DNA of 64,000 bases, from assembly GCA_944323695.1 (NCBI GenBank), contig CALUTI010000009.1, positions 1 to 64,000 of the forward strand, read 5' to 3'. Below the pieces are notes generated by a model. It was not told the origin of the DNA. It worked only from the letters and a program-made list of their open reading frames with translations, and did not search any database. The DNA is from Candidatus Gastranaerophilales bacterium. Lineage in GTDB: Bacteria; Cyanobacteriota; Vampirovibrionia; Gastranaerophilales; Gastranaerophilaceae. This document shows, one piece after another, positions 1-64,000 of the stretch. The first letter of the stretch is position 1. Each line of letters begins with the position of its first letter. The translations under genes and the position numbers were made by a program.

Positions 1-45
1 TATACTTTTTTATCAAAATGTATCAAAAAGTCTCATATATAATTT

Positions 46-585
46 TTATAGAATAAAATTAGAATAACTTTCATCAATTTGATCTTGTTCAATGCCAATA
101 TATCTTAAAGTTACAACAGAGCTGGAATGATTAAATATTTTTTGGAGCATTGCGACATCTTTGTATCGTTTGTAATGATGGTAACCAAAGGTCTTCCGCA
201 TAGTATGTGTCCCGAATTTTTCTTCAAGATTTGCCTTTTTACATGCATCTTTTATTGTGTAATATGCAGTTATCCTGCCGAGTCTATTTTGGAATTTTGT
301 CATAAATAAAGGTTCGTCAAGCTGCCTGTTTTTTGTAAAATTATCTAACATCGGCTTAAGTTTTGAATTAACCGGAAACTTTTTAAATTTTCCGGTCTTC
401 TTTTCAGTTATGTAAATATAATTTTTATCCTTAACATCTCGCACATTAAGCGCCAGTATATCCGAAATTCTCAGTCCGCAGTTTGTACCTATTGTAAAAA
501 ATAATAGGTCTCTTGGATTTTCAGCCAGAATACTTTCAACTTTCTTTAAATCTTTTAAATTTCTGATTGGCTCGACTATTCCCAT
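46..585 (-). CDS. Tyrosine recombinase (phage-integrase family), catalytic domain only
   Basis: A 179-residue protein that is essentially the catalytic domain of a tyrosine recombinase. The active-site set is visible: Arg39 in GLRISD, a Lys in the beta-hairpin EKKTGK (about 62-66), His127-x-x-Arg130 in HTMRK, His153 in FNHSS and the nucleophile Tyr162 in LRYIGI. The usual N-terminal SAM-like core-binding domain is missing; full integrases are about 300-400 residues. The ATG at 585 has an AAAGGAGA ribosome-binding site. It sits at the edge of an accessory block that ends at a tRNA gene on the other side, fitting a role in excision or integration, but solitary catalytic-domain recombinases can also act as DNA-inversion or dimer-resolution factors. 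Family is certain; the job is not. Confidence 0.9.
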   Translation of the reverse strand: MGIVEPIRNLKDLKKVESILAENPRDLLFFTIGTNCGLRISDILALNVRDVKDKNYIYITEKKTGKFKKFPVNSKLKPMLDNFTKNRQLDEPLFMTKFQNRLGRITAYYTIKDACKKANLEEKFGTHTMRKTFGYHHYKRYKDVAMLQKIFNHSSSVVTLRYIGIEQDQIDESYSNFIL

Positions 586-802
586 AAATTTCTCCTTTCA
601 ATACATAAAACAATCTTTAAATACAAATGAAAACAAAATAATTAACATTCATTCAAATTTATTTAAAAATTGCACATGAAAAAATATGACTTAAAATTCA
701 ATAAACAAAATTTATATATCACTACACCTAATAAGAAATTGAATAAATAGATGTAAAGTCAAATTTCTATGAAAAATATTCTGATTAAAATATAATTATT
801 TT
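586..802. other. Divergent intergenic region
   Basis: AT-rich spacer between the divergent recombinase genes. It contains the ribosome-binding site of the left gene and, at 791-796, a TATAAT hexamer six bases before the ATG at 803. No other structure recognised. Confidence 0.5.
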
Positions 803-1261
803 ATGAATAAATGTGTAATTTATAATAATATATTTAATGAACCTTTTTCTATGCCAATTTGTCCTTTAAGAGCGTATGCTGAAAAAAATAATATTGAGAT
901 TATTCAGGAATTTAGACCGCAAATTGGTATTTTTAATAATTTAAATAATGGTTTTTCAAAAATGATATCTTATTTAAAGAATAATAATGAAATAAATAAT
1001 ATTATTTTCTTTAGTACAGGCTGTTTAATTATTTCCTATCAAGAATATTTAAATTTAATGAGTCTTCAAAATATGAATATTCACTTTGTTGAGCAAGAAC
1101 TAATTCTGGATGATGCTCATAAAGATGAATTACTTGATATAGTTTCTGATAATTTTATTTATAATTTATCGCGTAGAATAGCAATGAATATAGAATATTA
1201 TATTTCTCAAGGTCAAATACCTTTTAGACCTCTATTTGGGTATAAAAAAATAAAAATTTAA
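803..1261 (+). CDS. Degenerate serine-recombinase-like protein (N-terminal domain, no catalytic Ser)
   Basis: A 152-residue protein whose layout follows the N-terminal domain of large serine recombinases: a first strand (CVIYNNIF, where active enzymes have a YxRxS-like motif), CPLRAYAEKNNIEIIQEF matching the Q/C-x-x-x-YAxxxG helix and strand, and a C-terminal QGQIPFRPLFGYK matching the start of the recombinase domain (G-x-x-P-x-GY). The catalytic Ser and the conserved Asp-Arg-Leu-x-Arg segment are absent (replaced by STGCLI). The protein stops where the DNA-binding recombinase domain should begin. It converges with, and overlaps by 4 bp, the nuclease gene at 1258. Either a decayed recombinase or a repurposed dimerisation module. 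No ribosome-binding site is seen; TATAAT lies 6 nt before the ATG. Confidence 0.6.
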   Translation: MNKCVIYNNIFNEPFSMPICPLRAYAEKNNIEIIQEFRPQIGIFNNLNNGFSKMISYLKNNNEINNIIFFSTGCLIISYQEYLNLMSLQNMNIHFVEQELILDDAHKDELLDIVSDNFIYNLSRRIAMNIEYYISQGQIPFRPLFGYKKIKI

Positions 1262-3330
1262 TCTGAAGGCAATATTGCAATATAATCTAATAAATTGCCT
1301 GCATATATGCTTTGCAAATCGTTTGGATTATCATTATTAACATATTCTTTTGCGATCCTTATTAAATTATCCATATATATAAATATTTTTTGTTTTATTT
1401 GAATATTTGCAGACGAATTTATCTGTTCTATATATCTTACAATTATTGCACATATCAATTCGCATTCTTCTAAGGTTATATTTTCTTTAACTTCTAATTT
1501 GTTAAAAATAGGATAGCAATAATTTATAAAAAATTCTAATACAACAGAATTTTGAGGCATATTAAATGGCTCAAGATATTCAATTAATTCCAGAATTTCA
1601 TAGGTAGACAACATTCGTACTCTTTCATGAGTTAATAATCTAAAAAGATATTTATCATAAACATTAGATTTTATTGAATCAATTAAAGAAATCATTTTGC
1701 CAATATTATCTTCAAAATCTTCATTAGATAGTTTTGTAAAAAATTCCGGATTAGTGAATTTTATTACTAATTTTTCAAGTAATTCGTTTTCATTTTCATA
1801 ATCTATTCTTTCATAATAAAGCCAATCCAGTTGTTCATAAAACATTGAAAAATCAATAAGAGTTTCCCATAAATTATTTTTGTTGCATTCAAAATCTAAG
1901 AAATCAATAATAGAGGGGCTTTTGAATGTAATACAATAATTTTCATCTATATTAATAAAAAAACCGTCAAGAAAATGAAGAGCATTATTAAATGTTGTGC
2001 CGCTCAAGTTTTCTCCAAACATAACAAATAGGGCAGATTTAACAGCTTTTTCAAGTGTAATAAAATCATATTCATATTTACCATTAAAAGTATATAAAGT
2101 ATACAAAAATGCTCTTTTTGTATTATCAAGTACTTCATAAAACGGATGCTTCCATAATTCTATAGGATTATACAGTAAAAATTTTGATAACTGTTTACAA
2201 CAATTTGCACACTCTACGCCATGCGCTTTTAAATTATCAATATTTGTAATATACTCAATAATTCTTGGCGTATAATTTTTATGCAAAGCTATTGATTTAA
2301 CATTTTTTTCTTTTAAAAGTTCTTTTTTAAAATCATCAGGTAATCTTGATTCTGTAATATGATTTATATAAATTTCTTTTTTTATATTTAAAGAAAAATC
2401 CTTTTCCTGTATTCTTTGCGTTACAAAATTTGTACGATAAAATTTTTCGGATTTTGATTCCGCATCTTTTAAAATATAATCTCTTGAAGTAAGAATAAAT
2501 TTTTTATTTATGTCGTTTTTAATTGCTTCAATAAAATCAATTAAATTATTATCCTCATTTCTCCTAAATGTTTCGAGTTGAGTAGAACCTAAGAAATCAT
2601 CATAATAAAAAATTTGTTTTCTGTTTTCTTCTAAAAGATTCCACCCCTCATCTATATCAGATATTGCAATAAACTCATAGTCATCATTTATATATTTCCA
2701 TGATAAAACATTAGCTAAAGTAGTTTTTCCTAAACCTTGACTTCCTGTTATTATGATATAATTTCTTTCTGCAAGTTTTTTGCATGCCTCTATAAAACTT
2801 GGAGTTTGTACAAAAATATTTAAACATTTTCTAATATTTTTTAATTTATTTTTGGATTTGTTGTGGGTTTGCCTATTTAGCAAGTAGTCAAGATAATCAG
2901 AATCTTTTGTCCATAATTTTAAGTAATTTTTTTTGACTTGAGGATAATTATTTAAAAGGTTATTGAGAGAATTATAATCTAAAATATCAGAAGTATCTTT
3001 AATAAAACCTTCAAATAAATCTAATATTTTTTGTTTGTTACTGAGAGTTAAATCCAGTGAAGTTACAAGAATATATCTTTTAGGATTAATTCTTTTTAAT
3101 TTTTTAAGTTCTTCTTTTTTGAGTTTATTAAATAATACAGAGAAATTAGAATTTGCATAATGCTTGCATTGCACAACAATTTCATAATTATTATCAATAC
3201 TGTGCAAACAATCAATACCTTGATCTTTGCCTTTTGCAAAGGTTTGAAAATTTACACCAAACTCTTCTTGCAAAAGATCTCTTGTAATTAATTCAAATTC
3301 TTTATTATCCAGTTCTTTGAAGTCGTACAT
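1258..3330 (-). CDS. Mrr-type restriction nuclease fused to a STAND-type NTPase
   Basis: A 690-residue protein, the last gene of the fic operon, starting one base after the stop of the HSP90-type gene (GAGG before the ATG at 3330). Residues 1-115 look like an Mrr/PD-(D/E)xK nuclease: FELITRDLL helix, Gly38-Ile-Asp40 and Gln54-Cys-Lys56 as the catalytic D...QxK set. Residues 171-300 are a P-loop NTPase: Walker A GSQGLGKT (196-203), Walker B-like FYYDDFLG (241-248), and LTSRDY (280-285) as a sensor-like motif, resembling the novel-STAND families found in conflict systems. The remaining 390 residues are helical without a clear repeat, presumably the sensor or oligomerisation part. By analogy with nuclease-STAND antiphage proteins, ligand sensing would trigger NTP-dependent assembly and DNA cleavage. 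That function is inferred. Confidence 0.75.
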   Translation of the reverse strand: MYDFKELDNKEFELITRDLLQEEFGVNFQTFAKGKDQGIDCLHSIDNNYEIVVQCKHYANSNFSVLFNKLKKEELKKLKRINPKRYILVTSLDLTLSNKQKILDLFEGFIKDTSDILDYNSLNNLLNNYPQVKKNYLKLWTKDSDYLDYLLNRQTHNKSKNKLKNIRKCLNIFVQTPSFIEACKKLAERNYIIITGSQGLGKTTLANVLSWKYINDDYEFIAISDIDEGWNLLEENRKQIFYYDDFLGSTQLETFRRNEDNNLIDFIEAIKNDINKKFILTSRDYILKDAESKSEKFYRTNFVTQRIQEKDFSLNIKKEIYINHITESRLPDDFKKELLKEKNVKSIALHKNYTPRIIEYITNIDNLKAHGVECANCCKQLSKFLLYNPIELWKHPFYEVLDNTKRAFLYTLYTFNGKYEYDFITLEKAVKSALFVMFGENLSGTTFNNALHFLDGFFINIDENYCITFKSPSIIDFLDFECNKNNLWETLIDFSMFYEQLDWLYYERIDYENENELLEKLVIKFTNPEFFTKLSNEDFEDNIGKMISLIDSIKSNVYDKYLFRLLTHERVRMLSTYEILELIEYLEPFNMPQNSVVLEFFINYCYPIFNKLEVKENITLEECELICAIIVRYIEQINSSANIQIKQKIFIYMDNLIRIAKEYVNNDNPNDLQSIYAGNLLDYIAILPSD

Positions 3331-3331
3331 A

Positions 3332-6118
3332 TTACCTCAGTTGTATGAGTGGTAAGTCATTTGCGGAAAGTTCAGGCATTTCTATATCTTTTGTAATAAT
3401 TTCGTTTTTTATAAGATTTTTCCAAACTTTTTTAAAAATTTGTTTGTATTTTCTCTTGGCATTATAAATATTTATTTCTAACAAAGGTGACAACGATGCA
3501 ATTAATTTATTCTTTTCATCAAAAGAGTAATATTTTTTATTTAAAAATGATTTAAAAAAATTATGACCCAAATTGAAATAAATATTTTCAAATTCATGCT
3601 GAGCAAATAACGGTATATTATTTTTATTAGGAGAAAAAATATTTTTTACAAATCTGAATTCTCCTAGCTTTTCAGTAAAGTCAGCTTCTGCATCTTCCTT
3701 TATTGTAATATTTAACAGCTCCACTATGCCATAATAGTTTGTTTCTGTCAAAATGAGCGCATCTATAAAAGGTTGCCTATCCCTCAAAAACAGAGAATCT
3801 ACATTTACATTGCTTGCAGATAATCCAAGCACAGGTATATTGAAATCTTTAACAAAAATCTGTTTAAGTTCTTTGATGAGCTCTATTCTATTAAAAGAAT
3901 AATCGTATGGATCTTTTTTGTTATAAAAAATTCTTGGATGAATAATTAAATCATATTCTAACAATTTGGATAATGATATATATTTGATTGTACCTTCATT
4001 TGTAAATAAGCCAACATATATTATAGTTGATAGTTTTTGTTTATCTAAGAAAAAATCTAAATTTATACTAAATTTTGACAAAAATTCATACTGTAATTTA
4101 TAATATTTTTCTACAGAAAACTTTTCATGATAAGGTAATAAATATTCATATAATTTTTTTGCAATTTCTTGTTCAATTAATTTCTCAATCATACGATATT
4201 TATCATCTTCTATAAAACGAGAACGATCAACACTAACATTTAATCTTGATTTTCCCTTAAAATTCGCAACAATCACGGCATCCCCACAGTGCGGAAAGAT
4301 ATCAAGTTCATTACTATACTTATCGCGAGGATTTTCAATCAAAAATCCATTTTGATATGTAAATCTTTTTAATTTATAAGACCAATCATCCATATTATAG
4401 TTATTAGATTTTGGAGAAATAAAAAATACCTTCCCTTCAATATCTTTTAAAACCTCATTGTCAGATTTTGAAAAATCGATTTCTAAGCATACATCACATT
4501 TATAAGGTTTCATAATTTCGTCTGCAAGACTTTTATTTATGACTTTTGGTTTGAGTATTATTTCTTTATCGTTTTCAATTACTGTGATGTTATAATTTAC
4601 AAAAGGGGATATTTTAGAAATCAATTCTGTTATACTTTTAAATGGGTGATTTTCTTTTAAGTTTAAAATTATCTTTGTTCCTACTTGCTGTTTAAAAGAC
4701 TTTTTCTTAATCATATATCCATATGCAGTAGGTACTTCTATACAGATTGGAGTATGTGGATTATTAGTATCTTCACTAAACCTTTTACTTTCGATTTCTA
4801 TACTGTCTGCCACCATAAAACTTGATAATACACCAATGCCAAACTCACTTATAGAATCATAATCGGTCACTAAAGAACTTGCATCTTTACTTTTATAAAA
4901 GCTTTTACCGACATTTAAAAAATATTTTTTAAATATATATTCGTCCATTCCAATACCATTATCTGAAATAGATAGAGTCTGCCCATCAAAATTTATTTCT
5001 ATTTTAGGTTCAAAACTTTCTTTTTGAAGTCTTTTTCTAAAGTTTATAGCGTCAATTGAATTTTGAAGTAGTTCTCTTAATGCAATTTCAGGAGAGTTAT
5101 ATAACTTTTCGCCCATTAATAAATTTAAAATTGATTTGTAATCAATCTTAAATTCAAGATTGTCAAATATATATGAGCCATCGTTTTTAATATCCTCAAA
5201 ACTTATATCTTCGTTAATAAAAAATTTGTATTTACTTGATAAATCAGAATTATAGTCCTTTAATGCATTATAAACGTTTTTTATTTCAGCATTAATTCCT
5301 TTTAATGTTTCTCTTATAGCTCTTTCATAATCAATATTTTTACAATTAGCGGCAATTCTTATTTCATTAGAAGTAAATTTCCAACCTGAAATACTCATAT
5401 GCTTTTGCCACTCTAAAATGCTGATTTTGTTTTGAGGTGATACAAAGTTATATAAAGCTATCGGAGCTCTGTTTGGAAAAATATCTAAATAATCTGCAAG
5501 CCTCAATATCATTGCAATATAATGAATATTACATTCAAAAGACTCAATAAGTTCTTCTTTAGGGAACAAGTTTTCGTTTTTTAAATCAGAAATATCAAGA
5601 CAATGGCCCAAGCATATATTTGCTGCTAACTTGCTATATTCAATGTTCTTATATTTAATTCTGTTTTTGTAATTTTTAATAATAAAATCATAAGACCTTT
5701 TCGCATGGTTTTTTCTAATATATTCAGAAAAAATAAAATTAATCTCATCTTCTTCATAAGAATTAAAAAATCGTTTAAAATCGTCTGTATTGATAATTTT
5801 GTTTCTTTCTTCTTCAGAACAAGCCATTCCTATATCATGCAAAAATGCAGAAAATATTATTAAAGATAACTCAATATTATTTAAACTATTTAAAGTTTGT
5901 TCAGGAATAATATTAGCCGCAATATTGAGAATAGAAATAGAATGAGTATAGTCATGAAGAGTATATTCAGGCAAATAGTTTCTTGTTTGGGCAAGAATCG
6001 GAATAGATTCTGATAAAATAATTTTTATATTCTCAGAGATTTCATGGTCATCTAATTCATTTTCTTTTTTTACCAGAAGCTCATATATCTTAGTTTTTTT
6101 TAATACTTCTAAAAAAAT
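3332..6118 (-). CDS. HD-domain plus HSP90-type ATPase (GHKL) protein, probable ATT start
   Basis: Middle gene of the operon. The conservative start is TTG at 5974 (880 residues), but the reading frame stays open upstream and reads ILSESIPILAQTRNYLPEY into the HD domain without a break, so the true N-terminus is likely 48 residues earlier. The only codon well placed after the AAAGGAG at 6126-6133 is ATT at 6116-6118 (7-nt spacing). Numbering from TTG 5974: HD-type residues His7/His11, His46-Asp47 (FLHDIGM) and Asp161 (RLADYLD); an HSP90-like GHKL ATPase with N-box ELLQNSIDAI (301-310), DNGIGM (338-343) and SEFGIGVLSSFM (376-387); then an HSP90 middle-like part with VSVDRSRF. An HD phosphohydrolase joined to an HSP90 ATPase suggests nucleotide sensing or cleavage coupled to chaperone-like control of its nuclease partner; this is inference. 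Confidence 0.8.
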   Translation of the reverse strand: MFLEVLKKTKIYELLVKKENELDDHEISENIKIILSESIPILAQTRNYLPEYTLHDYTHSISILNIAANIIPEQTLNSLNNIELSLIIFSAFLHDIGMACSEEERNKIINTDDFKRFFNSYEEDEINFIFSEYIRKNHAKRSYDFIIKNYKNRIKYKNIEYSKLAANICLGHCLDISDLKNENLFPKEELIESFECNIHYIAMILRLADYLDIFPNRAPIALYNFVSPQNKISILEWQKHMSISGWKFTSNEIRIAANCKNIDYERAIRETLKGINAEIKNVYNALKDYNSDLSSKYKFFINEDISFEDIKNDGSYIFDNLEFKIDYKSILNLLMGEKLYNSPEIALRELLQNSIDAINFRKRLQKESFEPKIEINFDGQTLSISDNGIGMDEYIFKKYFLNVGKSFYKSKDASSLVTDYDSISEFGIGVLSSFMVADSIEIESKRFSEDTNNPHTPICIEVPTAYGYMIKKKSFKQQVGTKIILNLKENHPFKSITELISKISPFVNYNITVIENDKEIILKPKVINKSLADEIMKPYKCDVCLEIDFSKSDNEVLKDIEGKVFFISPKSNNYNMDDWSYKLKRFTYQNGFLIENPRDKYSNELDIFPHCGDAVIVANFKGKSRLNVSVDRSRFIEDDKYRMIEKLIEQEIAKKLYEYLLPYHEKFSVEKYYKLQYEFLSKFSINLDFFLDKQKLSTIIYVGLFTNEGTIKYISLSKLLEYDLIIHPRIFYNKKDPYDYSFNRIELIKELKQIFVKDFNIPVLGLSASNVNVDSLFLRDRQPFIDALILTETNYYGIVELLNITIKEDAEADFTEKLGEFRFVKNIFSPNKNNIPLFAQHEFENIYFNLGHNFFKSFLNKKYYSFDEKNKLIASLSPLLEINIYNAKRKYKQIFKKVWKNLIKNEIITKDIEMPELSANDLPLIQLR

Positions 6119-6134
6119 AACTATTCTCCTTTTT

Positions 6135-7202
6135 TTAATTATGATATAAATTTTTCGTATACCAAACCCCGCGGGTTTTGCCGTGTTGGATTAGATAATT
6201 GTTTTCAACCAAATTTGCTAAGTGTTTCTTTATTGTATTAATATTAGTTCCTGTTAGTTCGGACAACTCGGAAATTGTTGCACGATCTTTTGTTTCAAAA
6301 ACTTCCATTATTTTTGCTGAAACTTCAGGTAAATCTAAATTAGATGATTTATTAGTTTCATTATGTTCTAATTTATATTCCAATCTGATTTTCTGCTTTT
6401 GCAAGGTTTTTAAGAAAAACATCAGCCATGGTTCGTAATTAGGTTCATCTTTTAGAGTTGTTTGAGTTTGTCTTAAAGCTCTATAATAACCTTCTTTATT
6501 ATCTTCAACTATTGATTCTATCGAACTATATGGAATATACAAGTAACCTGATTTTAACAGCAAAAGATTAGTTAAGGCTCGGGATAGTCTGCCATTTCCA
6601 TCTTGAAACGGATGAATTGCCAGAAAATTAACCACAAACACACCTATAACAATCAATGGATGATAAAATCTATCAACTAAATTTTTGTTAGTCCAATCAA
6701 TTAGTTCTTGCATCTTCAAAGGGGTTTCAAATGGTGTAGCCGTTTCAAAAACAACTCCCAATTCTTTACCCTCGCCATCATAAGCAGCGACCGCATTAGA
6801 AATCTTTTTATATTCGCCTTTATGCTTTTCATCTTTTGAAGAATATTCTAATAGAATTTTATGAAGTTGTTTTATATAATTCTCTGATAACGGAATAACT
6901 TCCCAATCCTCAAAAATTGTATCAGCAAGTTTTGCATACCCGGCAACTTCTTCCTCATCTCGATTAGCAAAGGATTGTTTGTTTATTCTTGAAAGCAATT
7001 CTTCAACCTGTTTATCAGAAAGCTTATTGCCTTCAATTCTGTTGGAAGAACCCACACTTTCGATTGTTGCGACTTTTTTCAAGGCTTGTAATTTTTCGGA
7101 AGCCATTTGTCCTAAAAGTTTCCAACTACCCTTAAACTCATCTATTTCTGAAATAATGGAAAGCATTTGATTTGTTATTTTAATATCAAGATTTTCTAGC
7201 AT
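6135..7202 (-). CDS. Fic family AMPylase-type protein with N-terminal inhibitory motif and C-terminal winged helix
   Basis: A 355-residue Fic protein. It has the catalytic loop HPFQDGNGRLSR (His197 to Arg208), the full HxFx(D/E)GNGRxxR signature, so transferase activity (usually AMP transfer to a Ser/Thr/Tyr of a target protein) is expected. An N-terminal inhibitory helix motif S53NRIEG58 fits the (S/T)xxxE(G/N) class that holds Fic inactive until triggered. The last about 70 residues (from DLPEVSAKIMEVF) form a winged helix-turn-helix typical of the Fic/DUF4172-like family. It is first in the operon: its TAA at 6135-6137 is directly followed by the ribosome-binding site of the HSP90-type gene. 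The promoter is at 7234-7262. Self-inhibition plus a DNA-binding tail suggest autoregulation and a trigger role. Could also be a passenger toxin. Confidence 0.88.
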   Translation of the reverse strand: MLENLDIKITNQMLSIISEIDEFKGSWKLLGQMASEKLQALKKVATIESVGSSNRIEGNKLSDKQVEELLSRINKQSFANRDEEEVAGYAKLADTIFEDWEVIPLSENYIKQLHKILLEYSSKDEKHKGEYKKISNAVAAYDGEGKELGVVFETATPFETPLKMQELIDWTNKNLVDRFYHPLIVIGVFVVNFLAIHPFQDGNGRLSRALTNLLLLKSGYLYIPYSSIESIVEDNKEGYYRALRQTQTTLKDEPNYEPWLMFFLKTLQKQKIRLEYKLEHNETNKSSNLDLPEVSAKIMEVFETKDRATISELSELTGTNINTIKKHLANLVENNYLIQHGKTRGVWYTKNLYHN

Positions 7203-7208
7203 AATAAT

Positions 7209-7256
7209 ACCTAATTAGACCTAATATGACCTGATAATATATTATTTTCACCTAAT
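7209..7256. promoter_or_regulatory. Phased ACCTAAT operator array over the fic promoter
   Basis: Four copies of ACCTAAT (one ACCTGAT) on the plus strand start at 7209, 7219, 7229 and 7250: spacings of 10, 10 and 21 bp, that is one, one and two helical turns. One copy lies between -35 and -10, one at the -10, two downstream. The arrangement suits cooperative binding of a repressor along one DNA face. The binding protein is unknown; the winged helix of the Fic protein is one candidate. Confidence 0.65.
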
Positions 7257-7262
7257 TGTCAA
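7234..7262 (-). promoter_or_regulatory. Strong sigma-70 promoter of the fic-HSP90-nuclease operon
   Basis: Reading the minus strand, TTGACA (7262-7257), a 17-nt spacer and TATTAT (7239-7234). This is a near-consensus promoter 32 nt from the fic ATG and the clearest one in the window. It would be expected to be very active unless repressed. Confidence 0.8.
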
Positions 7263-7279
7263 TATTAAAACCTCAAATG

Positions 7280-8167
7280 TGTTGTTTTGTTTTCGTTTTT
7301 TCGGAATTCTTATGCTTTATTTTTTCTTTCATTGTAATGTGTTGCTTGTGGAACTTTTCATTTCGCATCATATAAGCAGGCTTGTTCTGAATGCTAATTC
7401 CGACATAGCTAGGCAAAAGTTTTTCAAAACCCTACTGAAATTCTTTAAAAAATCTTTCAATGACCTTTGCTCTGGCATTGTATGGTCGTGCAAAAACCGT
7501 TTCAATCCCTAACTTTTAGTATAATCCTTGAAAACCAAGTTCTGTAAATCCTTTATCATCAGTAATTTTTTTTGCTCTGAATGCTCTACCATTATCTTGA
7601 TATACAACTTTTGGTATCATATCAAGATTGATTATTGTGTTAAGAAGTGCTGAAGCGATGCATTGCGTATTTTCTTCAAGCATAATTTCGTAACCGACAA
7701 GTACAGTTGATTTCCAATCTAAAAAGCCAACAAGTATATATTCTGAATGTAATATCCGCAGGAATAAAACTTTGTCCTTGCTCTTTTAATTTGTACTTGG
7801 TTAAAGCTATTGCCTTGCCTATTGAAAGCCTATTGGGATGTAAAAGCAAGCTCATAAAGATTTTTATTTCTTCATCATTTAAAACTGTTCTATATTCATC
7901 TACTTTAGAATATTTGTACTGAGGCAAGAGTTTTGTATAGTCTTCGGTTTCGTTTAAAATTGCATACCAACGATACAAACTTCCACGTGAGATTTTTCCT
8001 AAGATTTCAAAAAGGTGAGAATTTGATGTATTATGCAATTTTACAAAATCATAATCAGATTGAAGTTTATTTGTTGATTTCTTTCTAAATTCAAGCCATT
8101 TGTGGATTAAATCTAATCTTGCAAGTGCAATTTGTTTTGATTTTTCTGGTGTGAATGTCATATTCAA
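7280..8167 (-). pseudogene. Decayed Mu-type (DDE) transposase
   Basis: The minus strand from the ATG at 8167 reads an N-terminal DNA-binding part (ISRGSLYRWYAIL, LPQYKYSK), then frameshifts near 7730-7745 into a DDE core: VGFLDWKSTVLVGYEI, VVYQDNGRAFRAKK, PYNARAKVIERFFKEF, LLPSYVGISIQNKPAYMM. These match the Mu/MuA-like transposase core, with Asp in QDNG and Glu in VIERFF as catalytic residues. Two in-frame stops (TAA after GFQGLY near 7517, TAG at 7432-7434) plus the frameshift make it non-functional. No flanking inverted repeats were found. It marks past mobile-element traffic between the defence operon and the tRNA gene. Confidence 0.8.
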
Positions 8168-8238
8168 AAATCCTTACATACACATTAATTGCTCTTGTTT
8201 GCAAAATTTTACTAACATATTTATCAATACATAAAAAC

Positions 8239-8310
8239 TGGGCCCGGAGGGATTCGAACCCACGACCAAAGGATTATGAGTCCTCTGCGCTACCGCTGCG
8301 CCACAGGCCC
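8239..8310 (-). tRNA. tRNA-Met (anticodon CAT)
   Basis: Minus strand cloverleaf: acceptor GGGCCTG pairs with CGGGCCC, anticodon stem GAGGA/TCCTT with loop CTCATAA giving CAT, T-arm with GGTTCGAATCC. No encoded CCA. CAT could also be a tRNA-Ile2 (lysidine-modified); elongator Met is the default reading. It bounds the accessory block on its right side. Confidence 0.9.
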
Positions 8311-8573
8311 AGATTTTTAAGTTGCTGGTCAACTATTATTCAGTTTTTTTTTGGCTTGCGGTAGCTACGCTACCTTCCCTCTCCTCAGAAGATACTTAAT
8401 CTTCTTCGTCGGCAGAGTGCCACAGGCCACGCTTTTTTGTAAAAAAGCTTAGCAAAAAACTTTAACATTAAAGCTTTGCCAATATTTCATTGTGCAATAG
8501 TTTTCTTTGACAATAAGTCATTCAAACCTCGCGATACTTAAATTAACATTAATATTCCTCAAAGTCAAGAGCA
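8311..8573. other. Intergenic spacer with tRNA-like fragment
   Basis: No gene seen. At 8416-8428 a short echo of the tRNA 5' end (GCCACAGGCC) occurs, and a small hairpin GAAGAT/ATCTTC lies near 8387-8402. Otherwise AT-rich filler before the mobile repeat. Confidence 0.4.
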
Positions 8574-8802
8574 TAACTATGGGAATTATATCTCAGTTTA
8601 CACTAAACAACATCTTAAATGTCACCCTGAACTTTACAAAGCGAACCAACGAAGAATGAGTTGTGTGAGCCTGTATCCGTCGGCGAAGCCGGTAGGTGTT
8701 TCAGGGTCTATCAACATAGAGATTCCGAAACAAGTTCGGAATGACAGTATGACTGTATTGTGAATAAATTTGGTGTAAACTGCGATATAATTCCCATAAC
8801 TA
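8574..8802 (-). mobile_element. 217-bp MITE-like element, copy 1, with 6-bp target duplication
   Basis: The element spans 8580-8796. Imperfect inverted ends begin TGGGAATTATATC and continue CAGTTTACAC. It is flanked on both sides by TAACTA (8574-8579 and 8797-8802), a perfect 6-bp target-site duplication. The interior holds palindromes built on CCGAA/TTCGG and CCTGAA/TTCAGG. It has no coding capacity, so it must be moved by a transposase encoded elsewhere. Copy 2 at 21064-21280 has the opposite orientation. Confidence 0.85.
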
Positions 8803-8808
8803 CTAACT

Positions 8809-9810
8809 TTATACGGAAACTGTTTTACTATGACCGATAACTTTATTTTCAAGATTGCTTGTTATAACTTCACCACAGGCCACTATGCAATTTTTTAAAC
8901 AAATATTATCGGCGACTTTTATATTATCCCACAAAATACTGTTTTCTATTACTACATTTTTGCCTATTTCACATCCCTTTCCGATTGTTGAATTACCTAT
9001 AATCACTGTATCTTCAGGAATACTGGTTTCTGAAATATAAGCCCCTTGAGACGTTTCTATAATTTCACCATGCTTAAAATTACAATTACCCTCGAAAACA
9101 TCATTTGTTGATAATCTATATTGCTCAAGCGTTCCAATATCACTCCAATAATCATTTATAACAAATGTATTTATTTGTCTTTCTAACAAAAGCTTTGGAA
9201 AAACATTTTTAGCAAAATCATAAAAAGTATTTTCCGGAATATAATCAAAAATTTTATAATTAAATATATAAATTCCCGTATTTATATAATTACTTTTAGC
9301 TTCCTCAACTGAAGGTTTTTCTTGGAATTCTGTAATAAAACCGTCTTTATCGGTAACAACAACTCCAAAATGGGAGACCTCATCATGTTTTACTTGCTTA
9401 ATACCAATAGTTGCTATGGCATTTGAAGACTTATGGAGCTTAATACCTTTTAAAATATCCGCGTCAGTTAAGCCGTCACCTGAAAGCACAACAAAATCTT
9501 CACCTTCGTCAAAGAAAAACTGACACTTCTTTAACCCTCCGGCAGTACCGGACAGTGTGTCTTCTTTTATATAATTGAAATTTATCCCTATATCGTTTAA
9601 CTTATATCTTTCTATTATCTGTTCTGATAAGTAATAGGTATTACAAATAACATCTTTAATCCCGATATTTACAAGCTTTTCAAACAAAATATCCATAACC
9701 GGCCTGTTAGCAACGGTAACAAGAGGCTTTGGAACTTGTAATGTCAAAGGTTCCAGACGTGACCCCATTCCTGCAGACATGACCATGGCTTTTAAATTTG
9801 CTTTTTCCAT
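8809..9810 (-). CDS. Sugar-phosphate nucleotidyltransferase with left-handed beta-helix tail
   Basis: A 333-residue GT-A type nucleotidyltransferase that activates a sugar 1-phosphate with an NTP for polysaccharide or glycoprotein synthesis. The signature AGMGSRLEPLT (residues 13-23) with VPKPLV and the downstream Lys is the NTP-binding loop; LSGDGLTD (around 110) gives the metal-binding Asp; EFQEKP and NTGIYIF are typical of the mannose-1-phosphate guanylyl- / glucose-1-phosphate thymidylyl- or uridylyltransferase group. The last about 90 residues carry hexapeptide-like repeats (SIPEDTVIIGNSTIGKGCEI). The exact sugar and nucleotide cannot be told from the sequence. It lies just downstream of a GNAT gene on the same strand with a 26-bp gap, probably one transcript. 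Confidence 0.85.
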   Translation of the reverse strand: MEKANLKAMVMSAGMGSRLEPLTLQVPKPLVTVANRPVMDILFEKLVNIGIKDVICNTYYLSEQIIERYKLNDIGINFNYIKEDTLSGTAGGLKKCQFFFDEGEDFVVLSGDGLTDADILKGIKLHKSSNAIATIGIKQVKHDEVSHFGVVVTDKDGFITEFQEKPSVEEAKSNYINTGIYIFNYKIFDYIPENTFYDFAKNVFPKLLLERQINTFVINDYWSDIGTLEQYRLSTNDVFEGNCNFKHGEIIETSQGAYISETSIPEDTVIIGNSTIGKGCEIGKNVVIENSILWDNIKVADNICLKNCIVACGEVITSNLENKVIGHSKTVSV

Positions 9811-9836
9811 TCTTAAATTCTACATGCAAAAAACTT

Positions 9837-10388
9837 TTATGCAATTATTTTATTTAACATTTTGTCGACATTTGGGATATCAGAATGCAGCGTATTAAAA
9901 ATATATTTAATATCACTATTAATCGTATCTCTGGAAGGAATTTTATCGCCCAAATAATATAGATCCATCTGCATTCCGCCTTCTAAATTCGGATAAATAT
10001 AATCCACATCAAGCTTTTGCGCGCCTAATAATTTATAAAATTTTATTCTCCGCAAAGTATTAGGTGCCATCTCATCAGGTTTTTCCACCTCAAGATAACA
10101 ATTATTAATTAATTCAAAAACTTTTTTACCATAACCTTTTGAATGGAATTCCTTTTTTATTGCTATATAATCCAACCAGAGGCTTTTATCTTCCAATAAA
10201 GCATATATTATATAACCGACCTCTTTTTCACCGTCAAATACAGCATGACACTCCAACACATTATGATTAAAAAGATTTATAAACTCATCATAACTTTTAA
10301 GTTCACTAATCGGAAATTGTAATCGCATATCTTCATAAATATGCCTGAAGTTAAGTACATCTACCTTTTTTAAATTTAAATTGCGCAT
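9837..10388 (-). CDS. GNAT family N-acetyltransferase
   Basis: A 183-residue protein with the GNAT fold: WLDYIAIKKEFHSKGYGKKVFELI is the beta4-loop-helix with the acetyl-CoA pyrophosphate-binding (Q/R)xxGxG/A-like motif (HSKGYG). Preceded by VGYIIYALLED and followed by FYKLLGA, the usual beta6 area. Substrate unknown; the longer C-terminal part (DMYPNL-like, LYYLGDKIPS) may bind it. Co-directional with the nucleotidyltransferase, so a role in modifying a sugar or surface compound is possible but not shown. Confidence 0.8.
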   Translation of the reverse strand: MRNLNLKKVDVLNFRHIYEDMRLQFPISELKSYDEFINLFNHNVLECHAVFDGEKEVGYIIYALLEDKSLWLDYIAIKKEFHSKGYGKKVFELINNCYLEVEKPDEMAPNTLRRIKFYKLLGAQKLDVDYIYPNLEGGMQMDLYYLGDKIPSRDTINSDIKYIFNTLHSDIPNVDKMLNKIIA

Positions 10389-10485
10389 AAAATTATTATC
10401 CCGAAAAATTATATTATTGTCAAAAAAATATCCTAATGCTATAATAAAAAACGTAAAGCAAAATATTTTTTTTGCTAAACTATTT

Positions 10486-10558
<73 letters not shown>

Positions 10559-10590
10559 AAGTTAACTAAGAGTATTAAATGAGGGCTAAT

Positions 10591-12444
10591 ATGAGTTTTG
10601 ACGAAAAAGCAGTGAAAATTATCCGCCAAGCTTTGGATGTTCTTGGGAAGAAAAATTTTGCACTTATTGTACATGGAGGAAGCTTTCCGTCCGCAGAAGG
10701 GGAAAACACAGGCTTCGGTTCAATGAATACCAACGGCGGCAAAGAACTTATTGATTATGCTTCCGGTATATTTAATGCTATTCAGCTTGGACCTGCAGGC
10801 AAAACAAAAAGCTGCGATTCTTCACCTTATACAGGGACTATTTTTTCTACAAATCCGCTTTTTGTTGACTTAAAAGAACTTACCACAGAAACATGGAATA
10901 ATATTTTGTCGGTTGAAACTTTTAACGATATTGTAAATAATAACCCTAAAAAAAATGATAACAAAACAGCTTATTCATATGTATATCAAAGATATGCCGA
11001 AGCTTTAGATGAAGCATATAAAAACTTTCTGGCAAACGGCAACGTAACTTTAAAAAAAGAATTTGACGAATACAAGCATATGAATAACCGTTGGCTTGAT
11101 CGTGATAGTATCTATGAAGCGTTAAGCATAGAACATCAAAACGATTACTGGCCGTTATGGCAATCTGAAATTGATAAAAAGCTGTTTGCACCAAACACAA
11201 TTGAAGAAAGATTAGAGCATGGCAGACGTTTGGTTGAAGTTTCCAAAAAATATGCCTATGACATTGACAAATACAAATTTATACAATTTGTGTTAAGAAA
11301 ACAAAATACTGAGACAAAAAATTACGCGGAATCAAAAAATATAAAAATGATTGCGGATAGACAAGTTGCATTTTCGGACCGTGACACCTGGGCATATCAG
11401 GCATATTTTCTGCCGGGGTGGATGCTCGGCTGTCCTCCGGATTATTTTTCAAAAGACGGACAAGCATGGGGCTTTCCTGTACTTGATCCTGAAAAAATGT
11501 ATAAAGAAGATGGTTCACTTGGCAAAGCAGGTGTTTTACTAAAAAATCTTTATAAAAAAATGTTCCGCGAAAACCCCGGCGGCGTCAGAATTGACCATAT
11601 TGTAGGTCTTATTGACCCATGGGTATATAAAGCAGGCTGCAAACCAAAAATTGAAGAAGGTGCAGGAAGATTGTATTCATCTCCTGAACACGAATTCCTT
11701 TCAAAATTTGCGATTGCAACAATGGACGATCTTGACACAACTTTAGAGGCTGATAAAGAAAAACGCATAAAAACTTTATCTGATGAACAGATTGCAAAAT
11801 ACGGCGCGATGATTGAAAAAATTGTAATAGCCGCAGCAGAAGAAGAAGGCTTAACAAAAGATGCTATTGTCTGCGAAGATTTAGGAACATTAACCAATCC
11901 TGTAGCCGCAGTAATGAAGAAATACGAGCTTTTAGGCATGCGCTTAACCCAGTTTGTGGTACCGGAAGAACCCAAACACCCTTACCGCTGCTGCAATATT
12001 TCAGAAAAATGCTGGGCAATGGTCGGGACACACGACAATGAACCTATTTCTATGTGGGCAAAATCAATGATAAATACTCACGAAGGCTACTTGCATGCCA
12101 AAAATCTTGTTGAAGATTTATATGCAGAAGCACCTAATAAAGATGATATTATTACACGCTTGACTAAGGATGCTGAATTTTTAAAACAAACAAAACTGGT
12201 TGAATTATTTGCCTCAAAGGCTGAAAACATCCAGATTTTCTTCACGGACTTTTTCCAAATTGAGGATGTATACAACCGACCCGGTACTTCAGGCGATGCA
12301 AACTGGAGCTTGAGAGTTCCGGATAATTTCAAAGAACTTACACATATTGATTTGCCTGAAATATTGAAACAGGCTATAATATCAAGAGGAAGTGAATTTG
12401 CAAACGAAAATGCACAACTGATTGAGGAACTGGGTGAAATTTAA
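10591..12444 (+). CDS. malQ: 4-alpha-glucanotransferase (amylomaltase, GH77)
   Basis: GH77 disproportionating enzyme that transfers alpha-1,4-glucan segments between maltodextrins, acting in the cytoplasm on glycogen or maltose breakdown. The catalytic motifs are present: RIDHIVGL (nucleophile Asp), VCEDLGTL (acid/base Glu) and VGTHDNEP (transition-state Asp), with GMRLTQF between. About 617 residues. An ATG at 10579 is possible, but GAGGG at 10581-10585 favours the ATG at 10591. The stop overlaps the following TPR gene, suggesting coupling. A second GH77-like gene lies at 42589 on the other strand. Confidence 0.9.
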   Translation: MSFDEKAVKIIRQALDVLGKKNFALIVHGGSFPSAEGENTGFGSMNTNGGKELIDYASGIFNAIQLGPAGKTKSCDSSPYTGTIFSTNPLFVDLKELTTETWNNILSVETFNDIVNNNPKKNDNKTAYSYVYQRYAEALDEAYKNFLANGNVTLKKEFDEYKHMNNRWLDRDSIYEALSIEHQNDYWPLWQSEIDKKLFAPNTIEERLEHGRRLVEVSKKYAYDIDKYKFIQFVLRKQNTETKNYAESKNIKMIADRQVAFSDRDTWAYQAYFLPGWMLGCPPDYFSKDGQAWGFPVLDPEKMYKEDGSLGKAGVLLKNLYKKMFRENPGGVRIDHIVGLIDPWVYKAGCKPKIEEGAGRLYSSPEHEFLSKFAIATMDDLDTTLEADKEKRIKTLSDEQIAKYGAMIEKIVIAAAEEEGLTKDAIVCEDLGTLTNPVAAVMKKYELLGMRLTQFVVPEEPKHPYRCCNISEKCWAMVGTHDNEPISMWAKSMINTHEGYLHAKNLVEDLYAEAPNKDDIITRLTKDAEFLKQTKLVELFASKAENIQIFFTDFFQIEDVYNRPGTSGDANWSLRVPDNFKELTHIDLPEILKQAIISRGSEFANENAQLIEELGEI

Positions 12445-13273
12445 AAATTTATTTACCATAATAGCTTTAAGTGCCATATTCAGCATAAATTCTGCATTTG
12501 CAGATAATATGACTGAGGCAAAATTGCAATACAACAAAGGTATTGACTATTATAAAATAGGACAATATGACCGTTCAATGGATGCTTTCAGGCGGGCTAT
12601 TGAACTTGATCCTGAATATATTGATGCCTATTATAATTTAGGTTCCATTCTTGAATATTTAGGGCAGGATGAGGCGGCACTTACGGTTTTCAAACAAATA
12701 GTTGTAAGGAAACCAACCGATTATGATTCTGTATATAAGGCAGCAGAATTAAGTAAAAAACTCGGTCAGACAGATAAAGCAAAATCATTTCTTGCGATTA
12801 TCCCGTCAGGGTCGTATGTAAACCCCAAAGCACAAAAGCTTGCAAACGAATTGAACACTGATTTACAGACAATAAAATACGAACAAAACGCGACCGAACA
12901 GCCAACGCAGCCGCAAAATAACGGAGTTTACGAAAACATTCCAAGCCCGACGGGGATTACGACTGACAAATCAGGAAATCTTTTTGTTGCAGGATTTTCC
13001 GACAATGTCATTTTCAAAATCACACCCGCAGGGAATAGAATTGTATTTTTAAAAGACAAACGCCTAAACGGTCCTATCGGCATAATAAATGATGCTGAGG
13101 GGAATCTTTATATCGCAAACTACAATGCGGATAACGTTTTAAAAGTATCCTCTACAGGTCAGGTAACCGTATTAATTGAAGATATACTTAAGCCTTATGG
13201 GGTTTATATTTCAAACGGGACTCTATTTGTATCATCTCAAGGCTCAAATGCCATAATTCGTTATAAATTATAA
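12434..13273 (+). CDS. Secreted TPR plus NHL-repeat protein
   Basis: About 279 residues. A signal peptide (FKNLFTIIALSAIFSINSAFA) is followed by three TPR units (KLQYNKGIDYYKIGQYDRSM, AYYNLGSILEYLGQDEAALT, VYKAAELSKKLGQTDKAKSF), a Gln/Pro/Asn-rich linker and then NHL-like beta-propeller blades (PTGITTDKSGNLFVAGFSDN, PIGIINDAEGNLYIANYNAD, PYGVYISNGTLFVSS). It is probably periplasmic or outer-membrane attached and binds partners. GTG at 12434 is chosen because GAGG lies just upstream; a TTG at 12422 is in frame. The 11-bp overlap with malQ suggests translational coupling. Substrate unknown. Confidence 0.75.
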   Translation: MKFKNLFTIIALSAIFSINSAFADNMTEAKLQYNKGIDYYKIGQYDRSMDAFRRAIELDPEYIDAYYNLGSILEYLGQDEAALTVFKQIVVRKPTDYDSVYKAAELSKKLGQTDKAKSFLAIIPSGSYVNPKAQKLANELNTDLQTIKYEQNATEQPTQPQNNGVYENIPSPTGITTDKSGNLFVAGFSDNVIFKITPAGNRIVFLKDKRLNGPIGIINDAEGNLYIANYNADNVLKVSSTGQVTVLIEDILKPYGVYISNGTLFVSSQGSNAIIRYKL

Positions 13274-13281
13274 GTTAATAC

Positions 13282-13639
13282 TACATAAACAATATTATGG
13301 GTATCTTTTTGTTCACTTTTTCTTTTTGTTGCGATGCAAAAAGAAAAAGTGAACCGAAAAAGAAAAACACGCGTGTTTACTTGCAATCCTTCGGATTGCT
13401 CAAGCCCTGACGGGCGCACATCCGTGCCGTTGCAAGCTGACGCTTGCAATCGTTCACCGCGCCTATAATCACGGCGCGGAGCCGGCATAGCCGGCTTTAA
13501 CGGGGTGGCAGGGGTGTCCCCTGCTCACTCGGTCATTTCGGTCGCGTGTTTCTCTTTCTTTTGCAAGCATTTTCTTTCTCTTTGCTTCGCAACAAAGAGA
13601 AAGAAAATGCTGATAGATACTGATAATATTGTTTATGTA
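13282..13639. repeat. Hairpin-rich mobile repeat, copy 1 (358 bp)
   Basis: Ends are inverted repeats (TACATAAACAATATTAT, 17 bp perfect, then GTATC after two mismatches). Just inside each end is a perfect 18-bp stem with 8-nt loop: 13311-13328/13337-13354 and 13567-13584/13593-13610. Between them are six short perfect hairpins (stem starts 13383, 13404, 13430, 13457, 13481, 13509). It is distinctly richer in G+C than its surroundings and has no convincing gene. A second copy is at 58885-59323. Confidence 0.85.
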
Positions 13640-13644
13640 AATAA

Positions 13645-15288
13645 TTACTGTAAACTTTGGAAATATTCGTTCAAAAGCACCGGCAAATACTTTGCATTCA
13701 ATGCACTGAAATCAAATACAAACTCATTTACACCAGCCTCGGATAATTCTTTTAAGCATGAAAAATCCTGCATAACCGTATCTTCAAACATATGCATTCT
13801 GCAAAAACCGTCACATGTAAACGGAAAAATCTTTTTCAAAGACGGATCTTTTAGCGCAAAACCGCCCTTATGACAAGGTGCCTTGCAGGACAAACGCGAA
13901 ATTATCGCACTGTCATTATTCAAAGGACATAATCCCATACTCGGAACCTTCTTATTCCCCGCTATTGTATATTTTCTGTTTGGTATATCGTTTCTAATCT
14001 TTTTGATAGTCTTTATAGCACTTTCCATATCCTTAAATGACGTAAAATCCACGGTATCAATCGGGGCAAGATTATTCAAACACTTGATAGAAAGGCTATT
14101 CAAGAGATTTATCCCCTGCCCGATTTCAACAGGAATATGGTTTATCTCCGAATCATTTATAAAAGCCCAAAAATATCCGATATTATTGATTATCAATGAA
14201 TCCGGCGCAGGTTCTGCAAGCAGCAATTGTTTTACGTATTCATAAACTCTGTCAAAATCACGTTCGATAAGAATTTTAGGCGTTGATAACTGGAATTTTA
14301 TATCATTTTTGTAACAGAATTTTCTGACCTTTGTAATCAATTCGCTGAAACTGCTGTTTACAAGATCACAGGTAGATAAAATTTCCCCGTATTCAATGGA
14401 ATAAACAGGATTTGTACCGATTTTTTTAATATATTTTTCAAGCTCTTTTATCTGAGCAAGCTCGGACAATCTTAGGTTAATTCTGTACTTATCCGTATAT
14501 TCAATATCTTTTGGAGTTTTTGTCCTTTTAACATCCCATTCAAAATTATGGATATTACGGCTGAATTTAAAATCCTTGCCCTCTGCGCTTACCATTTCTC
14601 CGGAAAAATGGTTTGTCTGATAAATACTTTTTCTAACATGCTTAAAAGGCAGTTTTTGATTTTTAAAAAGTTTCGGCTTTTCAAGAATTTTTTCAACAAG
14701 TTCAATTCCCTCAAGAATCTCCTCGGAATTTGCAAACTTTCCCTTAATTACAACGTTATCAATTGCTTTTGTTTTCTTAATATCCTCGGCACACCAAGGA
14801 AGATTATCCGAATCAATCGCAAGCGGAAGTTTAGTGTATTTTTTAATCTTTGCGATATTTTTCATGTAAATTTCTTCTGTGATGATTATTCCGTCAACTT
14901 TGTGGAAACTGTTGATAAAATCAATTCCCGCAAGGTTATGAATATCAAAATACGAATCAACAATAACCTTAAACGGAAGCTTGAAAACCTTTATCGCTTC
15001 CAAAATTGCAAAACTGTTTATAAAAATTCCGTCAATGCCCGCCGTCTTTAAAAACTTCAGCATCTTTTTAATTTCCGGAAGATTTTCCTCAGTAATATCA
15101 TGTTTAAAATTAATATATATATTACATTTGCACCTTTTTGCAGTGTCAACAAATTCTTTTACATAATCAAAATTGTTATCCAGAAACTTTTTATAATAAA
15201 CGTAATAATCCCTGCAATTGGTTTCTCTGCTGAAAAGCTCAATATCCTCAGGTTTTTTGACCGGTGCAGTAATTGTAATCTCTTTCAT
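13645..15288 (-). CDS. U32 family peptidase-like protein
   Basis: About 547 residues. The C-terminal half carries the U32 signature with the conserved cysteines: GLCPLNN, LSCKAPCHKGGFAL, then FTCDGFCRMHMF. Members of this family use such cysteines to bind a 4Fe-4S cluster and take part in rRNA/tRNA hydroxylation (RlhA, TrhP) or ubiquinone hydroxylation (UbiU/UbiV); others are annotated as collagenase-like peptidases. Which subgroup this is cannot be said. ATG at 15288 (MKEITITAP) is preferred over 15312 because a TATAAT at 15300-15295 ends 6 nt before it, pointing to a leaderless mRNA. The gene ends 5 bp from the mobile repeat. Confidence 0.75.
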   Translation of the reverse strand: MKEITITAPVKKPEDIELFSRETNCRDYYVYYKKFLDNNFDYVKEFVDTAKRCKCNIYINFKHDITEENLPEIKKMLKFLKTAGIDGIFINSFAILEAIKVFKLPFKVIVDSYFDIHNLAGIDFINSFHKVDGIIITEEIYMKNIAKIKKYTKLPLAIDSDNLPWCAEDIKKTKAIDNVVIKGKFANSEEILEGIELVEKILEKPKLFKNQKLPFKHVRKSIYQTNHFSGEMVSAEGKDFKFSRNIHNFEWDVKRTKTPKDIEYTDKYRINLRLSELAQIKELEKYIKKIGTNPVYSIEYGEILSTCDLVNSSFSELITKVRKFCYKNDIKFQLSTPKILIERDFDRVYEYVKQLLLAEPAPDSLIINNIGYFWAFINDSEINHIPVEIGQGINLLNSLSIKCLNNLAPIDTVDFTSFKDMESAIKTIKKIRNDIPNRKYTIAGNKKVPSMGLCPLNNDSAIISRLSCKAPCHKGGFALKDPSLKKIFPFTCDGFCRMHMFEDTVMQDFSCLKELSEAGVNEFVFDFSALNAKYLPVLLNEYFQSLQ

Positions 15289-15438
15289 ATAATTATTATA
15301 ACACGTATTCATGTTAACAAATGTAAAGATAGCATGAAAATTTAGGCAATTTTCAGGGAAAGATATACTTAGTATATATAACAGGAATATTAAGGATTAT
15401 TTTTCTTAGGAAAAGGACAACTGAATAGGGAGGATCTT

Positions 15439-15678
15439 ATGGCAATAGGTGCTGAAGATTACATCGACCAATTACTGGTCAAAAAGTATGCTGATGAAAA
15501 AGTAGACAATCATGATAACATTGAATCAATGGTTGACCCGCAAAAGATGCTTGGGGCAATGAATGATTATGCAAGTATGCACAGGAATATGATGCTTTTA
15601 AAACAGCGTCTGAATATTGCATGCTATGCAATAAATGCAAGATCCGCACGTTATAATAAAACCGCACAACAATACTGA
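15439..15678 (+). CDS. Small hypothetical protein
   Basis: 79 residues, mainly helical and charged, without recognisable domain. The ATG has a good ribosome-binding site (GGGAGG, 15428-15433), which supports it as a real gene. It precedes maf by about 90 bp on the same strand. No function can be proposed. Confidence 0.6.
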   Translation: MAIGAEDYIDQLLVKKYADEKVDNHDNIESMVDPQKMLGAMNDYASMHRNMMLLKQRLNIACYAINARSARYNKTAQQY

Positions 15679-15768
15679 TAAAAAGTTTTTTGTTCATTTT
15701 GTGATAGAATATTTTTGGAAATGACTGCAGACATTTTACAAAAATATAACGGCAAAAAGGAACAGGGA

Positions 15769-16326
15769 ATGGGAAAAATGATCCTGGCATCTTCATCTCC
15801 CAGAAGAGCCGCAATTTTAAAGGATTACGAATTGGAAATTATTCCGTCTCCGTATGTGGAAAACCACACGAAGGCGGCTTTTTCTTATGATTACGTGGAA
15901 AATCTTGCATACAACAAGGCAAAAGCTGTTGCGGATACGATAAAGGAACCTGCACTTGTTATAGGCGCAGATACAGTAGTTGTTTTGGGTGATGAAATTC
16001 TTGAAAAACCTAAAGATGAAACCGATGCTTTTTTAATGCTTAAAAAATTGTCCGGCAAGACCCACAAAGTAGTCACATCAATTGTAATAATTGACACTAC
16101 TAAAGGTCATTTCAAAAAAAATTCTACAACAAGCAGCGTAACTTTTGAAAATTTAACAGATGAAATGATAAAAAATTACATAGAGAACTATAAACCTTTA
16201 GACAAAGCCGGCTCTTACGGCATTCAGGAGCTGCCTGAAGGTTACATAAAGAATGTCGAAGGCGATTTTGAAAACATCATAGGAATTTCATCAAAAGCTT
16301 TTGCCCGGCTATTATCTGAATTTTAG
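15769..16326 (+). CDS. maf: Maf-family nucleotide pyrophosphatase
   Basis: A 185-residue Maf protein, which hydrolyses non-canonical or surplus nucleoside triphosphates (dTTP/UTP or m7GTP type) to monophosphates. Seen: ASSSPRR phosphate-binding motif near the N-terminus, VIGADTVV with the metal/catalytic Asp, EKPKDETDA, and KAGSYGIQ. The GADTVV and SYGIQ wording fits the YhdE-like (dTTP/UTP) branch. ATG at 15769 is chosen because AAGGA lies 7-8 nt upstream; a longer TTG-started frame from 15715 adds a non-conserved stretch. Confidence 0.9.
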
Positions 16327-17603
16327 ACACTAACAGTGCTTCCGCAGCATTTTTTGTATTTTTTACCGCTGCCGCAAGGGCATGGATCATTTCTGCCGAT
16401 TTTATGGTCGATTTCAATTTTCGGCTTGTTTTCTTCTTCTTCAATAATACCAAGAGTATTTGAAAACGCTTTGGAGCGGTAAAGCACCGTTGTTGAAGAA
16501 ACAATTTTATGTTCAAGATAACGTGATTTATATTTTTGAAGAATTTCATCAAGTGTCATATCAGAGCCTAAAACCGCATTAACCACTTTGACAAAATTTT
16601 CGTGTTTGTCAGCAACTCTTTTAATCAAATTTGCAGAAAATTTATCATTATTTAAGAAATAAGCAATACATTTATCAAAATTAAGGATTTTGGTGTAATC
16701 TTTTGCCTCAAAAATTTTATTAAATGTACCGTAAAACGGAATAGCATACATCCCGAGTTCTTCGTCAAAAATTACGCCCACATCGTATTCTTCATTGTGA
16801 GAAGAAAATCCGCCAAGAGAATTTTCCAAAAAGTTTTCATAAGAATTTTGGAATTCACTTACATTAAAGAATTTGTATTCATCGGGCAGCTTAACCTTAT
16901 CATGCCAGTCTGTTTTTTCACCGCCTTCGGCAAAATCGTTAAACATTCCGATTAAATCATCAGCGTATTTGTTTGTTGTAACAACTTCGTCAGTTCCAAA
17001 ATATTCCAAAAAGCTCTTATGAACCTTTTTGATATCCTTTTCTATTTCTTTCAATTTATCAGGATTATCCTCATAAACAAGCTCGGGATTTTCAATAATT
17101 TTTGCAACAGCAAACCTTAGAGCATCATCTTTTCTGCTTGCGGACAGAACGCCTGAAATTTCCAAAAGATAATAAACTTTTTTATACTCAAAAATTCTTG
17201 CAATTACGAACTGACCGCCGCCAACTCCTCTGAATGAGGTCATTTTAACAAGAGAAGTTACGTTATAAAGCCTTTCGTTAATGACGTTATAAAGTTCAAA
17301 CCCGTTTTTCAAAACCTTTTTAACTTCAAAAACAGATGAAACCGATTTTTTCAAAGCTTCGGCAATCTTTTTATGGGAAGCAGAAAGCTTTTTGCTATTT
17401 TCAATATATAATTGAGGAATGCTTTTCAAATCCTCACCCAGATTACGTTCAAACATATAATTAAAATATGCAGCCTGAATATTCATAGAACCGCTTACGG
17501 TTTTTAAATATTCCTCAAAATCAGGCTTAACAGTCTTGTCCTCCTGAATAAACACTGCTATTTCTTTAACGACGTCATTAATCTCTTGTAATTCTTCTGA
17601 CAT
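16323..17603 (-). CDS. SEC-C motif protein of unknown function
   Basis: 426 residues. The C-terminus is a textbook SEC-C zinc motif, [18 protein letters not shown], as found at the end of SecA and many accessory proteins where it binds zinc and ribosomes or partners. The preceding 390 residues are mostly helical ([26 protein letters not shown]) without a domain I recognise. The 3' end overlaps the end of maf by 4 bp on the opposite strand. It is not SecA: there is no P-loop. Confidence 0.7.
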
Positions 17604-17675
17604 TTTCTCTCCCCTTTTTTATCAGAATACATTAAAACCTTCAAAAACACAATACCGACATAAGGGTAAAATTTT

Positions 17676-17710
17676 ACAAAAAATACAGGGTTTTTGCCCT
17701 GTATTTTTTT
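17676..17710. terminator. Rho-independent terminator, bidirectional
   Basis: Stem AAATACAGGG (17681-17690) and CCCTGTATTT (17697-17706) with a T-run on the plus side and A-run on the other. On the minus strand it would end the tRNA-Pro transcript from 17793. Confidence 0.8.
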
Positions 17711-17719
17711 AATAAATGG

Positions 17720-17793
17720 TCGGAACGACAGGATTTGAACCTGCGACCTCTACCACCCCAAGGTAGCACGCTACCAAGCTGCGCCACGTCCCG
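17720..17793 (-). tRNA. tRNA-Pro (anticodon GGG)
   Basis: Minus strand: acceptor CGGGACG/CGTTCCG, anticodon stem CTACC/GGTAG with loop TTGGGGT giving GGG, T-arm GGTTCAAATCC. Its 5' flank (17794-17915) is closely repeated upstream of the next tRNA-Pro, so the two arose by tandem duplication. Confidence 0.92.
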
Positions 17794-17995
17794 GTGCCAA
17801 AGGCACGACATCATATAGATTTTTGTGTACCTTAACTGTTTTTTGAAAAAAGTTTTACAAAAAACTTTATCAATTTGAGCATTCGTTGAACTTTTAGATT
17901 TTCTTCCTGCACGACACCCTATTGGAATTCGTATCTATTATTATTTGATTGTCAATTTGCCGAGCACGCTGCCGTCTCTCACAATGCTATATCCT

Positions 17996-18054
17996 GTCAT
18001 TCCGAACTTGGTTCGGAATCTCCACATGAGTGTCTGAAACCAGTTCAGGAAGAC
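17996..18054 (+). repeat. Dispersed double-palindrome repeat
   Basis: CATTCCGAAC/GTTCGGAATC hairpin followed by TCTGAAAC/AGTTCAGGA. The same two-part unit is found at 29931-29990 and inside both 217-bp elements, so it is a recurrent repeat in this genome. Confidence 0.7.
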
Positions 18055-18109
18055 AATATGCATTTGCTTGCATCATTGAAGCGTTCTTGTGCCTGACTTT
18101 TAAAAATGG

Positions 18110-18183
18110 TCGGGATGACAGGATTTGAACCTGCGGCCCCCACGTCCCGAACGTGGTGCGCTACCAAGCTGCGCTACATCCCG
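18110..18183 (-). tRNA. tRNA-Pro (anticodon CGG)
   Basis: Minus strand: acceptor CGGGATG/CATCCCG, anticodon stem CCACG/CGTGG with loop TTCGGGA giving CGG, T-arm GGTTCAAATCC. Paralogue of the tRNA-Pro at 17720. Confidence 0.92.
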
Positions 18184-18470
18184 GTGCCAAAGGCACGACA
18201 TTATATTGATTTTTGTGTACCTTAACTGTTTCTTGGAAAAAGTTTTACAAAAAACTTTATCAATTTTAGTATTGGTTGAACTTTTAGATTTTCTTCCGGC
18301 ACGATATCAATTATTAAATTTTCAATTTGCAAGCTTTCCGCAAAATTAATCTTATTACAAACCATTATTTATATCAAGTAAAAAAATGATATTTTTATGA
18401 ATTAATTGAAATTTTTAATAAAAGATTGTATAATAATCAGGTAAATTAGAATTAAGAGGTTAATGATTTT
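18184..18470. other. Duplicated tRNA leader and transporter promoter region
   Basis: 18184-18306 is the second copy of the sequence at 17794-17915 (including GTGCCAAAGGCAC and a long TTTACAAAAAACTTTATCAATTT block) and should hold the tRNA promoter on the minus strand. The remainder leads into the symporter gene, with TATAAT at 18429-18434 and AAGAGG at 18453-18458. Confidence 0.5.
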
Positions 18471-19793
18471 ATGAAAGTACATATGCAGATTTTAATTGCG
18501 CTGGGTTTAGGTATTAAACGTAACTGGCACATATTTTTTGGTATTATTGCCGGTATTCTGGTCGGGATTTATCTGCATGGACACGCGAATATTCTTATCT
18601 CCAATATTTTGACATTTGTTGGACAGGTATTTATAAGATTAATACAAATGGTAGTTATCCCGCTTGTAGTTTCTGCTATTATAATCGGGATTACAAGCAT
18701 AGGCGACAACAAGCAGCTCGGAAAATTCGGCACAAAAATGATTCTTTATTACGGAATTATTACAACAGTTGCCGTTATAATAGGTGGGGCTCTGGCTTTG
18801 CTTATTAAACCGGGACTGGGTGCCGCACATTATATAACCGAACACACAGCTGCCACTGTTCAGGCATCTGTTGCAACTGCTATGGCTCAACAGCAGGGAA
18901 ATGTTTTAAATATGTTCCTTGGATTTATTCCAAACAACCCGCTTCATTCATTTGCGGCAGGTGATATGGTTCCGATTATTGTATTTGTTGTAATCTTTGC
19001 GATTGCGCTTGCAAGAGTCGGTGATGTAAACAGACCAATTGTATCGTTCTTTGAATCTGTTTTTGCCGCAACCATGAAAATTACCGACTGGATTATGTTC
19101 TTTGCGGCTCCCGGTGTGTTTGCATTGACTGCATCCGCTGTTTCAAGCTTTGGTATTGATATATTCATGAGCATTTCAAAATATTTGGGAGTTTTGTTAA
19201 TCGGCTTTGCTATCCAAATGTTTGTTGTATATCCGCTGTTTTTAAGATTTTTCTCAAAAGTTTCAGCAGTTATGTTATTTTCAGCAATTGCAGAGGCAAT
19301 GATGGTTGCATTCGGAACGGCAAGTTCTTCTGCGACATTGCCTTTAACTATTGCATGCTGCGAAAAACGCGGTATTTCCCATAAAATTTCAAGCTTTGTT
19401 CTGCCTTTGGGTGCAACATTAAACTTTGACGGAACAGCTTTATTGCAGACCGTTGCGGTTATTTTCCTTGCACAAGCTTACGGCGTCGCGCTGACTCCGT
19501 TTTTATTAATCCAAATCGGCTTATTGGCAATTATTGCATCAAGCACATGTGCAGGTATTCCTGGCGCAGGTTTAATTACAATTGCATTAATCCTTAACGG
19601 TATGGGATTAAGTCCTGAACAACTCGTTGCAGGTTTTGCATTCCTGTTCACTATCGAAAGAATTACCGATATGTTCAGAACTCTATTAAACGTAACTTCA
19701 GACGCTGTTGTTACTGCGGCAATCGCTGATAATGAAAACGAAATCAATTATGATTTGTTGAATAATCCTGCCGCTTATGAAGAAATAGCCTGA
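18471..19793 (+). CDS. Dicarboxylate/amino acid:cation symporter (DAACS)
   Basis: 440-residue inner-membrane carrier taking up glutamate, aspartate or C4-dicarboxylates with sodium ions or protons. It has the family's many hydrophobic segments and both re-entrant-loop signatures: GTASSSATLPLTI (HP1) and LNFDGTALLQTVAVIFLAQ-type NxDGT motif in TM7, followed by CAGIPGAGLIT (HP2). The Asn-Phe-Asp variant of the NMDGT motif is a small deviation. Substrate cannot be fixed. It is followed 8 bp later by queF, possibly co-transcribed. Confidence 0.88.
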   Translation: MKVHMQILIALGLGIKRNWHIFFGIIAGILVGIYLHGHANILISNILTFVGQVFIRLIQMVVIPLVVSAIIIGITSIGDNKQLGKFGTKMILYYGIITTVAVIIGGALALLIKPGLGAAHYITEHTAATVQASVATAMAQQQGNVLNMFLGFIPNNPLHSFAAGDMVPIIVFVVIFAIALARVGDVNRPIVSFFESVFAATMKITDWIMFFAAPGVFALTASAVSSFGIDIFMSISKYLGVLLIGFAIQMFVVYPLFLRFFSKVSAVMLFSAIAEAMMVAFGTASSSATLPLTIACCEKRGISHKISSFVLPLGATLNFDGTALLQTVAVIFLAQAYGVALTPFLLIQIGLLAIIASSTCAGIPGAGLITIALILNGMGLSPEQLVAGFAFLFTIERITDMFRTLLNVTSDAVVTAAIADNENEINYDLLNNPAAYEEIA

Positions 19794-19801
19794 AGATACT
19801 T

Positions 19802-20692
19802 GTGAGTAATATGAATACAGACGAAATAGCATCAAAGTTTTTAGGCAAAAAGGTTGAAGGAAGCACAAATTACGACCCTTCGCTTTTGATTGCGGTGCCG
19901 AGATTTGAAAACCGCAAGCAATATAATATTGACGAAAACAATTTGCCTTTTCATGGTTTTGATGTTTGGCATGCTTATGAATTTTCCTGCATGACAGAAA
20001 ACGGTCTGCCCGTTACAAGGCTTTTAAAGCTTAAATATCCCTGCCAAAGTCCGTTTATTATTGAATCCAAATCATTAAAACTTTATTTGAATTCTTTTAA
20101 CATGACCCGCTATGGCAAAACTACCGCAGAGTGCCTTGAAATCTGCAAAAATATTATTGAACAGGATTTAAGTAAAAAACTCAAAACTGATGTCACGGCG
20201 AATTTTATTAATAATGACGCAAAAAGAGTTGAAATTTTTCAAAATTTTGAAAACATAATGAATTTTGTTGATGAAAATGAAATAAAAATCGAAGTTTTCA
20301 AAGAAAACCCAAAAGTTTTAGAAACTGAACCTTCAGGCGGAAGCTATTATCTAACCTTTGATTCTCTGCGTTCCAACTGCCGTGTAACCCATCAGCCGGA
20401 TTTTGGAGATGTTTTCATCTATTACAAATCCCAAAAACATATCAAAGAAGATTCACTTGTAAAATACCTGTCGTCATTCCGCTCTGAATATCATTTTCAT
20501 GAAGAATGCTGCGAAATGATTTTCAAAAGACTTCATGACTTATTGGATGACGGTGATGAACTTTTTGTCTGCGCGCTTTATACAAGACGCGGCGGGATTG
20601 ATATTTGCCCTGTAAGATACAATTGTAAAATTGAAGATACGGATAAACTTCTTGATATTACACAATTTGCCAGATGCGGGGTAAAACAATGA
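19802..20692 (+). CDS. queF: NADPH-dependent 7-cyano-7-deazaguanine reductase, long form
   Basis: 296-residue QueF, which reduces the nitrile preQ0 to the amine preQ1 in queuosine synthesis. Seen: ESKSLKLYLNSFN (NADPH-binding QueF motif, residues 88-100), catalytic Cys193 in SNCRVTHQPD with Asp200, and a C-terminal EYHFHEECCEMIF with the substrate Glu/His. Length and the tandem T-fold layout fit the bimodular YqfD-like rather than the short YkvM-like form. GTG at 19802 or ATG at 19811 could start it. Its TGA overlaps the ATG of yraN. Confidence 0.92.
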   Translation: MSNMNTDEIASKFLGKKVEGSTNYDPSLLIAVPRFENRKQYNIDENNLPFHGFDVWHAYEFSCMTENGLPVTRLLKLKYPCQSPFIIESKSLKLYLNSFNMTRYGKTTAECLEICKNIIEQDLSKKLKTDVTANFINNDAKRVEIFQNFENIMNFVDENEIKIEVFKENPKVLETEPSGGSYYLTFDSLRSNCRVTHQPDFGDVFIYYKSQKHIKEDSLVKYLSSFRSEYHFHEECCEMIFKRLHDLLDDGDELFVCALYTRRGGIDICPVRYNCKIEDTDKLLDITQFARCGVKQ

Positions 20693-21030
20693 ACAACAGG
20701 CAATTTGGAGATATGGGCGAAGAAATTGCCTGTAAATATCTAAAAGATAACGGCTATGAGATAGTTGCCCGAAATGTTCATTATTCACGTTTTTGCGAAC
20801 TTGATATTGTCGCAAAACAAAAAAATACCCTTGTATTTGTAGAAGTCAAAACCCGAAAAACAGACGCCTATGGCACTCCATTTGAAGCCATTACAAAAAC
20901 AAAATACGAAAATATCAAAAAAGGCGCGCTGAATTATTTATCCGAACACCCTTGCAAAAACTATAGAATAGATGTTGTCGGAATTACCCTAAAGCCCGAA
21001 TTAAAAATAGAGCATTTACAAAATATTTAA
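20689..21030 (+). CDS. YraN/UPF0102 family nuclease-like protein
   Basis: 113 residues matching the YraN (UPF0102) family: GDMGEEIACKYLKDNGYEIV, CELDIVAKQ, VFVEVKTRK, which is the D...ExK core of a PD-(D/E)xK nuclease-like fold. Family members are conserved but poorly characterised, with proposed roles in DNA repair or processing. Start at 20689 (ATGA overlap with queF) is preferred over an upstream in-frame codon. Co-translated with queF. Confidence 0.88.
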   Translation: MNNRQFGDMGEEIACKYLKDNGYEIVARNVHYSRFCELDIVAKQKNTLVFVEVKTRKTDAYGTPFEAITKTKYENIKKGALNYLSEHPCKNYRIDVVGITLKPELKIEHLQNI

Positions 21031-21057
21031 CCGCTTTTGAAAAAGATTATTGGGGAG

Positions 21058-21286
21058 AATATGTGGGAATTATATCGCAGTTTACACCAAATGTATTCAA
21101 AACACAGTCAAGTTGTCATTCCGAACTTGTTTCGGAATCTCTGTGTTGATAGACCCTGAAACACCTACCGGCTTCGCCGACGGATACAGGCTCACACAAC
21201 TCATTCTTCGTTGGTTCGCTTTGTAAAGTTCAGGGTGACATTTAAGATTTGGTTTGGTGTCAACTGCGATATAATTTCAGAATATG
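21058..21286 (+). mobile_element. 217-bp MITE-like element, copy 2, with 6-bp target duplication
   Basis: Element 21064-21280, same length as copy 1 but inverted. The left end reads TGGGAATTATATCGCAG; the right end is its imperfect complement. Both flanks carry AATATG (21058-21063 and 21281-21286). Interior palindromes as in copy 1. Confidence 0.85.
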
Positions 21287-21339
21287 TCTACTTGACAAAA
21301 GGATTAATATAGTGGATAATAAGTTCAAGGAGGCATAAA

Positions 21340-22052
21340 ATGAATGATAACAAAACTTTGAGGCTCACCCCCCCCCGAGAAATCCGCGCATAGCAACGCT
21401 TTTCAGGTTACACGCATTTACTCTTGCTGAAGTATTAATTACATTAGGTATTATTGGCGTTGTTGCGGCAATGACAATACCAACATTAATTTCTAATTAT
21501 CAAAAATCCGTTACAATACAAAAGCTTAAAAAGATTTACTCAACACTAAATCAGGCATATCAAATGTCCACTGTTGATAACGGTTCATTTAACCAATGGC
21601 AAAAACACGCCGATATAGGCGGAACAAAATTTTTTGAAAAATACTGGCAGCCCTATTTGGCCGGTGCAACTGTTTGCAAAACATATCAAGAATGCGGTTA
21701 TAAGGAGCAAAAACCGTGGCAAACACTTGCCGGCGAAAGAAAAGATGATGTTGGGGTTTGTGATAACACTGATGACAACCGTGTAAGTTTTTATCTGCAA
21801 GACGGAAGCTTTATTTCAATCAGTTCCAGTTTATATGTTGATATCAACGGCGGGCAGGGACCAAATATTTACGGCAAAGACTTTTTCATTTTAAAATACG
21901 GCGAAAAGGGTGTACTTCCTGCAGACAATAATTTTGAAAAGGATCGACTTCTATCATATTGCAGCAAAAATAATAACAACGAAGCTGCGTTATGCGCTGC
22001 CAGGTTAATTTTATACGATAATTGGCAAATCAAAGAAGATTACCCGTGGTAA
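21340..22052 (+). CDS. Type IV prepilin-like protein, phase-variable (C9 tract, OFF here)
   Basis: The ATG at 21340 follows AAGGAGG. After LRLT the codons run into nine C (21368-21376), and in this state the frame ends at TAG 21391. One more C would give a continuous frame: PPPRNPRIATLFRLHAFTLAEV and then the pilin core. The downstream open part (from 21417) reads FTLAEVLITLGIIGVVAAMTIPTL, a class-III signal anchor with Glu at +5, cut after Ala rather than the usual Gly, followed by a short globular domain (KLKKIYSTLNQAYQMS, CKTYQECGY, CSKNNNNEAALC). Its product would be a pilin or pseudopilin processed by PilD. Either slipped-strand phase variation or a homopolymer sequencing error; two sister loci argue for the former. 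Confidence 0.75.
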
Positions 22053-22062
22053 ATAATAATAT

Positions 22063-23169
22063 CTAAAATACTGCGCCGTTTTCAATTTTGTAGATTTTCA
22101 CATCATGCAAAAATTCTTCTTCAAAAAGCACTGTATCAACTGAGGTAATTATAGTCTGCGTGTTTGAACCTATTGATTTCAGAAGGTAATTCTGCCTTAT
22201 GTCATCAAGTTCCGCCAAAACATCATCCAGAAGTAATATCGGTTCATCACCGGTTTTATCCGTAATAATATCCAATTCTGAAAGCTTCAACGCAAGAACA
22301 ATTGTTCTTTGCTGTCCCTGAGATGCAAATTTTACCGCCTCATTGCCGTTTATACAAAATATAATATCATCCCTGTGCGGGCCGACACATGCCTGACAAC
22401 GGCGGAGTTCTTCAAGTTTTCTTTCTTCAAGTGAAAGTTTAAATCTTTCCGCGATTTCATCAACTTCAGTCTCGTCATTTTTCAAAAATGAGCAGTCATA
22501 ATCTATTTTCAAGGTTTCTGTTTCACTTATAGTTCTGTGTTTTTCAACAGCAATTTTTTCGATTTCTTTGAGAAATTTTTTCCGCAAATAAATTATGTTG
22601 CTTCCTGTGATAACCAATTGCTCGTTATAAACATCCAATAAGGTTTCGTTCAAACTGCCTGTTTTTGCAGAATCTTTCAGAAGATTATTTTTCTGAACAC
22701 GGATTTTATCGTATTTGGAAAGCCTGTCATCATAAGCAGGATATATTTGTGAAATAGCTCTATCCAGCCAATCGCGTCTATCCTGCGGGTTTCCGCGGAG
22801 CAAAAGCAAATCTGCCGTTGAAAATAAAACTGTTTTCAACACCAGTTTAAAATCTTTCGGACGTGACTTAACCCCATTGATTTTAATCTCTTTTGACTTT
22901 TCTCTGTCATAAGAATAAAAAAGTGTGATATCAGTATTAGCCTTAACAATTTCGGCATCAATCTCAAATTTATCCGCATCAAAGCTTATCAGTTCAATAT
23001 TATTGGAGGTTCTTGGGCTTTTTAACGCAGACAAAAAATAAATACTTTCAAGAATATTTGTTTTGCCCTGCGCATTTTTTCCTATAATAAGAATTTTTGC
23101 CGAATTCAAATCAAGTTTCAAATCCGTACAATTTCTGTAATTTTTCAACTCCAATCCCGCAAGTTTCAT
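22063..23169 (-). CDS. recF: DNA replication and repair protein RecF
   Basis: 368-residue SMC-like ATPase that loads RecA at gapped DNA with RecO and RecR. Seen: KNYRNC start, Walker A GKNAQGKT (about 30-37), signature-like FASQGQQRTIVLALKLSE, Walker B PILLLDDVLAELD, and the Asp-loop DDIRQNYLL. Length is normal for the family. It lies convergent to the prepilin gene (10-bp gap), not beside dnaA/dnaN/gyrB as in many genomes. Start ATG 23169 gives MKLAGLELKNYRN. Confidence 0.95.
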   Translation of the reverse strand: MKLAGLELKNYRNCTDLKLDLNSAKILIIGKNAQGKTNILESIYFLSALKSPRTSNNIELISFDADKFEIDAEIVKANTDITLFYSYDREKSKEIKINGVKSRPKDFKLVLKTVLFSTADLLLLRGNPQDRRDWLDRAISQIYPAYDDRLSKYDKIRVQKNNLLKDSAKTGSLNETLLDVYNEQLVITGSNIIYLRKKFLKEIEKIAVEKHRTISETETLKIDYDCSFLKNDETEVDEIAERFKLSLEERKLEELRRCQACVGPHRDDIIFCINGNEAVKFASQGQQRTIVLALKLSELDIITDKTGDEPILLLDDVLAELDDIRQNYLLKSIGSNTQTIITSVDTVLFEEEFLHDVKIYKIENGAVF

Positions 23170-23260
23170 AAAAAAATTATACTACAAATACAGTATTTCT
23201 GCTTAAAGTATAGACTATTGTTAAAACTTCGTATATAATAAAAATGTAGAGGAAAGAGTA

Positions 23261-23512
23261 ATGCTGCCAATAATATCAGAAGAAATTGCAACACAAGCCT
23301 TTAGTGAAATATTTAAAGATATGCCTGCCTGGCGCAAGCAAATGATTCACTACATAAAAGAAGAAAATCCTGAAGTGAATACGGCAATTATTGAAGCGGC
23401 GAATAAAACGGATTTAGACCCGAAAGCTGTTGCCCTTGGAGCTTATATGACATATCTTTTAATAGAAATGGCAGCAAAAGAGAATGATGCATTAATGAAC
23501 TTTGTAGAATAA
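23261..23512 (+). CDS. Small hypothetical protein upstream of pilT
   Basis: 83 residues, acidic and helical (IKEENPEVNTAIIEAANKTD). A good GAGGAAAG ribosome-binding site precedes the ATG, and TATAAT lies at 23234-23239. It ends 10 bp before the pilT start, so the two are probably co-transcribed. No domain recognised; a role with the pilus motor is only a guess from position. Confidence 0.65.
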   Translation: MLPIISEEIATQAFSEIFKDMPAWRKQMIHYIKEENPEVNTAIIEAANKTDLDPKAVALGAYMTYLLIEMAAKENDALMNFVE

Positions 23513-23522
23513 GGTGAAAAGT

Positions 23523-24593
23523 ATGATTATTGAAGAATTATTGGAAAGACTTGTAAAAGAAGGTGGAAGTGACCTTCATATATCAAATGCACTGCCGCCT
23601 GTAGCACGTATAGACGGACAACTTGTAAGATATGAATCACAGCCACTGACGCCTGATGATGTTGAAGCATTATTGTTTCCTATGCTTTCAAATGAACAAA
23701 GACGGCGCCTTGAACAGGATTGGGAGCTGGACTTTTCATACGGTATTGATAACGTAGGCCGTTTCAGGGTTAACTTTTACAAAGACAAAGGATGTTACGC
23801 CGGTGCCTTCAGAACAATCAGCGCAATTGCACCAAAACTTGAAGATCTTGGACTACCTGATATCGTTAAAAAAACAGCAGAACGACCGCGCGGACTTGTT
23901 CTTGTAACCGGACCTACAGGTTCAGGTAAATCAACAACACTTGCAGCAATGGTTGATTATATAAACAGAACAAGAGCAGAACATATTTTAACTATTGAGG
24001 ATCCGATTGAGTTCGTTCACACCTCTAAAAAAAGTATTATTCACCAAAGAGAATTGGGTGCTGATACAAGATCATTTGCAAACGCATTGAGAGCAGCACT
24101 TCGTGAAGACCCTGATATTATTCTGGTAGGTGAGATGAGAGACCACGAAACTATCGCCTTGGCGTTGACAGCCGCAGAAACAGGTCACTTGGTTTTCGGA
24201 ACACTTCACACGTCATCAGCTTCACAAACAATTGACCGTATCATCGACGTATTCCCTGAAGGTCAACAACAGCAAATACGTGTTCAGCTTGCAAACTCAC
24301 TCGTGGCTGTATTTTCTCAAACACTTTTACAAAAATTGCAGCCCGACGGAACTAAAAAAGGCCGTGTTATGGCACAGGAAATCATGATTGTAACACCTGC
24401 AATTGCAAACCTTATCCGTGAAGCAAAAGCTGCTCAAATATATTCAACAATCCAAACCAGCCAGGGAGTTGGTATGGAAACCCTTGAAATGTCCCTTGCA
24501 AAATTGTATAAAAATAAATTAATTACACTTGAAGACGCTCTCTCTCGTTCATCCAGACCGGAAGAATTAAAAAGACAAATTCAAGGTGCTTAG
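23523..24593 (+). CDS. pilT: Type IV pilus retraction ATPase PilT
   Basis: 356-residue secretion ATPase that depolymerises type IV pili for twitching and DNA uptake. Seen: N-terminal GSDLHIS, Walker A GPTGSGKS (130-137), Asp box and Walker B DPDIILVGEMRD, His box TGHLVFGTLHT and the AIRNLIRE-like segment IANLIREAKA characteristic of PilT. ATG at 23523 is chosen over GTG 23514 because AAGGTG sits 8 nt upstream. It is the only pilus machinery gene here; the assembly ATPase, PilC, PilD and PilQ must lie elsewhere. It would serve the three phase-variable prepilins of this window. Confidence 0.93.
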   Translation: MIIEELLERLVKEGGSDLHISNALPPVARIDGQLVRYESQPLTPDDVEALLFPMLSNEQRRRLEQDWELDFSYGIDNVGRFRVNFYKDKGCYAGAFRTISAIAPKLEDLGLPDIVKKTAERPRGLVLVTGPTGSGKSTTLAAMVDYINRTRAEHILTIEDPIEFVHTSKKSIIHQRELGADTRSFANALRAALREDPDIILVGEMRDHETIALALTAAETGHLVFGTLHTSSASQTIDRIIDVFPEGQQQQIRVQLANSLVAVFSQTLLQKLQPDGTKKGRVMAQEIMIVTPAIANLIREAKAAQIYSTIQTSQGVGMETLEMSLAKLYKNKLITLEDALSRSSRPEELKRQIQGA

Positions 24594-24656
24594 TTTTAAT
24601 TTATGGTTTGTTTGTGTTAAAATCTAATTATAAGAATAGAATTAAGAGGAAAAAAT

Positions 24657-26156
24657 ATGACACAACAAACTCAGGAATCCCTTTCACCGGGAGCACAAAT
24701 AAGGCAAACAAGAATTCAAAAACTTGCAGATTTAGCTGATAAAGGCGTAAATCCGTATCCGTATGTATTTGATAAAGACGCTAATGCTGCAGATTTGCAA
24801 GAAAAATACAAAGACTTGCCGGCAGGCGAAGAAACCGAAGACTTTTATGCCGTAGCAGGCCGAGTTATGGCAATCCGTAACACAGGAATGTTCATTGACC
24901 TGATGGATTCTTCAGGCAAAATTCAGGTATTCTCACATAAAGAAAACCTTTCGGAAGATCAGATGAAAATTCTTAAGCTTCTTGATATTGGCGACATAGT
25001 AGGTTTTTACGGCTCAATCAGAAGGACTCCGAGAGGCGAACTTTCTATTAAGGCAACTAAACTTAAATTATTATCAAAATCTTTATTGCCGCTGCCTGAA
25101 AAATTTCACGGGCTTACTGACGTCGAAACAAGATACCGTCAAAGATATGTGGATATGATTATAAATGAAGATGTCAGAAAAACTTTCAGAACAAGAAGTT
25201 TGATAATCCAAAAAATCAGAGAATATCTGACATCTCAGGGCTTTTTGGAAGTAGAAACTCCTATGCTTCACCCGCAGGCAGGCGGAGCAAATGCAAGACC
25301 GTTTATTACGCACCATAATACGCTTGATATGGACATGTATTTGAGGATTGCGCCTGAGCTTTACTTAAAAAGACTTATGGTAGGCGGACTTTCCGAAAAA
25401 ATCTTTGAAATCAACAGAAGTTTCCGAAATGAAGGGATTGATACACGCCACAACCCTGAATTCACAATGATGGAATTATATCAGGCTTATGTTGATTACA
25501 ATGAGATGATGGTTTTGACAGAAAACCTCATTTCATCAATCGCTCAAGAAGTTCTTGGCACAATGAAAATTCAATATGGTGAAAATGAAATTGACTTAAC
25601 ACCGCCATGGGACAGAAAAACAATGCTTGGTTCGATTAAAGAAGCAACAGGCATTGATTTTAATACAATATTTACTGTAGAAGATGCAAAAATAAAAGCC
25701 AAATCAATTAATGTCAACGCTGATGACTGCGATAACTGGGGTCAGGTTGTGGAAAGAGTTTTTGAAGAAAAAATTGAGCCCGGTCTAATTCAACCTGTTC
25801 ACATAATTGATTACCCGCGCGATATATCACCGCTTGCGAAAGTTCACAGAGACAATGACCGCTTAACAGAACGTTTTGAGACAAGAATTAACGGCTGGGA
25901 AGTTGCAAATGCATTTTCAGAACTTACTGATCCGATTGATCAGAGAATGCGATTTGAAGCTCAAATGCAGGCAAAAGCAGCAGGTGATGAAGAAGCAATG
26001 CCTATTGATGAAGATTACATCTGTGCTTTGGAACACGGTGTTCCTCCAATGGGCGGATTAGGAATAGGAATTGACAGACTCATAATGCTATTAACAAATT
26101 CACCTTCAATACGTGATGTAATCGCATTCCCGACATTGAAGAAAAAAGATAATTAA
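24657..26156 (+). CDS. lysS: Lysyl-tRNA synthetase, class II
   Basis: 499-residue class II enzyme charging tRNA-Lys. The N-terminal OB-fold anticodon domain (AGRVMAIRNTGMFIDLMD) is followed by the catalytic core with motif 2 (RSFRNEGIDTRHNPEFTMME-type) and motif 3 (GGLGIGIDRLIMLL). Normal length. AAGAGGAA precedes the ATG. A strong terminator follows. The matching tRNA-Lys lies at 10486. Confidence 0.96.
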   Translation: MTQQTQESLSPGAQIRQTRIQKLADLADKGVNPYPYVFDKDANAADLQEKYKDLPAGEETEDFYAVAGRVMAIRNTGMFIDLMDSSGKIQVFSHKENLSEDQMKILKLLDIGDIVGFYGSIRRTPRGELSIKATKLKLLSKSLLPLPEKFHGLTDVETRYRQRYVDMIINEDVRKTFRTRSLIIQKIREYLTSQGFLEVETPMLHPQAGGANARPFITHHNTLDMDMYLRIAPELYLKRLMVGGLSEKIFEINRSFRNEGIDTRHNPEFTMMELYQAYVDYNEMMVLTENLISSIAQEVLGTMKIQYGENEIDLTPPWDRKTMLGSIKEATGIDFNTIFTVEDAKIKAKSINVNADDCDNWGQVVERVFEEKIEPGLIQPVHIIDYPRDISPLAKVHRDNDRLTERFETRINGWEVANAFSELTDPIDQRMRFEAQMQAKAAGDEEAMPIDEDYICALEHGVPPMGGLGIGIDRLIMLLTNSPSIRDVIAFPTLKKKDN

Positions 26157-26184
26157 AAAGACGTCCTTCGGGACGTCTTTTTTT
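26155..26184 (+). terminator. Rho-independent terminator after lysS
   Basis: Stem AAGACGTCC, loop TTCG, stem GGACGTCTT followed by a T-run. A UUCG-type tetraloop with perfect stem; near-ideal terminator. The next promoter (-10 TAAAAT at 26189) overlaps its end. Confidence 0.92.
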
Positions 26185-26200
26185 ATGCTAAAATTTAGTT

Positions 26201-27316
26201 ATGTACGAAATTTATTCTGATATTTTAAAGACACTTGAGGAACATTCTCATCTGCGTTCAATAAAAAATTTTTCAAAAAAGGATGAAAAATACGTTTACT
26301 TTGGAGAAAAACGGCTTTTAAATCTTTCATCAAACAATTATCTTGGCATTGCTGATAATCGAAGAATTACGGAAGAATTTATGAAAGCCATAGGCGGCAA
26401 ATACTCTTTTGGCAGCGCATCCGCACGGCTTTTGACGGGGAATTTGCCTGTTTATCGTGATTTAGAAAATCTTTTAGCAAATTTATATAATAAAGAAGCA
26501 GCGCTTTTGTACAACAGCGGATATCACGCAAATGTTGGGATATCAAGTGCAATTGGACAAAAAGGAGATGTAATCTTTTCCGACAAACTGAATCATGCCA
26601 GCATAATTGACGGGATGCAGCTATCCCATGGCAAATTTTTCAGATACCAGCACAATAATATGGATAGCCTTGAAATTCTTCTTGCCAGGGAACGTAAGAA
26701 TTATCAAAACGCAATAATAATTACAGAAAGCGTATTCAGCATGGATGGCGACATTGCTGATTTAAAAAGAATTATTGAATTAAAGAAAAAATACAATTGC
26801 CTTCTTATTATTGATGAAGCCCATGCCTTTGGAGTTTTTGGCGAAAAAGGACTTGGAATTGCGGAAATGTTAGGCATTATTGATGAGATTGATTTGCTAA
26901 TTGGCACATTCGGCAAATCCATAGGTTCAATGGGGGCTTTTGTGGTCGGAAGCAAGCCACTGATTGACTTTTTAATTAACAAATCACGTTCATTTATATT
27001 TTCTACGGCGTTGCCGCCAATAAATGTTGCCTTTACAAAATGGGTTATTGAAAACAAATTACCCGATACTTATGAAAAAAGACAGAATATGCTTGAATTA
27101 GGACGCAAAATGGGAAGCGAAAGCCACATTGTACCATATATTATAGGCGACAATCAAAAAACTGTAGAAATGTGCGAAATTCTTTATCAAAACGGTTTCT
27201 TCACACTTCCCATAAGACCGCCTACGGTGCCTGACGGGACTTCCAGAATAAGGATTTCCCTCACAACCGAAATTACCGAAAAAGATTTGGAAAAATTATG
27301 GAATATAATTGGCTAA
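26201..27316 (+). CDS. bioF: 8-amino-7-oxononanoate synthase
   Basis: 371-residue PLP enzyme condensing pimeloyl-ACP with alanine in biotin synthesis. Seen: SSNNYLG, GSASARLLTGN (glycine-rich substrate loop), IIDEAHAFGVFG (Asp205 pairs with the PLP ring nitrogen, His208 nearby), GTFGKSIGSMGAF with Lys239 as the Schiff-base lysine. The bioG start overlaps its end, and bioC follows, making a bioFGC cluster for pimelate formation and first ring-precursor step. KBL/SPT paralogues look similar, but the context settles on BioF. TAAAAT ends 6 nt before the ATG and no ribosome-binding site is seen. Confidence 0.92.
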   Translation: MYEIYSDILKTLEEHSHLRSIKNFSKKDEKYVYFGEKRLLNLSSNNYLGIADNRRITEEFMKAIGGKYSFGSASARLLTGNLPVYRDLENLLANLYNKEAALLYNSGYHANVGISSAIGQKGDVIFSDKLNHASIIDGMQLSHGKFFRYQHNNMDSLEILLARERKNYQNAIIITESVFSMDGDIADLKRIIELKKKYNCLLIIDEAHAFGVFGEKGLGIAEMLGIIDEIDLLIGTFGKSIGSMGAFVVGSKPLIDFLINKSRSFIFSTALPPINVAFTKWVIENKLPDTYEKRQNMLELGRKMGSESHIVPYIIGDNQKTVEMCEILYQNGFFTLPIRPPTVPDGTSRIRISLTTEITEKDLEKLWNIIG

Positions 27317-27969
27317 ATAAAAATAATAACAGAGAATTAATAGTATTTTTCGGCGGCTGGAGTTTTGACAGCCATCCGTTTGAGTGTATGGATTCAGGCG
27401 ACAGAGATATTATAATGTTCTACGATTACAGCGATTTGAATATCCCTGAAAATATCTTAAATGAAATATCAAACTACAGCAAAAAAATTCTTATAACCTG
27501 GTCAATGGGAGTTTTTACAGCATATTATTTGAAAGATAAACTGCCGGAATTTGATAAAAAAATTGCGGTAAACGGCACCCCATACCCTATTGATAATGAG
27601 TACGGAATACCCTTAAGAACTTTTGATTTGACGCTGAAATACGCGGGAACAGGTTTAAAGGGCAAATTTTATGAAAATGTATTTTCCGATAATAAACTTC
27701 TTCAAAAATATCTTGAAAATCCGGTTCAAAGATCTATAGAAAACCGCGTTTTTGAGCTTGAATCACTGGATAAGCTTATCAAAAATACAAAAATTAACTA
27801 TGACGGAAAGTTTTATAACAGCGCGATTATAGGCAATTCAGACAAAATCATTCCGACTAAAAACCAGATTAATATGTGGGGAAACAAGGCAAAAATTATT
27901 GATTGCGGACATTTTCCGTTTTATAATTTTAAAAGCTGGGACGAAATATGCAAAATAGCCAATCAATAA
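27298..27969 (+). CDS. bioG: Pimeloyl-ACP methyl ester esterase BioG (DUF452)
   Basis: 223-residue alpha/beta-hydrolase of the DUF452/BioG family, which removes the methyl group from pimeloyl-ACP methyl ester after two elongation rounds. Seen: FFGGWSFD (family start), nucleophile Ser69 in TWSMGV, likely Asp182 and His205 in DCGHFPF. Overlaps bioF by 19 bp and bioC by 22 bp, so the three are tightly coupled. It replaces the better-known BioH. Confidence 0.9.
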   Translation: MEYNWLNKNNNRELIVFFGGWSFDSHPFECMDSGDRDIIMFYDYSDLNIPENILNEISNYSKKILITWSMGVFTAYYLKDKLPEFDKKIAVNGTPYPIDNEYGIPLRTFDLTLKYAGTGLKGKFYENVFSDNKLLQKYLENPVQRSIENRVFELESLDKLIKNTKINYDGKFYNSAIIGNSDKIIPTKNQINMWGNKAKIIDCGHFPFYNFKSWDEICKIANQ

Positions 27970-28691
27970 AAAAACAATTTGAAAAAAGTATGGAAAAATA
28001 TGATGAAAACGCCATTGTACAAAATGATTTGGCGCAAAAACTTGTGTCGGAAACAGCCAAAATCCGCAATGATTTTAATACAATTCTGGAACTCGGAGCA
28101 GGGACAGGCCTTTTGACAAAACAAATAAAATCTCAGATGACTTTTAAAAAATTTTTTGCAAACGATTTGACTGAAAAATCCAAAAATTATATACAAAAAA
28201 TCATCCCTGATGCTAATTTTATACTGGGTAATGCAGCAAGGATTAAACCGCCGGTCAAAGCTGATTTAATAATTTCCAATGCTATGTTTCAGTGGTTTAG
28301 CAATCTGCCTGATGTAATTAATTACTACAAAAAATTTCTCAATAATGATGGAATTTTAGCATTTTCGACTTTTGGCAAAGAAAATTTTTGCGAGCTTAAA
28401 GAAATATCCGGCTTAACTCTCAAATATCTTTCAAAAGATGAAATTATAAAAATTTTAGAGACTGATTTTGAAATATTATATACAAATGTCTACACACAAA
28501 CTCTCGACTTTGAAAGCCCGCTTGAGCTTTTGGCACACATGAAAAACACCGGTGTAAATTCTCTCAGCTCAAAAATTTGGACTGTAAAAGACGTAAAAAA
28601 CTTCTGCAGCAAATACCTTGAAAAATACGAAAAAACTACACTTACCTATAACCCGATAATAACAATCGCAAAACTAAAATCACAATTATAA
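27948..28691 (+). CDS. bioC: Malonyl-ACP O-methyltransferase BioC
   Basis: 247-residue SAM methyltransferase that caps malonyl-ACP so that fatty acid synthesis can extend it to pimeloyl-ACP. Seen: N-terminal IKKQFEKSMEKYDENA (BioC-type FxxxAxxYD start), SAM motif I ILELGAGTGLLT, SNAMFQWF (BioC-typical after motif II) and LAHMKNTGVNSL, a segment diagnostic of BioC. Ends the bioFGC cluster; bioA, bioD and bioB are not in the window. Confidence 0.92.
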   Translation: MQNSQSIKKQFEKSMEKYDENAIVQNDLAQKLVSETAKIRNDFNTILELGAGTGLLTKQIKSQMTFKKFFANDLTEKSKNYIQKIIPDANFILGNAARIKPPVKADLIISNAMFQWFSNLPDVINYYKKFLNNDGILAFSTFGKENFCELKEISGLTLKYLSKDEIIKILETDFEILYTNVYTQTLDFESPLELLAHMKNTGVNSLSSKIWTVKDVKNFCSKYLEKYEKTTLTYNPIITIAKLKSQL

Positions 28692-28805
28692 TAAGAATTT
28701 TTATAAATACATCCTGACATGTATTCCAATTTGTAAAAAAAAATATTATAATCTTTACATAAAAACATTTTATTATTAAAATATGTTATAGAAGGGAATC
28801 CTGTA

Positions 28806-29450
28806 TTGTTAAATAATTTCGAAAATTTTGATAATTCCGAGACTTCAGTCAGAAAGTCATCCCTAATTCAGGAGAGAGTAAGCCTTGTATCAACTCACAT
28901 GTACAAGCAGTTTTTGGATTACCAGCATGCTACTGTAAACACAAACGAAATATTTATCAGAATGATTGATAATCTTCAGGCAGTATCTGAGACCTTGAAG
29001 CAGTCATTTTCTTCAAGAGGGATAACCACCCAGAATATTTATGTTGATACGGATGCCCAAAAATCTGTTGCCATAATAAACATTTTGTGGCACAAAATAA
29101 GCTTTACAACCCGCTGCAACTACCAGCCTCAAGCCTTATACAGAGAAAACGGCGAGCACCTTTTCTCAGGTCGTATTATGGCAGTTAAAGGCAACTACAA
29201 TGAAATTATGCAGGGAGTTAAAAACCACGACGACGAAATGGGCAGACTGCTTGAACACGAAGTAGCATCATTATTTGTTCCGGCAGAAACCAACCAGAAT
29301 ACAATTTTAAAAATTAAACATTTATCTAACAGAGAGTTTTACTTAAACCAGCTTGATGCCCCGCGGGAATTTGTTTTGAAAGTTGTCGAAACAATCTGCG
29401 GCGGCGGCTTCTACCACGAAGAAGGGGCTAGAAAACAATTTAATATTTAA
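28806..29450 (+). CDS. Hypothetical protein
   Basis: 214 residues; I do not recognise the family. It starts with TTG (GAAGGGA about 8 nt upstream); no ATG or GTG is closer. Contains no signal peptide or membrane segment. Residues 75-125 (IYVDTDAQKSVAIINILWHK, GRIMAVKGNYNEIM) look like a mixed alpha/beta domain. It stands alone between bioC and a small gene. Confidence 0.65.
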   Translation: MLNNFENFDNSETSVRKSSLIQERVSLVSTHMYKQFLDYQHATVNTNEIFIRMIDNLQAVSETLKQSFSSRGITTQNIYVDTDAQKSVAIINILWHKISFTTRCNYQPQALYRENGEHLFSGRIMAVKGNYNEIMQGVKNHDDEMGRLLEHEVASLFVPAETNQNTILKIKHLSNREFYLNQLDAPREFVLKVVETICGGGFYHEEGARKQFNI

Positions 29451-29516
29451 CCTTATTTTAACATTTGACTTATTGACATTTATCAAAAAATGACTAATAT
29501 ATAGTTGTAGGTGTAT

Positions 29517-29768
29517 ATGCGTTTAATAGAAAAATTAAAAGAGTACGAAAATCAATATATGTTTATCAGATGGGCAACAGGGGGAGAGTACGGAAAGCTT
29601 ACCTATGCCGGCGACGACTTTGTGGAATTTGACGTAATCGACGTTGACACAATGGAATACAGTGAAACCGTCTTAATCCATAGTCCTTTAATTCTTGAAG
29701 TCTGCATTGGCGGTGCTGATGTCGCAAGAATTTTAGCTGAAATTTCCTCTAAAATTTCATTGGATTAA
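29517..29768 (+). CDS. Small hypothetical protein
   Basis: 83-85 residues, starting with GTG 29511 or ATG 29517 (AGGTG just upstream). Beta-rich N-half (MFIRWATGGEYGKLTYAGDD, FVEFDVIDVDTMEYSE) that looks like a small Sm/barrel-type fold, then a helix. No family assigned. Preceded by TATATAGT-like -10. Sits before a prepilin gene. Confidence 0.6.
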   Translation: MRLIEKLKEYENQYMFIRWATGGEYGKLTYAGDDFVEFDVIDVDTMEYSETVLIHSPLILEVCIGGADVARILAEISSKISLD

Positions 29769-29851
29769 TCATGAGACATTAAAATATCCTTGCCCATATA
29801 CGTGATATCTGTTATAATAAAACCGTAACAGAATAATTGGAGGTTTTAAAT

Positions 29852-31177
29852 ATGGGCGCAAATTCACGCTATAACTACATTTCCACAAGGGGGGGGGGCA
29901 GTAGCTTAACCTCCCGGAATTCAGTTTGCTGTCATTCCGAACTTGGTTCGGAATCTCTAAATGAGATCCTGAAACAAGTTCAGGATGACATAAATATCAA
30001 CCCCACCCCTCGATGCGCAAAGGGAGCCAACGAGGAACGAGTTGTGCGACCCTGCTTCCGTAACGTAGTGAAGGTGCGGGGGAAGAATTTCTTAGTGAGC
30101 AAAACGAGCTTAGAAATTCGGGGGCGGGGCATATCGCTGAAAAATGCGCCCCAAAAGGCTGCCTTTACTTTGGCGGAGGTTTTGATTACTTTAGCTATTA
30201 TCGGAGTCATCGCTGCCATGACTATTCCTACTCTTGTTGCCAACTACCAGAACAAAGCATGGAATACTTCCGCTCAAGTATTTGAACGTAAGCTTACTGA
30301 AGCTCTCAAAACCATGAATACCCAACAATCTCTTGCAGGGTATTCAAATACTCTGGATTTTGTTAATGAGTTGTCAAAACATTTTAAAACTACGAAAATC
30401 TGCAATAATAATGATCTTTTATCTTGCTTTGAAGATAAAGTTATGTGGGGCGTAGGTGAAGAAGGTCCAAAAGAAGTCGATATGACTGATATTGTTTCTG
30501 CCACAAATTTCGGTCAAGAGAACTGGGGGACTGAATTAATCGGATTACAATTTGCAAACGGGACTACAGGACTTGTTGCATATAATCCTGATTGTAGACA
30601 AAATCCATATTCTAACGAAATTACAGGTATTTCTTGTATTGCTATGCTTTATGATACTGACGGGTTTAAAAATCCAAACACTTCAGGTAAAGATCTTCGC
30701 GGAATTAATGTTTTATCTTTAGACAGTAATTGTATTGTAAAAGTCAACGGTAAATGTCTTAGCGAAGCACAAGAGCTTGAAACTATGGATAGGAGTACGT
30801 GTGAAAACATAATAAACTCCGGTAAATACGGTAATAGATTTAGTGCATGGGAGATGTGCGGAGGATGCGATAGAGGAGGTGGATGTCATAGAGTAAGTGC
30901 CTTAGAAAAATGTGGTGGTCTTACCAAAATGCCATCTGGTTCTGATATGCAGGCTCTGGCGGATATTTTATACAAAAATGGGACAATAGATAAAAGCCTA
31001 TGTTCATCATTAAAATTTCCAAATTGTACTAGGTGGTACGATAATGTTGGTTTTGAGTCTTTTTATGTAAACAATATAAACGGAGGACATATAAGACAGG
31101 TAACTTTTTATTATGATAGATATAGTCCACCTTACGACAATAGCGACGCTGAATACGTAATGTGTGTTACCAATTAA
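29852..31177 (+). CDS. Type IV prepilin-like protein, phase-variable (G10 tract, ON here) with long repeat-derived leader
   Basis: ATG at 29852 follows GGAGG with 8-nt spacing. Codons run through ten G (29889-29898) and stay in frame, giving 441 residues. The leader before the cut site is 104 residues, against 22-26 in the sister loci, because a dispersed repeat (29931-29990 and flanking hairpins to about 30120) lies in frame inside it. Then comes KAAFTLAEVLITLAIIG, a pilin anchor with Glu at +5 and cleavage expected after Ala104. The mature part is about 337 residues, with several Cys pairs (EMCGGCDRGGGCH, CSSLKFPNC), suggesting a disulfide-rich globular head. Probably a minor pilin or surface adhesin. 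Whether PilD accepts such a long leader is unknown. Confidence 0.75.
   Translation: MGANSRYNYISTRGGGSSLTSRNSVCCHSELGSESLNEILKQVQDDININPTPRCAKGANEERVVRPCFRNVVKVRGKNFLVSKTSLEIRGRGISLKNAPQKAAFTLAEVLITLAIIGVIAAMTIPTLVANYQNKAWNTSAQVFERKLTEALKTMNTQQSLAGYSNTLDFVNELSKHFKTTKICNNNDLLSCFEDKVMWGVGEEGPKEVDMTDIVSATNFGQENWGTELIGLQFANGTTGLVAYNPDCRQNPYSNEITGISCIAMLYDTDGFKNPNTSGKDLRGINVLSLDSNCIVKVNGKCLSEAQELETMDRSTCENIINSGKYGNRFSAWEMCGGCDRGGGCHRVSALEKCGGLTKMPSGSDMQALADILYKNGTIDKSLCSSLKFPNCTRWYDNVGFESFYVNNINGGHIRQVTFYYDRYSPPYDNSDAEYVMCVTN
29931..29990 (+). repeat. Dispersed double-palindrome repeat inside a prepilin leader
   Basis: CATTCCGAAC/GTTCGGAATC followed by ATCCTGAA/TTCAGGAT. Same unit as 17996-18054. 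Here it is translated in frame as part of the prepilin leader. Confidence 0.75.
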
Positions 31178-31461
31178 CATATTTTTATAAAAATAAAAAA
31201 ACATTTAAAATGTCTGTAGTCCGTAGGTTGTGCATATATGCCCAACCTACGGCGCTGATATGACAAAGTGCGTACCCGACACATTGATAGAATTTTCGCC
31301 AAAGTTGTCAAACATGACTACGTGGTAGCACCACAAAAAAAAAGTCACATCTTTGTGACTTTGAACAATAATCTTGGGAGGAGATTTGGGGATAGTTGTA
31401 CATGCATGATAATTCAAGCATGCCAAATTTGTTACATGTGTAGAATAAAAATTAATAAATC
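31178..31461. other. Intergenic region with two strong hairpins
   Basis: 31221-31252: inverted repeat CCGTAGGTTG/CAACCTACGG with self-complementary GCATATATGC in the loop, a REP-like palindrome. 31331-31363: stem AAGTCACA/TGTGACTT whose T-run (nine T) is on the minus strand, so it terminates minus-strand transcription, although no minus-strand gene is known upstream. No protein gene is convincing here. Confidence 0.6.
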
Positions 31462-31490
31462 TTTACATTTACTTGATTTTGTATTATAAT
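31462..31490 (+). promoter_or_regulatory. Promoter of aroQ
   Basis: TTTACA, 17-nt spacer, TATAAT. Transcription would begin at about 31497, the first base of an in-frame ATG, so a leaderless mRNA is likely. Confidence 0.8.
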
Positions 31491-31496
31491 ATATGC

Positions 31497-31955
31497 ATGA
31501 GAAAAAGCATGCGAATTTTAATAATTAATGGTGTAAACCTCAATATGCTTGGCTACAGAGAGCCGGAGCAGTACGGTAAAATTACACTTAAAGAGCTGGA
31601 AAAAGAACTCCACGCTTATTCATTCGGTCTCGGAATTGATATAGAAACCTTCCAAAGCAACATGGAAGGCGCTATTGTTGAGAGAATTCAACAGGCAAGA
31701 GAACATTTTGACGGAATCATCCTGAATGCCGGCGCATACACTCACACAAGCATTGCAATCCGCGATGCCATAATTACAGCGGACATGCCAGTTGTGGAAA
31801 TCCACATGTCAAATATATACAGACGGGAAAATTTCCGCCATGAATCAGTTATCGCACCTGTATGCATAGGACAAATTGCCGGTTTTAAAGCCGACAGTTA
31901 CAAATTAGGTCTAAAAGCTCTCGTTAACTACCTGAATGACAGCGAAAATTTATAG
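31497..31955 (+). CDS. aroQ: 3-dehydroquinate dehydratase, type II
   Basis: About 152 residues; dehydrates 3-dehydroquinate to 3-dehydroshikimate in the shikimate pathway. Seen: NGVNLNMLGYREPEQYG (catalytic Tyr loop), SNMEGAIVERIQ, ILNAGAYTHTS, VEIHMSNIYRRE and FRHESVIAPVC with the catalytic His. ATG 31497 coincides with the predicted transcription start; ATG 31509 (MRILIING) is a possible internal start. Lone gene, not in an aro cluster. Confidence 0.95.
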   Translation: MRKSMRILIINGVNLNMLGYREPEQYGKITLKELEKELHAYSFGLGIDIETFQSNMEGAIVERIQQAREHFDGIILNAGAYTHTSIAIRDAIITADMPVVEIHMSNIYRRENFRHESVIAPVCIGQIAGFKADSYKLGLKALVNYLNDSENL

Positions 31956-32276
31956 AAAGAATTCATCTGCGAATGCACCCATAAGCTCTGCGGCTTCTAC
32001 AGGGGTTTTTCCGTATCGTTCGCACATTTCAAAAAACTCAAGAGATTTTTGCACCACTTCAGGATTTTTAAATAAAGGTTCCAAATCTTTTTCAGCAGGG
32101 GTTTTAGAAACTTGAGAACGCCCTATAACTTCAGCAGGCATTTTCCCTAAATCAGTGACTTCAGAAGATTCAACAGGAATGATTTCAGGCTGGAGATTTA
32201 AATCTTTTCTTGCTGCCTGAACACCCTGAAAATTAATATTACTTGAATTTGCCGTATTGTTATTTACTTCTCTCAT
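31950..32276 (-). CDS. Small hypothetical protein with N-terminal INFQG motif
   Basis: 108 residues from the ATG at 32276, chosen because AAAGGTGAT lies 4 nt upstream. It begins MREVNNNTANSSNINFQGV; the short N-x-F-x-G style motif close to the N-terminus recurs in several unknown proteins of this window. The rest is a low-complexity linker and a C-terminal helix (VVQKSLEFFEMCERYGKT). Overlaps the end of aroQ by 6 bp on the other strand. Function unknown. Confidence 0.65.
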   Translation of the reverse strand: MREVNNNTANSSNINFQGVQAARKDLNLQPEIIPVESSEVTDLGKMPAEVIGRSQVSKTPAEKDLEPLFKNPEVVQKSLEFFEMCERYGKTPVEAAELMGAFADEFFL

Positions 32277-32421
32277 AAGTATCACCTTTCCGGGTATTTA
32301 ACCTCGCATATCTTTCATTCTAAAACGCATAAAAGATTTTTTTTGCTACTTTAACACAAAAAAAATTACAAAAATTAATAAATTATATTATGAAATATTC
32401 GTAATATTTTTTTATGCTATT

Positions 32422-33588
32422 ATGAATTATATAATAATAAAGGAACTATTGCAAATTATGAACGTAGGTAATGTATTTAGAGATTTTTTGTATGGATTAA
32501 ATTTTAAAAAAGTAGTAAAAAATCTTCCGGATGCGGTTTTAATAGTGGAAACTGACGGAAGAATATCTTGGGTAAACGATAAAGCAACAACTATTTTTGA
32601 AGGCGGAAGAAGGTTGATAAAAAGCTATCACTTTGATGATTTAGTAGATAAAGGCAGAGAAAAAATTGAGAAATCAATTGCAACCAGAACCCCTATTATA
32701 GCCGGAGCTTTTACCCCGACAGCAAAAGAATTTTTTATAGAATTAAATGCAAAAGTATGTCACGGACGTTATATTGTTACAATCCGTGATATAACAGCTA
32801 TGACAAATGTTTTGAGTAATGCAGAGCAGACAAGCCAGTTCAATAAAGAAAAAAATGCCATGCTGGTCAAACTCTCAAACGAAATTAAATCTCCAATCAC
32901 ATCAATCGTAGGCTTTTCTCAGGCGCTTCTTGACGGTTTGGGTGGCGAGATTACAGAAAAACAGGATAAATATGTAAGAATAATCAATAAAAATTCTAAT
33001 GATTTGTTGAATTTTATGGATAAACTTATTGAATTTTCATATGCCGAATCAACTTTGTACGAGTATGATTATCAGACTTTTGATATTATAAATGCCGTAC
33101 AAAATATAATTAGAGCAAATGATTTGGCAGTAACGAACAAAGGATTGACCGTAAACTTTGACTATGAAGAAGTTGCAAAACGTGCAATATTCTCTGATGA
33201 AAAGACTTTGAAAACAATTTTACAAAATCTTTTTGAAACATCAATCAAACTTACAGACACAGGCTCAATTTCATTCAGAATTTTCTACCCTGATCCGGAA
33301 ATGATAAAAGGAATGAAGGTTTTTGAAAATTATAAAGAAAATTCACTGATGCAAATAACAATAACCGATACAGGCATAGGCTTACAGGAAACTGAATTGG
33401 ACGGTTTATTTGAACCATACAATCAGCTTGATAAAACAAACAAAAAGAATATTGTCCGCTCTATCAGTCTCGGAACGGCAAACATTCTTGCAAGACGCCT
33501 CAATGGTGTTGTTTGGGCGGAATCCGAAGTTATGAAAGGAACAACTTTTAATGTTATAATCCCGATTGAAAAGGATTTTATCGCGTGA
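32422..33588 (+). CDS. Degenerate sensor histidine kinase (PAS plus GHKL), likely pseudokinase
   Basis: 388 residues. Residues 28-125 are a PAS domain (LPDAVLIVETDGRISWVN). The dimerisation helix reads LVKLSNEIKSPITSIVGFSQ: the phosphoacceptor His of the usual SHE(I/L)RTPL is Asn153. In the ATPase part the N-box is NLFETSIK, with the metal-binding Asn changed to Thr273, and the second glycine box is degraded, while DTGIGL (316-321) is kept. So autophosphorylation is unlikely; it may act as a regulator by binding a partner. Start uncertain (ATG 32422, TTG 32449 near AAAGGA, or ATG 32458). Its TGA overlaps the GTG of the ABC ATPase gene, implying joint expression. Confidence 0.8.
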   Translation: MNYIIIKELLQIMNVGNVFRDFLYGLNFKKVVKNLPDAVLIVETDGRISWVNDKATTIFEGGRRLIKSYHFDDLVDKGREKIEKSIATRTPIIAGAFTPTAKEFFIELNAKVCHGRYIVTIRDITAMTNVLSNAEQTSQFNKEKNAMLVKLSNEIKSPITSIVGFSQALLDGLGGEITEKQDKYVRIINKNSNDLLNFMDKLIEFSYAESTLYEYDYQTFDIINAVQNIIRANDLAVTNKGLTVNFDYEEVAKRAIFSDEKTLKTILQNLFETSIKLTDTGSISFRIFYPDPEMIKGMKVFENYKENSLMQITITDTGIGLQETELDGLFEPYNQLDKTNKKNIVRSISLGTANILARRLNGVVWAESEVMKGTTFNVIIPIEKDFIA

Positions 33589-34571
33589 GTAATGTTGTTT
33601 TAAAAAACGTAAGCAAGGCTTATGACAAAAATGTTGTAATAAACAACATAAATTTGGAAATAAAAGACAAAGAATTTGTAGTTCTTGTCGGGGCTTCAGG
33701 CTGCGGGAAATCAACGATTTTGAGGATGATTGCAGGTCTGGAGGATATTACCACCGGCGAAATTCTTATCGGCGATAAAAAAGTAAATGATATTCCGCCA
33801 AAAGACAGGGATATCGCGTTTGTTTTCCAAAGTTATGCACTCTATCCGCACATGACCGTAAGAGAAAATATCGCCTTCGGGTTAAAAATGCGAAAAGTTG
33901 ATAAAAAAATTATTGAGCAAAAGGTTCAAGAAGCCGCTGAAATACTTGATCTGACCGAATATTTAGACAGAAAGCCAAAACAATTATCCGGCGGACAACG
34001 TCAGCGTGTAGCTTTAGGACGTGCAATAGTCAGAAATCCGAAAGTATTCCTGATGGATGAACCTTTATCTAATCTGGATGCCAAATTGCGTGTTCAAATG
34101 CGCTCTGAGATTAAAAAATTACACGAAAAACTGCAGACAACCTTTATTTACGTAACACATGATCAAACGGAAGCTCTGACTATGGGGGACAGAATTGTTG
34201 TTCTTGATAAAGGCATAATACAGCAGGTTGACAAACCTGAAGAAATCTATAATAATCCGGCGAACACCTTTGTTGCAGGCTTTATTGGTTCTCCGCAAAT
34301 GAACTTTATTGAAGGAAAAGATTTAGGGTTGGATGAAAATATTTTATATGGTGTAAGACCTGAAAAAATGATTTGCGGCGGTCAGATTAAAAAAACAGTT
34401 GATGTTGAAATTACAGAGCTTTTAGGAAGTGAAAAAATCGCTTATTTCAATATAGGCAGCAGAAAATGCAGCGCAAAACTTACCTCTGACTACAATTTTG
34501 ATAAAACTCTTGAAATAAGCATACGTGAAGAAGATTTATACAAATTTGACAAAAACGGCATGAGGGTTTAA
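33585..34571 (+). CDS. ABC transporter ATPase, MalK/UgpC (CUT1) type
   Basis: 328-residue ATPase energising a sugar-type importer. Seen: Walker A GASGCGKST, Q-loop FQSYALYP, signature LSGGQRQR, Walker B VFLMDEPLSNLDAKLR, H-switch YVTHDQTEA, and a C-terminal TOBE-like regulatory domain (ILYGVRPEKMI). No permease genes are close; a matching binding protein lies at 51039. Such solitary MsmK/UgpC-like ATPases can serve several importers. Overlaps the pseudokinase stop (GTGA). Confidence 0.92.
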   Translation: MSNVVLKNVSKAYDKNVVINNINLEIKDKEFVVLVGASGCGKSTILRMIAGLEDITTGEILIGDKKVNDIPPKDRDIAFVFQSYALYPHMTVRENIAFGLKMRKVDKKIIEQKVQEAAEILDLTEYLDRKPKQLSGGQRQRVALGRAIVRNPKVFLMDEPLSNLDAKLRVQMRSEIKKLHEKLQTTFIYVTHDQTEALTMGDRIVVLDKGIIQQVDKPEEIYNNPANTFVAGFIGSPQMNFIEGKDLGLDENILYGVRPEKMICGGQIKKTVDVEITELLGSEKIAYFNIGSRKCSAKLTSDYNFDKTLEISIREEDLYKFDKNGMRV

Positions 34572-34720
34572 TCAAATTCATCCTTTTCATCAACCCAGAT
34601 AATAGTTATATTAACGGGTTGCGTAAACGGATTTGTCATATTCAATACACTGTTTTTTGCAAGTGCATCATAGTATGCAATTTGTTCCGCCAATTTTTTT
34701 GTATATGCAAATAAATTCAT
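34568..34720 (-). CDS. 50-residue small protein
   Basis: Minus-strand reading frame from ATG 34720: begins MNLFAYTKKLAEQIAYYDAL and ends VDEKDEFD. The ribosome-binding site GGAAGG lies 6 nt upstream of the ATG. It converges with the ABC ATPase gene, sharing 3 bp at the stops. Short but well-formed; no homology recognised. Codon use looks coding. Confidence 0.6.
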   Translation of the reverse strand: MNLFAYTKKLAEQIAYYDALAKNSVLNMTNPFTQPVNITIIWVDEKDEFD

Positions 34721-34888
34721 AATCTACCTTCCTGACTATTTCATAACTATATTATGCTTGTTTTATAATCCTGATTAATCCCCATAAAGCAGTGTATTTA
34801 TTTTGTGTAATAGCCCCTATGGCTAATCTTGTTTTCTAATTGCAAAAAATATTGATAATAATTATCCTTTTATAAAAGGAGATTAGCT

Positions 34889-35461
34889 ATGAAAAACTTA
34901 AAAGGAACCAAAACCGAACAAAATCTTATAAACGCATTTGCGGGGGAATCACAAGCCCGCAACAGATATTCTTTCTTTGCAAAAGTCGCAAAGGAAGAAG
35001 GCTATGAACAAATTGCCGCAATATTTCTTGAAACAGCCGAAAACGAAAAAGAACACGCAAAACTTTTTTATAAACACATCGGGAATACTCTGGGTCATGT
35101 TGATTCTTCATATCCTTTTGAACTGGGAACAACAGAAGAAAACCTTGAAAGCGCAATAAAAGGCGAACACGAAGAATGGGAAATCCTTTATGCAGAAGGC
35201 GAAAAAGTCGCCAGAGAAGAAGGTTTTGATGATGTGGCGGACACTTTTCACCATATAATTAACTCAGAACAACATCATTATAACCGATATAAAAAGCTTC
35301 TTGAAAATATAAAAAATGATACGGTATTTAAAAAGCCTACGGAAGTAACCTGGATGTGCAGAGAATGCGGATACCTTTGCAAAAGTAAATGCGCACCCCA
35401 AAAATGTCCGAATTGTGACCACCCTCAGGCATATTTCCAAATTTTGTGCGAAAATTACTAG
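34889..35461 (+). CDS. rbr: Rubrerythrin
   Basis: 190-residue non-haem diiron peroxidase that reduces hydrogen peroxide in anaerobes. The N-terminal four-helix bundle has the ligands Glu20 (AGESQAR), ExxH at Glu53-His56 (ENEKEH), and the second pair EGEKVAREEG / INSEQHHYNRY; the C-terminal rubredoxin-like domain has CRECGY and CPNCDHP. Extra cysteines (LCKSKCAP) lie between the two pairs. AAAGGAGA before the ATG. Single-gene transcript. Confidence 0.95.
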   Translation: MKNLKGTKTEQNLINAFAGESQARNRYSFFAKVAKEEGYEQIAAIFLETAENEKEHAKLFYKHIGNTLGHVDSSYPFELGTTEENLESAIKGEHEEWEILYAEGEKVAREEGFDDVADTFHHIINSEQHHYNRYKKLLENIKNDTVFKKPTEVTWMCRECGYLCKSKCAPQKCPNCDHPQAYFQILCENY

Positions 35462-35490
35462 TTGCCATATACATGCTTGTTTTATATAAT
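35462..35490 (+). promoter_or_regulatory. Promoter of the AsmA/TamB-like gene
   Basis: TTGCCA, 17-nt spacer, TATAAT, ending 8 nt before the ATG at 35499. No space for a usual ribosome-binding site. Confidence 0.75.
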
Positions 35491-35498
35491 ATAAAAGA

Positions 35499-38400
35499 AT
35501 GGATAAGATAAGAAAATCTTTAATAGTTATAACTGTTTTAACGTTCTTTTACGGGCTTTATTACTGGGGTATTCCTTCACTTATAAATATCGAAAAAAGA
35601 ATGCCTTTTATTGAGGAAAAAATCCAAAAACAAACAGGTTATAAGATATCTGTTCAGGATCCTTATATAAAAATGGGACATACGCCTGCAATATGGTTTA
35701 TGGCAGAAGATATATCGCTGTTAAATGATGACGGTACAAATGCCCTTAATCTTAAGCATTCAGCCGTAAAAATTCATCTTTTACCGCTTTTGGCAGGAAA
35801 AATTCATATCGGTAATTTTTCCAGTGACAGTATAAATGCAAATCTTTTTTATACAAAAAATTCCGAACTAAAACTCGGTCAATATGTATTAAAAAAACTT
35901 CCCAAATCCAATATGACGCTTACAAAAGCCTATTTCAGGATAGGGAATTACAAAGTTAAACTGGATGATTTAAAACAAGATAAAAAACTTCTGCTTGACG
36001 GAAGTTACCTTACAGTTGACGAATTTAAAAATAACAAAATAATAAAAATGTCCACATCCGCAAAGCTTTTTGTTGATGAAAAAGCATCCGATATAATGGC
36101 AGATGTTGATATAAAACTTCCGATTAACAAAATTACCGAAGATCAGTTTAAAGTTAAAGGCCGTATAACAAACCTTGACCTTGCGGATTTTTCAGAGTAT
36201 GCCAAAGCTGTTCCGGACAGCAAAATTGAATCTTTATCCGGCATCGTCAACATGCTTGCGGACACAAATACAAAACCGGATAACCACAAAAATATTTTTG
36301 CAGGATTAACAATTGATAATCTCGGCATTATGCAAAAAGAAAAAGCCCGTTCTGTTTATTGTAACGACAAGCTGACTTTAAGAATGGATATTGATACAAT
36401 AAAAAACGGTATCAATATAAGAAATATGAAAATTCTTTCCAAAGGAATTGATGTTGATGTGAACGGTCGCGCGACAAGGTTAGATGCCAAAATGCCTTAC
36501 CTTAATATGAATGTTTCAATAAACGAATCCCGCACGGAAAATTTTATACCATTATTGCCCGGTGAAGAAAATTTACTTGAAGAAATTAATTTTTACGCGC
36601 TAAAAAAATATCCGTTTTATGGTGATATAACAGGAAATTTAAATATCAAAGGCAAAGCTGATACAGCAGATGTTACAGGCAAAATACTTGTAACAAACGG
36701 ATACCTGATTAATCCTCTTCCTAACGACACCGAAAAAGCACTGATTAAACTTGCATTTACCGGACAAAAAATGGTTATGGATGTAAAAGTTCCCGCATCA
36801 TTAACAGAAACTGTATTTGTAAAAGGCGATGTTGAATTATATGGCACTAAAAATGCTGATTTATCAATAAAAAGCTCACAAAATGTCGATTTAAAGACAG
36901 CTCAGATTGTTTTAAATCCTTTGCATGAAATTTTAAGATTTGACCTTGGCCCTGTTCCGATTATGGATATACACGGTCTTGGAAATATTGACCTTCATGT
37001 TATAGGTACACGCAAAAATCCGCACGGATGGGGGATTTTCAACTTCAAAAACACTACAGCTTCTTTTTTAGATATTCATAATCTGGTATTAAAAAACGGC
37101 TCCGGCAAATTGGTATTTAATGATCAGGATACCCGTTTTGATACTAATACCGCAACTCTCAACGGCAAGCCGGTAAAAGTAAACGGAACATGTACGCTGA
37201 AAGGTGTTCTGGATTTCAATGTTACAGCAAAACAACAGGAGCTTGGCAGACTTTTAAATGTTATTAAAACCTCTCCTATGCTTGCTGATATTCAAAAATT
37301 GATAAAACCTATTGACTCTGCAAAAGGAAATTCCGATATAAATCTCAACTTAACCGGGACTGTCATAGATGTAAATGACGTTGTATTTAATAAAAATATC
37401 TTTGCAAAAGGCTCTATTGACTTATATTCCGCTACTATAACCTCACAAGGTATCCCGCTTACAAATATTTCAGGCAAAATAGGATTTAACAACCTTGATA
37501 CCAACCTTAATCTGGCATCAAATCTTGACGAATCAAAAATAAAAATAAACGGAACCCTTAATGAAAAAACTGCCAATATTAAAGTGGTTTCAGATAAATT
37601 TGTGGTAAAAGACGGGCTAAAACTTTTGAATTTAGAAGTTCCTTATAAAGAAGACATAGGCAAAATTCACACAAGTTTTGTTGCAAATTACAACGGTTCT
37701 CTTGATGAAATTCAGCCCGACAAACTTGATGTGCGAGGAAAAATTTATGCAATTAAAGGGAAAAACTTGAGCCTGGGGAATGCAAATTTTGATTTAAGGA
37801 ACTCAAATCTTAAAGTATCGACACTTAAAGGTGCCTTTAAAGGAAATCCCTATACAATAAATCTCAATGCTTCCAAAATTCTTACAGATAAACAATCAAT
37901 TAACGGTAACTTCAACTTTCCTAATTTTAATTTGTATAGTTTGAATGAACTTAAAAAATATTTTAACAGCGGTTTGGACGATATAAAAGACATAAAAGGC
38001 ACAATAAGCCTTCAAGGGCATATAAAAGATAATAATATCTACGCAAATACCGCCTTAAATAATATAAGCTATATTTATATTCCTGCAAATATAAAAATGA
38101 CTGTTTTAAGCGGGAAAATGGATCTTAAAAAAGATTTGCTTACATTAAACAATATTAATTCCATGATTGGTGAAATGCCTGTTTTTGTAAACGGGAAAGT
38201 CTATAACACAGATAGAAATCCCATTTTGAATTTATATGTAAATGCAAAACCTACCCAGGAATTTGTAGAACAATTCTTCAACAACAGATCGGTTTATCCG
38301 TTAAAACTAAAAGGCGATATAAATTTTGCCTCAACTATTACAGGCCCGCTGAATGCAATCCGAAATAAAACTCAAATAAAATTAGCTGAAAATGCAAGCA

Positions 38401-39929
38401 TTTACTATATGGGAGCAACGCTTGGAAGTGCCAGCCCAATAGAAACTCAACATTCAAATGCCGTAAACATTATTGTTGATAATACGATTTACCCGACCGG
38501 TGTAAGAATTAATAACCTCCAGTATGATCAGTTAATCCCGTCACAAAATAACAAAATATACACCAAAACCCAGTTGAATGCCTCCGGGAACATTGGATTT
38601 TTAAAGAACAATGATATTAAATTTGTGAATTTCAGAGTAAAAACACAACAACCAACTGACGCCAAAATTTTCAATATAATATTCAGAAAACCTTTAATGA
38701 AGCAGGGCATCTTCACATCAGATATAACAATTAACGGAACAGCTTCACAGCCGTTAATTTTAGGTAAATTAAATATAACAAGCGTTGATATGCCTTTATT
38801 TGATGCAATAATAAAAGATATTGACCTTAATTTTAAAAGAGATTTTGTATATTTTAATTCAAAAGGCACTGTTTTGACAAATAATCTCAATATTTCAGCG
38901 GTAATGCGTAACAACCCGAAGCCTCCGCTTGTTTTTGAAGATATAAATGTCAACCTTGAAAATCTCGACCTGAATAAAATTATTACAACATTTCAGGAAT
39001 ATGAAGCAGAAAGCTCAAGGAATCTTTCCGCTGATGTAAACTCTCAAATTCCGGATCCTAAACAAATAATTATTAAAAAAGCAAAAGTTCTTGCTAATAA
39101 CATTAAAATCAAAGAGCTTAACGCAACTGATTTTGAAGCTACAATGCAGCTAAATGACAAACATATCTTTGAAGTTGATAACTTCAAATTTATTATGGCG
39201 GAAGGAACTGTAAAAGGCGGCGTCAAATATAACCTCAACAATAATTTAGCAAATATCATTATGGACATAAAAGACGCAAATGCACAGATTATATCCGAAA
39301 CACTGTTTGATTTAAAAGGACAAGTTTTCGGTTCAATTACAGGCAATACAAATCTTTCCTGCACCGGTCAAACACATGATTCATGTATGAGTACCTTAAG
39401 CGGCACAATGGAATTTGATATTACTGACGGGAAAATGCCAAAACTCGGGTCACTGGAATATCTTTTAAAAGCAGGTAATCTTGTAAAAGGCGGAATTACA
39501 GGACTCTCTATTAACGGGATAATTGACTTGATTACACCATATAAAACCGGTAACTTTGACAGTATTAACGGAAGTATTCATATCGCAAACGGCATTGCAG
39601 ATAATATTCAGATATTTTCCTCAGGCAAAGCTTTAAACATGTATATGAAAGGCTCCTATAATTTTACAAATCTTATGGCTGATATGCAGATATTTGGTGC
39701 TCTCACTAAAAACTTTTCAACACCTTTCGGCAAAATCGGTAATGCGTCATTGAACACATTATTTAATACAATTCCGGGGATAAATGTATCAGAAGCACCA
39801 TCAGTTATAACAGAAGATATCAAAAAGATTCCGAACACCGAGAATAATGCCGCAAGAATGTTTGCCGTAGATATCTATGGTGATATTAACGGTGATGATT
39901 ATGTTAGAAGCTTCAAATGGTTAAAATAA
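35499..39929 (+). CDS. Large AsmA/TamB-like membrane-anchored protein
   Basis: 1476 residues. An N-terminal membrane anchor (residues 7-27, IVITVLTFFYGLYYWGIPSL) is followed by an AsmA-like start (IEKRMPFIEEKIQKQTGYKI) and then about 1350 residues of repetitive beta-strand-rich sequence (DINLNLTGTVIDVNDV, GNLNIKGKADTADVTG), ending with DUF3971/AsmA C-like SLEYLLKAGNLVKGGITGL. Such proteins form a hydrophobic groove bridging inner and outer membranes for phospholipid transport. The length and topology fit an AsmA-clan bridge; which member (TamB, YhdP, YdbH) is uncertain. The presence of BamA and OmpH nearby agrees with a diderm envelope. Confidence 0.8.
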   Translation: MDKIRKSLIVITVLTFFYGLYYWGIPSLINIEKRMPFIEEKIQKQTGYKISVQDPYIKMGHTPAIWFMAEDISLLNDDGTNALNLKHSAVKIHLLPLLAGKIHIGNFSSDSINANLFYTKNSELKLGQYVLKKLPKSNMTLTKAYFRIGNYKVKLDDLKQDKKLLLDGSYLTVDEFKNNKIIKMSTSAKLFVDEKASDIMADVDIKLPINKITEDQFKVKGRITNLDLADFSEYAKAVPDSKIESLSGIVNMLADTNTKPDNHKNIFAGLTIDNLGIMQKEKARSVYCNDKLTLRMDIDTIKNGINIRNMKILSKGIDVDVNGRATRLDAKMPYLNMNVSINESRTENFIPLLPGEENLLEEINFYALKKYPFYGDITGNLNIKGKADTADVTGKILVTNGYLINPLPNDTEKALIKLAFTGQKMVMDVKVPASLTETVFVKGDVELYGTKNADLSIKSSQNVDLKTAQIVLNPLHEILRFDLGPVPIMDIHGLGNIDLHVIGTRKNPHGWGIFNFKNTTASFLDIHNLVLKNGSGKLVFNDQDTRFDTNTATLNGKPVKVNGTCTLKGVLDFNVTAKQQELGRLLNVIKTSPMLADIQKLIKPIDSAKGNSDINLNLTGTVIDVNDVVFNKNIFAKGSIDLYSATITSQGIPLTNISGKIGFNNLDTNLNLASNLDESKIKINGTLNEKTANIKVVSDKFVVKDGLKLLNLEVPYKEDIGKIHTSFVANYNGSLDEIQPDKLDVRGKIYAIKGKNLSLGNANFDLRNSNLKVSTLKGAFKGNPYTINLNASKILTDKQSINGNFNFPNFNLYSLNELKKYFNSGLDDIKDIKGTISLQGHIKDNNIYANTALNNISYIYIPANIKMTVLSGKMDLKKDLLTLNNINSMIGEMPVFVNGKVYNTDRNPILNLYVNAKPTQEFVEQFFNNRSVYPLKLKGDINFASTITGPLNAIRNKTQIKLAENASIYYMGATLGSASPIETQHSNAVNIIVDNTIYPTGVRINNLQYDQLIPSQNNKIYTKTQLNASGNIGFLKNNDIKFVNFRVKTQQPTDAKIFNIIFRKPLMKQGIFTSDITINGTASQPLILGKLNITSVDMPLFDAIIKDIDLNFKRDFVYFNSKGTVLTNNLNISAVMRNNPKPPLVFEDINVNLENLDLNKIITTFQEYEAESSRNLSADVNSQIPDPKQIIIKKAKVLANNIKIKELNATDFEATMQLNDKHIFEVDNFKFIMAEGTVKGGVKYNLNNNLANIIMDIKDANAQIISETLFDLKGQVFGSITGNTNLSCTGQTHDSCMSTLSGTMEFDITDGKMPKLGSLEYLLKAGNLVKGGITGLSINGIIDLITPYKTGNFDSINGSIHIANGIADNIQIFSSGKALNMYMKGSYNFTNLMADMQIFGALTKNFSTPFGKIGNASLNTLFNTIPGINVSEAPSVITEDIKKIPNTENNAARMFAVDIYGDINGDDYVRSFKWLK

Positions 39930-39930
39930 T

Positions 39931-41571
39931 TTACTTTTTATTCTGAGTTGCAGAATAATCAGCAGTTCCCGGGAATGCATCTGATCCAGTTGTAATTTTT
40001 GTAATAAGATACTGGATTTTTGGAATAATAGTAGACAGGAACAATGCTGATACCACAAAACCTGTTCCCCAGTTGAGGGTGTTTTTGAAGATATTATTCT
40101 TATAAGCTTTTTCAAGCATACTCAAATTAATATCAGCATTTGTTTTGTCAGCATTTTTAACAATACTTTTAACGTAAGTTCTCACATTATCAATAATACC
40201 GTCAAGTTCTTTTTGAGCAACGAATTTGAACGGATTTTTATGATTTGCCGTTTCAACAGTTGTTCTTACACCATTTATAACTTTAGTTTCTTTTTCAGTA
40301 CCTTTGGCAACGGTAAATACATTATCCCAGAATTCAGGATTGTTCAACGCGCCGCCTTTAAATATAGCTTCAGCCTGACTTTCAGCGAGAACAGAGACAC
40401 CTTCAACCTGAGGTTGTAATTTGGACATACGTTTTGCAAGATCTGAATATTTAACGGCATCTTCCGGACTAAAATGTTCTTTAAGAACGTCAATGAATCT
40501 ATCAAGATTTATTGCACCATTTTTAAATTCCGGTTTTACTTTATTCATTTTTGCAGAAACATCTTTGTCGCCAAGCATTAATTGTGCAAATTCATTAGGC
40601 TTAATAGATAGTTTGCCGGTGTTTTTATCATGGTGACCTGAAAGTTCCAGAACATATTTCATATAATCAGTAACCTGTCGTGCGCCAACAGGATTCAATC
40701 TTGATTTTTTACCGATTTCAATTTTGTTCATCAGTTGATTTATCAACGGCATACTGAACATATAGAAGAATATTGATGAAAGGTCACGCCATAGAATTTC
40801 CACTCTTTCATGATTATTTCTTGCACTTATTGCACGCCCGCCGGAGATACCGACATCTGTTGATAAAAGCTGGTATATTGTATCATTTTCAAATTTATGT
40901 GCAATTGTTAATAATGTTTGTGCACCATTTCCGAAAGATACATCATTATCTTTTTTCTTATTATCTAAAGATTCTGCTTTATCAATAAATTGTTCAAAAC
41001 CGAATTTAGGATTATAACCTATTGTTTTAAAATCGTTAACATTATTGAGTTCTTGATTATTCTTTAAATCATTTCGGTGATAATATCTTGTAATTGCCTG
41101 ATTCATTTTCGGCACAACAAAACCTACAAGACCGTTTGCCAGCAAAATACTTGAGGCAATTTTAGTGAATTTAAATGCAGCAATTTTTGATAAAGGAAGA
41201 TTTTGTCCATTTTCCTTTGCCCATTTCATATAATTTTGAAGCGGTTTACGTATAGCATCGCCTTCCGCATCAAAATTAGTATTTTTAATATTCATTAAAT
41301 GTTTTAAAATAAAGTCATTTATATGGTTAAAAATTTTTACACCCGCAAACCAAAATGCAGCACCAATAGTTTCTTCCGTCAGACGTTCTCTGCCCTCATC
41401 AAATCCGCCTCGTTTAAAAGCTTGAACAGTTCTGCCGCCTGTAACACAACACTCTAACATAATCAGCGGCGCAAGTGTCCGAAGCTCCATCCCTCTCACG
41501 AATCTCTGTGCGGGAGAAAAGTTCCTAATAGTTTGGGGTTTTAAATTTATGTCTGTTGGAGAAATATTCAT
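39931..41571 (-). CDS. Hypothetical membrane-associated protein, lineage-type
   Basis: 546 residues of unknown family. N-terminus MNISPTDINLKPQTIRNFSP, then hydrophobic stretches around 35-45 (LAPLIMLECCV), 85-100 (AAFWFAGVKIF), 165-180 (SSILLANGLVGFVVP), 270-282 and a clear C-terminal membrane segment (TGFVVSALFLSTIIP, near 515). Middle part is polar and helical. It is divergent from the gene at 41763, which has a similar style, and may be functionally paired. No catalytic motif seen. Confidence 0.7.
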   Translation of the reverse strand: MNISPTDINLKPQTIRNFSPAQRFVRGMELRTLAPLIMLECCVTGGRTVQAFKRGGFDEGRERLTEETIGAAFWFAGVKIFNHINDFILKHLMNIKNTNFDAEGDAIRKPLQNYMKWAKENGQNLPLSKIAAFKFTKIASSILLANGLVGFVVPKMNQAITRYYHRNDLKNNQELNNVNDFKTIGYNPKFGFEQFIDKAESLDNKKKDNDVSFGNGAQTLLTIAHKFENDTIYQLLSTDVGISGGRAISARNNHERVEILWRDLSSIFFYMFSMPLINQLMNKIEIGKKSRLNPVGARQVTDYMKYVLELSGHHDKNTGKLSIKPNEFAQLMLGDKDVSAKMNKVKPEFKNGAINLDRFIDVLKEHFSPEDAVKYSDLAKRMSKLQPQVEGVSVLAESQAEAIFKGGALNNPEFWDNVFTVAKGTEKETKVINGVRTTVETANHKNPFKFVAQKELDGIIDNVRTYVKSIVKNADKTNADINLSMLEKAYKNNIFKNTLNWGTGFVVSALFLSTIIPKIQYLITKITTGSDAFPGTADYSATQNKK

Positions 41572-41762
41572 ATATAATAACCTGACATTTCATCTAATAA
41601 CTATCAAACATATTTTTTGCTGTTTTTTACATATCCGTTAATAATTTGTTACACATGTAGTGTATCATAAACAATTATTAAAATATGTTAAATATTTCAA
41701 ATGTTAAGGCAATAGTTTTTTTTACATGTTTTTGCTATATTAAAAGTGAAGGTGTGTTTCTT

Positions 41763-42587
41763 ATGAATATAAATTCAGTAGACTTAAATCGTCCCCAGAG
41801 GTTTAGCCAGTTTACAAATTTGGCGGAACCGAAAACGACTCTACAATTTTCAGGGCAAAAAAAAGAAGCACCGGCAAATGTTAAAACAGGTGCAGCATTA
41901 GGGTCATTGCTTGGAACTGGTACTGTTCTTGCAATGATTGCTAAAAAACAAGGTTTTCCAATAAATCCTAAAGTTCTAAAAAACATACCTGTTAAAGATT
42001 GGGCTATATTTAAAATAGCTAAAAAAGGTGAACAAAACCAAAAATTATTAGAGATTGAAGAAAAAGAGATTATAGGACTTGCAGCAGGATCTGTTGCGGG
42101 AGGGCTTGCAGGAGGTTCCCTAGTTGACAGAAAAAATATAAAGGCAAAAGGCAGAGAAGCCTTAACTCAAATAGTCGGTAATGTTTTAATCCCTGTAGGC
42201 TTTGTCGGGGGAGTTTCCCGTATATATAAAAAATATGAAAATCAGATAAAAAATGTAATGCCGCAAATAGGACTTGAAAATAACAAATATATAAACTTTA
42301 CAAACAAATTCATTAAAAATATTCCGGCAATTGGACTTACCGCAGGCGCACTTGTCGCAGGCATTTGGACAGGAAGCAAAGTAACTAACTTTATAAATGA
42401 AAAATTCTTTGGGCAAAAACAAGAAAGAAAAATCAAATCAACGGACTTTGCACCGCATGTTGATGATCTTTGCCTTGCCGTAACGCTTATGGGATCTAAG
42501 GATTCGCCTGTAGCAAGCGCAATTACAAGAACAGTTCCTCTATTTTTATCAGTGCCGGGTTATCAGGTAGGTAAAGCTCAAGAATAA
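41763..42587 (+). CDS. Hypothetical membrane protein, lineage-type
   Basis: About 274 residues from ATG 41763 (GAAGGTG upstream); an in-frame ATG at 41685 lacks a ribosome-binding site. It begins MNINSVDLNRPQRFSQF and has LQFSGQKK at about 30. Glycine-rich hydrophobic segments (GAALGSLLGTGTVLAMI, GLAAGSVAGGLAGGSL, ALVAGIWTGSK) suggest membrane insertion of the glycine-zipper kind. Convergent with the GH77-like gene by one base. Function unknown. Confidence 0.7.
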   Translation: MNINSVDLNRPQRFSQFTNLAEPKTTLQFSGQKKEAPANVKTGAALGSLLGTGTVLAMIAKKQGFPINPKVLKNIPVKDWAIFKIAKKGEQNQKLLEIEEKEIIGLAAGSVAGGLAGGSLVDRKNIKAKGREALTQIVGNVLIPVGFVGGVSRIYKKYENQIKNVMPQIGLENNKYINFTNKFIKNIPAIGLTAGALVAGIWTGSKVTNFINEKFFGQKQERKIKSTDFAPHVDDLCLAVTLMGSKDSPVASAITRTVPLFLSVPGYQVGKAQE

Positions 42588-42588
42588 T

Positions 42589-44592
42589 TTAATTTTCTTT
42601 TTCCTTCAGGATTTCGGCATAATATTGAAGCTTATCCAGAACAGGCTGCGCTTTTTCATAAATTGATTTTTTAAAGCCATCATCATAATTGTGAGCTTTA
42701 ACTTCCATATCAACTTTTGCCTGAAGGGCTTGATGTAAAAGTTCAGGTATATTCAAAGCTGTCGGACTTTCACTTGATAAATTTGCATAATACTTGTCCT
42801 GATAATCTGCAGTAATTCGTGCTTTCCAATTTGTATCATTACTTGTTCCGGGAGAATTATATGTGATATCCATTATCCCTAACAAATCATCAAATGATAT
42901 CTGGAATTTAGGTGTTGTTAAAAGTTCTGCAAACTTTGCAAAAACAATTGCTCTGTCATCATTTTTATATAAATCAATCAAGTCATTACGGATTTGTTGA
43001 ATATTTTCGCGAGAATCGTCCATATTCAAATATCCTGCGAGATATTCAGGAGACCATGATTCCTGCTTACGGGTATATTCAATTTCTCTGCCATCGTTAA
43101 GTTTTGCGGTACGCCGTAAATAAGTCATAGCAGGAGGACTGTCATGATTTCCCAAAATGAACCAATTTTGGGAAAATTCTTTTGTCGTAATTTCCGCACG
43201 TGACCAGTCAAGATTTGTTATTGCAGGCAGATCCTGCTCTTTATAAACCTTTTTATATCTATCGGGCCATGAACAAATATCTTCCCATACTGCTTCATTT
43301 TTATCCAATCCATGCTCTTTAAATGCAGGAAGAACAAGGTGTTCTATAATTTTTGTATAATCCCAATATCTGTCATATTCAATATTTGGATTTTCCGGAT
43401 CTTTTAATTCTGAAATATATTTTTCGTTATTTTTATTTTTCAAATGCGGAGGATTTGTAATAAAATCCTCATCATCTGCATTTTTTGCCAGCAAATAAGG
43501 TTCAACAAGCCCCATAACGTGGTCTATTCTTAAATTTTCACAGAACTCAAGTGCAGAATCAATCTTTTCGCGAAGGAATTTTCCTCCGTCATTTAATTCA
43601 TAATCTGAATTCAGAAAGATTTTTTTAGGGTCAATAACAGGGATATGCCACCTTTGGGAAGGTCCGCCACCTTCATATGCGCCCATTTCCCAGTCATCTA
43701 AAAATACATCTTCATAACGCCATGCATCCATCTTTGAACATCCGACGAGCAAGTCATTTATGTATTTGAAATTATTCTCATCTCGCCATTTTTTGTGGTC
43801 TTTAATCTGTTTTGTTATAAGAAATTGCTCAAATTTATACTGCTCTACTTCATTATAGTTATCATCATAAATTCTGTTGAATCTGAGCATAGCAGAGACA
43901 TCGCCGTTTTTAATATCCGTAATCAAAGTGCTGTCGCTGTTATTTTCCCATTGAGTATAATCATCAGTTCCATGGATATTGGAGAGAACCTTAAATATGC
44001 CTTCTTCGGTCAGTCGCTCGTCATGTTTTCTCAAAAACTTCTGGTATTCTTTATTTAACATAACTGCCTGAGGCTGATTATTTGCAAGATTTACAATAAA
44101 TGTCTGGTAGGCTTCTTTTAGTGCAGTATTATATATTTTTTCGGCTTTTTTAAAATCGGTTAATGTGTAATTTTTATCACTAATTTCAGGCGCCGCAGTA
44201 ATTTTATTATATGTTTCATGAGACAAAATATTTCCGTATTTATCTTTTGTTAATTCTTCCAAATCTATAAATAACCGGTTATGAGCGAAGGCAGAAGCGT
44301 TATAGGGAGATGTTGAACCTTTTTGAAGCTCTCCGCCGGGTCCCAGCTGGTTTGAGTTAAAGCCGTATAATGCTAAAAATTTATTATATTCTTTTGCGAC
44401 GTTTCCATAAGGCGAGCCGATAAAGGTATCTCTTGAATACGCAGGAAAGCAGGAACCGTGAGTTATAACTGCACGTTCTTGTGTTCCGAGAATTTCATAA
44501 GCCTTATTAATATTTCTCTTTAAATCAGGCTCTTCTTTTTTAGTCGGTCTCCTTTGAAAATTTACTACACTGTTTACCCCTAAGATACGCAT
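42589..44592 (-). CDS. GH77-like 4-alpha-glucanotransferase paralogue with N-terminal tag
   Basis: 667 residues, related to the malQ product at 10591 along its length: HGSCFPAYSRDTFIGSPYG, NQLGPGGELQKGSTSPYN, RIDHVMGLVEPY (nucleophile Asp region), VWEDICSWPDR (acid/base Glu region) and LGNHDSPPAMTY (third Asp). The motif neighbourhoods deviate from classic amylomaltase, so substrate preference may differ. It carries a 20-residue N-terminal extension (MRILGVNSVVNFQRRPTKK) absent from the paralogue and resembling the N-terminus of other unknown proteins here. Likely active on maltodextrin; possibly located differently. Confidence 0.8.
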   Translation of the reverse strand: MRILGVNSVVNFQRRPTKKEEPDLKRNINKAYEILGTQERAVITHGSCFPAYSRDTFIGSPYGNVAKEYNKFLALYGFNSNQLGPGGELQKGSTSPYNASAFAHNRLFIDLEELTKDKYGNILSHETYNKITAAPEISDKNYTLTDFKKAEKIYNTALKEAYQTFIVNLANNQPQAVMLNKEYQKFLRKHDERLTEEGIFKVLSNIHGTDDYTQWENNSDSTLITDIKNGDVSAMLRFNRIYDDNYNEVEQYKFEQFLITKQIKDHKKWRDENNFKYINDLLVGCSKMDAWRYEDVFLDDWEMGAYEGGGPSQRWHIPVIDPKKIFLNSDYELNDGGKFLREKIDSALEFCENLRIDHVMGLVEPYLLAKNADDEDFITNPPHLKNKNNEKYISELKDPENPNIEYDRYWDYTKIIEHLVLPAFKEHGLDKNEAVWEDICSWPDRYKKVYKEQDLPAITNLDWSRAEITTKEFSQNWFILGNHDSPPAMTYLRRTAKLNDGREIEYTRKQESWSPEYLAGYLNMDDSRENIQQIRNDLIDLYKNDDRAIVFAKFAELLTTPKFQISFDDLLGIMDITYNSPGTSNDTNWKARITADYQDKYYANLSSESPTALNIPELLHQALQAKVDMEVKAHNYDDGFKKSIYEKAQPVLDKLQYYAEILKEKEN

Positions 44593-44624
44593 ACTATTCT
44601 AACATTCCAACACGATTTTTTTTG

Positions 44625-46097
44625 CTAAATTTCTCCTAAAATTTCCAGCTTATAATTACATCCTATTTCTTCATTTGCAAGTACCACAATATTATTTATA
44701 TATAAAGATAAAAGCCCGAAAAACAATTGTCTGTATTCCATCGGAACCAACAATTTCGGAGTATCAATTCCAAGTTTTTCAGATTTTTTGATAATTTTTT
44801 TCGCCAAGTTTTCTGCGAATTCCCCGTCAATCTTTACAACGGCATCTTCACCGTCTTCAAAACTCAATAGTATTTCTTCATAAGTTTTATCGGACAATTC
44901 AAATGCACTTATGGAACCGTCCTCGTTTTCATATTTTTTACATATTTTACTTGCAAGCGCAAGTCTGATTTTCTTTAACAAATCTGATTTTACACTGTCT
45001 TCCGCATAATCGTTAATCTTTTCAAATATGTATATCAAATCTTTTATGGAAACTCTTTCCCTGATAAGGCTGGTTAATATGTATCTCAAATCCGAAAGTG
45101 ATATGAAATCAGGAATTACATTTTCTACCAAGAACGGATTAAAATTATTTACAACTTCAATATACTTATCCAGATCTTCATAATCCAAAAGCTCATCAAC
45201 ATACTTAACAGCAATGTATTCCAGAGCTTTTGCGATATATTCAGAGCCCATTAAGCCATGGTACCAAAAATCTTTTGTTTTATCTTTCGGAAGCCATACA
45301 ATTTTTTTACCGGTTATCTTATCAACATCATATATTGAATTTTTTATCTTCTTTTCCAGTTTTAACTCATCCGTATAAAACATCAGATACTCAGGATAAA
45401 TCATTGCCCTGAAAACTTCCATTCCTCTGACTTTTATACAGAATTCAAACGGGTTAAGATTTTCGTCATCTTTGAAAATAATTTTCGGGATTACGTAACC
45501 TATTTCTTCAGTCAATTTTAATCGTGATTTTACGGTTTCTGCAATAAGTTCTTCTTCTTGAGAATCTCTATCCTCGTCAACGTAACCCAAAAGTTCTTCG
45601 CTTAGATTAATGGAAAGTTTTTCTTCGCAGAGTTTTGCATACATCACGTCAGGAGAAGTTGCTTTTGCAAGTTTTATTTTTAAATCATCAAGCTCTTTTA
45701 AGCCTGCAGATATCTTATCATTAAGTTTTTTTCTGCTTGAAGGATCAGCACCGTCCAGTTCAAGCTTAATTTTGGCGATTTTATCTTTCTGATGTCTGAT
45801 TTTAGACTGAATTTCAAGACATGTTTCATACGGCGTAAGCTTTGGTGAAAGCATTTTTTCCATTTGGCTTTTAAAGGTAGAAATATTTATAACATCCGCA
45901 TTGTCAGCTTCATTACCTGACTTTGCCTCCGTCATAAAAATACAATTATATACAAAGCCTTCATCAGCTTCAACTTCCTGCATGCTGTATAATTCCCAGC
46001 CGTTCATGGACATTTCATTCAATAAATTCTGCAAATCCTGAACATTTTCACTTGAACATGTTTTTACAACATACTGCATTTTATTTTTGTTAAACAT
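44625..46097 (-). CDS. Soluble FlhA-C-like (type III export gate) protein with DUF4177-like N-terminus
   Basis: 490 residues. Residues 7-58 resemble DUF4177 ([19 protein letters not shown]). Residues 95-150 are a charged coiled coil. From about 185 to the end it follows the cytoplasmic domain of FlhA/Ysc[94 protein letters not shown] and a final [13 protein letters not shown]. The FlhA membrane half is absent, so it cannot itself be the export channel. ATG 46097 has AAGGA 8 nt upstream and overlaps the udp stop by 8 bp. Last gene of the bamA-ompH-udp operon. Domain call is from recognition of the FlhA pattern; no search was run. Confidence 0.75.
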
Positions 46098-46872
46098 AAT
46101 TCTGTTCCTTATCGTTAGCAATGAGAATTTTCAAAGCTTCAATCGCTGTTTTTATAGCTTTTTCCGTATCATGCACAACAGGATTTTCCAAATTTTGTTT
46201 TTCTCTTTCCTGATTTGCAACCGTCAAAAATACAGATCCGACCTTAACCTTTAAAAAACTTCCAACAACAAACAATGCTGCCGACTCCATCTCAGATGCA
46301 AGACACCCGAGACGCTTCCATGCTTCCCATTTATTTGTAAGCTCATAACTTACAGGCATAACATCCGGGCTATGCTGCCCGTAAAAAGAATCCTTACACT
46401 GTACCACGCCCACGTGAGACGTAAATCCGAGCTTTTTTGCAGAAGCAGCAAGCGCATTCACCACATCAAAATTAGCAACCGCCGGGAATTCAACAGGTGC
46501 ATATTCTTTGCTTGTACCTTCCATACGAATAGCACCCGTTGCAATTACCACGTCACCACCCTTTACATTTATGTCCATACCGCCGCAAGTTCCGACTCTG
46601 ATAAAAGTATCCGCTCCGACATTTACCAGTTCCTGCATAGCTATTGCAGCAGAAGGACCGCCTATACCGGTTGATGTAACGCTTACTTTTTCGCCATTCA
46701 AAAATCCGGTATAGGTTGTATATTCCCTGTTATCGGCGACAAGTTTAGCATCGTCAAAATATTCCGCAATTTTCTTGCAGCGTTTTGGGTCACCCGGCAA
46801 AATTACGTATTTGCCGACATCACCTTGTTTTAAGCCTATATGGTATTGTTCACCGTTCTGGGAATAATTCAT
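46090..46872 (-). CDS. udp: Uridine phosphorylase
   Basis: 260-residue nucleoside phosphorylase of the NP-I family, splitting uridine to uracil and ribose 1-phosphate for salvage. Seen: [17 protein letters not shown] (phosphate-binding), [39 protein letters not shown], and [13 protein letters not shown] (ribose-binding). The QxxxxFYGQ segment and GTCG fit uridine rather than purine phosphorylase. Second-last gene of its operon, 13 bp after ompH. Confidence 0.9.
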
Positions 46873-46885
46873 TTTCTTCTCCTTA

Positions 46886-47344
46886 TTAGTATTTTCCGGT
46901 TTTCAGTTTTTGAATTACAAGATCAGTAATGTCCAAGCCGCCTACAAACATTACTCTAAAGTCGACAATAGCATCAAGCTTTTGTTCAACCATAACATCT
47001 TTTGTTGCAGCCTGAATTTTTTTGTAAATCTGTTCTTCTTTAGACATTTTTAACTTCAAAAAGGCTTCTTCTTTTGCCTTAAACTCTTTTTTAGTTGCAT
47101 CTTCAAAGTTTTGTCTTTTAATCGGAGTATCTATAGATTTGTATTGTTTATCCTTATCAAGCATATATTGTTGAAGTTCAAGCCCCTTTGCTTCAACTTC
47201 TTTAACTGCCTGAATAGCAAAAGAATAATTTTCCTGTACCTTTTGGTAATCAATGAAGCCAATACCGGCAGCCTCAGCTCTCATTGTAAATGCAGCGAAT
47301 ACTGCCACAACTGCAGTTAATGTTGCCAATTTCAATTTTTTCAT
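46886..47344 (-). CDS. OmpH/Skp family periplasmic chaperone
   Basis: 152 residues: signal peptide ([20 protein letters not shown]), then the Skp-like pattern [16 protein letters not shown], a long charged coiled coil, and [22 protein letters not shown] at the end. Skp-type proteins hold unfolded outer-membrane proteins before BamA inserts them, and the gene directly follows bamA as in many diderms (17-bp gap). Shorter coiled-coil prongs than E. coli Skp. Confidence 0.88.
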
Positions 47345-47361
47345 GTTAAAAGTCCTCCTTA

Positions 47362-49347
47362 TTAATAAATTAAATCACCTACACCAAATGTAAAGTATCC
47401 GTTTTCAGACCCGTTTCTGCCCGGATTTGTAAGCGGAATACCGTAATCAATTGATAACGGACCCATTCCCGGTATATATAGCTTTATACCGACACCTGCA
47501 GAAATTGCGTACATAGGCCTATCATACAATGTATCGGAAACATTTCCGTCAAATATTTTACCGGCATCAACAAACGCCGTCAATCTTACGTTATTAAGGA
47601 ATTTAATTCTTGTTCGGTCGACAAAAGGAATTGGTGTCGCAAATTCTGCTGAACCCATAACAAAGGCATTACCTGTACCAACGCCGCTCATTTTAAAACC
47701 TCTGATTGTATACGGGCCGCCTAAACGGTAAGCCATAACTTCCGGCATATTATCACCATGTATTCTACCGCCGGCTTTAGCAGTGAATGATAATGAAGAT
47801 TTTTTACCTACAGGAATATATTGTTTAACCATACCTGTTAATTTACCGTGTGTTTTATCAAAACCATCAAGCCCGATTGCTTCATCAAATCTTATGCTCG
47901 CTAACGTTCCGCGTCTTGTAACTGTTGCAGAGTCTCTTGTATCATAAATCAATGCTGGACTTAAAGACATAAATAAACCGCCTTCAAGTTGGTTTGCACG
48001 TTCGCTTATTGGAATATTATACCTGTTATATAAGCTTGCAATCTTATTGAAATCACCTTCTTTGACATTTATATTTTCAACACCCAATGAGAAGGTCGCC
48101 GTAGCATGCTTATTACTTTTAAGCCTGTGTGCAACAGTGGCTTCTGCACCTATTCTTTGTTCAATTGCAAGAGGAACCTGATAACTGCCGAAATCTCTAA
48201 AGAATATCTTTGTCATTAAAGAGTTATCCGAATTAAAAAAGTATGGCTCAAAAAAACTCAATTCCGCCTGGATATTCATATGGTCTTTAACGGATGCATC
48301 ATTTAATATCACACCTGTACCAACCAAACCATTCAATGCCAAACGTTGATTACGACCTCTGAAATTATTATCAGCGATTCCCAGTGAACCGAATACACCC
48401 GTTACAGTATCAAGACCACCTCCGACAGAAATACTTGCCGTTCTTTGTTCTTCAACTTTTATTGTTACATCATACAAATCAGGGTCTTCCAATGTTGGTT
48501 CAATTTCTCTCGTCACATCCTTAAAAGCTTGGGATGCATACAATCTTACAAGATCCTCTTTTATAAGATTTTCATTATATATCATGCCTGGTTCAGTTAA
48601 GACATTACGCTCAATAACATAATCCTTGGTCTTTTCGTTACCCTGTATCATAATTTTATTAATGGTACCTTCTTTTATAGCAATATTAACGGTACCATCC
48701 GGGTCATCCGTTACGGATTCAACTCTTGCAAGGATATAGCCTTTTGAGGAATAAACTTCCTGAATGTCATAGATTGCCTCGTTTATTTGTGCAATGTTCT
48801 GGGGCTTACCTTTCATAGGCAAAAGACAGTTAAGTATTTCCTCAGTAGAAACTACCGTATTCCCTTCAATTGTAAAATCTTTTACAGGAAGGTTTTCTTC
48901 AAGGATAATTTTTAAAGTAACAGTACCATCCGGATTATTAACAGGTATTGCCTTCATATTTTCTGAGAAATAGCCAAGCTGATATATTGCCTTCAAATCA
49001 GTCTGAACAATATCACGACTATATGCAGAACCCTTTTGCAAAGTCATTTTTGCGAGGATATCTTCGGGATTAAGGGCATTTAAACCGTATAATTCTATAT
49101 CTTTTATAATTTTTTCTTCTTTACTTACAGCTTCTTGAGGTGTAGATTCGGCATGGAGTTCAGTTGGTGCAGAAGATGTTTCTTGCGGGGCAGCTTCCTG
49201 AATTTGTTCAATTTCTTGTTTTTCCTGAACATCCGGATCTATACTTTTTTTGCCCCAAAAATCGCCAAAAGCAAAAGCATTAAGGGGAAATGCCAATAGC
49301 AAAAAAAGGGTTACTATTAATTTATGAGTTTTGTTATGAAAAATCAA
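47362..49347 (-). CDS. bamA: Outer-membrane assembly protein BamA (Omp85)
   Basis: 661 residues: signal peptide (LIVTLFLLLAFPLNAFAFG), a Gln/Glu/Pro-rich linker, three POTRA domains (IIKDIELYGLNALNPEDIL, VKDFTIEGNTVVSTEEIL, INKIMIQGNEKTKDYVIER) and a C-terminal 16-strand barrel with IRGF of the conserved (V/I)RGF loop (YTIRGFKMSGVG) and GPLSIDYGIP. Three POTRAs rather than five resembles cyanobacterial/plastid Omp85. It folds outer-membrane proteins. First gene of an operon with ompH, udp and the FlhA-C-like gene. Confidence 0.93.
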   Translation of the reverse strand: MIFHNKTHKLIVTLFLLLAFPLNAFAFGDFWGKKSIDPDVQEKQEIEQIQEAAPQETSSAPTELHAESTPQEAVSKEEKIIKDIELYGLNALNPEDILAKMTLQKGSAYSRDIVQTDLKAIYQLGYFSENMKAIPVNNPDGTVTLKIILEENLPVKDFTIEGNTVVSTEEILNCLLPMKGKPQNIAQINEAIYDIQEVYSSKGYILARVESVTDDPDGTVNIAIKEGTINKIMIQGNEKTKDYVIERNVLTEPGMIYNENLIKEDLVRLYASQAFKDVTREIEPTLEDPDLYDVTIKVEEQRTASISVGGGLDTVTGVFGSLGIADNNFRGRNQRLALNGLVGTGVILNDASVKDHMNIQAELSFFEPYFFNSDNSLMTKIFFRDFGSYQVPLAIEQRIGAEATVAHRLKSNKHATATFSLGVENINVKEGDFNKIASLYNRYNIPISERANQLEGGLFMSLSPALIYDTRDSATVTRRGTLASIRFDEAIGLDGFDKTHGKLTGMVKQYIPVGKKSSLSFTAKAGGRIHGDNMPEVMAYRLGGPYTIRGFKMSGVGTGNAFVMGSAEFATPIPFVDRTRIKFLNNVRLTAFVDAGKIFDGNVSDTLYDRPMYAISAGVGIKLYIPGMGPLSIDYGIPLTNPGRNGSENGYFTFGVGDLIY

Positions 49348-49443
49348 GAATCCGGATTCCTTAAAACTTCTACTATCCTCAACAAAATTATATCACAAAC
49401 CCCTAAAAAAACAAAGAAAAATCATACATTTACATTGCTTTTT

Positions 49444-50256
49444 TTAAAGTTCCAGAACCCGCTTGTAGACTTCGTTTTTATTAAGACCGTAAAGTGATGA
49501 TAAAATTATTGAAATTTCTTTTGCTTTAAAATTTTTATCGAGTAAAATTTTTATCTTTTCATCTATGTCAACGTCAATATTGGCGGCATTTTCCCTGTAA
49601 ATCATGCCGACGATTTCACCTTTTAAAATATTATTTTTAAAGTAATCAATAACATTGGAAATATGATCAACAACGACTTCTTCAAAAACTTTTGTTAATT
49701 CACGGCCGACAGCGACTTTACAATCAGGCCGCAAAGAGTGAATAATTTCAAGAGTTTTCATAATTCTGTTTGGAGAATCATAAAAAACCAAATCGCAAAA
49801 TTTATATTTGTTAACAATTTCTTCAATCTGCGACTGAGTTTTAGGCAAGAAACCCGCGAACGTAAATTGTTCATCTTCGCGCGGGATTTGGGATAAAAAT
49901 GTAATAACCGCATTTGCACCGGGAAGCGACGTAATTTTAAAACCGTGTTTTCGAAGCTCCTCAACAATAACAGCACCGGGATCACAAATTAAAGGAGTCC
50001 CCGCATCAGAAACAAGTGCAATCTTTTTACCCTCGTTCAAAAGCTCCAAAAACTTGTCAACGCGCTCTTTTTCATTAAATTTATGATAAGAGATGCATTT
50101 TGTTTTAATATCAAAATGATTAAGCAGTTTTTGAGTAACACGAATATCTTCGCAGGCAATAATATCTACGAATTTTAAAACCTCAATTGCTCTTTGTGTA
50201 ATATCGCCTAAATTCCCTATAGGAGTAGGTACAATATAAAAATCATACTCTTTCAT
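49444..50256 (-). CDS. rsmI: 16S rRNA 2'-O-methyltransferase RsmI
   Basis: 270-residue tetrapyrrole-methylase-fold enzyme methylating ribose of C1402 of 16S rRNA. Seen: VPTPIGNLGDIT, ACEDIRVTQKLL, KIALVSDAGTPLICDPG (SAM-binding), SLPGANAVITFLSQIP, EFTFAGFLPKTQ-like FTFAGFLPKTQSQIE, FYDSPNRIMKTL and GRELTKVFEE. Typical length. Monocistronic, downstream of the prepilin gene. Confidence 0.95.
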   Translation of the reverse strand: MKEYDFYIVPTPIGNLGDITQRAIEVLKFVDIIACEDIRVTQKLLNHFDIKTKCISYHKFNEKERVDKFLELLNEGKKIALVSDAGTPLICDPGAVIVEELRKHGFKITSLPGANAVITFLSQIPREDEQFTFAGFLPKTQSQIEEIVNKYKFCDLVFYDSPNRIMKTLEIIHSLRPDCKVAVGRELTKVFEEVVVDHISNVIDYFKNNILKGEIVGMIYRENAANIDVDIDEKIKILLDKNFKAKEISIILSSLYGLNKNEVYKRVLEL

Positions 50257-50277
50257 AGGAAAATTTTATCACAAATA

Positions 50278-50990
50278 TTACAGTTTAAAAGGATAATCGT
50301 CTTTGAATTCCCAGTTGTCGAGAAACAATAACTGCGTGCAATATGCAGCATCATTTGTACACCAATTTAAAACATTTGCTCTGTCATTAAAATCGCGATT
50401 ATATTTATCATTATCCTCTCCCCAATTTTTATCATACTTGTATGGAGTGAATTCCCCGGTTCTATACAGCAAAAACAAATGAACATCTCGACCTATTTTA
50501 TTCGGAGCACTTTCACCATTAACGTCATAGTGCATATCAACAGCTCCGCTTGCTCGTATTGCAAGAGTTGAACCATCTTGGAAATATATTTTATACATAT
50601 CCTGAACCATCGGATTACCGTCTGAGTCAGTATTATACTGAAAACTATCAGCCTCAGCTGCTGAAACTCGCAAATACGGAGCAAAATAGACATTCCAAAA
50701 GGTTTCCAAAGAATCAGTATCTGCAAGAGTCCCCGGGTAAGTCCAAGCAGAGGTCTGACCGTTATCCAAAGTTGATAATTGAATAGCCTGAGTCATCATA
50801 CTGTAAAATTTTTTCAACCTGACACTTGCTTCTTTTGTTTTATAATTACTTATTAATGTCGGTATAGTCATCGCCGCTACAACACCAATAATGCCAAGTG
50901 TTATTAAAACTTCCGCAAGAGTAAAACCCTTGCTATAAGCAGTTAGAGGAGACGCCCCCCCCCGTTCTCAAAATTTTTCATAATATTCAT
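50278..50990 (-). CDS. Type IV prepilin-like protein, phase-variable (G9 tract, OFF here)
   Basis: On the minus strand ATG 50990 follows GGAGG by 6 nt and reads NIMKNFENGGG into nine G (plus strand 50963-50955), after which the frame ends at TAA. Adding one G restores MNIMKNFENGGGASPLTAYS then KGFTLAEVLITLGIIG, a canonical prepilin with Gly before the cut and Glu at +5, and a 22-residue leader. The downstream part (KLKKFYSMMTQAIQLSTLDN-like, CTNDAAYCTQLLF) closely resembles the product at 21340, so these two are paralogues. Product: a pilin or pseudopilin. The homopolymer is at the same position relative to start as in the two other loci. Confidence 0.75.
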
Positions 50991-51038
50991 AAGCATCCTC
51001 CTTTGTTTTATTATAGCATTATTTTTCTTATTTGACAA

Positions 51039-52196
51039 CTAATTAAACAATTTTTCAAATCTGCCTTTAAGGTTATCCAAAATTTCTTTGTAATCCACGG
51101 AAACAGGCGTTGGCTTTGAGGTTTCAATCACATCAAGGAATACACGTGAATGCAGAGGCATTTTATTATCTAAAAAGTATGCACTTTCTGCAACATCACG
51201 CCTTGCTGGAACTATCAAACCGCTTTGGGCAAACTTTTGGCTGCTTTCTTTTGATGCGAGGAAATCCACCAGCTTACGTGCTTCAATTTTATGTTTAGAG
51301 GATTTTGAAATTGCCCAGCCTGAGGTATCCAAAGGCACAACACTACCCGCATCGCCTTTTGGAAATTGAACCACATCCCAATCAAAATCAGCTTCTTCGC
51401 GATATTTAGGGACAAGCCAGCGGCCGGACAAGTGCATGGCGAGCTTGCCTTGCAGAAACATCTGTGCCATTGTTGCGCTTGCACTTTCTTCCCTTAACGG
51501 TGCAACATGATATTTCTTTCTTAAATCAGCATAAAAATTCAAACCTTTTTGACTTTTTTCATCATAAATAACCAATCTTGAAAGATCATCCGCCAAAATT
51601 CCGCCGCCTTCACTCATCAAATACGGCAGATAAAACAGAGCATCTTCTTCAAAGCTTATTCCCCAAACACCTTCACGCGTAAGCTTTTTGGCAGTTTGTA
51701 AAAACTCATCAAATGTCCAGTTTTCTTTAGGATATGGTACATTATTTTCGTCAAAAATATCTTTATTATAAAAAATTACAAGATTTGATATATCACGCGG
51801 GATTGCATACAGGGTATTTCCCCAGGACAAGGACTCCAGTGCTTTTTTATAAAAGTTGCTATCAGCCTGCAAAGGTTCTAATAACCCGGCATTTGCATAA
51901 ACCGGAAGATAGTGATTGTTAATAAAAATTACATCCGGCGCAGTGTTTGACGCAAACAGCAGATGAATTTTTTGGAAATAATTCTGCGGAATATGCATAA
52001 AATCGATTTTTATATCAGGATTTTCCGTTTCGAATTGTTTCAAAAGCGGCTTTAAGATATCAACTTCAGATTTTGAACCCCAGCTTGCAAATTGAATTAC
52101 GGTTTTATTGTCATTATGCGGATTTTGTATCAGCCCGAACACGCACAGAAAAAAAACTCCTAATATCCCAAAAATTATAAAAAACTTTTTTAACAT
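51039..52196 (-). CDS. Sugar ABC transporter substrate-binding protein
   Basis: 385-residue family-1 extracellular binding protein: N-terminal hydrophobic anchor (FFIIFGILGVFFLCVFGLI), then ASWGSKSEVDILKPLLKQFE, NTAPDVIFINNHYLP, YAIPRDISNLVIFYNKDIF, GKLAMHLSGRW and ASKESSQKFAQSGLI, all UgpB/MalE-type. No Cys lipobox is visible; the N-terminal segment may stay as an anchor. No permeases adjacent; the CUT1-type ATPase at 33585 is a possible partner. 17 bp downstream of the gene at 52214, likely one transcript. Confidence 0.88.
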   Translation of the reverse strand: MLKKFFIIFGILGVFFLCVFGLIQNPHNDNKTVIQFASWGSKSEVDILKPLLKQFETENPDIKIDFMHIPQNYFQKIHLLFASNTAPDVIFINNHYLPVYANAGLLEPLQADSNFYKKALESLSWGNTLYAIPRDISNLVIFYNKDIFDENNVPYPKENWTFDEFLQTAKKLTREGVWGISFEEDALFYLPYLMSEGGGILADDLSRLVIYDEKSQKGLNFYADLRKKYHVAPLREESASATMAQMFLQGKLAMHLSGRWLVPKYREEADFDWDVVQFPKGDAGSVVPLDTSGWAISKSSKHKIEARKLVDFLASKESSQKFAQSGLIVPARRDVAESAYFLDNKMPLHSRVFLDVIETSKPTPVSVDYKEILDNLKGRFEKLFN

Positions 52197-52213
52197 TTAT
52201 ACCTCATGGGGGT

Positions 52214-54067
52214 CTAAAGTTCAATCAGAACGCCCATTTTATTTTCGTCAACATCAACCAGCGATTTAAAATCACCGGCTTTAACCATATAAACATTTTC
52301 GTTGTCAAGTCTTACCTGAAGCTTATCAACATTTTCATCAAATTTCTTGAGTACAAAAATTTCTTCTTTAACACGTCCGACAAGTGCAGTCACACCGTCA
52401 AGACTTACAAGATAAAATCCGCGATTTTCGTCAATATTATATCCGGATTTTACAATAAGACCGTTCAAGTAATTATCATTTTTATTTTCAATAGGATTAG
52501 AAGCCGGATGTGGACGTGTATTCTTCATTTTCATGGAAGGTTTCACCTGCGCAAGACTTGCCGCAACCTTCTTTGATAAGTCATTATCCGGTCTTGTAAC
52601 TCTTCTTGCCTGTTCTTTATCAAGAAGCGCAAAATATTCTTCCACGGAGGACATTATATAGTCTTGTTCTTTTTCTATATTTTGAACATCCTGATAGCCT
52701 TCCGGGATATATTGACTTCCGGTTTTAATCAGGTCGGACACCTTCAAATTGGCATCTTTGAACCTTCTGTAAGGTGTATTTAACGGTGTTTCCTGAAGTT
52801 TAACGAATTTACCTTCCTTCATCGGAGGCATCTTAGGCATAGGTTTCTTTGCTCTGCTTCTGTGTGTAGTTTGTAATGATATAGGTTTAGCAAAAGCTTT
52901 TAGTTTAATTTCTTTAAACTCATTTTGAATTGCTTCATCTTCGGATTGAACTTCAGGTTTTGTTTCTTCGGAAATTTCAATTTCATGAGGTTTATATATA
53001 TCCGGTGTTTTGGATAAAGTATTTTCTAATTCAAGACGTTTGGCATCAATTTCATTAATTGAGTCATCTGTTTTAATAAAGTTGTATTTACGATTTTTAA
53101 TTTTTCCATTAGATTCCTGCACAAATTTTTGGTATCTTTCCTGCCAATTCAATTCGGAATCGTTTATTATATCGTCGTAATTTTCTTTCACATGCGGCTT
53201 TTCAGCCAGATTTTCAGCAAAAGATGCTCGTAAAACATTTGATTTTTGAATAGAATTTCGTATCATTTTAAACATCATATACAATGCCAATAACGGAAGT
53301 ACAACAACCGCCCAGCCGGCTTTAGATGATGTAGGAGCTGTTTTTTCCTGCACAACTTTTTCTATTTTTTCTATTTCTTTTATATCAAGCGTATTTGAGA
53401 CTTCAGTGTCAATATTTTTAGCTTCAATCTGCTTTGGTAAAACTGTATCAATAAGATTTTCAACAGGTTTAGCAGGTTCTGTCTTTAATGTTTTTTTAGG
53501 TGCAGTTATTTTTTTAACCTGATTTTCTTTAGTGGCAGTTTTTGTAGCTGCAGTCTCAACTTTCGGGGCGCCGGTGCTTGATGTAACCTTTGTTATAGGA
53601 GCTTCTTTCTTTGGCGCCACAGGTGCAACAGTTTGTTTAGGATGAGTTTTAACCTGTGCGATAAGGGCTTTTGCCTCTTTCTCCTCTTGAGTTAAAGGTG
53701 CAGTTTTTTGCATATAAGTTTTGATATTAAGCGGTTTTGTCGTAATAAAAGTAACTTTTGTATAGCCGCTCATACCGTCATCAACATTTTTGATATCAAC
53801 ATTTGTAATGATATCTTTAACAGCACTCAAATCCGGAGAAGACGCGGAATTGCCGGAAACATTAGGCATTAAAACAACATATTTGTTGTTTGATTTTCGT
53901 GTAACCATGGGGTTGCTGCCTGCACCTGTAGTATAAAACGTAACATCAACGGCATTATCAGAAGTCTTTTTAATATCCATCTGAACAAGGTTAGAAGCGT
54001 CTGCCGGAGTAAAGGTCAGGCACATTAATGTTGCAATTGCTAATATATTTTTTTTATTAATCATCAC
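52214..54067 (-). CDS. Hypothetical envelope protein with periplasmic beta domain, linker, membrane segment and cytoplasmic tail
   Basis: 617 residues. Signal peptide (IATLMCLTFTPADA), a beta-rich 90-residue domain with AMIN-like wording (VDVTFYTTGAGSNPMVTRKS), a Lys/Thr/Pro-rich linker (120-245), one membrane segment (251-269, GWAVVVLPLLALYMMFKM), then a polar tail of 340 residues ending in a small beta domain (RGFYLVSLDGVTALVGRVKE). The architecture recalls FimV-like or pilus-associated scaffold proteins, but I do not recognise a specific family. Upstream of a sugar-binding protein gene. Confidence 0.65.
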   Translation of the reverse strand: MMINKKNILAIATLMCLTFTPADASNLVQMDIKKTSDNAVDVTFYTTGAGSNPMVTRKSNNKYVVLMPNVSGNSASSPDLSAVKDIITNVDIKNVDDGMSGYTKVTFITTKPLNIKTYMQKTAPLTQEEKEAKALIAQVKTHPKQTVAPVAPKKEAPITKVTSSTGAPKVETAATKTATKENQVKKITAPKKTLKTEPAKPVENLIDTVLPKQIEAKNIDTEVSNTLDIKEIEKIEKVVQEKTAPTSSKAGWAVVVLPLLALYMMFKMIRNSIQKSNVLRASFAENLAEKPHVKENYDDIINDSELNWQERYQKFVQESNGKIKNRKYNFIKTDDSINEIDAKRLELENTLSKTPDIYKPHEIEISEETKPEVQSEDEAIQNEFKEIKLKAFAKPISLQTTHRSRAKKPMPKMPPMKEGKFVKLQETPLNTPYRRFKDANLKVSDLIKTGSQYIPEGYQDVQNIEKEQDYIMSSVEEYFALLDKEQARRVTRPDNDLSKKVAASLAQVKPSMKMKNTRPHPASNPIENKNDNYLNGLIVKSGYNIDENRGFYLVSLDGVTALVGRVKEEIFVLKKFDENVDKLQVRLDNENVYMVKAGDFKSLVDVDENKMGVLIEL

Positions 54068-54171
54068 GTTTCCGTTAAGTTACACTACACCTATGATAAT
54101 ATAATAACGCAGCAGAAAAAAAATTGCTAGTTTCTTAATAATTTGATACCTTTTATGATATAATTATTTTT

Positions 54172-55062
54172 ATGAAAAGCGGATTTACAAGTATAATCGG
54201 ACGCCCTAATGTGGGCAAATCAACTCTTTTGAACCAAATTTTGGGACAAAAAATTGTAATTGCAACAGATAAAGCCCAAACAACAAGAAAAAGAATTAAA
54301 GGAATATTAACAACCGGCGAAGGACAAATTGTCTTTGTTGACACACCAGGTGTTCATAAACCTCTTAACAAACTCGGTGAATTTTTACTGGATGAAGCTA
54401 AAATTTCAATTCCTGATGCCGATTTAATTTTGTTTCTTGTAGACGGCTCAGAACCGGCCGGCAAAGGCGACAAATGGATTGCACAAAATCTCCTGCAAAC
54501 TGATATCCCGATAATAATTGTAATGAACAAAGTTGATAAAATAAAAAATCCTGCAAAAATCGAAGAAAATCTGCTTACTTATAAAACTTTATTTGACAAA
54601 AATCTTCCGATTGTCAGAATTTCCGCAAAAACAGGCAGAAATATTGACACCTTGATTAAAAATATTTTCAAGAAACTTCCTGACGGAGAACCTCTGTATC
54701 CTGAAGACATTGTAACAGAAGAGACAATGCGCGATGTAACAGAAGAAATTGTCCGTGAAAAAATTCTTTTGAATACATCTGATGAAATCCCTCATTCTGT
54801 TGCAGTAAAAGTTGAAAACTATTTTGAACAGGAAGAGATTGACAAAATTTATGCATCAATTTTTTGCGAAACAAAAAGCCAAAAAGGAATTTTAATAGGC
54901 AAAGGCGGCTCTATGCTTAAAAAAATCGGCACAGAAGCAAGAAAAGAGCTTGAACAAATTACCGAAAAAAAAGTTTACCTTGAATTAAATGTCAAAGTCG
55001 AAAAAGATTGGCGAAAAAAACAATCTGCTCTCAAAAACTTTGGCTATGAACAGGAAACATAA
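54172..55062 (+). CDS. era: GTPase Era
   Basis: 296-residue ribosome-assembly GTPase binding the 3' end of 16S rRNA. Seen: G1 GRPNVGKST, G3 VDTPGVHKP, G4 MNKVDK, SAKTG (G5), then a KH domain with IGKGGSMLKKIGTEAR. Normal length. TATAAT ends 7 nt before the ATG and there is no ribosome-binding site, so leaderless translation is likely. Confidence 0.96.
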   Translation: MKSGFTSIIGRPNVGKSTLLNQILGQKIVIATDKAQTTRKRIKGILTTGEGQIVFVDTPGVHKPLNKLGEFLLDEAKISIPDADLILFLVDGSEPAGKGDKWIAQNLLQTDIPIIIVMNKVDKIKNPAKIEENLLTYKTLFDKNLPIVRISAKTGRNIDTLIKNIFKKLPDGEPLYPEDIVTEETMRDVTEEIVREKILLNTSDEIPHSVAVKVENYFEQEEIDKIYASIFCETKSQKGILIGKGGSMLKKIGTEARKELEQITEKKVYLELNVKVEKDWRKKQSALKNFGYEQET

Positions 55063-55067
55063 AATTG

Positions 55068-55931
55068 CTAAACCTTTTTAGAATGAACAATTTTATCACG
55101 GACATAAATTGCACCTGCAGTTGTCAAGCCTGCAAAGACTGCACTTGTTAAATATGTTGACCAGCAAAAAGCATTATATTTGCATAACTTTTTAAGAGCA
55201 GGTTTATTCAAAACACCTTTTGCTATTTTAAAAGCATTTATGCTTGCGATTGCTTCTTCTGTCATCGTAGGGACAAAACACAACGAAGTTAGTATTCCCG
55301 CATTATTTTTTATAAAATTAGTTGTTTTATCAAATACATTGTTTGAAACTTCCGATTTATCCTTTTTATTTTTAGCCAAACCGAAAGCCAGTATTATCGG
55401 TGGAAAATACTTTAATAAGTGTGCTTGAGATTTAACTAAAAATTGCCTAAATGGTTTATTGCGATTTAAGGCATGCCCCATTTCATGAAAAGCCGCTATA
55501 CTTAATTTTTCAGTATTCAGTAAAATACTTGAAGTTTTCATAACATGAGCCGCATTATGACCTTCTGCAATATGACGCATATCTTTATTAAAACGTTTAG
55601 CTCTACGTTTTAAAAAATATCTTTTTATAGGATTATAATCGTTTATTTTCTTTGTTTTTTTATTATTTTTTTTCACAAATGCCTTTTTAAGAACTTCTTG
55701 CATGTTATTTTCGTCCATATGCAAGAACGATACACCTTGCTCTTTCAGCCCTGATTTTTCAAAAGCATCCATCGCGGGTTTTGCATACAATGAATTAAAC
55801 TGTGATGCTTTCAACATATATTTTTTTGTTATTGAACGTCTGGGAACAGATAACGCCTTACCTAACGCCAGTTTAGTAGCATAACCTGCTGCAATTCCTA
55901 ATGATAAATTATAAAAATCTTGATTTTCCAT
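55068..55931 (-). CDS. Membrane protein with HExxH zinc-peptidase motif
   Basis: 287 residues. FHEMGH at 148-153 is a gluzincin-type zinc motif (His149, Glu150, His153), with Glu225-Glu226 (MTEEAIAS) as a possible third ligand. Hydrophobic segments at about 172-186, 208-224 and 253-270 suggest a membrane enzyme. The N-terminal 120 residues are basic. The context resembles the membrane-embedded M48/M50-like peptidases, but I do not recognise a precise family. Convergent with era. Substrate unknown. Confidence 0.6.
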   Translation of the reverse strand: MENQDFYNLSLGIAAGYATKLALGKALSVPRRSITKKYMLKASQFNSLYAKPAMDAFEKSGLKEQGVSFLHMDENNMQEVLKKAFVKKNNKKTKKINDYNPIKRYFLKRRAKRFNKDMRHIAEGHNAAHVMKTSSILLNTEKLSIAAFHEMGHALNRNKPFRQFLVKSQAHLLKYFPPIILAFGLAKNKKDKSEVSNNVFDKTTNFIKNNAGILTSLCFVPTMTEEAIASINAFKIAKGVLNKPALKKLCKYNAFCWSTYLTSAVFAGLTTAGAIYVRDKIVHSKKV

Positions 55932-55966
55932 TGTACAAATCTAAAAACATCTAAAAATAAAATTTG

Positions 55967-56440
55967 CTAATTTGGAAAACGACTTATTTCTTGAAGATAA
56001 TGCTCAAGTGCCATATATCCGTTATAAATTTCATTGGATATACTTGCATATCTGCTTGCATCTAAAAATTTCAGCTCTTTTACACGAATTTCCAATAACT
56101 TTTCCGCATCATCTTTTAATTTCGGATCACAAGACCATTTTTGCAATAATGATAATTCTTCATACATTTGCTTCATTGTAGTGAATTCAAGTGTATTAAA
56201 GTCATATTTTTTCAGTAATGCTTTTTCAACATTGTTAATTCTGCTCATTACAGCCTGGAATTTAAAAACTTTCTTAATAATTACATAATTATCTGCAAGT
56301 TTTCTGTGGAAATACGGAATAGTATTACGCGCCAAAAGTGCCGCATAAGAACGAGACGTAAATATATCGGATTCATTTGAAAACGTACTTTTGGATGTTA
56401 AGTCAAAATTTGATTTTTTATCAAGAATGTTTTCCAGCAT
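55967..56440 (-). CDS. Hypothetical protein
   Basis: 157 residues from ATG 56440 (GGAGG 4 nt upstream). All-helical, soluble, without recognisable motif: FTSRSYAALLARNTIPYFHR, VDYNTLEFTTMKQMYEEL-like segments. Co-directional with the peptidase-like gene (35-bp gap), probably co-transcribed. Confidence 0.6.
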   Translation of the reverse strand: MLENILDKKSNFDLTSKSTFSNESDIFTSRSYAALLARNTIPYFHRKLADNYVIIKKVFKFQAVMSRINNVEKALLKKYDFNTLEFTTMKQMYEELSLLQKWSCDPKLKDDAEKLLEIRVKELKFLDASRYASISNEIYNGYMALEHYLQEISRFPN

Positions 56441-56514
56441 TCGACCTCCGCATGTTTGATAATAGAATAACATATTCTATTTGTCATGCCATGTTTGAAT
56501 TATTTTTACATAAA

Positions 56515-56541
56515 TTAAAAAAGCCGGAAAAAATCCGGCTC
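56515..56541 (-). terminator. Rho-independent terminator of speD
   Basis: Stem AGCCGGA (56522-56528) and TCCGGCT (56534-56540); on the minus strand it is followed by a T-run. Placed 23 bp after the speD stop. Confidence 0.8.
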
Positions 56542-56562
56542 TTTTATATTATATTCAAAAAC

Positions 56563-57018
56563 TTAACTTTCCAATTGCTGCATAATTTCAAAAGGTTTTT
56601 CAGCGACTTTCATAGTTTCGCGGTCAATAATTCCTCTTTTTAATTCCGTAAATGTAGCTTTTTTGGAATTAAACATTTTTTTCAAAAATTCGTAAGAAAC
56701 TTTCGGATCGCATTTGTCACCGCAAGTAAACAAATCAACCGCTGCATAACCCAATTCCGGCCATGTATGAATAGCCAAATGGCTTTCAGAAATAATTACA
56801 ACCCCTGAAACACCATAGGGGTTAAACATATGGAAACATTTTTGGACAATAGTTGCACCACATTCAAGTGCGGCATCCACCATATATTTTTCTACTTTGT
56901 CTAAACTGTTTAATGTGTTTGGATCACATTCAAAAAATTCTGCTAAAACATGCTGTCCTAAGTGGATTTCTTTAATTCCGCTTTCATTGAACGCTGTAAA
57001 AGGTGAAGTTATTGCCAA
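56563..57018 (-). CDS. speD: S-adenosylmethionine decarboxylase proenzyme
   Basis: 151-residue prokaryotic SAM decarboxylase making the aminopropyl donor for spermidine. It self-cleaves before Ser79 in SESHLAIHTWPE (Glu78-Ser79-His80) to form the pyruvoyl cofactor; Cys99 (FTCGD) is the catalytic acid. Length normal for the short bacterial type. No speE in the window. Confidence 0.95.
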   Translation of the reverse strand: MAITSPFTAFNESGIKEIHLGQHVLAEFFECDPNTLNSLDKVEKYMVDAALECGATIVQKCFHMFNPYGVSGVVIISESHLAIHTWPELGYAAVDLFTCGDKCDPKVSYEFLKKMFNSKKATFTELKRGIIDRETMKVAEKPFEIMQQLES

Positions 57019-57199
57019 TTCATGTGCCTCCTTATAAATGTATATTTACTACGCTCTAACATATTACAATAAAAATTCATAAATTTGTAAAATTTACACT
57101 TTTTTTAAAAAAATATTTTTTTTTATACAAAAAAATATAGCCGAAATTCAGAAATATTGTACCGTTCAGATGTACTATTTTTGTTAAGAATTATTAACC

Positions 57200-57227
57200 T
57201 TGTAACAGTATTTTTTTGTTGTAAAAT
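57200..57227 (+). promoter_or_regulatory. Promoter of the response-regulator gene
   Basis: TTGTAA, 16-nt spacer, TAAAAT, six bases before the ATG at 57234. Leaderless transcript likely. Confidence 0.65.
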
Positions 57228-57233
57228 TAATAT

Positions 57234-57929
57234 ATGAATAAGATACTGGTAGTTGATGACGATTTAGCAATTAATGAACTGATAAAGGTTAATCTTGAAC
57301 TTGCCGGATATAAAGTTATTCAGGCATTCGATGGTACAACAGGTTTTGCGCTATGCAAACAGGAATTGCCTTCTGTTGTCGTTTTGGATGTTATGATGCC
57401 GGAAGTTGACGGTTTTACGGTTGCGCAAAGAATCCGTAAAAATGAATCCACCAAAGATATTCCAATAATTATGCTCACCGCACTTTCTAAGCTTAACGAT
57501 AAAGTCAACGGATTTAATATAGGTGTAGACGATTATCTTGTAAAACCATTTGAAATCGAAGAATTACAAGTCAGAATACGTGCACTTTTAAAACGTTCAC
57601 ACCAGATACCTGAATCAGCTTCAACAAGAGAGCTGCTAACCTTAGGAGACATTACTCTTTTACCGGAAACTTATTCCGTTAAAATTAAAGACAAAACAGC
57701 AAAATTAACTCCTATTGAATTTGATATTTTTAATTTATTATTCCAAAACCATGGCAACATGGTTTCATCAGCCCAACTGTTAAAAGATATTTGGGGCTAT
57801 TCACCTGATGATGATATTGAGACTATCCGTGTACATATAAGACATTTGAGAGCAAAATTAGACAAAATTTCAGATGGTAAAAAGTACATAGAAACTATTT
57901 ATGGCGGAGGCTATAAATTAGTTTTGTAA
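57234..57929 (+). CDS. OmpR/PhoB-type response regulator
   Basis: 231 residues. Receiver domain with VVDDDLAI acidic pocket, phosphoacceptor Asp52 in VVLDVMMPEVDG, the Thr/Ser and the Lys in VDDYLVKPFE; C-terminal winged helix with LTPIEFDIFNLLFQNHG and RVHIRHLRAKL. Transcription factor of a two-component system. No cognate kinase is adjacent; the pseudokinase at 32422 is not a likely phosphodonor. Followed 9 bp later by a small gene with a strong ribosome-binding site. Confidence 0.93.
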   Translation: MNKILVVDDDLAINELIKVNLELAGYKVIQAFDGTTGFALCKQELPSVVVLDVMMPEVDGFTVAQRIRKNESTKDIPIIMLTALSKLNDKVNGFNIGVDDYLVKPFEIEELQVRIRALLKRSHQIPESASTRELLTLGDITLLPETYSVKIKDKTAKLTPIEFDIFNLLFQNHGNMVSSAQLLKDIWGYSPDDDIETIRVHIRHLRAKLDKISDGKKYIETIYGGGYKLVL

Positions 57930-57938
57930 GGAGGCAAA

Positions 57939-58265
57939 ATGGCAAAACTCAGTGAAATTAAACTTGTAGATGCAACGGCAAGAGATATGGCACGTGCATT
58001 CAACCATGCTATGGTAAAATCAAAAAAAACAGCTAACGTTCTTGTGGGTAAGTTAAATCTATATGGTCCGGTAAGCCCATTCCATGTTACACACAAAATA
58101 TATCCTAAGGATATGTTTACAAAATCAGGTTTACTAAAACCGGAAATGGAAATGTCCTTAGCTAAAGATATAAAAGAAATATTAAAGTCACCTAAAGATT
58201 TGCAAGAATATAACATGATGGATTATGCAAATGCTATAATAAAAAAGATTACTCAAAATAAATAA
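57939..58265 (+). CDS. Small hypothetical protein downstream of the response regulator
   Basis: 108 residues, basic (ARAFNHAMVKSKKTANVLVG), no known domain. AAGGAGG six nt before the ATG shows real translation. It shares the transcript of the response regulator and ends at a bidirectional terminator. Possibly an accessory factor of that system. Confidence 0.7.
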   Translation: MAKLSEIKLVDATARDMARAFNHAMVKSKKTANVLVGKLNLYGPVSPFHVTHKIYPKDMFTKSGLLKPEMEMSLAKDIKEILKSPKDLQEYNMMDYANAIIKKITQNK

Positions 58266-58296
58266 AAAAGACAGCCATAAAGGCTGTCTTTTTTTA
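58264..58296. terminator. Bidirectional terminator
   Basis: Stem AAAAAGACAGCC (58265-58276) and GGCTGTCTTTTT (58282-58293), with A and T runs on both sides. Serves the plus-strand small gene and the minus-strand rpsP. Confidence 0.92.
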
Positions 58297-58311
58297 AGTA
58301 AACTATAATTA

Positions 58312-58740
58312 CTAAGCTTCAGCAGTTGTTTCTTCAGCAGCAGTTTCTGCAGGAGCTTCAGCAGCTTCCTTTGCTGCAGCTTCTTCGGCTTCTTTTGCAG
58401 CTTTAGCTTCTGCTTCTGCCTGAGCCTTAGCTTCAGCCTCAGCAGCTGCTTTTGCTTGAGCTTTTTTAGAAAGTTTTACGGTTTCTTTTTTCTGATAATT
58501 CAAAGTACCGTCAGCGTTGCAGTTTTTAATCAAATAAGCAACTGTTTCTGTAGGCTGAGCACCTTTTTTAATCCAGCTTTCAGCAGATGCTTTATCTAAC
58601 TGCATAACTTTAGTTTTCGGATTGTAGTGACCCAATTCTTGGATAGGTTTACCTTCACGTTTTGTTGTTGAATTAATAACGATAATTCTGTATGTAGGGT
58701 TTTTCTTTGCACCCAATCTTTTTAATCTGATTTTTAACAT
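58312..58740 (-). CDS. rpsP: 30S ribosomal protein S16 with Ala/Glu-rich tail
   Basis: 142 residues. Residues 1-80 are S16 (MLKIRLKRLGAKKNPTYRII, ELGHYNPKTK). Beyond the usual 80-90 residues there is a 55-residue low-complexity tail made nearly of Ala and Glu/Lys (AKAAAEAEAKAQAEAEAKAA), predicted to be a long helix. Such tails occur in several bacterial lineages; no function known. Monocistronic. Confidence 0.95.
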   Translation of the reverse strand: MLKIRLKRLGAKKNPTYRIIVINSTTKREGKPIQELGHYNPKTKVMQLDKASAESWIKKGAQPTETVAYLIKNCNADGTLNYQKKETVKLSKKAQAKAAAEAEAKAQAEAEAKAAKEAEEAAAKEAAEAPAETAAEETTAEA

Positions 58741-58884
58741 TTAATTTTTTCCTTCTTAATTTATTTACACTGTCAGAATACAACCGCCGCTTGTCGCATT
58801 CCTGGAATAAAGCTAAGAGGAATCGCCTTTTCCAAGTTTATATAACCACAAACCCGTTCAATAATCAAGCCTGATGTTACAAAA

Positions 58885-59323
58885 TTACATAAAATATGTT
58901 ATAGTAACCTTTTGTTCACTTTTTCTTTTCTTGTTTGCTCGCGTTAAACGGGACTGCAACGCCGTCGCCAACGCGCCGCCGTTTCGCCCTCTGCTCGCAA
59001 TCCGCTTTGTTGCGATGCAAAAAGAAAAAGTGAACCGAAAAAGAAAAACACGCGTGTTTACTTGCAATCCTTCGGATTGCTCAAGCCCTGACGGGCGCAC
59101 ATCCGTGCCGTTGCAAGCTGACGCTTGCAATTGTTCACCGCGCCTATAATCACGGCGCGGAGCCGGCATAGCCGGCTTCAACGGGGTAGCAGGGGTGTCC
59201 CCTGCTCACTCGGTCATTTCAATCGCGTGTTTCTCTTTCTTTTGCCAGCGTTTTCTTTCTCTTTGCTTCGCAACAAAGAGAAAGAAAATGCTGAAATATA
59301 CACTGATAACATATTTTATGTAA
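58885..59323. repeat. Hairpin-rich mobile repeat, copy 2 (439 bp)
   Basis: Same element as 13282-13639, with about 75 extra bases inserted in the left 18-bp stem region (58935-59010). The internal hairpins (CAATCC/GGATTG, GCCC/GGGC, GCCGGC/GCCGGC, CAGGGG/CCCCTG) are kept. The ends read TTACATAAAATATGTTAT and pair perfectly with each other for 18 bp, though they differ from the ends of copy 1. It lies just upstream of the FliI-type gene. Confidence 0.85.
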
Positions 59324-59328
59324 AAAAG

Positions 59329-59357
59329 TTGTCCGATATCGAATTCTTCATTATAAT
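59329..59357 (+). promoter_or_regulatory. Promoter of the FliI-type ATPase gene
   Basis: TTGTCC, 17-nt spacer, TATAAT, ending 7 nt before the ATG at 59365. Starts 6 bp after the mobile repeat ends. Confidence 0.7.
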
Positions 59358-59364
59358 AAAATTA

Positions 59365-60711
59365 ATGAGCGACATTGATTTATCAAGACTTGATGAAATA
59401 AAAACAAAAGTTCACCAAAAACTTGAAGGAACCGAACTTTTCCGATACAAAGGCACGGTATCTAAGCTTTTGGGCTTAACTGTTGAAGTTAAACTCCCGG
59501 GGCTAAAAATTGGTGACTTATGCTATATTGAAACAAATGACGGCGAACAAAAGCCCGCGGAAGTTGTTGCATTCAAAGGCGAAATGGCACAATTACTTTT
59601 ACTTTTAGATGGTGTCGGAATAGGTCAGGGAAGTTTGGTAACTTCGTCCGGACGTCCTATTATTATCCCTGTAGGAGACTTTTTACTCGGAAGATTAATT
59701 GACCCTATGGGACAGCCCTTAGACGGCAGACCGCTTGATACAACAGGCGCGCAATGGCGTTCAATTGAAGGTCCGCCGCCCGGTCCTTTTGAAAGACCAA
59801 TTATTACGGAAATCTTTTCAACCGGCGTCAGAGCAATAGATTCGTGCATGACAATGGGCTGCGGTCAACGTTTAGGTCTGTTTGCAGGTTCCGGCGTAGG
59901 TAAAAGTACACTGTTAGGTATGATTGCAAGAAATTCCGACGCGGATGTAAACGTTATGGCGCTAATCGGAGAACGTGGCCGTGAAGTTAAAGAGTTTATT
60001 GAAGATTCTCTCGGCGAAGAAGGTATGAAAAAATCAGTACTTGTCTGTTCAACAGGCGATAAGCCGCCGTTAATTCGTCAAAAAGCTTTACTTGCAGCAA
60101 CCGCTGTTTGTGAATATTTCAGAGATCAGGGCAAAAAAGTTTTCCTAATGACAGATACCGTAACCCGTTGCGCGATGGCTGGCCGTGAAGTAGGTCTTGC
60201 AACAGGTGAACCGCCTACGATGAAAGGTTATCCGCCTTCAATATTTTCATGGCTTCAAAAAGTTTTGGAACGTGCCGGAAACAGCCCTAAAGGTTCCATA
60301 ACCGCTTTGTACACCGTACTTATGGAAGGCGATGACATATCAGACCCCATTGTAGATACCGTCCGTGGTATTGTAGACGGTCACATTTTCTTGTCAAGAA
60401 AAGTTGCTGAAATGAACCATTATCCGGCAATTGATGTTTTGGGGAGTATTTCAAGGCTTATGTCAGCAATTGCAACACCGGAACATAAAGAAGCCGCAGG
60501 CAAAATGAGAAAAATTCTTGCTATGTACCGCGAAAACAAAGACTTAATTGATGTGGGTATGTATCAGCCCGGTTCTAACCCCAGACTTGATACGGCAATT
60601 GAAATGATGCCTCAGGTTAATGCATTTTTACAACAGCGCACTTCTGATAGTGTTTCAATGGAAAATACTATAAATACTCTCGTAGATATGATGAAAAATG
60701 TTGATATATAA
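59365..60711 (+). CDS. FliI/YscN-type ATPase of type III export
   Basis: 448 residues. Related to the flagellar and injectisome export ATPase: Walker A GLFAGSGVGKST (171-182), LIGERGREVKEF, Walker B region FLMTDTVTRCAMAGREVGLA, GEPPTMKGYPPSIFSWLQKV, and LYTVLMEGDDISDPIVDTVR. These segments distinguish it from F1 beta and Rho. The N-terminal domain (residues 1-95) is short. No flagellar or injectisome gene is adjacent; the only other type III-like gene in the window is the FlhA-C-like one at 44625. The start ATG 59365 is preceded by a promoter and no ribosome-binding site; a longer frame from 59125 runs through the mobile repeat and is not expected to be real. Confidence 0.92.
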   Translation: MSDIDLSRLDEIKTKVHQKLEGTELFRYKGTVSKLLGLTVEVKLPGLKIGDLCYIETNDGEQKPAEVVAFKGEMAQLLLLLDGVGIGQGSLVTSSGRPIIIPVGDFLLGRLIDPMGQPLDGRPLDTTGAQWRSIEGPPPGPFERPIITEIFSTGVRAIDSCMTMGCGQRLGLFAGSGVGKSTLLGMIARNSDADVNVMALIGERGREVKEFIEDSLGEEGMKKSVLVCSTGDKPPLIRQKALLAATAVCEYFRDQGKKVFLMTDTVTRCAMAGREVGLATGEPPTMKGYPPSIFSWLQKVLERAGNSPKGSITALYTVLMEGDDISDPIVDTVRGIVDGHIFLSRKVAEMNHYPAIDVLGSISRLMSAIATPEHKEAAGKMRKILAMYRENKDLIDVGMYQPGSNPRLDTAIEMMPQVNAFLQQRTSDSVSMENTINTLVDMMKNVDI

Positions 60712-60749
60712 ATTTTTGTGCTAAAATTATCTGGTAAAGGAATTGTTTT

Positions 60750-61547
60750 ATGAAATTACCCGATAATTACGGAATTGCCCTTTTAATGACACTATTTGCG
60801 GGACTTGCCACAGCAATCGGCGGTTCTATTGCTTTTATGGTGAAAAAAAACAACCTTAAAGCATTATCCATAGGGCTGGGATTTTCAGCAGGCGTAATGA
60901 TCTTTCTTTCTTTTAACGAAATTATTCCTGAAGCAGCTCAAATGCTTCAGGTAAACTTTCCTAATGACTACAATTGGATTGTTTATACAGGTTTTATTAT
61001 AGGTATTGTTGTTGCAATCTTGATTGACTACTTTTTGCCTGATCATATTGATACGGAAGAACTATTACATCCTGACGCACCAAGCCTACACAGCCATCAA
61101 TTAAAAAGAGCGGGATTGTTTACAGCCATTGCAATGTGCGTACATAACTTTCCTGAAGGCATGGCAACATTTTTGACAACCACACAAAATATAACCCTTG
61201 GTTTATCCGTTGCAATTGCTATAGCAATACATAATATTCCTGAAGGTATTGCCGTTGCGTTACCTATATATCAAGTCACAGGCAAAAAGCGTTACGCAAT
61301 GCTATATGCGTCATTATCCGGTATAACAGAACCAATAGGTGCACTTGTAGGAATGTTTATTTTCGGAATATTTTTGCCGCAGGCATTAATAGGTGCTTTG
61401 ATGGCGGCAGTTGCCGGAATTATGACATATATATCTTTCGATACACTTCTGCCTCTTGCAAAAGAATACGGAAGCTGGCACCTTTCAATGATTGGCATTG
61501 TTTCAGGGATTTTGTTTATTTGGTTAAGTTTAATTTTGATTGGCTAA
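60750..61547 (+). CDS. zupT: ZIP family metal transporter
   Basis: 265 residues with eight predicted membrane segments. Seen: MCVHNFPEGMATF and IAIHNIPEGIAVALP, the paired HNxPEG motifs of TM4 and TM5 that bind zinc or iron in ZIP proteins, and a His-containing loop (LHSHQLKRAG). Imports divalent metal (zinc, possibly iron or manganese). ATG at 60750 has AAAGGAA upstream. Three bases separate it from trpD. Confidence 0.92.
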   Translation: MKLPDNYGIALLMTLFAGLATAIGGSIAFMVKKNNLKALSIGLGFSAGVMIFLSFNEIIPEAAQMLQVNFPNDYNWIVYTGFIIGIVVAILIDYFLPDHIDTEELLHPDAPSLHSHQLKRAGLFTAIAMCVHNFPEGMATFLTTTQNITLGLSVAIAIAIHNIPEGIAVALPIYQVTGKKRYAMLYASLSGITEPIGALVGMFIFGIFLPQALIGALMAAVAGIMTYISFDTLLPLAKEYGSWHLSMIGIVSGILFIWLSLILIG

Positions 61548-61550
61548 ATT

Positions 61551-62567
61551 ATGAAAGAATATATTAAAAAAATATTAGCAAAAGAAGATTTATCATTTGA
61601 AGAAATAAACGATATTGTGTCAAAAATAGCAAATAATGAAGCATCCGAAGCACAAATCGGTGCATTTTTAACCGGAATTACGATAAAAGGCGTCAACAAA
61701 GATGAATTTTACGGATTTGCTTATGCAATGAGAAAGTTTGCAAGACGCGTAATAACCAATGAATTTGTAGTTGACAGCTGCGGAACCGGTGCGGATTTTT
61801 CAGGCACGATTAATATTTCAACATCTGCCGCAATTGTTGCAAATGCTTGCGGCGCCAAAGTTATTAAACAGACCAATTCATCCATTACAAGTTCTTGCGG
61901 AAGCAGCGATTTTCTTCATGCACTCGGACTAAAAATTGTGCAGACACCGGAAGCGGCTCTTGAAGAATTCAATAAAAACGGTATAACATTTGTCCACTCG
62001 CCTTACTTTAATGATTTTGCAAAAGTTAACAATCCTATAAGGCAACAGATCGGTATCAAAACGATATTTAATTACCTTGGACCTATGATAAACCCATCAT
62101 TTCCCGATGCGCAGCTTTTAGGGGTATCCTCTAACGAAATGTGCTCTAAAATGGCTTATGCACTAAATAAGCTTGGGACAAAACGCGCAATTGTTGTAAA
62201 CGGACTTAAGCCCAATATTGACGAAATAAGCTTATGTTCGGAAAGTAGAATTTTTGAAGTTAAAAACGGTAATATTACTGAATATACAGTAACTCCTGAA
62301 GAATTTGGTCTAAATAGAGCTGACATAAAAGAAATTCAAGGCGGCTCAGGAAAAGATAATGCACTAATTGTAACTGAAATTTTCAAAGGGAAACGTAAAG
62401 ATGCCCGATATGATATCATTTGTTTGAATGCCGGTGCAATGCTATACCTATACGGACTTGCAAATAATATCCATGAAGGACTCACCCTGGCGCAGGAATC
62501 CGTAAACAACGGTTCTGCATTTGAAGTATTACAAAAGCTGCAAAACATAAATCCCGTTTTATTGTAA
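61551..62567 (+). CDS. Anthranilate phosphoribosyltransferase-like protein (TrpD family)
   Basis: 338 residues, type of phosphoribosyltransferase with helical N-domain (FEEINDIVSKIANNEASEAQIGAFLTG is the typical start). Seen: DSCGTGADFSGTINIST, ANACGAKVIKQTNSS, SSDFLHALG, FNDFAKVNNPIRQQIG, RTIFNYLGPMINP-like. The usual KHGNR of TrpD is KQTNS here, so substrate binding may differ. Catalyses or once catalysed anthranilate plus PRPP. No other trp gene is adjacent, and TrpD2/YbiB-type paralogues exist, so I leave out the symbol. Confidence 0.78.
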   Translation: MKEYIKKILAKEDLSFEEINDIVSKIANNEASEAQIGAFLTGITIKGVNKDEFYGFAYAMRKFARRVITNEFVVDSCGTGADFSGTINISTSAAIVANACGAKVIKQTNSSITSSCGSSDFLHALGLKIVQTPEAALEEFNKNGITFVHSPYFNDFAKVNNPIRQQIGIKTIFNYLGPMINPSFPDAQLLGVSSNEMCSKMAYALNKLGTKRAIVVNGLKPNIDEISLCSESRIFEVKNGNITEYTVTPEEFGLNRADIKEIQGGSGKDNALIVTEIFKGKRKDARYDIICLNAGAMLYLYGLANNIHEGLTLAQESVNNGSAFEVLQKLQNINPVLL

Positions 62568-62803
62568 AAAAAATAATTATTTCAAAAAAAAAACAGGAAG
62601 TTTTTCATTTCCCCCTGTTAAGATTTACACTAGCCGAAATATAAATAGCATGTTTATTATACAATTTTTTTCATGAAAAGACAAATTGTTACAAAAAATG
62701 TAAACATTTGTTACAAATAAAACTTACATTTCTAAAGTTTTATAGCGTAAAAACCGTCATTCTACATGAAATACTTTGTTACTAAGCACATGAAAGGAAA
62801 GCA
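62568..62803. other. Intergenic region before the last gene
   Basis: Contains a hairpin AACAGG/CCTGTT (62592-62619) whose T-run is on the minus strand, and two direct copies of TTGTTACAAA (62687-62696 and 62708-62717) in an AT-rich stretch, possibly an operator or part of a promoter for the following gene. Confidence 0.4.
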
Positions 62804-64000
62804 ATGGGACTGGCGGCATCACAAGCAAGATTTCTAGCCATAACATCCAGAAAATCGTATTGTGAATTTCAATCTATGCAGATTGCACAAGACAAGCTTT
62901 CCGTTACGCGCGAATTATCTGAAATTTCATCAGATTACCAAAACGCATTAAATAAAACAAAACTTGTTTGGGATTATGACGGTTCCGGCGAAAATACATA
63001 TAATTTGTCTTATGGAGTATTGATGACGCCTACGGATTTAAACAATTATAATCCATATCTTATAACGACAAGAACAGGCTCTGTAGTATTAAACAGTCAA
63101 TTAGCGGCTGCAGCAAAAGTTATCAGTCCAAATGGCACTACAGTAAACACAAGTGAAACCGGATTTAAACAATTTATTGATGCACTCGCCAAAAATGGTG
63201 TCATTCCTGAATCTACAGCTGCAACTATTAAGCAACAAGATTATAACTCTAAAGCCGGTTATGGCGGAGATCCGTTAAATAAAAACGGCGCTTTAGTTAA
63301 TAATATAGCAGGTTTGGCTTATCAGGTAGAACGTGCTGATAATAATAAAATTACACTGCCTGACGGAACATTTTCAACTTCAACAACAGCCGGCAGCAGT
63401 TATAAAGTCAAAGTAAATGGTAATTTTGTTGATCCGACAACTGAAGATTCCGAACTCACCATTTCTGATTTATTAACAAATGACGTTGTCTTTATGTACA
63501 CCTTTGGAGACGGAGATTACGATAAAACAACTGAAAAAGCCACTTTTAAAGAAAGTGTTAATGCTATGATGCAGCAAATTCATTCTGTATTCTCCGAAAT
63601 ATTAGGAACTGATGCACTTGCAACATCTGCATTAAACACTGCACTGTCACTCGTACAACAAAATATATTAAATAATGCCGAACACGAAAGTGATACAAAA
63701 AGAAGTACCGAAAACGCATTGAACAATGCTTACAATGATGCGTCTAAATATAACCAGTATGCCTATGGGGATACAAACGGTAAAAAACACAATTCCACAA
63801 TTGCAATTAGTTTGTCTAATTTGGTTTCAAGCTATTTAACATACTTCGAACTATGTTATAACGGTTTTGAATCCAATTATAATGTAGGCGGAACGGTTGA
63901 TAATTCATACTTTGTAACGGATGATCCATATTACAATTATGTAATGAAAGATAATGATTCTGTTGACAGTGTAACAATAATGCAGGCAGATTTTTATATG
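62804..64000 (+). CDS. Large protein beginning MGLAASQARFLAIT, incomplete (runs past the window)
   Basis: Open from ATG 62804 (AAAGGAAA 4 nt upstream) to the window end, 399 codons without a stop. N-terminus MGLAASQARFLAITSRKS, then helical EFQSMQIAQDKLSVTRELSE and a polar body (Asn/Thr/Ser-rich, DPTTEDSELTISDLL, NNAYNDASKYNQYAY). The opening wording resembles the N-termini of flagellar hook-associated and similar type III-exported proteins, and of a lineage-specific set seen in gut melainabacteria as far as I recall. No classical signal peptide or membrane segment. It may be a surface or exported protein. Confidence 0.65.
   Translation, partial: MGLAASQARFLAITSRKSYCEFQSMQIAQDKLSVTRELSEISSDYQNALNKTKLVWDYDGSGENTYNLSYGVLMTPTDLNNYNPYLITTRTGSVVLNSQLAAAAKVISPNGTTVNTSETGFKQFIDALAKNGVIPESTAATIKQQDYNSKAGYGGDPLNKNGALVNNIAGLAYQVERADNNKITLPDGTFSTSTTAGSSYKVKVNGNFVDPTTEDSELTISDLLTNDVVFMYTFGDGDYDKTTEKATFKESVNAMMQQIHSVFSEILGTDALATSALNTALSLVQQNILNNAEHESDTKRSTENALNNAYNDASKYNQYAYGDTNGKKHNSTIAISLSNLVSSYLTYFELCYNGFESNYNVGGTVDNSYFVTDDPYYNYVMKDNDSVDSVTIMQADFYM

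Follow-up and report, generated by a model that had tools for sequence, protein, structure and literature searches.

The window analyzed here (the whole 64,000-nucleotide stretch) belongs to the genome of a Candidatus Gastranaerophilales gut bacterium (G000, 1.73 Mb in 19 contigs) and contains two copies of a repeat element with complementary ends. One copy, at 58885-59323, lies directly upstream of the promoter-like site of a gene encoding a FliI/YscN-family ATPase, and the other occurs at 13281-13640. Among named records, the sequences nearest to this ATPase come from Candidatus Gastranaerophilales genomes. In the former the terminal arms comprise 18 bases, TTACATAAAATATGTTAT (58885-58902) being 100% complementary to ATAACATATTTTATGTAA (59306-59323), and in the latter TACATAAACAATATTAT (from 13282) pairs with ATAATATTGTTTATGTA (to 13639). 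As stated in the preliminary description, the arms of both copies pair perfectly with their own opposite ends despite their different sequences. ACATAA and TTAT are common to both copies and the six bases between them differ (AATATG versus ACAATA); further differences are located only farther inward or outward. The features of both copies are as follows.

58882..58909, - strand: left dif-like site of the 58885-59323 copy, read on the - strand as GGTTACTATAA CATATT TTATGTAATTT, with the 11-6-11 layout of the chromosomal dif (XerD-like arm 58882-58892, centre 58893-58898, XerC-like arm 58899-58909)
58910..59298, no strand: interior of this copy, non-coding and strongly self-complementary, built of hairpin modules that are exchangeable; its orientation is opposite to that of the orthologous insertion in L084/L085
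59299..59326, + strand: right dif-like site of this copy, TACACTGATAA CATATT TTATGTAAAAA; on the + strand the left and right centres are reverse complements of each other (XerC-like arm 59299-59309, centre 59310-59315, XerD-like arm 59316-59326)
59329..59357, + strand: promoter-like site of the FliI/YscN-family ATPase gene, which lies downstream
13278..13305, - strand: left dif-like site of the 13281-13640 copy, GATACCCATAA TATTGT TTATGTAGTAT
13306..13615, no strand: interior of this copy, in which the module at about query positions 46-121 of the 58885-59323 copy is absent
13616..13643, + strand: right dif-like site of this copy, GATACTGATAA TATTGT TTATGTAAATA

The interior folds far better than shuffled sequences as a single strand and is modular, whole hairpins being missing or added in some copies. 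The element in the window contains only overlapping open reading frames of no apparent significance and so carries no gene; no Rfam family matched above the gathering score, the best sub-threshold match lying under its cut-off, and searches of phage and plasmid collections with the element returned zero matches. About two dozen copies, together with pieces, are found in G000. Single modules also stand alone, with no clear dif-like ends (G000:C4:75695-75820 and C7:78094-78265), and may move or persist separately. Many contigs of G000 (C2, C3, C8, C10, C12, C13, C16, C17 and C18) break off within element copies; the element is one of the main causes of the assembly breaks in this genome, and its copy number there is probably underestimated.

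Dif-like end sites and candidate recombinases

From inside to outside, each end of the element is a 28-bp site in which a 6-bp centre separates two 11-bp arms, the inner one ending in ATAA and the outer one starting with TTATGTAA; bacterial dif sites are laid out in this way. The two end sites are inverted, with the XerC-like arms facing inward and the XerD-like arms outward. One clear candidate for the chromosomal dif of the host, TATACCTATAA TATATA TTATGTAAGAA, was located at G000:C2:75869-75896; the same candidate (GATACCTATAA TATATA TTATGTAAGAA or a close variant) occurs in the same context in six genomes of the genus, namely the host and five others, and its core was seen once in several more. 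The core pattern TTACATAANNNNNNTTAT is present 32 times in the 1.73 Mb of G000, compared with 0 for the reversed control pattern, and its count is near the control level in genomes of the genus with few or no elements. Both ends contain complete 11-6-11 sites like the host dif in inverse orientation and, judged by their sequence, the terminal arms are two inverted dif-like recombination sites and not simply the stems of a hairpin.

A second unit of about 110 bp, with the arm CAGGCAGATAA, is bounded by directly oriented dif-like sites and often adjoins the large element; it occurs at G000:C10:279/389, C2:250268/250378, C3:178590/178700 and C6:108794/108904. By analogy, this unit resembles a CD module and could be excised as a circle.

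Orientations of the segment between the inverted sites were read from assembled metagenome genomes, so that the evidence is comparative, and at one and the same locus the segment is present both ways round. When the window locus was compared with that of the relative L085, the ATPase was 98% identical and the flanks were collinear, and the arms and interior aligned in reverse; GTAACC and GTGTAWATTTCAGC, inner sequences specific to this locus, are shared by both genomes and point to a single insertion with a subsequent flip. The cleanest inversions were found between L321 and L333 and between L319 and L327, where flank identity is 95-98% and where, only with the interior inverted, the 20 bases inside each site all match. 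L264 and L272 also have opposite interior orientations with breakpoints in the sites, L271/L279 represent a further inversion pair, and G014 and G010 carry the element in opposite orientations at the C6:108794 locus. Inversion is indicated as well for L325/L332 and L324/L334, with more divergent interiors, and the orientation was kept in L322/L331, L084/L085 and L324/L335. Since orientations differ between relatives and the breakpoints fall inside the sites, the segment most likely flips by site-specific inversion.

A larger rearrangement was observed around a 6.3-kb gene segment which in G000 lies between elements (C8:89-6677 together with C13:50-77). In G014 this segment occupies a different place and is accompanied by no elements (G014:C6:269500-276300 and C4:143066-143555 were compared), and the flanks it has in G000 adjoin each other in G014, G015 and G003. 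Its placement possibly reflects rearrangement at dif-like sites or assembly.

With respect to the enzyme involved, G000 encodes XerC/XerD-type recombinases of 304 and 285 aa, and the recombinases shared by every genome examined are this Xer pair. Based on the similarity of the end sites to the host dif, XerC/XerD are probably the enzymes acting on the element. Other tyrosine recombinases are also present in element-rich genomes. G000 contains short XerA-like proteins of 176-179 aa; one of them, of 179 aa, is encoded in the window itself (49-585, - strand), comprises the catalytic domain only, and is related to XerA/XerC models with scores far below the cut-offs, and two more are found in the genome. 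As these proteins have a size like that of invertases, a dedicated short tyrosine invertase could make the flips instead of XerC/XerD. This option is improbable: the arms of the end sites match the host dif, and in G014, an element-rich genome with clear flips, no short invertase-type recombinase was found, the tyrosine recombinases besides the Xer pair being three longer ones. The short recombinases were set aside on account of G014.

Matched centres and the inversion model

The preliminary description proposed that base changes in the two arms are compensated. For a wider set of copies, end pairs were taken from G000, from the ATPase-promoter locus across the family and, within the genus, from further loci, leaving out pair L139, whose centre had been one of its selection criteria. 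Over the 35 pairs, which are not all phylogenetically independent because some loci are orthologous, within-pair identity at the 6-bp centre was 0.943 versus 0.595 with partners shuffled, and 0 of 20000 shuffles reached the observed value. The corresponding figures were 0.429 and 0.388 for the variable XerC-arm positions 1-7, and 0.537 and 0.547 for the distal XerD-arm bases (24-28). Matching of the centres persisted when every pair holding TAGTTT, the commonest centre, was removed, and also when composites were paired by their nearest instead of their outermost site. When candidate pairs at the ATPase locus were formed by their constant bases only, 11 of 17 had identical centres, compared with 2.8 expected from shuffling. 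Because TAGTTT prevails in recent copies many pairs are uninformative, and the match is not universal, most mismatched pairs being off by one base and a few by two (for example C4:170879/171370, TATTTA/TAGTTT). In composites the outer centres (AATATA) are several bases away from the inner TAGTTT, a difference that slow drift alone explains poorly and to which uptake of the target centre at insertion may contribute. The terminal arms are kept matched in each insertion, as had been suggested, in that centre identity is far higher within pairs than between them; the compensated block itself is narrower than first described, spanning exactly 6 bp within a fixed frame. Co-variation limited to the recombination overlap is the expected trace of a tyrosine recombinase, not of hairpin copying.

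The reading favored here, with a probability of about 0.8, is that a host tyrosine recombinase, most likely XerC/XerD, flips this non-coding, modular repeat of the chromosome between its inverted dif-like sites, and that these flips keep the centres matched. In dif-module terms the element is a "C module", that is, inverted dif-like sites with the XerC-like arms facing in, and recombination of the two end sites by the host enzyme would invert the segment between them. In each flip, the top strands would be exchanged at the border of the XerC arm and the centre, and the bottom strands at the border of the centre and the XerD arm. If two inverted sites have centres a and b, b would then stand at both ends of the recombinant + strand and a at both ends of the - strand; as each chromosome strand would hold one centre after the flip, a single replication round would yield b/b and a/a daughters, perfectly matched with no repair step. 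Directly oriented sites would retain the a/b combination. A point mutation in one centre would be copied to the other end or erased at the next flip. We infer the strand-swap origin of the matched centres from this strand book-keeping; inversion alone can account for the compensated changes and makes hairpin repair unnecessary. In Acinetobacter, inversion was seen between sites whose spacers are identical or differ by one mismatch (PMC13141974), so the tolerance needed by the model exists. Conservative insertion by an integrase was also considered as a source of matched ends and was rejected, since the 6 bp would then be repeated in direct and not in inverted orientation.

The arms might alternatively be target DNA, the element inserting where a palindrome, for example a terminator or a regulator site, already exists. 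At the C6:108794 locus of G000, empty relatives contain TGTACACAA AATATC TTAT, which is near the filled TGTACATAA and AATATA TTAT, and a few element-free relatives at the ATPase locus have TTACATAA/TTATGTAA-like dyads. Other empty sites contradict this as a general rule: at the ATPase locus (L126, L133, L134 and L141) both arms are missing and one TTTTGTTAACAAATTG-like box is present, at the 13278 locus both arms are absent in five empty relatives (G014, G015, G006, G008 and G013), and the same arms are found at many unrelated loci. Insertion into ready-made palindromes, which had been put forward earlier, is accordingly considered unlikely; empty sites already containing both arms were encountered neither at the ATPase nor at the 13278 locus, and weakly at C6:108794. 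In the latter, the full comparison is between AAAATGTACACAA AATATC TTATTTATTCC in empty relatives and AAAATGTACATAA TATATT ... AATATA TTATGTAAATC in filled ones; one arm and a similar centre pre-exist in the empty site, the right side keeps its polarity, and no target-site duplication was seen. Filled relatives at the ATPase locus look as if about 8 bp had been duplicated. L083 resembles a clean empty site for the window locus and may instead be a deletion scar.

The region just upstream of the FliI/YscN-family ATPase promoter (59329-59357 in the window; L083-L252) is occupied in many family members by varied inserts whose ends are dif-like and inverted, which indicates a recurrent or long-lived insertion site. 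A broader scenario can be outlined tentatively and is considered rather unlikely in its entirety: a non-autonomous chromosomal element family would use the host machinery for chromosome-dimer resolution to spread as well as to flip at tens of loci, the 6-bp centre of the target being taken up on insertion and passed to both ends by the first inversion. The evidence for uptake of the target centre comes from one locus, G000:C6:108794.

Copying of one arm onto the other during replication, through hairpin- or quasipalindrome-templated correction or hairpin-primed repair, was another mechanism suggested for the matched ends, and the arms are able to pair in an element that folds well as one strand. 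It is given very little weight, because matching does not extend beyond the 6-bp centre and adjacent bases that could equally form the hairpin are unmatched: site positions 1-7 and 24-28 agree at most marginally more often than in unrelated copies, and in the 58885-59323 copy 0 of the 7 bases just inside the co-varying block pair. Neither are orientation flips with breakpoints at the sites predicted by hairpin correction. It is equally doubtful that an assembly artefact or ordinary homologous recombination between copies produced apparent inversions; the copies are repetitive, several contigs end within them and their interiors share modules, but orientation was read at the joins of unique flank and XerC-side arm over a 28-bp site that one read can span, the joins of the clean cases match to the base on both sides, and arms of about 18 bp are too short for efficient homologous recombination.

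Relation to known modules and mobile elements

The nearest known kind of element is the dif module (pdif module) of Acinetobacter plasmids, with which the layout of the end sites was compared (Table 1 of PMC13141974). Both have 28-bp sites of the XerC-6 bp-XerD type inverted at the two ends, with XerC-inward C modules, inversion where the spacers match, and neighboring directly bounded units (CD modules). The Gastranaerophilales element differs in being dispersed on the chromosome as a non-coding hairpin mosaic with tens of related copies and centre-matched ends, whereas Acinetobacter modules are mostly gene-carrying, form clusters with C and D in alternation, and can carry a different spacer at each end (PMC13141974, PMC12907356). 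Gene-free dif modules have been reported, though gene-carrying ones are usual in Acinetobacter. The alternation of C and D in clusters, typically on plasmids, was not found here; the units are dispersed, chromosomal and of C type, sometimes with one 110-bp directly bounded unit, and none of the plasmid records was similar to the element.

Short inverted repeats and a segment in both orientations are also features of switches operated by tyrosine recombinases, such as cwpV of C. difficile and mba of Ureaplasma, the inversion of the latter being linked to Xer-like recombinases in one study (PMC3599477). These switches control one gene, whereas the present family of repeats flips at many loci. 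Xer-integrative mobile elements such as CTXphi share the dif-like ends and the dependence on host recombination, which is presumed for the present element. CTXphi-type elements insert at dif and end between directly repeated sites, unlike the present elements, which occur at many loci and between inverted sites. The NIME/dRS3 elements of Neisseria, MITEs and BIMEs are likewise small, non-coding, modular and intergenic, with short terminal inverted repeats; the end repeats of these families are not known to be host dif-like sites. Literature searches on repeats of Gastranaerophilales/Melainabacteria or on dif-like MITEs retrieved nothing relevant, which is weak evidence of absence as subscription papers were mostly outside their scope.

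These observations provide a simple way to account for compensated changes between terminal inverted repeats without invoking an RNA or DNA hairpin, since inversion by a tyrosine recombinase would equalize the overlaps in one generation, and the six-base centre would also be a record of which site pairs have recombined. They suggest that gut Gastranaerophilales have, in the form of a large repeat family on the chromosome, biology like that of the dif modules, which are known chiefly from plasmids of Acinetobacter; this family may reshuffle intergenic regions at many loci.
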